Positions 1-33,463 of a DNA stretch of 33,463 nt are shown in pieces (position 1 is the first letter of the stretch; the number at the start of each line of letters is the position of its first letter). The notes under the pieces were generated by a model. The model searched no databases. It saw only the letters and a list, made by a program, of their open reading frames with translations, and was not told the origin of the DNA. Source of the DNA: an uncultured Clostridium sp. Lineage in GTDB: Bacteria > Bacillota > Clostridia > TANB77 > CAG-508. The position numbers were made by a program, and so were the translations under genes. The stretch lies in NCBI GenBank assembly GCA_946500265.1, contig CAMMVE010000016.1, forward strand, positions 1-33,463, written 5' to 3'.

Positions 1-8
1 ACTGACAT
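1..8 (-). CDS. 5' end of a divergent leftward gene (partial)
   Basis: Only the first two codons and part of a third (ATG TCA GT) of a minus-strand gene are in the window, starting at base 8. What makes it credible is a strong ribosome binding site, AGGAGGTGA on the minus strand (bases 15-23), placed just upstream of the ATG, and a good minus-strand promoter at 110-138. Product unknown. Its position opposite the cargo operon, with a shared palindromic operator between them, would fit a regulator gene, but that is inference from layout only. Confidence 0.6.
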
Positions 9-56
9 AATTATCACCTCCTATTCGCATTAGTTAAATAAATTTAAGGTTTTATA

Positions 57-85
57 TTGACTTTTTTTATTTAACTATGTATAAT
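57..85 (+). promoter_or_regulatory. Sigma-A promoter of the cargo operon
   Basis: TTGACT (57-62), 17-base spacer, TATAAT (80-85). It lies 127 bases upstream of the ATG at 212 and is directly followed by the palindrome at 86-97, so a protein bound there would cover the start of transcription. Confidence 0.75.
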
Positions 86-97
86 CTTGTTAACAAG
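86..97. promoter_or_regulatory. Palindromic operator, copy 1
   Basis: CTTGTTAACAAG is a perfect 12-base palindrome immediately after the rightward -10 box. Its 11-base core TTGTTAACAAG recurs exactly at 192-202 and I did not see it elsewhere in the window. Inference: binding site of the regulator of this divergent locus. Confidence 0.6.
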
Positions 98-109
98 TTT
101 ATTGACTGT

Positions 110-138
110 ATTTTAATTGCTAATTTTATGTAAGTCAA
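110..138 (-). promoter_or_regulatory. Sigma-A promoter for the leftward gene
   Basis: On the minus strand TTGACT (138-133), 17-base spacer, TAAAAT (115-110). The palindrome at 86-97 lies 13-24 bases downstream of this -10 box, near the expected start of transcription, so one operator could control both divergent promoters. Confidence 0.65.
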
Positions 139-191
139 TATGTTAAATTGATAAATGATATAAATTAGCAACATTTATTATTCTTTTGTAA

Positions 192-202
192 TTGTTAACA
201 AG
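192..202. promoter_or_regulatory. Palindromic operator, copy 2, abutting the RBS
   Basis: TTGTTAACAAG repeats the 86-97 site and runs into the AAGGAGG ribosome binding site of the gene starting at 212. The two sites are 105 bases centre to centre, about ten helical turns, which would suit looping between two bound dimers (inference). Confidence 0.55.
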
Positions 203-211
203 GAGGCTTAT

Positions 212-1423
212 ATGAAGTTTGATATTGTGTCTACAATTTATTATATGAAATTGAGTATCTCAAACAATAAAGAATTTTTTACAAGAGATTCTTTTAGTAT
301 TGTATATGCATCATATAATAAAGATAATGACTCATACACAATACTAAAAGAAAAAGATGACTTTAAAACTAAAAAAGAATATAAAAAATATCTTTCTAAC
401 TATTCTAATAGTCTTTGTAAATTATATAAATCTGATTTTGTTAGCGAAGCAAATGAATTAGGAACTCTTTTATTAAAATTTGTAAATTATGATTTTACTG
501 ATTTTAATTGCTTTATAGAGTTTGTACGTGAATATGGAATACCAGGAATAGACTTTTATGATGTTAACAAAGGACCTAGCAACCCATTTAATAAATATAT
601 CAATTTAAATATTACTAATGATAAAAAAAATATTTTTTTAACTGAAAATGATTTTATTATAGTCTGCAAAAAAATTTTTGAAAAACGAAAGAAAATTCTA
701 ATAAAATATCAATCTGAATTTAAGAAATTAATTAATTTTATAAATAACCTATCAAATTTAGATTATTTAAATGATTTTTCTATTGCTGATAGATTTTATA
801 TCTATAAATATGCGGATTATGATTATATTGATTTATATTTAGAATTAAGTCAATTTATTACTCTTTCGTACGATATAGAGCCCATAAAGAATCTAACACC
901 TTCTTCTTTATGCCATGCCAAAAATAGTCTTGAAGAAAATGCAAAAATTATTGCAAAAGAATTAAAAAGTGATTCTAAAAAGTATGATAATGACATTTAC
1001 CTATCTTTCAGCTTTAACTGCCATACAATTGAGACTGCTTGTTTTATAACTCTTTTAGAGTTAATAAAAAATGATACTCCAATATATGTATGTAAAAATT
1101 GTGGTAAATACTTTATTCCTTCTTCAAAAAAAAATACACTATATTGCAATAATATATATGAACACGGTAAAACATGCCAAGAAATTGGAGCAATGATAAC
1201 TTACAATGATAAATTAAAAAAAAATGAAGTAACTGCTTTATACAGAAAAACTTTATCTGCGAAAAAGATGTTAGCAAATAGAAATCCTGATATTCCAATG
1301 TATTTAGAAAAATATGAAAAGTGGAAAGAAGAAGCAAATATATTTAAACAAGATATTAAAAATGGATTAAAGACTGAAGAACAATTTAAGCAATGGCTTG
1401 AAGAAACTAGAAAAAAATATTAA
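212..1423 (+). CDS. Uncharacterised zinc-cluster protein (DUF6076-like)
   Basis: A 403-residue protein of unknown function, first gene of the cargo operon, with RBS AAGGAGG seven bases before the ATG. Residues 1-280 are rich in Lys, Asn, Tyr and Phe and show no motif I recognise. Near the C-terminus are four cysteines, C294-x2-C297-x14-C312-x9-C322, in the context VCKNCGKYFIP ... YCNN ... GKTC, a probable zinc-binding treble, followed by a charged helical tail (330-403). The pattern recalls the family called DUF6076, seen in Clostridia; this is from memory of the motif. No signal peptide or membrane segment, so probably cytoplasmic. The next gene starts 17 bases after the stop. Confidence 0.75.
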   Translation: MKFDIVSTIYYMKLSISNNKEFFTRDSFSIVYASYNKDNDSYTILKEKDDFKTKKEYKKYLSNYSNSLCKLYKSDFVSEANELGTLLLKFVNYDFTDFNCFIEFVREYGIPGIDFYDVNKGPSNPFNKYINLNITNDKKNIFLTENDFIIVCKKIFEKRKKILIKYQSEFKKLINFINNLSNLDYLNDFSIADRFYIYKYADYDYIDLYLELSQFITLSYDIEPIKNLTPSSLCHAKNSLEENAKIIAKELKSDSKKYDNDIYLSFSFNCHTIETACFITLLELIKNDTPIYVCKNCGKYFIPSSKKNTLYCNNIYEHGKTCQEIGAMITYNDKLKKNEVTALYRKTLSAKKMLANRNPDIPMYLEKYEKWKEEANIFKQDIKNGLKTEEQFKQWLEETRKKY

Positions 1424-1439
1424 TTATTGGAGGATTACA

Positions 1440-1919
1440 ATGATTATAGAATATGATTCAATTTATGATGAACAAATTAAAGACTTGTTAGTAGAATTGC
1501 AAAACTATTTAATTGATATAGATAATTGGCACACGCAGATATTGCTTTCTGAATATAGAGAAAATATGTTCAAAATTGATAAACAAAAAGTAATGCAGCA
1601 AAATGGTAAAATTTATTTATCTATAGAAAATAACATTCTTATAGGTCTAATTATAGGAATAGTTGAAGAAAAGGATGACATTGACAAATTAACAAATGAT
1701 TGTGCTAAAACAGGTGCTATACTCGAATTAGTAGTAAGGAATGATGCACGTGGACAAGGAGTTGGAAAAAATTTATTAGAAAAAATGGAAGAATACTTTA
1801 AAAGTATTAATTGTAAAAGAATCAATATTGAAGTCTTTGGTCCAAATAAAAAAGGATTAAATTTCTATGAAAAAAATGATTATATTATTAGAGATATGAT
1901 TGTTTCTAAACAAATATAG
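1440..1919 (+). CDS. GNAT-family N-acetyltransferase (1)
   Basis: A 159-residue acetyltransferase that would move an acetyl group from acetyl-CoA to an unknown amine. The acetyl-CoA pyrophosphate loop is visible as R104-G-Q-G107-V-G109 in the context VVRNDARGQGVGKNLLEKME, and the C-terminal part has the usual GLNFYEKNDY segment. An upstream in-frame start at 1398 overlaps the previous gene and has no RBS; ATG 1440 is preceded by TTGGAGGATT at the right distance. Second gene of the cargo operon. Substrate unknown: the family includes antibiotic-, polyamine- and protein-modifying enzymes. Confidence 0.88.
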   Translation: MIIEYDSIYDEQIKDLLVELQNYLIDIDNWHTQILLSEYRENMFKIDKQKVMQQNGKIYLSIENNILIGLIIGIVEEKDDIDKLTNDCAKTGAILELVVRNDARGQGVGKNLLEKMEEYFKSINCKRINIEVFGPNKKGLNFYEKNDYIIRDMIVSKQI

Positions 1920-1929
1920 GAGGTATCAT

Positions 1930-2343
1930 ATGAATATACAGTTAGATTACTCTTTTTCTATTAATGAATTTTTAGAAATGGTAAAGTCTGTGGGTTGGAA
2001 AACATATTCTAAGTTACAAGTTGAAAAAGCTTTAAAAAATACTATGTATATGGTAAAAGCTACTGTTGATGGAAAACTAGCTGGCATAGGTAGAGTAGTT
2101 GGTGATTATAGCATTGTTTGTGTTTTAACAGACATTTGTGTAAAACCAGAATTTCAAGGACATGGAATCGGTTTAAAAATTACAAACGAATTAAAAAGAT
2201 TAATTGAAACAAATGTAAACGAAGGAGAAAAAATGCAAATAGAATTAACTCCTACTGCTGGAAATGAAGCTTTCTATGAAAAAGCTGGTTTTAAATATAA
2301 GCCAGACAAAATTACTGGTATGTATTTATGGATAAAAAAATAA
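1930..2343 (+). CDS. GNAT-family N-acetyltransferase (2)
   Basis: A 137-residue GNAT protein, not a close copy of its neighbour. The acetyl-CoA loop reads Q76-G77-H78-G79-I80-G81 after the beta-4 strand VLTDICVKPEF, and the C-terminal motif is AFYEKAGFKYKP. The start is placed at ATG 1930, six bases after an AGGAGGT site formed by the end of the previous gene; the longer in-frame start at 1900 would overlap that gene. Spacing of ten bases to the previous stop indicates translational coupling in one operon. Substrate unknown. Confidence 0.88.
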   Translation: MNIQLDYSFSINEFLEMVKSVGWKTYSKLQVEKALKNTMYMVKATVDGKLAGIGRVVGDYSIVCVLTDICVKPEFQGHGIGLKITNELKRLIETNVNEGEKMQIELTPTAGNEAFYEKAGFKYKPDKITGMYLWIKK

Positions 2344-2354
2344 ATTGAAAGAAG

Positions 2355-3065
2355 ATGGTAACTTTGATACATAAAATGAAATTAAAAGAAAGTCCATTTG
2401 AAAGAATTAAAAATGGCACTAAAACAATAGAATTTAGACTGTATGATGAAAAGAGAAGTAAAATTAAAATAGGTGATCAAATTGAATTTTCTAAATTACC
2501 TGATTTAAAAGAAACTATCCTCGTAAATGTATTAGATTTATATAAAGATAGCACATTTGAAAGCTTATTTAAAAAATTGTTTCATGATAAAGAAGAAATA
2601 AAGAGGAAAACATCCTCTATGTATCAATATTATAACCCTGTTGAAGAAAAACAATATGGTGTTGTTGGAATAAAAATATCTTTAATTAGTAATGGATTTA
2701 GATATATATATAATAAGCTGGTTAGAGATATAATTCCTGAAAACATAGATAGTGAACCAGGTAGAAAAAGTAAATATAGAATTCTCGATGATAAGGAATA
2801 TTTATCTGAATTAAACAAAAAAGTTATAGAAGAAGCAAATGAATTTATTGAAGAAAATAGCATTGAAGAACTAGGTGATTTATTGGAAGTTATATATGCT
2901 ATAATGAAATTGAAAGGTTACAAAATGGATGAAGTATATAAAGTTATGAAATATAAATCAGATAAAAAAGGAGCTTTTAACGATAAAATCTATTTAGAAT
3001 ATGTTGATGAAGAAAAAAGAAATTTAGAGGAAGAAAAAGAATTAAATAAAGAATTTAGAAAATAA
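2355..3065 (+). CDS. ASCH domain - MazG-like pyrophosphohydrolase fusion
   Basis: A 236-residue two-domain protein. Residues 7-110 look like an ASCH domain, an RNA- or nucleoside-binding PUA-like fold, from the start IHKMKLKESPFERIKNGTKT and the segment EFRLYDEKRSKIKIGDQIEF. Residues 117-200 look like the MazG/phosphoribosyl-ATP-pyrophosphohydrolase fold: YNKLVRDIIPENI, then the metal-binding pairs E160-x2-E163 and E172-x2-D175 in IEEANEFIEE ... EELGDLLEVIYAI. Inference: recognises and hydrolyses an unusual nucleoside triphosphate, or couples RNA/nucleoside sensing to nucleotide hydrolysis. The ATG is 12 bases after the previous stop, with only a weak purine-rich RBS (GAAAGAAG), suggesting coupled translation. 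Confidence 0.8.
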   Translation: MVTLIHKMKLKESPFERIKNGTKTIEFRLYDEKRSKIKIGDQIEFSKLPDLKETILVNVLDLYKDSTFESLFKKLFHDKEEIKRKTSSMYQYYNPVEEKQYGVVGIKISLISNGFRYIYNKLVRDIIPENIDSEPGRKSKYRILDDKEYLSELNKKVIEEANEFIEENSIEELGDLLEVIYAIMKLKGYKMDEVYKVMKYKSDKKGAFNDKIYLEYVDEEKRNLEEEKELNKEFRK

Positions 3066-3085
3066 AAATAATACAGGAGCTGAAT

Positions 3086-3511
3086 ATGAGAAAGTTAAAT
3101 TTAATAGTTGTGTTTAATACAGATTTAAGCAAAGGACTTTTCTGCATTAGAGCTAAAGAGCCATATAAGGGAAAATATAATTTTGTTGGTGGAAAAGTTG
3201 AAGAAGGTGAATCTAATGATGAAGCAGCATATAGAGAATTATTTGAAGAAACAGGAATAAGTAAAAACGATATTGAATTAGACCATTTTATGGATTTAAA
3301 TTATTTTAAATATGGAAATAATCTACAAGTATATTATGGAATTTTAAAGCAAAATGTGAAATTGGTTGAAGAAAAAAACAAACTAGTATGGATTGTACTT
3401 GATAAGAAATTGCTAGACAATGATAAATTTGGAGGAAATTATAATATTCCTCACATAATAACACAAATAAAAGTATTCTTAGAAAATGGAATAGGACTTG
3501 GAAAATACTAG
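3086..3511 (+). CDS. Nudix hydrolase (1), MutT/8-oxo-dGTPase type
   Basis: A 141-residue hydrolase cleaving a nucleoside diphosphate linked to another moiety. The Nudix box is perfect: G36-x5-E42-x7-R50-E51-x2-E54-E55-x-G57-I58 in GGKVEEGESNDEAAYRELFE. The N-terminus (LNLIVVFN...LFCIRAKEPYKGKYNFVGG) resembles the MutT/8-oxo-dGTP diphosphatase group. RBS CAGGAG precedes the ATG. Follows the MazG-like gene by 20 bases, so two different nucleotide-cleaving enzymes are made from the same transcript. Substrate not determinable from sequence. Confidence 0.88.
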   Translation: MRKLNLIVVFNTDLSKGLFCIRAKEPYKGKYNFVGGKVEEGESNDEAAYRELFEETGISKNDIELDHFMDLNYFKYGNNLQVYYGILKQNVKLVEEKNKLVWIVLDKKLLDNDKFGGNYNIPHIITQIKVFLENGIGLGKY

Positions 3512-3550
3512 AATTTAAATGTAAAAAATTATAAAAGGAAGGTTAATTTT

Positions 3551-3973
3551 ATGAACAAATTCAAAGAAATAAGACCAATAGTTTTGGGTCTTGCGATAAA
3601 AAATGACAAATTACTCGTTAGTGAAGGGTATGACCATTCAAAAAATCAAACTTTTTACAGATGTTTAGGTGGAGGAATTGAATTTTTAGAAAAAAGTACT
3701 GATGCGTTAAAAAGAGAATTTTTAGAGGAAATTAATACTAATATTATAATAAAAAACTTTTTAGGAATTTCTGAAAATATATTTACTTATGAAGGTAAAA
3801 ATGCTCATGAATTAGTTTTATACTATAAAATTGATTTAGCAGATAAAGATTATAAAGATGAATACATAGTTAATGATGATAATGGACAGAGCAAAGCTAC
3901 CTGGATTAATATTAATGACTTTAAAAATGGTAATAAGATATTATATCCTGAAGAAGTTTTTAAATATCTTTAA
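3551..3973 (+). CDS. Nudix hydrolase (2)
   Basis: A 140-residue Nudix protein distinct from its neighbour. Box: G41-x5-E47-x7-R55-E56-x2-E59-E60, with the metal-binding REFLEE core intact but the usual x-G-U tail replaced by I-N-T, a mild departure from consensus. The start RPIVLGLAIKNDKLLVSEG and the ending EEVFKYL resemble small Nudix proteins carried with acetyltransferases and resistance genes. RBS AAGGAAGG lies upstream. Last of the cargo genes before the integrase. Confidence 0.85.
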   Translation: MNKFKEIRPIVLGLAIKNDKLLVSEGYDHSKNQTFYRCLGGGIEFLEKSTDALKREFLEEINTNIIIKNFLGISENIFTYEGKNAHELVLYYKIDLADKDYKDEYIVNDDNGQSKATWININDFKNGNKILYPEEVFKYL

Positions 3974-4030
3974 TTAAATTTATATAAAAATCCTTGCCAT
4001 AGTTATACTTGAAAGGAGGTGAAAAAAGTA

Positions 4031-5206
4031 ATGGCAGGGTATCTTGAAAAGAGAGGCAAACACTCATGGAGATTAATTGTATCACATGGCTTTGACAGTT
4101 ATGGAAATAGAATTAGGTACACCAAAAGCATCAAAGCAAATAGTAGACGTGAGGCAGATAAAGAACTTGTAAATTTTGTTTATGAAATTGAAAACGGTAT
4201 TGTTTTACAAAACTCTTCAATGACATTTAAAGAATTTACAGATTTATGGTCTAAAAATTACGGTTCAAAAGAATTAGCTCCAAAAACTTATGAAAGATAT
4301 AAAGGAATGTTAAACACTCGAATTATTCCCTACTTTGGACATTTTAAATTGTCTAATATAAAACCAACTCACATTATGAATTTCTATGATTATCTTTCAA
4401 AAGATCATCAGTTAAAAAGATGTAAAAATAATAATGGAAAAACCGTAATGAAAAGTCTATCATCTAAAACAATACTTGAGCATCATCGTTTACTACATGC
4501 TATGTTGCAAAATGCAGTATATTGGCAAATAATACCTTATAATCCAGCAGATAGAGTCAAACCACCTAAACACCAAAGACCTCAAATCAAATATTATGAT
4601 GATATTCAATGTAAACAATTATTAGAAGCTTTAGAACATGAAGAAATTAAATTTCAAACTATTGTAATTTTAACATTGTTTACTGGTATGCGTAGAGGCG
4701 AAGTATTGGGCTTAGAATGGTCGGATATCGATTTTGATAATGGATTTGTACATATTACTAAGGCAAGCCAATATACATCTGAAAAAGGCATTTTCGTAAA
4801 AAATCCTAAAACACAAAGTTCAATTAGAGAAGTTGGAATTCCTGATATAGTTATCAATATTCTAAAAAAATACAGAACTTGGTATGAAGCTGAAAAAGAA
4901 AAATGTGGTAACTTATGGATTAACTCTAATAGGCTATTTGTTACATGGAATGGAAGTCCTATGCATCCTGATACAGTTACAGATTGGTTTCGTTCTTTTA
5001 TTGAAAAGAATAATTTGCCAAAAATTACTTTCCATGGTCTTAGGCACACAAATGCTACTTTGCTTATATCTAAAAATGTAGATGTGGCTGTTGTAGCATC
5101 AAGATTAGGGCATGCTCAAATAACTACTACCTTAAACTTCTATGTACATCCAGTACAATCACATAATAAAGAAGCAGGTCAAGTTTTAGAGAAATTGCTC
5201 GTATAA
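4031..5206 (+). CDS. Tyrosine recombinase / integrase
   Basis: A 391-residue site-specific recombinase of the phage/conjugative-element type. Domain order: an N-terminal arm-binding domain (about 1-60, KRGKHSWRLIVSHGFDSYGN), a SAM-like core-binding domain (about 65-175, from MTFKEFTDLWSK), and the catalytic domain with R221 (TGMRRGE), H335-x2-R338 (FHGLRHT), H361 (LGHAQITT) and nucleophile Y371 (NFYVHP). All key residues are present, so it is probably active. Start: GTG at 4019 falls inside the AAAGGAGGT ribosome binding site, so ATG 4031, eleven bases after AGGAGG, is preferred. Same strand as the cargo genes and 57 bases from them; in such elements the attachment site usually lies beside the integrase. 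Confidence 0.93.
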   Translation: MAGYLEKRGKHSWRLIVSHGFDSYGNRIRYTKSIKANSRREADKELVNFVYEIENGIVLQNSSMTFKEFTDLWSKNYGSKELAPKTYERYKGMLNTRIIPYFGHFKLSNIKPTHIMNFYDYLSKDHQLKRCKNNNGKTVMKSLSSKTILEHHRLLHAMLQNAVYWQIIPYNPADRVKPPKHQRPQIKYYDDIQCKQLLEALEHEEIKFQTIVILTLFTGMRRGEVLGLEWSDIDFDNGFVHITKASQYTSEKGIFVKNPKTQSSIREVGIPDIVINILKKYRTWYEAEKEKCGNLWINSNRLFVTWNGSPMHPDTVTDWFRSFIEKNNLPKITFHGLRHTNATLLISKNVDVAVVASRLGHAQITTTLNFYVHPVQSHNKEAGQVLEKLLV

Positions 5207-5240
5207 ATCATTATAGAAATCTATGATTTTATATAATGAT
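5207..5240 (+). terminator. Hairpin after the integrase gene
   Basis: ATCATTATA (5207-5215) pairs with TATAATGAT (5232-5240), a perfect 9-base stem with a 16-base loop starting right after the stop codon. There is no clear T tract, so termination is not certain. Confidence 0.4.
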
Positions 5241-5663
5241 TGTATCAATAAAAACTCTTTTCAAAATTCTCAAAAATTACTTTTTGAATTTTAAATTTTA
5301 TATAAATTAGCAATGCTTAAATATGCTATTTATTGCATAAAAATGAGGGGACTGTCCCCAAATTGTCCCCACTTTTATATTTTATATTAATTATATTCAA
5401 ATTAAATTTCTTTCAATCCATTGCTACTGTAAGTTTAAATCATTTTAGTGTTTCACCTATTCATAGTAGATTTCAACGGGTTATGAGTAATAAAATTTTT
5501 TATATGTATTCTTTTTAATTTCACTATATTTTTATTTACTTTTATGCTTAACATATTAATCAAAAAAAATTTAGATGTAATTACTGGCAATTATCTTCAA
5601 ATTTGCTATTTATGCATCAATGCACCCTCAATAAAAATTTTTTCTTTTAAAATTATAATCTCC
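5241..5663. other. Gene-free junction between integrase and restriction locus
   Basis: No convincing gene. Two items stand out. First, GGGGACTGTCCCC (5347-5359) is a 13-base palindrome followed by another GTCCCC (5365-5370), G+C-rich in very AT-rich surroundings. Second, CGGGTTATGAG (5477-5487) on the plus strand is CTCATAACCCG on the minus strand, an 11-base match to the anticodon arm of initiator tRNA-Met; anticodon loops are known integrase targets, so this could be an attachment-site remnant (weak inference). No partner copy is visible in the window. Confidence 0.35.
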
Positions 5664-6758
5664 TTATAAATTTATAATATTTCTATTCCCCTTTATAGCA
5701 TCAAAAGCTTTAAAGTGTGAAATCGCATTTTCCTTTACACTTTTCATAAATGTATCTATATATTCGTAGTTTATACATCCATTTTTCTTTACCGGTAAAC
5801 AAATCGAAAAGTCAGTTTTTATATGTCTATTCAATTCATCAACAAAAGCTTTATAATGTGTTTGACCTTCTTTAAAAATAATTGTAGCTATAAATTGTTT
5901 AGTATTAAATGACATATCAAATTTTGGAATAAGTATTACTACATTCTGACTTGTATAGAAAGGCTTTTCTTGTACAAAACATGCTCCTAAATAAGCTCCT
6001 CCTAGAACTAATGTTAAATTTCCAGCACTATATGGTTTATAATTTTTTATTTCGTCAACACAACTTGTAACTCCATTATTAATGCTTGACCTTCCAACAA
6101 AGTTAATTGTAGGATTATCAAACCTCATAGCTATTTTGTCTAATTTTGTTCCTGCATCAATTTCAAATATATCATATAAGTGAAATCTTTTCCAACTAGA
6201 TGTGTCAAATTCCTTTTGAACATATTTGTTATTAAATATATTTATTATAGACTTAGACATCTTACTTTTTAGCCTCTTAATATATGCTTCCATAAATTGG
6301 AAATCCAATTCATTTGTACTATTAATCGGTAATTTTAATACCATTCTACTAGCAGCTTCTCTTGTAAATTTGTTTACGTAATTATAATTTAAATCAATCG
6401 CTCTATTTTTAAAAACAGTTACAAAAAATAAATATGAATATTGGTTCCAGCAATCTTTATATTTTCCTATTGGATACATCCCTTGTACATGTGGATATCC
6501 AACAAAAGGTTTTTTGTGATAAAAAATTGAATCAGAACTTGTAGTATCACTAAAAGTTATAATATTGCCCTTCTCAGTATTTGGTTGATTAGTATATCCT
6601 CCTACACCATTATTAAAACTTGAATTAACAATAACTTCATTGCATCCATTATTTTCCATTAATATACTATTGTTCATTTTATATGCCTTTGTCGGGTGAA
6701 TATCAAATAATTCTCCCACAACAAACCCTCCCCATTTTGTAGTATCAATTTTGTTCAT
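5664..6758 (-). CDS. Restriction-modification specificity (S) subunit, BcgIB-like
   Basis: A 364-residue DNA-specificity subunit. It has two half-repeats, each opening with the same pattern: DTTKWGGFVVGELFDIHPTK at about residue 5 and DTSSWKRFHLYDIFEIDAGT at about residue 190, marking two target-recognition domains that each read half of a bipartite DNA site. A helical spacer (LDFQFMEAYIKRLKSKM) sits between them. Length suits the S subunit of BcgI-type enzymes, which cut on both sides of their site. It overlaps the end of the methylase gene by 14 bases, so it was translated with it. The ORF is intact although its partner is broken. Confidence 0.85.
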   Translation of the reverse strand: MNKIDTTKWGGFVVGELFDIHPTKAYKMNNSILMENNGCNEVIVNSSFNNGVGGYTNQPNTEKGNIITFSDTTSSDSIFYHKKPFVGYPHVQGMYPIGKYKDCWNQYSYLFFVTVFKNRAIDLNYNYVNKFTREAASRMVLKLPINSTNELDFQFMEAYIKRLKSKMSKSIINIFNNKYVQKEFDTSSWKRFHLYDIFEIDAGTKLDKIAMRFDNPTINFVGRSSINNGVTSCVDEIKNYKPYSAGNLTLVLGGAYLGACFVQEKPFYTSQNVVILIPKFDMSFNTKQFIATIIFKEGQTHYKAFVDELNRHIKTDFSICLPVKKNGCINYEYIDTFMKSVKENAISHFKAFDAIKGNRNIINL

Positions 6759-7221
6759 TTTTCTTATCTCCGCCTTTTATGTTAATAACAATATCATTAC
6801 CTTTCATCTTAATATCACTTGAATACATCACTTTTTCAATTAAATTATCTGTAAATTCTTTTACATTAATTTTATTTTCGTACATAATATAATCCATTAC
6901 TGTTTTCGTAAAATCCTCTTCATATATTTCAAATGCTTTTTCAGGCATTTGATAACTTAAATGCTCTTTTGGATTAATCCATTGGATGCTATCATCTCCA
7001 CTTTGTTTATGAATAACATCTACATATTTATTTTCTATCTCCTGCCACCTATCTTTTATATCATGTCTTCCTTGATTTTTTACTGTTTCTAAACCATCAT
7101 CTTCAATGTAACAGCCAAAAATTTCTCTTCCATTTTGAGGTACTCCCGCTTCAAAAACAAAAATAGATGTAGTAATTCCTTCTGAAAAGACTTTTTCTGG
7201 TAATTTAATAATTTTTTGCAA
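6745..7221 (-). CDS. C-terminal fragment of the RM subunit
   Basis: The 158-residue 3' piece, starting RLQKIIKLPEKVFSEGITTSIFVFEAG in the ancestral frame, where the segment VFSEGITTSIFVFEAG is the conserved methylase C-terminal strand pair. The apparent start at 7221 is a TTG codon for the Leu of HRLQK with no convincing RBS. Its end overlaps the S-subunit start by 14 bases. Confidence 0.6.
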   Translation of the reverse strand: MQKIIKLPEKVFSEGITTSIFVFEAGVPQNGREIFGCYIEDDGLETVKNQGRHDIKDRWQEIENKYVDVIHKQSGDDSIQWINPKEHLSYQMPEKAFEIYEEDFTKTVMDYIMYENKINVKEFTDNLIEKVMYSSDIKMKGNDIVINIKGGDKKNEQN

Positions 7222-7259
7222 TCGATGCTTCTTTAAAATTAAATCGCTTTTATCTTTTT

Positions 7260-8072
7260 CTAATTTCTTATCTGGTAATATAAAAGCTCAAATTGTATGT
7301 TGTGGAAAATTTCTAAAACATTTTCAACGATTTTTAAACACCCATATTTTCTTTCAAAAGGAGGATTCATTAACACTTTTGTAATTTTCTTATTTCTAAT
7401 CCATTCACCCGCTTTAGCTGACCTAGAATCCATTTGCTCTAGATTGGTTTTGCCATCCTTATGAATTAGCATATTTGCACAAGCCAGCGCAAAAATTTCT
7501 CTATCAAACTCTATACCATATAGTTGATTACTTTTAATTTTTTGGGCTTTGCTAGTATTAATGCCTCCAGCTTCTTTAATCATGTTACTCATTGACTTAA
7601 CTAAAAATCCTCTTGATCCACATGCTGCATCTAGAACATAGTCGTTTTTGTGAACGTCAATTATTCTATACATTAGCGAAGTAATATGTTCTGGTGTAAA
7701 TATTTGTCCACTTTCAGATTTCTTTTTATATCTATTGAATTCATTAAAGAAAATCCCCATAACATCTTCGCCATTCCAATAATCAGATTTAACACATTCT
7801 GATATTTCAGAAATCCATTCTATAAAACTATCTATTGCTTCTTGATTTTCAGTAGAATTCATTTTTATCTCAGAATATACTTCAAGTAAGATATCTAATT
7901 TTCGGTTTTGTCTTCTACTATCTTCTAGAGATTTCGCTAAAGTAGAATGAATGCATGTATGAAATGTTTGATAATTCATTCCCTTAAACAAACTAGCTCC
8001 ATATCTTTTTGCTACAAGAGCACATGCTGTAAAAATCATTCTATGGTATAAATTCTTTATTCCAAACTCCAC
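7260..8072 (-). CDS. N6-adenine methylase fragment of the RM subunit
   Basis: The 270-residue middle piece, opening with GTG codon 8072, which in the intact protein would be an internal Val (HVEFGIKN). It carries the type-I-like methylase start FGIKNLYHRM, the GQIFTPEHITSLM segment, motif I DAACGSRGFLV and motif IV NPPF, so the AdoMet and adenine-binding parts are recognisable. The last ~15 residues (IFHNIQFELLYYQIRN) are read out of frame. No good RBS precedes the GTG, so independent translation is doubtful. Confidence 0.65.
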   Translation of the reverse strand: MEFGIKNLYHRMIFTACALVAKRYGASLFKGMNYQTFHTCIHSTLAKSLEDSRRQNRKLDILLEVYSEIKMNSTENQEAIDSFIEWISEISECVKSDYWNGEDVMGIFFNEFNRYKKKSESGQIFTPEHITSLMYRIIDVHKNDYVLDAACGSRGFLVKSMSNMIKEAGGINTSKAQKIKSNQLYGIEFDREIFALACANMLIHKDGKTNLEQMDSRSAKAGEWIRNKKITKVLMNPPFERKYGCLKIVENVLEIFHNIQFELLYYQIRN

Positions 8073-8082
8073 ATGAAGACAG

Positions 8083-8523
8083 TCATTTATTTTTTTTCGT
8101 TATGCTGTATATTTTTTGCTTATCAATTTTATTTTTATTAAATAATGATAAATAGTATTCTTTATTTTGGAGTGTATCCACTGTATCTATTTCCTCATTA
8201 TTTTTAAATACTTTTATATCTACACCATTATATAAAATTCCTATAACATTTGTATATTTAGTTAAAACTATTTTGCAATTTTTTCTTATTTCCTTGACAA
8301 ACTTATTAATATTTAATTTTGAAGCTTTTGTTTCTAATATAATCGCAGTGCTTTCTTTGTTTTCTGGTAAGTACCATCCATCAGGTTTATCTTTCACACC
8401 TTGAAATCCTAACTGGTTAAAAGGTGTTAATTGTCCTACCCTACTTATTGCCTTATCAGAATTCTCAAATTTTAATATTTTTCCTGCTAAGTCTCTTACT
8501 TCGTCTTCTGTCATATCTTTCAT
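8083..8523 (-). CDS. Nuclease-domain fragment of the RM subunit
   Basis: The 146-residue 5' piece. It holds a PD-(D/E)xK nuclease signature, P47-D48 ... E64-T-K66, in DKPDGWYLP and IILETKASK, followed by the strand ILYNGVDIKVFKNN typical of restriction-enzyme N-terminal domains. ATG 8523 has AAGGTG upstream as RBS. The reading frame ends at a TGA just after the A8 run; the last eight residues (ITKKNK and neighbours) are partly out of the ancestral frame. If translated alone it would be an unattached nuclease domain without methylase. Confidence 0.7.
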   Translation of the reverse strand: MKDMTEDEVRDLAGKILKFENSDKAISRVGQLTPFNQLGFQGVKDKPDGWYLPENKESTAIILETKASKLNINKFVKEIRKNCKIVLTKYTNVIGILYNGVDIKVFKNNEEIDTVDTLQNKEYYLSLFNKNKIDKQKIYSITKKNK

Positions 8524-8693
8524 TATTTTTTCACCTTATTGATTTTTATATTTATACACTCTATATTTTATATCACATTTTTGTTAATTTCACAACTATT
8601 AATAATTATTTCTACCATTCATCTAAAAGATATAGTATTTTACTGTTACCATTCATTACAATCTTATATCTTCTTGCCAGTATTATTCCCCTC

Positions 8694-10076
8694 CTAATGT
8701 GTCAATGTTCCATTAGGTGTATTTGTTATTATCAATATATCCTCTTCTTCTCCTGTCTCTGCGTTTACATACACTATAAAGTCCAAGCCTTCTACATTTC
8801 CTTCAAATTCCCAGCAAAGTACTTCTGTTTTCCATTCTGTAGGTATTATTGTTAGTTCTTCACTTTCTATTGTTAAGTCCTTATTTAAACTTTTTTTAGC
8901 CTCTTCTACTGTCACCTTAGGTTCTTTTATATCTCGTTTTGTATGAGAATTTAGATATCCTGATGTCTCAATTCCCAAGATTTCTCCATCATCCAAAGCT
9001 ACCTTTACTTTTATTAAGTCCGGATACATTATTACATCATCTTGAACATATGCATAATTTATTGTAACAATTCCGCTTTCTTTCAAATAATATGTTTCTT
9101 TCATATTTTTGAATCCATGTTGTTCTAAATATTCTTTGGCTTTTTTATCTGCTTCTTCTTGGGATAATATTTCTGCTGAAACATCCCTATTTTTATTCAT
9201 ATAAATTACATGTCCACCTTTTTCTGATATAGATACTGTAGCAGTACTATTATCGTTAAAAGTTATTCCAAAATCAAACGAAGTTATATCTCCTTCACTT
9301 TTTCCATATGAAGTTACTTCTTTTATATTATTACTGTCAAATAATTCTTTTGCCTTATCTTGCGCTGCTTGCTCATCTATATTCTCCCCTGTCAACCCCA
9401 CTTTTTCTGCTCTTGTGATATGCTCTGAAAAAGCTCCATCATAGATAAGGCCTGAATATTCATGAAAATTTTGCTCTAAATTGCTAAAACTATCTTGTGA
9501 AATATTACTTACCTGTTGTGCAAATGCTATAGTTCCTTTGTCTGTAAGCTCTCCCCAGCTTATCCTGCCACCATTAATGTCTGCAGATAATTGATTTAAT
9601 GTATTTTCCAGTTCTACACTATATTCATGTAAATCTTTTAAATTTTTCAAGTCTTCGTCGCTAAGTTCTTCATCATTCAAATTCTTTCTATATAACGAAT
9701 AACTATACTCACTTACCTGATTTAGAAACTTATTTGTATTTTCGAGCTCATTACTGCTAATAGGCAACTGTGCCAAATATGCTTGTGCTAGATTTGCTTC
9801 TCTCCACACATTAGTCAAACTTTCTGCACTACTTTCTGGTGAATTTGTTATTAATGATTTAGCTAAAAAAACTTCAACATTTTGAACATAATCTACTACT
9901 TCATAAAATGCCATATTATATGAATTTTCAGATGCTTGCCTATATTCTGTTTGTTTTTTATAAATAAGTATTGCTAAAATAACTATGATAGAAAATAACA
10001 CAACAATAATACTTAGCATATGTCCTTTCTTTAATCTATTTTTCCAGTCTATTAATTTTGATTTTACCTTTCCCAT
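8694..10076 (-). CDS. ypeB: Spore germination protein YpeB
   Basis: A 460-residue membrane-anchored protein of the spore cortex. In Bacillus and clostridia YpeB partners the cortex-lytic enzyme SleB and is needed to place or stabilise it. Residues about 17-39 form one membrane segment (MLSIIVVLFSIIVILAILIY) after a basic start; a helical region follows, then the conserved YpeB core with NGGRISWGELTDKG, and C-terminal PepSY-type repeats ending with YVNAETGEEEDILI. Length equals the family norm (about 450). ATG 10076 is chosen: the longer start at 10088 directly abuts AAAGGA with no spacer. Unusually no sleB is adjacent; upstream is a divergent lipid glycosyltransferase gene. Confidence 0.88.
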   Translation of the reverse strand: MGKVKSKLIDWKNRLKKGHMLSIIVVLFSIIVILAILIYKKQTEYRQASENSYNMAFYEVVDYVQNVEVFLAKSLITNSPESSAESLTNVWREANLAQAYLAQLPISSNELENTNKFLNQVSEYSYSLYRKNLNDEELSDEDLKNLKDLHEYSVELENTLNQLSADINGGRISWGELTDKGTIAFAQQVSNISQDSFSNLEQNFHEYSGLIYDGAFSEHITRAEKVGLTGENIDEQAAQDKAKELFDSNNIKEVTSYGKSEGDITSFDFGITFNDNSTATVSISEKGGHVIYMNKNRDVSAEILSQEEADKKAKEYLEQHGFKNMKETYYLKESGIVTINYAYVQDDVIMYPDLIKVKVALDDGEILGIETSGYLNSHTKRDIKEPKVTVEEAKKSLNKDLTIESEELTIIPTEWKTEVLCWEFEGNVEGLDFIVYVNAETGEEEDILIITNTPNGTLTH

Positions 10077-10311
10077 AAAAAATACCATTCCTTTCTAGGT
10101 CACATAGTATTGAAATTTATTTCTTTCAAACTATTCACCTCTTCTAAATTATCTGTTTTATATCAAATCTATAATAAAGATTAATTTAGTTTTATTTTTG
10201 ACTGTATGCGCATTCATCAAATAAAACATTTTAACTTTATTGTTATAAATTTTTTATTAAAAAATATTCTTTTTCTATTTTGCGTAAAATTTGTTAAAAT
10301 ATTCTTAATTC

Positions 10312-10341
10312 TTAGACTTTTTTTATTTTTTATGGTAAAAT
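10312..10341 (+). promoter_or_regulatory. Extended -10 promoter of the glycosyltransferase gene
   Basis: TTAGAC (10312-10317), 18-base spacer, TAAAAT (10336-10341), preceded by TGG to give an extended -10 (TGGTAAAAT). It implies an untranslated leader of about 150 bases before ATG 10503. Confidence 0.5.
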
Positions 10342-10362
10342 GTTTTTGATTTATTTTTTATA

Positions 10363-10489
10363 ATGATATTGCTAATATAAGAGATTTGGTTTCGCTACAT
10401 GTGCATTTATTTGGCAGATATATATAGTCCAACTCAATTTAATCTTGTTACTCTAGGATTTTAATTCACCATAAAATTAACAATATCAT
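10363..10489 (+). ncRNA. Possible structured 5' leader of the glycosyltransferase gene
   Basis: ATGATATTG (10363-10371) pairs perfectly with CAATATCAT (10481-10489), closing about 109 bases of less AT-rich sequence just before the RBS (AAAGGGG, 10492-10498). This is the layout of a cis-regulatory RNA with a basal stem. I cannot match the interior to a known riboswitch class; it has no T-box sequence. Treat as a candidate only. Confidence 0.3.
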
Positions 10490-10502
10490 AAAAGGGGATT
10501 TT

Positions 10503-11630
10503 ATGAAAAAAATACTAATTTTTTATGCAGCATATGGTGGAGGCCATTTTTCAGCTGCAAAGTCAATAAAAAAATATTTAGATAATAATTATGATGTTGA
10601 AACTAACATTGTTGACTGTATTGAGTATATAAATAAGGTATTAAATAAAATAACTACTGGCGCATATAAAGAAATGGCTAGAAAAACTCCAAATTTATGG
10701 GGAATGGTTTACTCTCATTCTCAAAAAGGTATACTTGGACATGTCAGCACAAGAACAAATAAAGTTATGGCTATAAAGTTAAAAAATCTTATAAAAGAAG
10801 AAAGTCCAGATTTGGTTATTTCTACGCATCCTTTTAGTAGTCAAATGGTAAGTTACTTACGTAGAAAAGAAAAAATAAATTGTAAACTTGTAACAGTTCT
10901 TACAGATTTTGCTCCTCACGACCAATGGCTAATTGGCCATGAATATACGGATGCTTTTTGTGTTTCAAATAATAACATGAAAAAATATCTTGAAAATTAC
11001 GGTGTTGAACCATCTAAAATTCATGTTACTGGCATTCCATTATCTGATAGATTTTTTGAAAAATTCGATAAAAATGAAGTATGTAAAGAATTTGATTTAG
11101 AACCATCAAAACCAGTAATTCTATTTTTTGGTGGTGGCGAATTTGGCTTGGGTAAAGACAGGACTCTTCAAATTTTAGAAGCACTTATCCACAATTTGCC
11201 CACTTCTCAAATTGTAGCTATATCTGGTAAAAATCCAAAGATGAATTCTGGTTTTAAAGATTTAGTTAATAAAGCAAATGCAGAAGCTAGAGTGAAGGTT
11301 TTGGATTATACGAATAAAGTACCTGAACTAATGAGCATTTCAATCATTGTTGTCACTAAACCAGGTGGTCTTACTACAAGTGAGAGTTTGGCATCAAATT
11401 TGCCTATATTAGTTATAAACCCTATCCCTGGTCAAGAAGAAGAAAATGCAGAGTTTTTAGAAGCTCATAATGTGGCTGTTTGGTTAAGAAAAAAAGATGA
11501 CCCAGATGCCTTTATTCAAGAATTGTTTTCTAATCCGGAAAAGATAAACGAAATGAAAAAGAATTCTGAATTACTTGCAAAAAGAAATTCCACAAAAGAT
11601 ATCTGTGAAATTATTATAGGGTTACTTTAA
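10503..11630 (+). CDS. Processive diacylglycerol/MGDG-type glycosyltransferase (UgtP family)
   Basis: A 375-residue GT28-fold enzyme that transfers a sugar from a UDP-sugar to diacylglycerol at the inner face of the membrane, making glycolipid and, in many Firmicutes, the lipid anchor of lipoteichoic acid. The N-terminal domain begins ILIFYAAYGGGHFSAAKSI, the glycine-histidine acceptor loop of the MGDG-synthase family; ISTHPFSSQMVSYL and TDFAPHDQWL follow. The C-terminal UDP-sugar domain has VILFFGGGEFGLGKD, VTKPGGLTTSESL and NPIPGQEEENAEFL, all typical. Length is normal. A long leader precedes it; galU and pgcA, which supply UDP-glucose, are also in this window (11-19 kb away). Confidence 0.87.
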   Translation: MKKILIFYAAYGGGHFSAAKSIKKYLDNNYDVETNIVDCIEYINKVLNKITTGAYKEMARKTPNLWGMVYSHSQKGILGHVSTRTNKVMAIKLKNLIKEESPDLVISTHPFSSQMVSYLRRKEKINCKLVTVLTDFAPHDQWLIGHEYTDAFCVSNNNMKKYLENYGVEPSKIHVTGIPLSDRFFEKFDKNEVCKEFDLEPSKPVILFFGGGEFGLGKDRTLQILEALIHNLPTSQIVAISGKNPKMNSGFKDLVNKANAEARVKVLDYTNKVPELMSISIIVVTKPGGLTTSESLASNLPILVINPIPGQEEENAEFLEAHNVAVWLRKKDDPDAFIQELFSNPEKINEMKKNSELLAKRNSTKDICEIIIGLL

Positions 11631-11733
11631 AAATATAATTTATTTTAGAAAGAATGAGCATTTTTATCTGTCCTGTTATATATATAAATTATAACAAAAA
11701 TATATTTTATATTAATTAAAGACCATATAAAAA

Positions 11734-11766
11734 AAATCCTCCTGCATATAATGTATTGGAGGATTT
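11734..11766 (+). promoter_or_regulatory. Hairpin burying the ribosome binding site of the 60-residue gene
   Basis: AAATCCTCC (11734-11742) is perfectly complementary to GGAGGATTT (11758-11766), which contains the Shine-Dalgarno sequence two bases before ATG 11769. The loop is 15 bases and contains TATAAT (11747-11752). If transcription starts upstream, the ribosome binding site is sealed in a 9-base stem, a possible on/off switch or thermosensor; if the TATAAT is used as a -10 box, the transcript would lack the 5' arm. No good -35 box is present for that TATAAT. Confidence 0.5.
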
Positions 11767-11768
11767 AT

Positions 11769-11951
11769 ATGAATCGCTTATCAAATGTATCTGGTGCGGA
11801 GCTTAATGCTCTTGCTAACTCTATTGCTTTTTTTATAAATAATAATTATTCTATTGCTGATATAGCAAAATTAATCGCTTTTTTTACTTCAATTGCGGAT
11901 ATTTTATCACTTCTAGTTATAGACAAGGCTGAAGAAGAAGATATACTATAG
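11769..11951 (+). CDS. Small conserved-looking protein, 60 residues, unknown function
   Basis: The ORF could open upstream, but ATG 11769 after GGAGGATTTAT is the obvious start. The product is almost wholly helical and apolar-acidic: [20 protein letters not shown], then [20 protein letters not shown], ending [18 protein letters not shown]. The two half-repeats ([10 protein letters not shown] / [13 protein letters not shown]) resemble small clostridial proteins of unknown role; I do not assign a family. It is not a classic membrane protein. It converges on recR, overlapping its 3' end by six bases, a place where Bacillus carries yaaL-bofA on the other strand. Confidence 0.65.
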
Positions 11952-12545
11952 CTCTCTTCTGCCCTCTAGTGCCTTAGATAATGTTACTTCATCCGTGTAC
12001 TCTAAATCTCCTCCCACAGGAATTCCATGTGCTATTCTTGTTACTTTTACTCCCAATGGTTTTACTAATTTAGAAATATACATAGCAGTGGCTTCTCCCT
12101 CAACACGTGGATTTGTGGCAAGTATTATTTCTTTTACCTCTCCACTCATAAGTCTAGAAAGTAATTCCTTTATCTTAATATCGTCTGGTCCAACTCCATT
12201 CATAGGAGAAATACTTCCATGTAAAACATGATATACACCTTTGAATTCGTGTGTTCTTTCCATTGCTACAACATCTTTTACATCTTCGACCACACAAATA
12301 GTTGTATTATCCCTTGTAGGATTTGAACAAATTTCGCAAGGGTCCGTGTCTGAAATGTTAAAACATTTTGAGCAATATTTTAAATTTTGTTTTGCATTTT
12401 GTATTGCATTTATAAATTCGTCTGTTTCTTCTTTACCAGCATTCAAAATATAAAACGCAAGTCTAGCCGCTGTTTTACTTCCTATACTTGGTAATCTTTC
12501 AAATGCTTCTATTAATTTTTCTATTGATGGTGAATAATACGACAT
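11946..12545 (-). CDS. recR: Recombination mediator protein RecR
   Basis: A 199-residue protein that works with RecF and RecO to load RecA at gaps. Order: helix-hairpin-helix ([17 protein letters not shown]), zinc finger C58-x2-C61-x8-C70-x2-C73 ([17 protein letters not shown]), Toprim domain from about 80 ([34 protein letters not shown]) and the conserved end [20 protein letters not shown]. Full family length. Last gene of the dnaX-ybaB-recR series, with 148 bases and two hairpin repeats between it and ybaB. Confidence 0.97.
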
Positions 12546-12571
12546 TTCTAATTCCTTCTATTCTATAGTTT

Positions 12572-12616
12572 AGTGAAACACCAGGGACACATTTAAATGT
12601 GTCCCAATGTTTCACT
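12572..12616. repeat. Intergenic hairpin repeat, copy 1
   Basis: A 45-base near-perfect inverted repeat: AGTGAAAC at 12572-12579 pairs with GTTTCACT at 12609-12616, and the inner 22 bases (12584-12605, GGGACACATTT and its complement) form a perfect palindrome. Lies between recR and ybaB. Related copies: 12625-12667, 19222-19269 and 29798-29842. Confidence 0.75.
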
Positions 12617-12624
12617 GATTTTAA

Positions 12625-12667
12625 TTGAAACTCGAGGATAGATTTGAAATCTGTCCCAGCGTTTCAC
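12625..12667. repeat. Intergenic hairpin repeat, copy 2 (diverged)
   Basis: Outer arms TGAAAC (12626-12631) and GTTTCA (12661-12666), inner arms GGATAGATTT and AAATCTGTCC. It follows copy 1 by nine bases, so two family members sit in tandem between recR and ybaB. Confidence 0.65.
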
Positions 12668-12693
12668 CGGCTTTATCTTAGAGCTATATTTTA

Positions 12694-13035
12694 CTACATT
12701 AGTCCTGGTATATTATACTTTCCAAGTGATGCAGCTTGCTCACTATCTACTTTTCTTAAAGCTTCATTTACAGATGTTAAAATTAAATCTTGTAGCATTT
12801 CTACATCTTCCGGGTCAACTACTTCTTGTTTAATTTTAATTTCTTTTAATTCTTTGCTACCAGAAACTTTAACATATACTGCTCCTCCGCCAGCTGTAGC
12901 CTCAAATTCCTTCGCTGCAAGTTCTTCTTGAGATTTTTCCATATCAGACTGCATTTTTTTAGCTTCTTTCATTAATTGGTTGATGTTCATTCCACCAAAT
13001 CCGCCCATACCTGGGAATCCACCTCTTTTTGCCAT
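12694..13035 (-). CDS. ybaB: YbaB/EbfC nucleoid-associated protein
   Basis: A 113-residue DNA-binding protein of the YbaB/EbfC family, a dimer with tweezer-like shape. Seen: glycine- and methionine-rich start (AKRGGFPGMGGFGGMNINQL), the long helix MKEAKKMQSDMEKSQEELAA, then FEATAGGGAVYVKVSGSKEL and ILTSVNEALRKVDSE. The start is set at ATG 13035, nine bases after AAAGG; the earlier in-frame ATG (13044) abuts that site. It sits in the conserved dnaX-ybaB-recR order, 37 bases from dnaX. Confidence 0.94.
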   Translation of the reverse strand: MAKRGGFPGMGGFGGMNINQLMKEAKKMQSDMEKSQEELAAKEFEATAGGGAVYVKVSGSKELKEIKIKQEVVDPEDVEMLQDLILTSVNEALRKVDSEQAASLGKYNIPGLM

Positions 13036-13071
13036 TATAATCATCCTTTCTTTTTTATTCCTATTTTGTTA

Positions 13072-14712
13072 CTATTCTACCACATTAATTGGAATTCCTA
13101 ACTCATTCGTCATATTAGAAATTGAATTATTATTTTTTTCTTCTTTTTTTGGAAGGCTATCTAAATTTTCTATTAATTTAATTTTCATATCTTTGCCATA
13201 TTCCATTGAAATTGCTCTTGTAAGTTCCGTTATATTTTCAGGTTTTTCTAATATAGATTTTCCGAAAGCATTAATTCCATCTGGAAAACTTATTCCAATA
13301 ATCATGTCATTAAGTTCTATAGCCTTTGCTTTTAGTAAATTAGAGTAAATTAAAAACTTTCCATTTTGTTTTAGGTTAGTTAACACATTTTGCCAACCTT
13401 TTGCTTCTCCAAAATTAGATATTGCTTGTGCAAAATTTGCTTTTTCAGCTTTTACACTATTATTACCATTATTTATAGCATTGTATGCTCCATTATTGCC
13501 GCTATTATTCGCATTTTTTGAAGCACTATAGCTACCATCATCAGAACTACCAGGGATTTCATTTGCTTGTGTTTGATTTTTATCTCTTTGCTTTCCGCTA
13601 GTATTGGATAACTTCCCCTGCTCACTTGGGATAATCAAATCACTACATAATTTAATTATTTCAACTTGAAACAAAATACTCTTTTGTGAAGACCATTTCA
13701 TATCATTTTCAAGCTTAGATAAATCTGTTATGATATATAAAAGTCTTTGTTTATCCACTATATCTGCCAATTGCTTAATTTCAGTAATTTCGGATTCGCT
13801 GTATCTTTCCAATTTTCCAGTAGCTTTAAATACAAGAATATCCTTTACATATTTTATAATTTCCCATAATAAATTATTTAAATCTTTTCCTTCATTTAAA
13901 ACCACATCTACAGCCTTTATTGCATCTTCTACATTATATCCTAGAAATGCCTTTACAATAGCATGAATATACGTTAGTTTCGGAATTCCTGCTAAATCTT
14001 TTATTTTATCTTCATCTATTTTGCCATCTCCATCTTGCAAGCATCTTTCCAAAATACTTAAAGCATCTCTCATAGCGCCTTCCGAAAGAATAGCAATTAG
14101 CTTCAAGGCATCTTCAGTAATTTCTATATTACTCTCTTTTACAATATATTCTAAACGTTTAACTATATTTTCATTTGATATTTTTTTAAAATCAAATCTT
14201 TGACATCTTGAAAGTATAGTTGCTGGTAATTTTTGTGGTTCAGTAGTTGCCAAAATAAATTTAACATGTGCAGGAGGTTCTTCAAGTGTCTTTAACAATG
14301 CATTAAATGCTCCAGGAGATAGCATATGAACCTCATCTATTATATATACTCTATATTTTGCAAGTGTAGGTAAAAAGTTAACTTCTTCTCTTATAGAACG
14401 TACATCTTCCACGCTGTTATTTGAAGCAGCATCCATTTCTACAATATCCGTAAGTGAACCTGATAAGGCTGCTTTACAAATTTCACATTCATTGCAAGGC
14501 TCGCCATCTTGAGGATTTAAGCAATTAACTGCCCTTGCTAAAACCTTGGCTGCTGAGGTCTTTCCTGTACCTCTTCCTCCATTAAAAAGATAAGCATGTC
14601 CCACCCTTCCAGCAATAATCTGGTTTCTTAGTGTTCTTGTAATATGTTCTTGTCCAACAATTTCGTCAAATCTTAAAGGTCTAAATTTTCTATAAAGTGC
14701 TGTGTATGACAA
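13072..14712 (-). CDS. dnaX: DNA polymerase III subunit gamma/tau
   Basis: A 546-residue clamp-loader ATPase. Walker A at G45-T52 (GGRGTGKT), zinc module C64-x8-C73-x2-C76-x2-C79, Walker B with DEVHMLS, sensor-1 LATTEPQKLPATILSRCQRF with the arginine finger. Domains I-III span to about 365; then a low-complexity Ser/Asn/Gly linker (SASKNANNSGNNGAYNAINN) and a tau-specific tail (FAQAISNFGEAKGWQNVL...). The start codon is TTG (14712), preceded by GAGGGTG at normal distance. SRP RNA lies just upstream on the same strand, as in Bacillus. Confidence 0.96.
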   Translation of the reverse strand: MSYTALYRKFRPLRFDEIVGQEHITRTLRNQIIAGRVGHAYLFNGGRGTGKTSAAKVLARAVNCLNPQDGEPCNECEICKAALSGSLTDIVEMDAASNNSVEDVRSIREEVNFLPTLAKYRVYIIDEVHMLSPGAFNALLKTLEEPPAHVKFILATTEPQKLPATILSRCQRFDFKKISNENIVKRLEYIVKESNIEITEDALKLIAILSEGAMRDALSILERCLQDGDGKIDEDKIKDLAGIPKLTYIHAIVKAFLGYNVEDAIKAVDVVLNEGKDLNNLLWEIIKYVKDILVFKATGKLERYSESEITEIKQLADIVDKQRLLYIITDLSKLENDMKWSSQKSILFQVEIIKLCSDLIIPSEQGKLSNTSGKQRDKNQTQANEIPGSSDDGSYSASKNANNSGNNGAYNAINNGNNSVKAEKANFAQAISNFGEAKGWQNVLTNLKQNGKFLIYSNLLKAKAIELNDMIIGISFPDGINAFGKSILEKPENITELTRAISMEYGKDMKIKLIENLDSLPKKEEKNNNSISNMTNELGIPINVVE

Positions 14713-14757
14713 TATATATCACCCTCTATCTTTAAAAAATGGTGTGAGAATATCTAA

Positions 14758-14858
14758 CCACTCTATGGAAGTTTCCACACAAGAATTACTGCTTATTGCT
14801 GCTTCCTTCCGGACCTGACAAGGTTCACAGGTTCTTGTTGGTCCCCTCCATACAATGG
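14758..14858 (-). ncRNA. ffs: Signal recognition particle RNA (small SRP RNA)
   Basis: Contains the universal SRP loop on the minus strand, GTCAGGTCCGGAAGGAAGCA, with the GGAA tetraloop and the internal asymmetric loops. The termini pair: CCATTGTATGGA (14858-14847) with TCCATAGAGTGG (14769-14758). Length about 101 bases fits the short bacterial type without an Alu domain. It binds Ffh and guides membrane proteins to the translocase. Exact ends are estimated from the terminal helix. An apparent ORF on the same strand is only a shadow. Confidence 0.93.
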
Positions 14859-14880
14859 TTACATTTCTCATACCATGTGT

Positions 14881-14909
14881 ATTATATACTTTTTTAGTTA
14901 AATTATCAA
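14881..14909 (-). promoter_or_regulatory. Sigma-A promoter of the SRP RNA
   Basis: Minus strand TTGATA (14909-14904), 17-base spacer, TATAAT (14886-14881), giving a start near 14874. dnaX, ybaB and recR could be read from it by continuation through the SRP RNA. Confidence 0.7.
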
Positions 14910-15053
14910 GAGTTATTTGCAAATTTGCTATTATCAGCTTGCTATTTAAATGTCTATATAAATTTAAAACTCATGCAGTGAGATTCTAATTAAAAATTTT
15001 CACTTTCTGTTACTCATTTTTCTAAAGAACATCATTTAGTAACTTTGCCAAAG

Positions 15054-15797
15054 TTACTCTCTTTTAAATACTAAATCACTAAAATCTGTTTTTTCTATGC
15101 TAGAAGTACCTTCTGATGTAATGTCCCCGCAAGGCATTTGCAATGTCATATTTGTTCTATAGCTGCAATTGTCTACAGTTATTACTAAATCAAAATTCAC
15201 ATCAAATTGAATTTCTTCATTTGTTACTTTTAATCTTTTTAACAAAGTTCCATCGTGAGTAATTTCTTTATCCTTGTCAGAACTATATGTTCCAAGTCCT
15301 GTATTACTAAAACTTAATACTAAATTTCCACCATTGCTACCTATTTCCAATGTTTGTGGATTGCTTTTATCTGCTCCTTTATATTCTAATTTTCCTTCTT
15401 GAACCAAATATTCTTCTGAGTAATCAAAAAGTCTTCCATCAACACTATTTGGCATATATATATTTATTTCACCTTTTGTTGGAACTTTTGTAATATTTAT
15501 ATTTTCTAATTTTACTGACTTAATAATTTTCTCTTCGCCCCAATAATTTTCGTTTTTATCAATATAAATATATACATCATTATTTTGTAAAACATCAAAA
15601 TTCCATTTTTTCTTTCCTTCTGCCTCATTTCCTTCTGCTGTACTAACAATTATAATCTTCGAAAGATTAAATGGCATGTTTTTATCTCCTTCTACCTGAT
15701 AACGTATCATTATGGCAGCTACTAAAACAAGTATAACTGCAAGTATAAAAATCGCTACGCACAGTTTAATTATTTGTTTTTTCTTTTCTTTATCCAC
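15054..15797 (-). CDS. Membrane-anchored extracytoplasmic protein, unknown function
   Basis: A 247-residue protein I cannot assign. Residues 1-9 are basic (MDKEKKKQI), residues 10-33 form one membrane helix (LCVAIFILAVILVLVAAIMI), and the rest would lie outside the membrane. The outer part is beta-rich with repeated Asn, Asp and Lys (NDVYIYIDKNENYW, GEINIYMPNSVDGRLFDYSE) and two cysteines late (NCSYRT, MPCGD). There is no cleavage site I trust, so it is probably tethered. A 9-base hairpin (15038-15046 with 15050-15058) overlaps the stop codon. It follows tRNA-Ser on the same strand. Confidence 0.7.
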   Translation of the reverse strand: MDKEKKKQIIKLCVAIFILAVILVLVAAIMIRYQVEGDKNMPFNLSKIIIVSTAEGNEAEGKKKWNFDVLQNNDVYIYIDKNENYWGEEKIIKSVKLENINITKVPTKGEINIYMPNSVDGRLFDYSEEYLVQEGKLEYKGADKSNPQTLEIGSNGGNLVLSFSNTGLGTYSSDKDKEITHDGTLLKRLKVTNEEIQFDVNFDLVITVDNCSYRTNMTLQMPCGDITSEGTSSIEKTDFSDLVFKRE

Positions 15798-15851
15798 TTT
15801 TTTAAATCCTCCATTTATTTTATATATGCTTATTAGCTAAATTATATAACT

Positions 15852-15944
15852 TGGCGGAGCGGGTGGGATTCGAACCCACGTGCCAGCTTTCACTGACCAA
15901 CTGATTTCGAGTCAGCCTCGTTATGACCACTTCGATACCACTCC
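15852..15944 (-). tRNA. tRNA-Ser(CGA)
   Basis: Class II tRNA with a long variable arm. Acceptor GGAGTGG pairs with CCGCTCC (one G-T pair), anticodon loop CTCGAAA gives anticodon CGA (codon UCG), T arm GTGGGTTCGAATCCCAC, discriminator G, and CCA is encoded in the DNA (15854-15852). Confidence 0.96.
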
Positions 15945-15980
15945 AATTATATTCTTTCTTTTTTATAAGTTTATCAATTT

Positions 15981-16463
15981 TTATTTCTTACTCTTTTTCA
16001 AGCTTTTTTTATATTCTCTTAACACCACAAAAAATTCTTTTAGCATTTTCTCACAGTCGCCTTTTAATATGCCTTTTTCTACTTCTACTTTATGATTAAA
16101 TTTGTAATCTTCTAATAAATTTAAAACCGAACCACATGCTCCGGTCTTTTCGTCCATTGTACCTATATATACTTTTTTTAACCTAGACTGAATAATCGCT
16201 CCTGCACACATAGGACATGGCTCTAATGTAACATACATTTCACAGTCATTTAATCTCCATGTATCTAGCTTTTTACTAGCTCTTTGTATGGCTAATATTT
16301 CTGCATGTTTTGTTGTATCTTTTTTTTCTTCTTTAACATTATGTGCTCTCGCAATTATTTCTCCGTCTTTTACTATTATAGCACCAACTGGTATTTCAAG
16401 TTTTTTGTATGCTTTTCTAGCTTCTAACAAAGCTTCTTTCATAAAGTATTCTTTTTGTTCCAT
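15981..16463 (-). CDS. tadA: tRNA-specific adenosine deaminase
   Basis: A 160-residue zinc enzyme converting A34 to inosine in tRNA-Arg(ACG), needed for wobble decoding. Catalytic H53-A-E55 (KHAEI) and zinc cysteines C83 and C86 (PCPMCAGAI) are intact, as are the start KEALLEARKAYKKLEIPVGA and the end KGDCEKMLKEFF. ATG 16463 is used because AGAGGGTG lies before it; the ORF could extend to 16511 without RBS support. tRNA-Ser lies just downstream; the two may share a transcript. Confidence 0.95.
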   Translation of the reverse strand: MEQKEYFMKEALLEARKAYKKLEIPVGAIIVKDGEIIARAHNVKEEKKDTTKHAEILAIQRASKKLDTWRLNDCEMYVTLEPCPMCAGAIIQSRLKKVYIGTMDEKTGACGSVLNLLEDYKFNHKVEVEKGILKGDCEKMLKEFFVVLREYKKSLKKSKK

Positions 16464-16576
16464 AAACACCCTCTTTTTAGTATGATAAAAGTGCTTCGCC
16501 TTTTGTAGCATTTTGTTTCGCGAATATGCACGGTCTCAGGAAATTATTACATTATTTGTAATGCAGTACATATTAT

Positions 16577-16605
16577 ATTATATTATATTTTGTTTTTTTT
16601 TACAA
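16577..16605 (-). promoter_or_regulatory. Sigma-A promoter of tadA
   Basis: Minus strand TTGTAA (16605-16600), 17-base spacer, TATAAT (16582-16577). The -35 box has the same AATACTTG left flank as other promoters in this window. Confidence 0.55.
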
Positions 16606-16633
16606 GTATTTTCTAAAGCTAGCGTAATTAGCT

Positions 16634-16666
16634 TTTTGCAAAATAATACGCAAGGATTAGTTGCAA
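16634..16666. promoter_or_regulatory. Paired TTGCAA palindromes, candidate repressor operators
   Basis: TTTTGCAAAA (16634-16643) is a perfect 10-base palindrome; TTGCAA recurs at 16661-16666, where it is the -35 box of the rightward promoter. Centres are 25 bases apart. Inference: binding sites for the XRE repressor encoded at once downstream. Confidence 0.4.
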
Positions 16667-16689
16667 AACGAAATTTTTTAGTGTATAAT
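16661..16689 (+). promoter_or_regulatory. Sigma-A promoter of the repressor-DinD islet
   Basis: TTGCAA (16661-16666), 17-base spacer, TATAAT (16684-16689), only 18 bases from ATG 16707, so the leader is very short. Confidence 0.65.
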
Positions 16690-16706
16690 ACCTGCGGGGC
16701 GATTTT

Positions 16707-17297
16707 ATGAATGAAGAGATTATTTTAGAAAAGTTTGCGGAAAGATTTTCTAAATTAGTAAAAAATAGTAGCATTGAAGTAGCTACATTGGCGCAAATGT
16801 TAGGTATAAAAAGTAAGTCTACTATTTATAGATATATGAATGCTGAAATGACTCCAAAATTAACAACTGTAAAATATGCATCTGAAATTTTTAATGTAAA
16901 TCCTTTATGGTTAATGGGATACGATGTTGATAAATATGTTACTAAAAAAGAAGTCTTAGGAAATTCAATATCTCCTGTTCCGCTTCTTGCATTAGTAAAG
17001 GATGGATATAACTACTTAGCACAAGAAAATTGGATTGGTACTGTATATGTAGAAAAGAGTTTAGTTGGAAATGGAAAAAACTATTTTGCTTTAAAAGTAA
17101 AAGATAATACTATGGCTCCTGTTTTCACAGAAAATGATATCGTCATAATCAAAAAACAAAATGACTGTGATAATAATGAATTTGCAATAGTTATAATAAA
17201 TGAAGGCGAAGGCACCTTAAAAAAGATAAAGAAAATAGATAATGGCATTATTTTACAACCTTTAAATCCAGCATATCGGTCCTGTAATGTACACTAA
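16707..17297 (+). CDS. XRE-S24 (CI/LexA-like) repressor, C-terminally frameshifted
   Basis: Residues 24-68 form a helix-turn-helix (VATLAQMLGIKSKSTIYRYM ... NPLWLMGYD), residues 88-190 an S24/LexA-type domain. In active members an Ala-Gly bond is cut by a Ser-Lys pair during SOS. Here the expected bond reads D99-G100, the Ser position is T135 (LKVKDNTMAPVF), while Lys (T-L-K172) is kept. The 3' end is frameshifted: one extra base near 17276-17280 ends the protein at 17297 with RSCNVH; removing it continues PVMYTKEEMETIPIIIVGVV to a stop at 17364, the normal family end. It therefore looks like a repressor that cannot self-cleave, or a decaying one. It precedes the DinD-like gene in an apparent operon. 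Confidence 0.8.
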   Translation: MNEEIILEKFAERFSKLVKNSSIEVATLAQMLGIKSKSTIYRYMNAEMTPKLTTVKYASEIFNVNPLWLMGYDVDKYVTKKEVLGNSISPVPLLALVKDGYNYLAQENWIGTVYVEKSLVGNGKNYFALKVKDNTMAPVFTENDIVIIKKQNDCDNNEFAIVIINEGEGTLKKIKKIDNGIILQPLNPAYRSCNVH

Positions 17298-17377
17298 AGA
17301 AGAAATGGAAACAATACCAATTATTATAGTAGGTGTTGTAAAGCAATTGAAAAGGGAGTTTTAAAAGGAGTAGAAAT

Positions 17378-18244
17378 ATGGAAGATAATAAAATAAAAGA
17401 AAACAAAGAATTAGTTTTGTTTGAAAATAATAAAATAAGAAGACAAATGTATAATGGGGAATGGAATTATGCTATTTCAGATATTATAGAAATATTAACA
17501 GGAAGTAAAGATCCCAATACTTATTGGAGAGTAATGAAAAAGAGACTATTAGAAGAAGGTAACGAGTCCGTTACAAATTGTAACGAACTGAAAATACCGT
17601 CTAAAAAAGATGGTAAAAAATATAAGACTGACTGTGCAAATAGAGAGACTATTTTTAGATTAATTCAATCTATTCCATCTCCTAATGCAGAACCTTTTAA
17701 ATTATGGTTTGCTAAATTAGCAGAAGAAAGAATACAAGAGGTTATTGACCCGTCGCTTGCCATAGAAAGAGCTAGACGAACATATTTAAAAAAAGGTTAT
17801 GATGAAGAATGGACTAATGCTCGAATAAAAGGTATTGGGGCTAGAAATGATTTAACAAATGAATGGAAAAATAGAGGTGCTAATACTAAAGATTATGCTA
17901 TTTTAACAGATGAAATTAGTAAAGGCACGTTTAGCATTACTACTCAACAGCATAAAGAAATAAAAGGCTTAGATAAACAGAATTTACGAGATAATATGTC
18001 AGCTATGGAACTAGCCTTAATGACACTTGCAGAAGTCACTACAACTGAACTACACAGAACTCACGACTCTCAAGGTTTTGATGAGTTAGAAAGTGATGCT
18101 AAAACAGGTGGTAATATTGCAGGTCAAACAAGAGAAAATATAGAAAAGCAACTTGGTAAGCCTGTTGTTACAAAAGAAAATGCTAATAACTTTAGAGAAA
18201 AGAAAAATATTAAGTCACCTTATAGTAAGAAATTGAAGGAATAG
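17378..18244 (+). CDS. BRO-N / DinD-like protein (antirepressor type)
   Basis: A 288-residue protein. Residues about 15-125 are a BRO-N domain (LVLFENNKIRRQMYNGEWNY, AISDIIEILTGSKDPNTYW, RETIFRLIQSIPSPNAEPFK LWFAKL), the DNA-binding part of phage antirepressors. Residues 130-260 match the C-terminal region of E. coli DinD, a DNA-damage-induced protein: ILTDEISKGTFSITTQQHKE, GLDKQNLRDNMSAMELALMT, then GGNIAGQTRENIEKQLGKPV. RBS AAAGGAG precedes the ATG, 13 bases after the ancestral repressor stop, so the pair was one transcript. Inference: a damage-responsive regulator/effector module of phage origin lodged beside a tRNA gene. Confidence 0.82.
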   Translation: MEDNKIKENKELVLFENNKIRRQMYNGEWNYAISDIIEILTGSKDPNTYWRVMKKRLLEEGNESVTNCNELKIPSKKDGKKYKTDCANRETIFRLIQSIPSPNAEPFKLWFAKLAEERIQEVIDPSLAIERARRTYLKKGYDEEWTNARIKGIGARNDLTNEWKNRGANTKDYAILTDEISKGTFSITTQQHKEIKGLDKQNLRDNMSAMELALMTLAEVTTTELHRTHDSQGFDELESDAKTGGNIAGQTRENIEKQLGKPVVTKENANNFREKKNIKSPYSKKLKE

Positions 18245-18252
18245 ATTTGGAC

Positions 18253-18329
<77 letters not shown>

Positions 18330-18346
18330 ATGTTTTGCATTTATAT

Positions 18347-18375
18347 ATTTTATATTATTTTGTTTAATTAATCAA
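18347..18375 (-). promoter_or_regulatory. Sigma-A promoter of tRNA-Arg
   Basis: Minus strand TTGATT (18375-18370), 17-base spacer, TAAAAT (18352-18347); the tRNA begins 18 bases downstream. Left flank is AATAC, as at galU. Confidence 0.65.
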
Positions 18376-18504
18376 GTATTTTTTATAACTATGTTTCTAT
18401 AAAAAAGCAACTTGACATAAATGTTATAATATTAATATTCGAAGCTTTATATTTATATATACAATTATATTTTTAAAAGTAATTAATATATTTTAGGAGA
18501 AATT

Positions 18505-19221
18505 ATGCAAAAAATATTAGGATATTTAAGAAAAGCAATTGAACACTATAACATGATAGAAGAAGGAGACAAAATAGCTGTTGGTCTTTCAGGTGGTAAA
18601 GATTCAATTACACTTTTAATGGGATTAAAAGCTTTGCAAAGGTTTTATCCAAAGCATTTCGAATTAGTTGCCATTAGTGTAAACCCTGGCTTTGAGTTTT
18701 TTGACTCTAATTTTTTGAGGGAAATTTGTTCCAAAATTGGAGTCCCATATATCGAATATGAGGGTCACATAAAAGAAATTGTATTTGATATACGAAAAGA
18801 AAAAAATCCATGTTCTTTGTGTGCTAATCTTCGTAGAGGTATACTAAATTCTACTGCTATTGAACAAGGTTGTAATAAACTTGCCCTTGGTCATAACGAA
18901 GATGATGTTTTGGAAACTTTCTTTTTGAATATGCTATATGCTGGTAACCTTTCTACTTTTGCACCAGTTAGCTATATGGATAGGTCTAAAATTACTTTGA
19001 TTCGCCCTTTAGTATATGCTCCAGAAAAAGAAATTAGGAAGTTTATTAAGAGAAATGAAATTAAAGTTATGCCGAAGAATTGTCCAATGGATGGTGTTTC
19101 AAAAAGAGAAGAAATTAAAGATATGTTATATAAATTAACTGTTAAAATTCCAAATGTAAGAGCTAATTTAATGGGTGCTATAAAAAGAGCCAATATTAAT
19201 GGTTGGAAAGAAATAAAATAG
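18505..19221 (+). CDS. TtcA-family tRNA cytidine-2-thiolation enzyme
   Basis: A 238-residue PP-loop ATPase. The ATP loop is S29-G-G-K-D-S34 and the iron-sulfur-binding pair C103-x2-C106 lies in KNPCSLCANLRRG; GHNEDDVLETFFLNMLYAG and the later Cys of PKNCPMDG complete the TtcA/TilS-like pattern. E. coli TtcA makes 2-thiocytidine at position 32 of tRNAs, including arginine tRNAs; clostridial homologues may do the same or act on another sulfur transfer. RBS TAGGAG before the ATG. It is divergent from tRNA-Arg and converges with pgcA at a shared hairpin. Confidence 0.88.
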   Translation: MQKILGYLRKAIEHYNMIEEGDKIAVGLSGGKDSITLLMGLKALQRFYPKHFELVAISVNPGFEFFDSNFLREICSKIGVPYIEYEGHIKEIVFDIRKEKNPCSLCANLRRGILNSTAIEQGCNKLALGHNEDDVLETFFLNMLYAGNLSTFAPVSYMDRSKITLIRPLVYAPEKEIRKFIKRNEIKVMPKNCPMDGVSKREEIKDMLYKLTVKIPNVRANLMGAIKRANINGWKEIK

Positions 19222-19269
19222 AAAGTGAAACATCGGGACACATTCAAATGTGTCCCAACGTTTCACTTT
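19222..19269. repeat. Intergenic hairpin repeat, copy 3, acting as two-way terminator
   Basis: AAAGTGAAAC (19222-19231) pairs with GTTTCACTTT (19260-19269) and the inner GGGACACATT / AATGTGTCCC arms extend the stem; T-rich sequence follows on the plus strand (CACTTTTATTTC). It fills exactly the gap between the convergent ttcA-like and pgcA stop codons, so it probably ends both transcripts. Confidence 0.75.
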
Positions 19270-21005
19270 TATTTCTTTGCCTCTTCTGACATTTCTTTTA
19301 CTGCATTTTCCAAGGCTTTTAATTCATTGTCTGCATCTTCCATACTATTTCCGCAAACACCCATATAAAATTTTATTTTTGGTTCTGTTCCTGATGGACG
19401 TACACATATCCATGCATTATTTTCTAAATCAAAGTATAAAACATTTGATTTTGGTAGACCTGTAGAAGTTTTGTTTCCATTTTCATCTATAATTTCTTGT
19501 TTACTATAATCTCCAAATGATTTTACTTTTAGTCCTGCTAATTCTTTTGGTGGATTATTTCTCATATTTTCCATCATCTTTTTAATTTCTTCAGCACCTT
19601 CTATTCCCTTTAAAGTAATAGACATTTGTTTTTCTTTATAATAACCATATTTTTTATACATTTCATTCATTTGATCCCATAATGTTAATCCATGCATTTT
19701 GTAATATGCTGCCGCTTCACAAACTGTCATTACAGCTACTATTCCATCTTTGTCTCTAGCATGTGTTCCTATTATGCACCCATAGCTTTCCTCATATGAG
19801 TATACACATTCATATGAATGTTCTTGTTCAAATCCTCTAATTATTTTTGCTATATTTTTAAATCCTGTAAGTGTTGCAAATAATTTTACTCCATATTCTT
19901 TTGCAATAGCATCTGTCATATTTGATGATACTATAGTTTTTATAATAGCTCCATTTTCAGGAAGTGTTCCTGTAGCTTTCTTCTGTGATAATATATACTC
20001 TGCAATAAGGTTTCCTGTCATATTTCCATTAAATTGAATATATTCTCCTGTTTTTGTGTCTTTTACATATATTCCTAATCTATCTGCATCTGGGTCATTA
20101 GCTAAAATAATATCTGCATCTACTTTTTTAGCAAGTTCTAATGCCAATGTAAATGCCTTTGGATCTTCTGGGTTTGGATAACTTACTGTTGGAAAATGCC
20201 CATCTGGTTGCTCCTGCTCTTTTACAATATATACATTTTCAAATCCAATTTCTTTCAAAATTCTTTGTACTGGCATATTTCCAGTTCCATGTAATGGTGT
20301 ATATACAATTTTTATATCTTTTTGCATTTTCTTTATTGCATCTTCATGTACAACTAATTTCTTAAGCTCTGCTATATATTTATCATCTATTTCTTTTCCT
20401 ATAGTATTATATAGCCCTTTTTGAACAGCCTCTTCTTTTGACATAGTTTTAATTGTACTAAAATCTGTTACATTATTAACTTCTGTAATAATTTCCTTAT
20501 CCGTAGGCTCAACTATTTGAGCTCCATCCTCCCAGTAAACTTTGTATCCATTATACTCTGGTGGGTTATGACTAGCTGTAATTACTATTCCGGCAATACA
20601 TCCAAGCTCTCTTACCGCATATGATAGTTCAGGTGTTGGTCTTAAATCCTCAAATCTATATGTTTTTATTCCATTTGCATTCAAGCAAAGAGCTGTTTCC
20701 TCACTAAATTCTTTAGACATAATTCTACAGTCATATGCAATTGCAACTCCTCTTTCTTGTCCACCTTGCTTTACTATGTAATTTGCTAAACCTTGTGTTG
20801 CCTTTGTTACAGTGTATTTGTTCATTCTATTTGTTCCTATACCTATAACACCTCTTAAGCCCGCTGTTCCAAATTCTAGGTCTTTATAAAATCTGTCTTC
20901 AATTTCAGTATCATTTCCTTTAAGTGATAATAATTCTTTCTTACTTTCTTCATCAATTACAGGGTTATTTAACCATTCATTGTATCTTTCCTCATAGTTT
21001 TTCAT
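19269..21005 (-). CDS. pgcA: Alpha-phosphoglucomutase / phospho-sugar mutase
   Basis: A 578-residue enzyme converting glucose-6-phosphate to glucose-1-phosphate for UDP-glucose, glycolipid and wall-polymer synthesis. The phosphoserine is S145 in ITASHNPPEYNGYK; metal loop DPDADRLG at about residue 305; sugar loop ESYGCIIG, and the phosphate-binding end VRPSGTEPKIKFYMGV. Length matches Bacillus PgcA (about 580), and it is longer than ManB/GlmM types. Lies downstream of galU, the next enzyme of the pathway, separated by an ncRNA candidate and a terminator, so it probably has its own promoter in 21006-21075. Confidence 0.93.
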   Translation of the reverse strand: MKNYEERYNEWLNNPVIDEESKKELLSLKGNDTEIEDRFYKDLEFGTAGLRGVIGIGTNRMNKYTVTKATQGLANYIVKQGGQERGVAIAYDCRIMSKEFSEETALCLNANGIKTYRFEDLRPTPELSYAVRELGCIAGIVITASHNPPEYNGYKVYWEDGAQIVEPTDKEIITEVNNVTDFSTIKTMSKEEAVQKGLYNTIGKEIDDKYIAELKKLVVHEDAIKKMQKDIKIVYTPLHGTGNMPVQRILKEIGFENVYIVKEQEQPDGHFPTVSYPNPEDPKAFTLALELAKKVDADIILANDPDADRLGIYVKDTKTGEYIQFNGNMTGNLIAEYILSQKKATGTLPENGAIIKTIVSSNMTDAIAKEYGVKLFATLTGFKNIAKIIRGFEQEHSYECVYSYEESYGCIIGTHARDKDGIVAVMTVCEAAAYYKMHGLTLWDQMNEMYKKYGYYKEKQMSITLKGIEGAEEIKKMMENMRNNPPKELAGLKVKSFGDYSKQEIIDENGNKTSTGLPKSNVLYFDLENNAWICVRPSGTEPKIKFYMGVCGNSMEDADNELKALENAVKEMSEEAKK

Positions 21006-21075
21006 TTAATCACTTCCCTTTCCACAATTCTATATATTAATATTTTTGATGATTTAGAGTATATCATATATTAAT

Positions 21076-21108
21076 AAAAAAAACTATAATTATTAAAAAT
21101 TATAGTTT
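21076..21108 (-). terminator. Intrinsic terminator after the ncRNA candidate
   Basis: On the minus strand an 11-base perfect stem (21108-21098 with 21091-21081) with a 6-base loop is followed by eight T (complement of A at 21076-21083). It ends transcripts coming from galU or from the RNA at 21118-21275, before pgcA. Confidence 0.85.
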
Positions 21109-21117
21109 CCTAAAAAA

Positions 21118-21275
21118 TTATTATTTAAAGGTAATCCAATTTCGCATGTCCTGCAACGGTAGTTTTAATTAAAAAAGTCTCACGTCGTCCCAACGGAACT
21201 ACCTGCGCAGCTCGACTTTTTTAATTATAAACTCCCTGCGCGGACTTCATGTTCATCTGAACCTTTAAATAATAA
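21118..21275 (-). ncRNA. Nested-stem non-coding RNA candidate between galU and pgcA
   Basis: About 158 bases, far richer in G+C than other gaps. Outer stem: ACCTTTAAATAATAA (21261-21275) with TTATTATTTAAAGGT (21118-21132), 15 perfect pairs. Inner stem: GACTTTTTTAATTA (21214-21227) with TAATTAAAAAAGTC (21166-21179), 14 perfect pairs, capped by about 34 bases containing GTCGTCCCAACGGAAC. Between the stems are G+C-rich single-strand-like segments (minus: GAAGTCCGCGCAGGGAG and TTGCAGGACATGCG). A strong terminator follows on the minus strand. There is no ORF. The class is not established; the conserved clostridial raiA RNA is one possibility I cannot confirm. It starts ten bases beyond the galU stop, so it may be co-transcribed with or processed from galU mRNA. 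Confidence 0.6.
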
Positions 21276-21284
21276 CTTTTATCC

Positions 21285-22154
21285 TTATATATCTAAACTC
21301 TTTAAGAATTTAATCATCTCATCTCTTAATTCAGGTCTTCTTAAAGTTTCATCAACAGAAGCTTTAACAAATCCTAATTTGTCTCCTGAATCAAATCTTG
21401 TTGCTTCATAATCATATGCATACACACCTTCTTTTGTATTTACCATACTGTTATATGCATCTGTTACTTGAATTTCCCCACCTTTTCCTGGTTTTGTATT
21501 AGCTAGGAAATCGAATAAATCAGGCATCAAAACATGTCTATCAGATATAGCTAAATTTGATTTTGTTTCTTCAACTTTTGGCTTTTCTTGCATTTTTTCT
21601 ACTTTATATAGTCTATCATTTATTGCCTCTCCTGAAACATTACCATATTTTGGCACATCTTTCCAGTCAACTTTTTCTACACCAATTACAGAAGCACCTA
21701 GTCTTTCGTGCTCATCTATGATTTCTTTTAGGCATGGCTTTTTGCCTTGCATAATAACATCACCATACATAATTGCGAATGGCTCATTTCCAACAAAATC
21801 TTTTGCCATGTAAATTGCATGACCAAGTCCTTTTGCTCCGCCTTCTTCTTCTATAAAGTGTATTTTAGCCTTTCCTGATAAATTTGTTATCTGTGGTATA
21901 AAGCTTTCTTTTCCTCTTTCTACTAAAAAGTCTTCTAATTCCTTATCTTCAGAAAAATAATCTTCAACTACTTCCTTTTTTCTACCTACTACTAATAGTA
22001 TATCTTCTATTCCAGACGCAACAGCCTCATCTACTAAGTATTGAATTATTGGTTTGTCTAAAATTGTTAGCATACATTTAGGCAAACTCTTGCATGCTGG
22101 AAGAAATCTTGTTGCAAAACCTGCAACTGGTATAACTGCTTTTTTTACACTCAT
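21285..22154 (-). CDS. galU: UTP-glucose-1-phosphate uridylyltransferase
   Basis: A 289-residue nucleotidyltransferase making UDP-glucose. N-terminal nucleotide loop VAGFATRFLPACKSLPKCML (a variant of the usual GxGTRxLPxTKxxPKEML), then KPIIQYLVDEAVASGIEDIL, EGGAKGLGHAIYMAKDFV, YGDVIM, and the sugar-binding GKGGEIQVTDAYNSM and DSGDKLGF. Length and all motifs are normal. RBS CAGGAGGA. With pgcA next door it feeds the UgtP-type glycosyltransferase at 10503. Confidence 0.93.
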   Translation of the reverse strand: MSVKKAVIPVAGFATRFLPACKSLPKCMLTILDKPIIQYLVDEAVASGIEDILLVVGRKKEVVEDYFSEDKELEDFLVERGKESFIPQITNLSGKAKIHFIEEEGGAKGLGHAIYMAKDFVGNEPFAIMYGDVIMQGKKPCLKEIIDEHERLGASVIGVEKVDWKDVPKYGNVSGEAINDRLYKVEKMQEKPKVEETKSNLAISDRHVLMPDLFDFLANTKPGKGGEIQVTDAYNSMVNTKEGVYAYDYEATRFDSGDKLGFVKASVDETLRRPELRDEMIKFLKSLDI

Positions 22155-22172
22155 ATTTTTCCTCCTGATTTT

Positions 22173-22209
22173 AAAAAAATAATATAGAATATATGTATTC
22201 TATATTATT
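22173..22209 (-). terminator. Intrinsic terminator after the 22245-22766 gene
   Basis: Perfect 13-base stem (22209-22197 with 22190-22178), 6-base loop, followed on the minus strand by seven T (complement of 22173-22179). Lies directly upstream of the galU RBS and overlaps the -10 box of the galU promoter. Confidence 0.85.
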
Positions 22210-22225
22210 TTACTATAAAAATCAA
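22197..22225 (-). promoter_or_regulatory. Sigma-A promoter of galU
   Basis: Minus strand TTGATT (22225-22220), 17-base spacer, TAGAAT (22202-22197). The -10 box lies inside one arm of the upstream terminator stem, so ending the upstream transcript and starting galU use the same DNA. Confidence 0.5.
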
Positions 22226-22244
22226 GTATTAATGCATATTTATT

Positions 22245-22766
22245 TTAAGCATATCCTTCAAAGACATCTTGAATTTCTTTTTCCCCAGAAGTATTCAATA
22301 TTCTATCATGAGCATGCAATATTTCTGGCATATTAATATTAAACTCACTTACTTCAAAACAATTAATAATTTTAATGTTTACTTCTTTATACTTTTTACT
22401 ATTATCTTTTAGAAATTTTTCTATGTTTTTATTTGTCAAATCAATATAATTCTTACTTCCATTAATAAAAACTACATTAAGCTTGTCCTTAATTTCTAGT
22501 TTACTCATCTTTTCTTTAAGCTCTGAATACTTAATTCCATTAGATGACTTCCAATTAATATTTAGTATTTTTTCTTCATTCTTTAAATTTAATTTTTTTA
22601 TCAAAGTTCTTATATTTTCTTCTATTCCATTTTCTAATATTGTTATTACATTAGCTTTTTCGTTTATTTGTTTATTAATATATGGAAGTAACATTGTAAC
22701 TAAGTGCCAGTCGCTCACATAAAAACTACATAATTTTTCAATGTTATTTTTAGATGATTCCATCAT
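22245..22766 (-). CDS. Conserved-looking cytoplasmic protein, unknown function
   Basis: A 173-residue protein I do not recognise. It opens MMESSKNNIEKLCSFYVSDW then HLVTMLLPYINKQINEKANV, followed by alternating strands and helices (VITILENGIEENIRTLIKKL, KLNVVFINGSKNYIDLTNKN, KIINCFEVSEF) that suggest a Rossmann-like alpha/beta fold. No membrane segment. ATG 22766 follows GGAGG by five bases; the extra four residues upstream lack an RBS. It has its own terminator and is divergent from spoIIR, 231 bases away, so a sporulation link is possible but unproven. Confidence 0.7.
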   Translation of the reverse strand: MMESSKNNIEKLCSFYVSDWHLVTMLLPYINKQINEKANVITILENGIEENIRTLIKKLNLKNEEKILNINWKSSNGIKYSELKEKMSKLEIKDKLNVVFINGSKNYIDLTNKNIEKFLKDNSKKYKEVNIKIINCFEVSEFNINMPEILHAHDRILNTSGEKEIQDVFEGYA

Positions 22767-22886
22767 ATTAACCTCCATTCGGACTAATTTATAGTCCTAA
22801 TAAAAATTTATTAATAATTTCTTCTTGCTATATGGAAAATTTTACCATTTGGATTTCCGTAAGTCAAGACAAATCGTGTGCATAAT

Positions 22887-22893
22887 TTCGACA
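22887..22893 (-). promoter_or_regulatory. Spo0A-box match upstream of spoIIR
   Basis: TGTCGAA on the minus strand. The 7-mer is expected a few times by chance in 33 kb, so this single site is only suggestive. Confidence 0.25.
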
Positions 22894-22932
22894 TAGTTTC
22901 GAAAATTATAATGAAAAAATTTTGGAAAAACA

Positions 22933-22961
22933 GTATAAAATTTTAAAAATAGCAAATAATT
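22933..22961 (+). promoter_or_regulatory. Sigma-F-like promoter of spoIIR
   Basis: GTATA (22933-22937), 14-base spacer, GCAAATAATT (22952-22961), one mismatch from the sigma-F/G -10 pattern GGnnAnAnTw. In Bacillus spoIIR is transcribed by sigma-F in the forespore. The ATG is 36 bases downstream. Confidence 0.5.
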
Positions 22962-22997
22962 TTAGTACAAGAAAAAATTTAGTAATGGAGGTTGTAA

Positions 22998-23663
22998 ATG
23001 AAAAAAATATTAAAATTTATTAATTTTGGATTTATAAAGAGATTTTTGATAGTGTTAATTTTATTCTCCTTCTTTATATTTATATCAGCCGCTTCATATG
23101 TAAACGCAGTATCGGAAGACATTGCTCAAAGCGTTTTTAGGTTACATGTAATTGCCAATAGTGACAGTAAAGAAGATCAAGATTTAAAATACAAGGTTAG
23201 AGACAAAGTTTTAGAATATATGAACGAGATATCAATGGCTTGTTCATCAAAAGGAGAAGTAATATTACTTGCTAAAGAACATAAAGAGGAATTTAAAAAA
23301 ATTGCTGAAGATGTAATAAAAGAAAATGGATATGATTATACAGTAAACATTTCAATAGGGAATTTTGATTTTCCAACAAAAACTTATGGAGACATATCAT
23401 TACCAGCTGGAGAATACGATGCACTAAGAATAGAAATAGGAGAAGCCAAAGGGCAAAATTGGTGGTGTGTAATGTTTCCACCTCTATGCTTTGTAGATGT
23501 AACATCAGGTGTTGTACCAGATGAGTCTAAAGAAGTAATGAAAGAAAATTTGAACGATGAAGAATATAACCTGATTAGTGATAAAGAAAGCTCTGATATA
23601 CAATTTAAGTTTAGTTTAATAGAATTTTTCAAAGGAATAACATTTGCAAAAACTGGAGACTAA
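22998..23663 (+). CDS. spoIIR: Stage II sporulation protein R
   Basis: A 221-residue secreted signal protein made in the forespore that triggers SpoIIGA to process pro-sigma-E in the mother cell. Residues 15-38 are a signal/membrane segment (FLIVLILFSFFIFISAASYV). The hallmark RLHVIANSDSKEDQDLKYKV follows, then the PAGEYDALRIEIGEAKGQNW and WCVMFPPLCFVDV segments that define the family. Full length. RBS TGGAGGT before ATG. A 9-base hairpin straddles the stop codon. Confidence 0.95.
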   Translation: MKKILKFINFGFIKRFLIVLILFSFFIFISAASYVNAVSEDIAQSVFRLHVIANSDSKEDQDLKYKVRDKVLEYMNEISMACSSKGEVILLAKEHKEEFKKIAEDVIKENGYDYTVNISIGNFDFPTKTYGDISLPAGEYDALRIEIGEAKGQNWWCVMFPPLCFVDVTSGVVPDESKEVMKENLNDEEYNLISDKESSDIQFKFSLIEFFKGITFAKTGD

Positions 23664-23672
23664 CTCCAGTTT
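23650..23672 (+). terminator. Hairpin at the spoIIR stop
   Basis: AAACTGGAG (23650-23658) pairs with CTCCAGTTT (23664-23672); the loop holds the TAA stop. The T tract is weak (a T run only at 23682 on), so termination is likely but not certain. Confidence 0.55.
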
Positions 23673-23725
23673 ACATATTGCTTTTTCTTATTCATTTACG
23701 CTATCTATTTCTACAGCTTACAGTT

Positions 23726-25169
23726 CTACTTTACATAAAGCTGGACACGAAAGGAGAGGCTGGGATTGGAATCGCTAGGAGCACCAAAATAGCGACTGGC
23801 TGCATAGCTACTGCTAGAGGAGTAAGATCCTCCCCTAGTCACGCAAGAATTAATGCCATTGCTAGAGTACTCTGTAGTCCATTCCAAGCAATTACCAAGT
23901 AAATCATGGATATTACTATAATTGTCGTTTGTATCAACACCAGTATTTTTTCTACTACCTGTTCCTATATTTCCATAACTACTACTTGTTGTTGTTGCTA
24001 ATGTATATCCTGCACTATTTGTTTGACATATAAAATTTAATGCTGTATCCCATGCATAACTACTTATTAATTCACTTACTACTGAACTTTCTTCTCCATA
24101 CATTGCTTTTGCATTACTTTTTGTCATATATATTGTAACAGTTGCTCTTGGAATTTGATTATATTTACACACATTTCCTGTTCCCTGCTCATAACGTCCT
24201 ATATAAAATCCTCCATTTCCATCTGGATTTGCTTCACTTTTTGGACTTGCACTTGCTTTAAATACTGCAATTTGAGTGCTTACACCTGAACGGCTATCTC
24301 CTTCTCCATAATAATATGTTGATATTACACTATCTCCATTTACTTCTGTTGCTCCACTTGATGTAAATGTTCTTCTTGCTAAATTATTTGTTTTTGCTCC
24401 TGTACTCGTTTGATATGTTCCTGTTGGTATCCACACAAATTGATTTCCATTTGCATCTTCTATTACTATTCCTTCTTCTACACTTGTTCCACTTTCTGCA
24501 TCTAAATGGAATCCCCCAGGGATTACCACTGAATTTCCTTGGTCATCTTGTATTGTTGTTGTATCTCCAAACTCTGGTCCGTCTTGGTCTGGATTTGGCT
24601 TCGCTTCCTCTGTTGTTCCCGGTACACTTGGTCCTTGGGTACTTACTTTTACTTCTTCTGTTCCTGCATTCCCATATTTATCTTTTACTACTACTTTTAT
24701 TGTATATTCCGTTGATGACTGTAGTCCGGTATATGTTTTTGTATTTTCTGTTGTCGCTACTCCTTGTTGCACATTATCTAAGTAATAAGTATATGTTTCT
24801 TCTTCTGCTAACCCACTTTCATCTGTTGCAGTTACCGTTACTGTTATTGTATTTTCGGTCGAGCTAGTTTGCAGACTTATACTTGGTGGAGTTGTATCAG
24901 GCTCATCTGGCTTGTCTGGATTTTCTTCTCCACTTCCATCTCCCGACATGATATTTAAGTACTCACTTAGTAGAGTATTCATTTCTTCTCCTTCGGCTAC
25001 TACACTATTTTGTGCCATATCTTTTTCTTCTTGCGCTTTCTTTATTATCCCATCATCTCCGAAACACCGTACTTATTGTTACTGTTGATAAGATAATTAT
25101 TACTATTATTGTTATTACTAACGCAACTAATGTGATACCCTCTTGGGTTTTTATTATTTTTTTCTTCAT
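23726..25169 (-). pseudogene. Prepilin-like surface protein with FN3-like and sulfatase-modifying-factor domain, frameshifted
   Basis: ATG 25169 with RBS AAAGGAGAT starts a prepilin-type leader: KKKIIKTQEG then ITLVALVITIIVIIILSTVT, cut expected after Gly. After 36 codons one extra base (about 25061) throws the frame to a quick TGA; removing it gives GDDGIIKKAQEEKDMAQNSV and a 480-residue protein. Later parts: Asp/Glu/Pro linker (SGDGSGEENPDKPDEPDTTP), an FN3/Ig-like domain (about 90-170 of the restored protein), then a formylglycine-generating-enzyme/C-type-lectin-like domain (VWIPTGTYQ, GGFYIGRYEQG, LGNCLEWTTEY, TRGGSY, FRVQLYVK). The long downstream ORF (ATG 25018) lacks the leader and would not be exported. 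Inference: surface-displayed adhesin or binding protein, off in this sequence. Confidence 0.75.
23729..23857 (-). other. Candidate variable region at the 3' end of the lectin-like gene
   Basis: The last 43 codons are about 49% G+C by hand count (63 of 129 bases) in a genome that is otherwise very AT-rich. From TCT TAC onward nearly all codons end in C or T (NNY), coding GGSYSSSSSYAASRYFGAPS. A C-type-lectin-fold target, NNY-dominated codons after RGGS, and a G+C-rich end (CCTTTCGTGTCCAGC) are the known traits of a diversity-generating-retroelement variable region. No reverse transcriptase or template repeat is in the window. Confidence 0.45.
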
Positions 25170-25242
25170 ACTATTTTATCTCCTTTTTCTTTTCGTTCTA
25201 TATCGTAATATATTTCCTTATCTTACTCAGAAAAAGGACAAA

Positions 25243-25506
25243 CTACTTTCTTGTAGCTCGAGTTTTTCTTCTCTTTTTTTTTATTCTTGCTACTTTTTTA
25301 TAGCTTGTCCTTTTTATTTTTTCTATATCACAAATAAGACTTAATTTTATATCTTTTTTTAAGTCTTCTTTTATTTCTATTTTATTTAGTTCTTGCTTTA
25401 CGCAATTCTCTATAACCGATGTTTCTCCATTTGCTGTGCAAACATTTTTCTTTGTTCTGTAAAATCTCGATATATATAGGGCGTCAAGGCTTTCAGCGTT
25501 TTGCAT
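25243..25506 (-). CDS. Small protein, 87 residues, possibly frameshifted at an A9 tract
   Basis: ATG 25506 has RBS AAAGGAG twelve bases upstream and a good promoter at 25570-25598, so a transcript is likely. The product (MQNAESLDALYISRFYRTKK, then a Lys/Glu-rich helix) matches nothing I know. A run of nine A on the minus strand (25282-25274) precedes the last residues, which read KKRRKTRATRK; with eight A the end would be KKREEKLELQESSLSFF, a more ordinary acidic helix. It lies 73 bases upstream of the prepilin-like gene on the same strand and may be its operon partner. Confidence 0.5.
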   Translation of the reverse strand: MQNAESLDALYISRFYRTKKNVCTANGETSVIENCVKQELNKIEIKEDLKKDIKLSLICDIEKIKRTSYKKVARIKKKRRKTRATRK

Positions 25507-25569
25507 GTTTCTTTTTTTCTCCTTTGTATCTTGATTCGTTTATTAGTACTATACTTTTAGCATGTCTTT

Positions 25570-25598
25570 ATTCTACCCTAACCGCATTCCTTTTTCAA
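25570..25598 (-). promoter_or_regulatory. Sigma-A promoter of the small gene and prepilin-like gene
   Basis: Minus strand TTGAAA (25598-25593), 17-base spacer, TAGAAT (25575-25570), with the recurring AATAC flank before the -35 box. Confidence 0.6.
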
Positions 25599-25652
25599 GT
25601 ATTTTTTACAATTTTTTAACTTTTATAAATTGCAAAACAAACTTCGCCCCTA

Positions 25653-25681
25653 TTGTATTTTCTTTAAAAATGTGTTATAAA
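25653..25681 (+). promoter_or_regulatory. Sigma-A promoter of murA
   Basis: TTGTAT (25653-25658), 17-base spacer, TATAAA (25676-25681), 85 bases before the start codon. Confidence 0.55.
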
Positions 25682-25765
25682 ATATAGATAGAGTTTAAAT
25701 AAATTAGACTCTATTTTAATTTGCAATTAATTAAAAAATAGATAAATTTATTGGAGGAGAGTAGG

Positions 25766-27031
25766 TTGGAGAAACTAGTTATACAAGGAGGAACAAGGTT
25801 AAAAGGTGAAGTAACAATTAGTGGTGCTAAAAATGCAGCAGTAGCAATACTTCCTGCCACACTACTATTAAAAGGAATTTACACTATTAACAACTTGCCA
25901 AATATAAGCGATATAAAAATAACATGTGATATATTACAAGATTTAGGAGCTAAAATCACATGGGTAACACCAAATGAAATTACAATAGATACCAGAGAAA
26001 TTGATGGAAATGAAGCTCCTTTAGATAAAACAAGTAAATTTAGAGCTTCATATTACTTAATTGGTGCTATGCTTGGAAGAAGAGGTCAAATAGAAGTTGG
26101 CTTGCCTGGCGGATGTAATCTTGGTGCAAGACCAATTGATCAACATATAAAAGGGTTCGAAGCTCTTGGTGCAAAAGTTGAAGTCGGTCAAGGTAAAATT
26201 TCTGCCAAAGCAAAAAAATTAGTCGGAAATTCTATTTATTTTGATGTTGTTTCTGTTGGTGCTACTATAAATGTAATGCTTGCAAGTGTACTTGCTGAAG
26301 GAACTACTACTATTGATAATGCCGCCAAAGAGCCTCACATTGTTGATGTAGCGAACTTTTTAAACTCTATGGGAGCAGATATTCGTGGAGCTGGAACTGA
26401 TGTTATAAAAATTAATGGAGTTAAAGAACTAAGCCATCAAGGTACATATTCAGTTGTTCCAGATCAAATAGAAGCTGGTACTTTTATGGCTGCCGCTATT
26501 GCCACAAAAGGAGATATATTAATTAAAAATTGTATCTCTGAGCATTTAGACTGCATAACAGCTAAAATACTTGAAATTGGCGGAAATGTAGAAGACTTTG
26601 GTGATTCTATAAGAGTTTGGACAAATAAAAGACCAAATAAAGCAAATATAAAAACTTTACCATATCCAGGATTTCCTACAGATATGCAACCTCAAATGGG
26701 TGTTGTACTTTCAATTGCAGATGGTACAAGCATAATTAATGAGAGCATATGGGAGTCTAGATTCCAATACACAAATGAGCTAAATAACATGGGAGCTCAT
26801 ATAACCGCTCAAGGTAAAACCGCTGTATTCGAAGGTGTAAAAGAATTATCAGGAGCACCTGTATATGCAAGCGATTTACGTGCTGGAGCTGCTCTTTTAA
26901 TTGCAGGTATTGTAGCTAAAGGCACAACAGAATTATACAATATTTGTCACATAGATAGAGGTTATGAAAGAATAGAAGAAAAATTCAGAAATCTCGGTGC
27001 CAATATTGAAAGAGTAGATGAAGAAGCCTAA
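25766..27031 (+). CDS. murA: UDP-N-acetylglucosamine 1-carboxyvinyltransferase
   Basis: A 421-residue enzyme for the first committed step of peptidoglycan synthesis. The catalytic, fosfomycin-reactive cysteine is present as C117 in LPGGCNLGARPIDQHI. Other marks: GGTRLKGEVTISGAKNAAVA at the start, PGFPTDMQPQMGVVLSIADG and RYTNEL-like NEL segment, and the ending HIDRGYERIEEKFRNLGANI. Start codon is TTG 25766, seven bases after GGAGGA; the upstream in-frame TTG (25751) overlaps that RBS. Followed by walJ. Firmicutes often have two murA copies; which one this is cannot be told. Confidence 0.95.
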   Translation: MEKLVIQGGTRLKGEVTISGAKNAAVAILPATLLLKGIYTINNLPNISDIKITCDILQDLGAKITWVTPNEITIDTREIDGNEAPLDKTSKFRASYYLIGAMLGRRGQIEVGLPGGCNLGARPIDQHIKGFEALGAKVEVGQGKISAKAKKLVGNSIYFDVVSVGATINVMLASVLAEGTTTIDNAAKEPHIVDVANFLNSMGADIRGAGTDVIKINGVKELSHQGTYSVVPDQIEAGTFMAAAIATKGDILIKNCISEHLDCITAKILEIGGNVEDFGDSIRVWTNKRPNKANIKTLPYPGFPTDMQPQMGVVLSIADGTSIINESIWESRFQYTNELNNMGAHITAQGKTAVFEGVKELSGAPVYASDLRAGAALLIAGIVAKGTTELYNICHIDRGYERIEEKFRNLGANIERVDEEA

Positions 27032-27129
27032 ATATTTTAAATAATTTTCTTAATCAAGTATTATTCGTTTATTATTATGGTTTCATCATTTATGAAATAA
27101 TAAATATACAGAAGAAAATGGAGTTACTT

Positions 27130-27921
27130 ATGTTTAATTTTTGTAGTTTATATAGTGGAAGTTCTGGCAATTCACTACTTGTAGAAACTTCTAATACTAA
27201 AATATTAATAGATGCAGGCGAAAGTAGTAAAAAAATTGCTTGTGCACTTTCAGCTATGAGTATTGAGCCATCTAGCATTAACGCAATACTAGTCACACAT
27301 GAGCACAGCGACCACATAAAGGGTTTAGGAACCTTTTCTAAAAAGTATAATGTGCCAGTATTCGCAAATTCTAAAACATGGGATGCAATGCCTGAACAAT
27401 TTAGTAAAATTACTAGTGAGAATATTAAAAACTTCACAATTGAAGAAAACTTTGAAATTGGAGATTTGAAAATATACCCATTCAAAATACCTCATGACGC
27501 TGCTAATCCTTGTGGTTTTAATATAATGTATAATAACCAAAAAATTAGTATTGCAACAGATATCGGACATATGACATCAAATATTGCTCACAAATTGGAG
27601 GACAGTTCTTTTGTTTTATTAGAAGCAAATTACGACCCTGATATTTTAAAATGTTCTGCATATCCATATTCTTTAAAACAGAGAATAGCAGGTCCTAATG
27701 GTCATCTTGCAAATTTAGATGCTGGCAAAACAATATCATTCTTAATGAATAGTGGGCTTTCACAAGTTATGTTAGGACATTTAAGTAAGGAAAACAATTT
27801 CCCAGAACTAGCATATAAAACAGTGGTAAATGAACTTATAGATAACAAACTAGACTGTAATAAAATAAAAATAAATGTTGCTACTAGAAATGAACCAAGT
27901 CAAGTTGTAAAAATTTCCTAA
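27130..27921 (+). CDS. walJ: Metallo-beta-lactamase-fold hydrolase WalJ/YycJ
   Basis: A 263-residue MBL-fold protein of the YycJ/WalJ (VicX) family, a nuclease-like enzyme linked to the WalRK cell-wall regulon and to coordinating division with replication. Metal motif H57-E-H59-S-D61-H62 (VTHEHSDHIKGL), start FNFCSLYSGSSGNSLLVETS, then PHDAANPCGFNI, ATDIGHMT, LEANYDPDIL, GHLS. Length equals Bacillus YycJ (264). ATG 27130 follows TGGAG by six bases; 27118 lacks an RBS. The walRK genes are not adjacent; here it follows murA. Confidence 0.9.
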   Translation: MFNFCSLYSGSSGNSLLVETSNTKILIDAGESSKKIACALSAMSIEPSSINAILVTHEHSDHIKGLGTFSKKYNVPVFANSKTWDAMPEQFSKITSENIKNFTIEENFEIGDLKIYPFKIPHDAANPCGFNIMYNNQKISIATDIGHMTSNIAHKLEDSSFVLLEANYDPDILKCSAYPYSLKQRIAGPNGHLANLDAGKTISFLMNSGLSQVMLGHLSKENNFPELAYKTVVNELIDNKLDCNKIKINVATRNEPSQVVKIS

Positions 27922-27949
27922 AAGTATATTATTTCTTTTAGGATTTTTT
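27916..27949 (+). terminator. Intrinsic terminator of walJ
   Basis: TCCTAAAAG (27916-27924) pairs with CTTTTAGGA (27935-27943), followed by TTTTTTA. It begins inside the last codons of walJ. Confidence 0.85.
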
Positions 27950-28590
27950 ATTGTTTCTAAGTATTTTTTATCCATTTTTATATTTTTTATTTTGTATTGT
28001 TTTTGCATAATTTATATTTAAATTTATTTATAAATAATTGTAGAAGAAATAAGATGCTCAAGGAAATTGCCAAGAATTTTGTTTTGTTTAAAGTTTCTTG
28101 TATATTAAAGAATTATATACCCTTTTATATTTTTAGATTTAGGAATAGTTATCAATTTAATTATTTACTTATAAAAATTTTTTTCGGGGGCGAAATAATT
28201 AAATCGTTTAATTTTAAATTCTTATTTCCTCTACAAGATTAAAAACATGTTATAGCATTTGTTTTATTTTTTTAATTAATTTTATTGAAATTATTTTTAA
28301 AATTATCTTTTTTATTGGAAAAAATAGTGCTAAATTTATGATAATAAATATTAAGATTTTTAAAAACATTATTCTCCTTTCAACTAAATCTTTTCCATTT
28401 TAGTTTTTAATAAATTTTAGATGTTTTGGATTTTTAGCTTGTAGATTTTCAAGCTATTGGATTAAGATTTTTAAAATTTATATATTTTTAATTCCAACTG
28501 TATTTAATCTGTAATTTCTTAAAAATAAATTAATCGAAACAAATTATGGGTACATTTTAATACCATTTTTCACATTTGTCAACAAAAAGT
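27950..28590. other. AT-rich gene-free stretch
   Basis: About 640 bases of very AT-rich sequence with no credible ORF (an 81-codon frame at 27997 has no RBS and junk-like composition). Only small features: a 6-base hairpin AGCTTG/CAAGCT (28436-28455) and CGGGGGCG (28184-28191), a lone G+C-rich spot. Could be remains of a lost gene. Confidence 0.5.
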
Positions 28591-29121
28591 CTATGACAAA
28601 ATTCGACAAATGACCGTTGAAGCCACTATTCCCGCCACATCTGCAGCTAGCGCAGCTGCTAAAATTCCTCTAGTTTTTTTAATTCCTACGCAGCTTGTAT
28701 ATATTGCAATAGTATAAAAAGTAGTTTCAGTTGACCCCATTATTGTTGAAGTAATTAAACCTGAAAGCGTATCAACTCCATAATTTTGCATTATATCTGT
28801 TGCTACAGCCATTGATGCACTCCCAGAAATCGGTCTTAGTATTGCAAGAGGTGCTATTTCGCTTGGCATTTCTAATAAATTTGTAAATGGTGTAATTAAA
28901 TTTACCACTAAATCAATGAATCCAGAGCTCCTTAGAGCCCCTATTGCCAAGAAAATTCCAAGTAATGTAGGAAATAATTTGAATACTATCTCTATTCCCT
29001 CTTTACTGCCATCAAGGAAAACGTCAAAGACTTTGACCTTTTCTTTTAATCCATAAAAAACTATTATAAGAATAAAAATCGGAATTGCAGCACTAGAAAA
29101 ATAATTTATAATATTAGTCAT
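28591..29121 (-). CDS. spmB: Spore maturation protein B
   Basis: A 176-residue integral membrane protein with four or five helices, related to nucleoside-transport gate domains. In Bacillus SpmA and SpmB are required for full dehydration of the spore core. Seen: start IINYFSSAAIPIFILIIVFY, the loop DVFLDGSKEGIEIVFKLFP, then LAILRPISGSASMAVATDIM and GSTETTFYTIAIYTSCVGIK, which define the family. It follows spmA by six bases on the same strand. Confidence 0.93.
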   Translation of the reverse strand: MTNIINYFSSAAIPIFILIIVFYGLKEKVKVFDVFLDGSKEGIEIVFKLFPTLLGIFLAIGALRSSGFIDLVVNLITPFTNLLEMPSEIAPLAILRPISGSASMAVATDIMQNYGVDTLSGLITSTIMGSTETTFYTIAIYTSCVGIKKTRGILAAALAADVAGIVASTVICRILS

Positions 29122-29127
29122 ATCTAT

Positions 29128-29706
29128 CTATTTCACCTTTTTTATTAATATTTTCGTGACCGTTACTCCTACAATCGCAGCAACAATAGTAGCAAGCCAC
29201 ACAGGAATAATAATTGATGTTGGATTTTGAGAATTTAAAGAAGTTCTTATTGCAATAACATTTGTAGGTATAAGCTGAATCGATGCTGTATTAATCACAA
29301 TAAACATCATCATTGCATTAGAAAGTGTATCTTTTTTGGTGTTTTCTTTTTGCATTGTTTTCATAGCTTTTATTCCTAATGGTGTTGCGGCATTACCCAG
29401 TCCCAGAATATTAGCAATCATATTCATAGAAATTTCTTGCTTTGCACTTTCATTTCTTCGTAAATCTGGAAATAAGAAATTAATTAATGGTTTTAACCAG
29501 CCCGTCATCTTGTCAATTAAGCTTGTTTTTTTTACTATTTCCATTAGCCCATTCCATAAACAAATAGTTCCTAAAAAAGTAAGAGAAAGTTCAACTGCAT
29601 CAGAAAGTGATTCAAAAATCCCATTATTTACTTCATTAACTTTCCCAGTTAGCAATGCGTATACAAATGATAAAATAATAAAAATCGGCCATAATATATT
29701 TAGCAT
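29128..29706 (-). CDS. spmA: Spore maturation protein A
   Basis: A 192-residue membrane partner of SpmB, with nucleoside-recognition/gate fold. Start MLNILWPIFIILSFVYALLT, cytoplasmic loop VNEVNNGIFESLSDAVELSL, then NMIANILGLGNAATPLGIKA and MFIVINTASIQLIPTNVIAI, both conserved gate motifs. RBS AGGTGAAG before ATG. Forms a two-gene operon with spmB. Confidence 0.93.
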   Translation of the reverse strand: MLNILWPIFIILSFVYALLTGKVNEVNNGIFESLSDAVELSLTFLGTICLWNGLMEIVKKTSLIDKMTGWLKPLINFLFPDLRRNESAKQEISMNMIANILGLGNAATPLGIKAMKTMQKENTKKDTLSNAMMMFIVINTASIQLIPTNVIAIRTSLNSQNPTSIIIPVWLATIVAAIVGVTVTKILIKKVK

Positions 29707-29797
29707 ATTTTCTACTTCACCTGTCTAATATTATTCATGATAAAGCATTTTATGCTTAAAGTTTCTAATTACTAAGAAGCACTAGCCCAAAGCTTAA

Positions 29798-29842
29798 AAT
29801 GAAACTCGGGGACAGATTTAAATCTGTTCCAAGAGTCTCATT
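29798..29842. repeat. Intergenic hairpin repeat, copy 4
   Basis: AATGAAACTC ... GAGTCTCATT outer arms (29798-29807 with 29833-29842, one mismatch) and inner GGACAGATTT / AAATCTGTTCC arms. Sits in the gap between spmA and abrB, which are divergent, so here it is not at a gene end. Confidence 0.65.
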
Positions 29843-29896
29843 GACTTCAAGTCATGTGCCAATAAATTCTGGCCCCAATGGCATATTGTAGAATTT

Positions 29897-29903
29897 TGTC
29901 GAA
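29897..29903 (+). promoter_or_regulatory. Spo0A-box match upstream of the abrB promoter
   Basis: TGTCGAA within TTTTGTCGAATG, 30 bases upstream of the abrB -35 box. Repeats at 29976-29982. Confidence 0.5.
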
Positions 29904-29932
29904 TGATTTTAAGACTTTGTAGGAGCTTTCTG

Positions 29933-29961
29933 TTGCCTTTTATATTATTTTATGTTATCAT
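29933..29961 (+). promoter_or_regulatory. Sigma-A promoter of abrB
   Basis: TTGCCT (29933-29938), 17-base spacer, TATCAT (29956-29961), start of transcription expected near 29968, 39 bases before the ATG. Confidence 0.55.
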
Positions 29962-29975
29962 AGTAATGGGTTGTT

Positions 29976-29982
29976 TGTCGAA
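29976..29982 (+). promoter_or_regulatory. Spo0A-box match just after the abrB transcription start
   Basis: TGTCGAA within TTTGTCGAATT, about eight bases past the expected start. A protein bound here would block elongation, which is how Spo0A represses abrB in Bacillus. Confidence 0.55.
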
Positions 29983-30006
29983 TTATGTATTAAAGGGGAG
30001 GAATTT

Positions 30007-30276
30007 ATGAAATCAACAGGAATTGTTAGAAGAGTTGATGAACTTGGACGAGTTGTTATTCCAATAGAATTAAGAACACAATTTGGAATTGCTGTTAAAG
30101 ATCCTATTGAAATATTTGTAGACGGTACTAGCATTGTACTAAAAAAATATGAGCAAAGCTGTATTTTTTGTGGTAATACCGAAAACTTAAAAGAATTTAA
30201 AGGCAAATTAGTATGTGATAATTGCTCAAAAGAGATTTTTAAAGATGATACATATAATACAGGTAGTATTATATAA
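30007..30276 (+). CDS. abrB: AbrB-family transition-state regulator with zinc-ribbon tail
   Basis: An 89-residue DNA-binding protein. Residues 1-48 are the swapped-hairpin AbrB domain (STGIVRRVDELGRVVIPIEL, RTQFGIAVKDPIEIFVDGTS). Residues 52-73 hold C52-x2-C55-x14-C70-x2-C73 (CIFCG ... CDNC), a zinc-ribbon-like tail common in clostridial members but absent from Bacillus AbrB. ATG 30007 follows AGGGGAGG; the longer frame from 29971 is not used. Its setting beside rsmI is the same as in Bacillus (yabB-yazA-rsmI-abrB), which supports the assignment. Confidence 0.92.
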   Translation: MKSTGIVRRVDELGRVVIPIELRTQFGIAVKDPIEIFVDGTSIVLKKYEQSCIFCGNTENLKEFKGKLVCDNCSKEIFKDDTYNTGSII

Positions 30277-30311
30277 TAATAAGGCTGTTTTATTATATAC
30301 AACAATAAATT

Positions 30312-30351
30312 AACTTTTAAGCAATTACATACAAACTACTTAAAAGTTTTT
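30312..30351 (+). terminator. Intrinsic terminator of abrB
   Basis: AACTTTTAAG (30312-30321) pairs with CTTAAAAGTT (30339-30348), 10 perfect pairs with a 17-base loop, then T-rich sequence. Also lies between the convergent abrB and rsmI stops. Confidence 0.75.
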
Positions 30352-30411
30352 ATTGTTCTATTTCATATTTGTATCATAAAATACATATCAAGAAATAACT
30401 ATTTGATATCC

Positions 30412-31242
30412 TTAAATAAACTGCTTATATATTTCATTTCTTGGAACGTTTTTATTTTTCGCTATTCTTTTAATTATTTCTTTTTTCTCTAAGCCCTGTA
30501 ACTTGTAATAATTATACTGTTCTTCTATACTTTTGTTTACAATATCATCGGTTTCTTTTGTTATGCATAAATTAAGATCTAATAAAAGAACATATTCTCC
30601 TTTTATGATTTCTTTTTCACCCAGTCTATCTATTATTTCTGAAATTTTGCCTCTATTATATTCTTCATGTATTTTAGTTATTTCTTTTGCAAGTACGCAA
30701 TTAACATCTCCAATAAAGTTTAAAATATCCTGTAATGTTTTCAATATTTTATGGGGTGCTTCATATAAAATTACTGTTTTATTCTCCTTTTTTATTTTAT
30801 TAAGTGCATCTTCCCTATTTTTTTTATTAAGTGGTAAGAATCCATAGAATGCAAAAGATTTCGTGTTTAGTCCAGATACAATAAGTGCATTAATCAGAGC
30901 ACATGCCCCTGGTATTGGAATTACTTCAATACTATTTTTTATTGCCTCTTTAACAATTTCTTCTCCCGGATCAGAAATTCCAGGAGTTCCCGCATCAGTT
31001 ACTACTGCAATGTTTTGCCCCTCTAATAATTTGCTAATTAAAACATCAGATTTCACATCTTCATTATGCCTATGATAACTAATTAACGGCTTACTTATTT
31101 CATAATGATTTAATAATTTTAATGTATGCCTTGTGTCTTCTGCAGCTATAATATCTACTTCTTTTAAAGTATTTATTGCTCTAAAAGTAATATCTTCTAA
31201 ATTTCCTATTGGTGTTGCCACTAAATATAATTTTCCTAACAT
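30412..31242 (-). CDS. rsmI: 16S rRNA (cytidine-1402-2'-O)-methyltransferase
   Basis: A 276-residue SAM-dependent methylase of the tetrapyrrole-methylase fold that modifies C1402 of 16S rRNA. Marks: LYLVATPIGNLEDITFRAIN, then AAEDTRHTLKLLNHYEI, NIAVVTDAGTPGISDPGEEI, PIPGACALINALIVSGL, YEAPHKILKTL and AKEITKIHEEYNRG. Start at ATG 31242 is preferred, with GAAAGGAAAAG upstream; an in-frame ATG at 31263 overlaps the previous stop as TAATG and lacks an RBS. Operon with the methylase upstream. Confidence 0.94.
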   Translation of the reverse strand: MLGKLYLVATPIGNLEDITFRAINTLKEVDIIAAEDTRHTLKLLNHYEISKPLISYHRHNEDVKSDVLISKLLEGQNIAVVTDAGTPGISDPGEEIVKEAIKNSIEVIPIPGACALINALIVSGLNTKSFAFYGFLPLNKKNREDALNKIKKENKTVILYEAPHKILKTLQDILNFIGDVNCVLAKEITKIHEEYNRGKISEIIDRLGEKEIIKGEYVLLLDLNLCITKETDDIVNKSIEEQYNYYKLQGLEKKEIIKRIAKNKNVPRNEIYKQFI

Positions 31243-31262
31243 GTTTAGCACTTTTCCTTTCA

Positions 31263-32087
31263 TTATTTTTTACCGTATATTTCATAGATTTCATCTGTAT
31301 ATTCTCCATTTTGATTATATACAATTAATGGTTTATCTATTTTTAAAAATGGCTTAGCATTTTTTATTCCTTTAATTAAAACTAAATTAGGCGATTTATC
31401 TATTGATGGATAAATAAATCTAATGTTTTTCGGTTCTAATTTATATTTTCTCATAAGTTCTATAATATCTACTAATCTATCTGGTCTATGCACCATAAAA
31501 AAGCTTCCTTTATCTTTTAAAAGATATTTTGAAACTTTTATAAAGTCTTCTAAATTAGCTGTAACTTCATGCCTTGAAATATATTTATACTCGCTTTCAT
31601 TCACTTTTCCTGTTTCCAGCTTTTTATATGGTGGATTAGTAACTACAAAATCGAATTTTTCTAACCAGATATTATCTTTTTCTTTATGAGTTTCAGTTTG
31701 TATGTTCCCTAGTTTAACTTGTTTTTTCCTTTTTTCCAATTTACTGTTATCAATATTTTGAATAATATTTTTAATATTCACATTTTTTATTTCTATTTTA
31801 TTTTGTAAACCATTCAACTCTATACTTCTTTGTGCCATATCGGCTACTTCTTTTTGAACTTCTATTCCTATTATTTTAGATAATCTAGTTTTAGCAGAAA
31901 GTAGTATACTAATAATTCCTGTGCCTGTACCCAAATCCACACCCAGTGCATTATTTTTTATATCTTTTTTCGCATAATCAGAAATAAGGACACTATCTAT
32001 TCCAAAGCAAAATCCATCCTTATTCTGAATTATCTTTAAATTATTGAATTCTAAATCATCAATTCTTTCATTTTCTTTTAAATTCAT
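31263..32087 (-). CDS. tRNA1(Val) A37 N6-methyltransferase-like (YabB/TrmN6 family)
   Basis: A 274-residue class I methylase. SAM loop VDLGTGTGIISILLSAKTR, catalytic NPPY in FDFVVTNPPYKKLETGK, start RIDDLEFNNLKIIQNKDGFC and FGIDSVLISDYA, the pattern of the TrmN6/YabB group that methylates A37 of tRNA-Val. ATG 32087 follows ATAGGAGAG by four bases; the frame could extend to 32111 without RBS. Upstream of rsmI as yabB is in Bacillus; the small yazA gene is missing between them. Confidence 0.9.
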   Translation of the reverse strand: MNLKENERIDDLEFNNLKIIQNKDGFCFGIDSVLISDYAKKDIKNNALGVDLGTGTGIISILLSAKTRLSKIIGIEVQKEVADMAQRSIELNGLQNKIEIKNVNIKNIIQNIDNSKLEKRKKQVKLGNIQTETHKEKDNIWLEKFDFVVTNPPYKKLETGKVNESEYKYISRHEVTANLEDFIKVSKYLLKDKGSFFMVHRPDRLVDIIELMRKYKLEPKNIRFIYPSIDKSPNLVLIKGIKNAKPFLKIDKPLIVYNQNGEYTDEIYEIYGKK

Positions 32088-32272
32088 AGTCTCTCCTATA
32101 ACTATTTTCATAAAATTATCTACAAAACGCCTGTATTTATTATAGCTTAATTACCTTTCCAAATCAAGATTAACATAAATTTAAGCCTTATTTTTTACTT
32201 TTTTATAACAAATGCATTAGATAAATCATAAATTATAATATAATTTATTTTAATAGAGAGGATGATACTTTT

Positions 32273-32434
32273 ATGGAAAATAAAAACTCTGAGAATAGAG
32301 ATGATAAGAAGAAAAAATTTGATTTTAAAAGTAAAAAAGAAAACGCTGTAAACTCCTTATTTGAAGTAGAGCATTTTCTTTGCGATTTGAAAAAGGTTTG
32401 TAATACAATTGGTCTATATAAAATATTGAAATAA
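32273..32434 (+). CDS. Small basic protein, 53 residues, unknown
   Basis: A short ORF with RBS AGAGGATG ten bases before the ATG and a TATAAT-containing AT-rich promoter region upstream (32234-32239). The product begins MENKNSENRDDKKKKFDFKS (charged, disordered) and ends with an apolar helix NSLFEVEHFLCDLKKVCNTI and GLYKILK. The disorder-then-amphipathic-helix layout and the two cysteines suggest a real peptide. It converges on the GerM-domain gene with ten bases between stops. No family recognised. Confidence 0.5.
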   Translation: MENKNSENRDDKKKKFDFKSKKENAVNSLFEVEHFLCDLKKVCNTIGLYKILK

Positions 32435-32443
32435 GTTATTACT

Positions 32444-33019
32444 CTAATTTTTTTCAATATCTTCCTCTTTAATAGGAACAAAAGGATCATCAAACTTTAT
32501 TAAATTATCTTTAAAGGCTTTATTTTCTTCTCCTCCTATTAATATTTTTACTCCATTTATTTCTGTTAGATTTATCATTGTATTAACAATTGAATAAATT
32601 GTTGCATTCTCCTTCTCTTCTCCCCCTTCATGATTTTCTATAAATTCTTTTGACAAGTCCAAATAAAGTACATCCCCTTTTACTTCTACTTTATTAATTC
32701 TAGTTCCTTCTGGTATAGTTCTTGTAAGCTCAGAGTTTTGAGGCCCTTCTATTAATAATTCCATTAGTCTCCTATATGGATCTTTAATTAACTCTTTTAC
32801 ATCAATTAATCTTCCCTCTGATACTAAACTTTGTGTTGTTCCATTATAGAAATATAAAGACACTATAGTTTGCCTCATTTGTTCTTCTGAAATCTCCTCT
32901 TCTGGAATTATTTCATTTACTTCATTTTGACTCTGCTTATTATAAAAGAAGAAATACCACACTCCTACTCCTGTTAAAATTAAGATAATAGCAATAATAA
33001 TAATAACTTTTTTATTCAT
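32444..33019 (-). CDS. GerM-domain (GerMN) membrane-anchored protein
   Basis: A 191-residue protein. Residues 4-28 are one membrane helix (VIIIIAIILILTGVGVWYFF) followed by an acidic linker (EEEISEEQ) and a single GerMN domain (about 50-175): VSLYFYNGTTQSLVSEGRLI, LMELLIEGPQNSELTRTIPE, GTRINKVEVKGDVLYLDLSK, EINGVKILIGGEE. Bacillus GerM has two such domains and acts in sporulation and germination; this has one. ATG 33019 fits GAGGAG spacing better than ATG 33025. Role in the envelope or spore is inferred. Confidence 0.85.
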   Translation of the reverse strand: MNKKVIIIIAIILILTGVGVWYFFFYNKQSQNEVNEIIPEEEISEEQMRQTIVSLYFYNGTTQSLVSEGRLIDVKELIKDPYRRLMELLIEGPQNSELTRTIPEGTRINKVEVKGDVLYLDLSKEFIENHEGGEEKENATIYSIVNTMINLTEINGVKILIGGEENKAFKDNLIKFDDPFVPIKEEDIEKN

Positions 33020-33170
33020 AAACATTCTCCTCTCTTTTTTACTATTTCATTGTTATGATAGACAAGTTATTTTTAGAACTGCTTTGCCCTAATTTTTGTA
33101 ATCCATCAAAAATCAGAATAGAAAAAAATATTTGACATATAATCTCAAATTTGACAGTTGTAGGAGAGTA

Positions 33171-33210
33171 AAAGACTGATAACCTTTGATATAAAAGGCT
33201 TTCAGTCTTT
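33171..33210. terminator. Hairpin beyond the transposase stop
   Basis: AAAGACTGA (33171-33179) pairs with TCAGTCTTT (33202-33210), with an inner CCTTT/AAAGG pair (33183-33187 with 33194-33198). Lies 30 bases past the minus-strand transposase stop, so it is either its terminator or part of the IS end. Confidence 0.5.
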
Positions 33211-33240
33211 AATAGATTAATTTAAAAATGCGTACCTAAA

Positions 33241-33463
33241 TCATTTTTTTGTTTTTGTTAAAAATTTTTTTAATCTACTTTCTTGTAGTATTTCATAATC
33301 AGTTCTAATTTCAAATTTTTCATGTAAGTCATCCGTTAAATCAGTTCTTGTATAAATTGGTTCATAACTGCAATCAAAATTCTTTTGCATATTCATATTT
33401 TTTAATGTATCAATAATTTCTGAACTTGTATATTTTTCATCAAGCATTTTTTCTAAAAATCTA
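33241..33463 (-). mobile_element. IS1634-family transposase, C-terminal part (cut by window edge)
   Basis: The frame stays open to the window edge (RFLEKMLDEKYTSSE upstream of the first Met), so the gene enters from the right. The visible 73 residues, including DEKYTSSEIIDTLKNMNMQK, YEPIYTRTDLTDDLHEKFEI and RTDYEILQESRLKK, match the C-terminus of IS1634/IS4-superfamily transposases (EKYTxxEIIxTLxxMN ... YxxYTRTDLTDxLHExFxxRTDY). The catalytic DDE residues lie outside the window, so activity cannot be judged. Confidence 0.75.

Follow-up and report, generated by a model that had tools for sequence, protein, structure and literature searches.

A 160-bp element of the MITE type, with dispersed copies, has very probably moved into the gap that separates the stop codon of galU from its terminator in the DNA analysed here, a 33,463-nucleotide stretch from an uncultured Clostridium sp. 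(the window; genome G000). Like other MITEs, the element is short, non-coding and dispersed, and it has terminal inverted repeats, an 8-bp target duplication, and sites that are filled in some genomes and empty in others. The earlier note had read the same segment as a structured non-coding RNA with its own terminator. That it is structured, non-coding and without an Rfam class holds up, but the terminator is not its own and the segment is not a solitary RNA gene. It is instead a copy of a repeat found at many dispersed sites, which has terminal inverted repeats, is flanked by 8-bp duplications at a share of its sites and favours neither strand.

The element and its site at galU

The stems reported in the earlier note are both exact on the minus strand. 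The outer stem (21275-21261 / 21132-21118) consists of 15 perfect pairs that close a 158-base unit, and the inner stem (21227-21214 / 21179-21166) of 14 perfect pairs. The inverted-repeat arms of the window copy are 20 nt each, 95% complementary and spaced 128 nt apart. Among aligned copies the terminal inverted repeats are about 16 bp long and are paired in 95.8% of cells, with the consensus elsewhere reading GTTACTrkwTAATGGTT... The ends of the element are placed where the 8-bp duplications of other copies begin, immediately outside G..C. The minus strand from 21284 to 21076 folds at -71 kcal/mol, compared with -36.5 +/- 4.0 for 200 dinucleotide shuffles (z = -8.6). Because the element is a palindrome, its plus strand folds nearly as well (z = -8.3). 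No ORF of at least 80 aa overlaps the element, in agreement with its description as non-coding. The unpaired core blocks are G+C-rich within an A+T-rich genome, and the blocks that had been thought constrained rank with the best-conserved segments when copies are compared.

Table 1. Features of the galU-pgcA region in window coordinates
Feature	Coordinates	Strand	Details
Phosphohexomutase gene (pgcA/pgm type), next gene downstream	19269..21005	(-)	PGM_PMM I-IV domains
galU intrinsic terminator, outside the element	21076..21108	(-)	11 pairs + 8 T
Eight bases TTTTTAGG	21109..21116	(-)	Missing from the empty site of L088 (empty-site alignment)
Whole element, 160 bp, mobile on the preferred reading	21117..21276	(-)	Copies align across the stretch; orientation set by the conserved core
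3' terminal inverted repeat	21117..21132	(-)	T at the outermost position, a mutation from the C of other copies
Conserved core block, 3' half ACTACCGTTGCAGGACATGC	21144..21163	(-)	Mostly invariant; partner of the 5' half
Inner hairpin and tip, 14-pair covarying stem	21166..21227	(-)	Interchangeable part; some copies carry a different hairpin here
Conserved core block, 5' half AAGTCCGCGCAGGGAGTT	21230..21247	(-)	Near-invariant in 33 aligned copies; also in other genera
5' terminal inverted repeat GTTATTATTTAAAGGT	21261..21276	(-)	15 perfect pairs with 21118-21132
galU-type UTP-glucose-1-phosphate uridylyltransferase gene	21285..22154	(-)	TIGR01099 E = 2.4e-92, slightly under the cut-off; PF00483

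Only 8 bases separate the galU stop codon from the start of the element. Beyond the element lies the predicted terminator, present on the minus strand as described, with hairpin arms at 21108-21098 / 21091-21081 followed by eight T (21083-21076). Among members of the genus, the galU-pgcA site is filled in G000 and empty in G002, G025 and others. In G002 (L088) and G025 (L095), galU is followed directly by an equivalent terminator and T run, and then by a TATGATATACT box, which lies upstream of the phosphohexomutase gene and is conserved in many relatives. Since relatives free of the element have an equivalent terminator, the terminator stood there before the insertion and therefore belongs to galU. 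The eight bases TTTTTAGG are of the size expected of a target duplication, yet they differ from the left flank GGATAAAA, so that no matching 8-bp duplication is visible or demonstrated at the window copy.

In several relatives the same spot 3' of galU holds other palindromic inserts (L108, the galU 3' region of G023; L098, that of G006; and L100/L105). One such insert, marked by the blocks CGGCCCCCAAC...GGTCCCCACC, is found repeatedly in the genus (L108, L098, L175, L177, L178) and is sometimes bounded by GTTAC..GTAAC ends, as is the window element. Elsewhere in the window, a near-perfect 23-nt palindrome (AAAGTGAAACATCGGGACACATT / AATGTGTCCCAACGTTTCACTTT) at 19222-19269, right where the phosphohexomutase gene ends, is probably the terminator of that gene. 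Upstream of galU, minus-strand ORFs of 177 and 430 aa (22245-22778 and 23726-25018) flank a spoIIR homologue and have no Pfam or NCBIfam match.

Dispersal and movement as DNA

The element is multicopy and patchily distributed. A search with a covariance model of 33 copies, in which matches on both strands at one place reflect the palindrome, found 12 full-length copies and 1 internally deleted copy in the 1.57-Mb draft genome that contains the window. A sequence search with a 196-base stretch gave about 15 matches in this genome and many in several relatives. Related uncultured Clostridia carry tens of copies, patchily by species, and across the order the element was found in 12 of 238 genomes and 5 of 40 genera. 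A scan of genome contigs returned 53 stretches, all but one from uncultured Clostridium/Clostridia records; the exception, a single match in Roseateles puraquae, was taken as probable chance. Phage and plasmid collections yielded no match to the element, and viral contigs no exact match to its pattern.

Several features argue that these copies moved as DNA. Homology among aligned copies stops at GTTAC...GTAAC. Exactly outside these ends, 8-bp direct repeats (at least 7 of 8 identical) occur at 20 of 96 sites, against 0.3 expected. Among core-bearing copies only, such target-site duplications occur in 16 of 82 (0.4 expected); none of 500 shuffles gave more than 3. Short forms of 50-77 bp share the ends of the element and are internal-deletion derivatives, which are typical of MITEs. 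Unlike a textbook MITE, however, the element has a core that is better conserved than its ends, and the ends differ between subfamilies.

What might mobilise the element? A DDE-type transposase supplied in trans would recognise the ends, cut the element out and insert it with an 8-bp stagger, and the conserved core may bind a protein or aid excision as a single-strand hairpin. Transposases of IS66, IS256, ISL3 and IS1595 make duplications of roughly 8 bp. None of the four is present in the draft genome G000, and among the genomes searched they are sporadic and show no association with the element. A search by terminal-repeat pattern found no autonomous partner, only end pairs 50-476 bp apart and single ends; pairings of 476 bp and 676 bp look like chance. 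At galU, transcription would read through the element, giving the mRNA a long 3'-UTR hairpin ahead of the galU terminator, and any effect of this hairpin on galU mRNA decay would be incidental.

Modularity and nesting of hairpins

Copies of the element are built from parts. The blocks AGTCCGCGCAGGG and CCGTTGCAGGAC and their A+T-rich linker are conserved across genera, and the outer stem and inner hairpin vary independently among copies. The inner hairpin is replaced in L035-L037 and L067-L072, the usual ends enclose other cores in L162, L175 and L177, and a core of the window type sits within other ends or outer stems in the L005 group, L065, L077, L125 and L144. The subfamily of L005 (with L006, L016, L017, L026, L027 and L124) has outer ends GTAACAACTCAGGTGGTAAACCTG, which we take to be reminiscent of IS66-type ends. 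Genus g18 (L068, L069, L072, L078, L082) has longer relatives (about 198 nt) in which the outer core blocks are retained and the inner hairpin is large, with GGGGGGACCGCTGAGGGCTG...CAGCCCCAGTGGGA.

Hairpins can also insert into hairpins in these genomes, as a comparison of L162 (545-810) with L167 (262-388) shows. In L162, a 130-base hairpin, TTGTTCCTTGGTGTCGC...GCGGAACTTCAA, occupies the centre of a smaller palindrome and is flanked by the 8-bp direct repeat AAATTTTC; L167 is the empty form. Inserts related to the L162 hairpin are found at galU in G019 and G020 (L105, L100).

Is the core, rather than the whole element, the moving unit? If so, it would insert in the centres of existing palindromes, such as MITE hairpins and terminators, and its outer stem would be borrowed from the target. 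The identical core within quite different outer stems is consistent with this explanation, as are the insertion of another hairpin mid-palindrome in L162 and the inverted flanks (at least 7 of 8) that extend past the usual ends in 22 of 82 copies, against 0.7 expected. However, the commonest outer stem travels with the core, the 8-bp duplications lie outside GTTAC..GTAAC and no duplication is seen around the core itself, while arm-to-arm correction could also lengthen palindromes. We therefore consider movement of the core by itself unlikely and favor movement of the whole element. It is doubtful, though a little less so, that non-coding hairpins of these Clostridia move by entering other mobile hairpins at their centres, giving nested palindromes of interchangeable layers in which the outer stem varies and the core is recognised by the mobilising enzyme.

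Folding, position and comparison with known systems

Could the element be an independent structured non-coding RNA gene, possibly multicopy, acting either in trans or as an element conserved in 3' UTRs? Its strong fold and the conservation of its G+C-rich unpaired blocks against an A+T-rich genomic background would suit such a gene. The stems also covary, as the earlier note proposed they should: both-sided changes occur in 24 of 43 pairs, and the covariation score is 0.300, well above that of shuffles (0.118) and of slid structures (at most 0.050). This test is not decisive for RNA: changes in one arm of a transposon palindrome tend to be matched in the other, and covariation thus cannot separate RNA from DNA here. 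A DNA palindrome would be the simplest cause of the symmetric changes, rather than RNA function, as matched ends needed for transposition and correction of one arm by the other would produce double changes without selection on RNA. The core strand has more G.U pairs than A.C mismatches (38:8 in the inner stem and 29:15 in the outer, counts that come from related copies and are not independent events), a hint that this strand folds, either as RNA or as single-stranded DNA.

Other observations make an RNA gene very unlikely. The element is multicopy and patchy and has direct 8-bp duplications, and the terminator at the window copy is that of galU. A strand-specific RNA function would predict an orientation bias, but the core lies on the same strand as its neighbours in 24 copies and on the opposite strand in 27, which shows no preference. 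No promoter stands out in front of the copies. The class of the presumed RNA had been left open, and Rfam assigns none: at the gathering score, the whole window yielded only a small SRP RNA and two tRNAs (14759-14854, 15855-15944 and 18256-18329, minus strand), all outside the element, and at E values up to 10 there were only chance matches. The raiA RNA motif, which the earlier note suggested checking, is a structured RNA of similar size, but the element does not match the raiA covariance model, either at the gathering score or at E values up to 10.

None of 85 sampled copies lies within a gene, although the first or last codons of a few called ORFs extend into an end of the element. Among the 51 copies located between tandem genes, with genes defined by simple ORF calls, 31 are within 25 nt of a neighbouring stop codon, compared with 18.5 +/- 2.5 under uniform placement, a count reached in 0 of 20,000 simulations. 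Although this enrichment would suit a 3'-end element selected for mRNA stability or processing, like REP/BIME or an RNase III substrate, that explanation is highly improbable, as orthologous galU 3' ends lack the element in the relatives examined, sense and antisense copies are equally frequent, and purifying selection against other insertion sites also explains the position. For a mobile element, most surviving insertions would be those a short way beyond a stop codon, which would damage neither a coding sequence nor a promoter.

How does the element compare with known repeats? The bcr1 repeats of the Bacillus cereus group are dispersed, about 155 bp long and able to fold as RNA; the window element resembles them in these features. 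The bacterial MITEs ERIC, Correia/NEMIS and RUP are shorter than 200 bp, non-coding, A+T-rich and mostly intergenic, with terminal inverted repeats and target-site duplication, and their transcripts would form long stem-loops (PMC2229807). The window element shares all of these properties. It differs from ERIC, Correia and RUP, which have a TA dinucleotide at their termini (PMC2229807), in its 8-bp duplication, its GTTAC..GTAAC ends without a TA-type terminus, its conserved G+C-rich core and its interchangeable inner hairpin. QMITE2 of Coxiella burnetii is found mainly in 3' untranslated regions (PMC10969869), a likeness to our element in location, in a different host. Mobile DNA is likewise known to enter palindromic repeats: the IS elements IS1397 and ISKpn1 target REP palindromes (PMC1525189), and pneumococcal BOX, RUP and SPRITE insert into one another (PMC10969869). 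In L162/L167, by contrast, host and guest are both non-coding hairpins. We found no description of this element family in the open-access literature searched, a scope beyond which most subscription journals lie; the family seems undescribed, although its kind, the MITE, is well known.

Altogether, the element is a clear example of a transposon palindrome that passes the usual tests for a structured RNA, namely fold energy, covariation and conserved loops. Such repeats should be removed before low-GC gut Clostridia are searched for new classes of RNA. The transposase that mobilises the element is a specific target to look for, and the modular nesting of hairpins offers a starting point for understanding how small non-autonomous elements become diverse.
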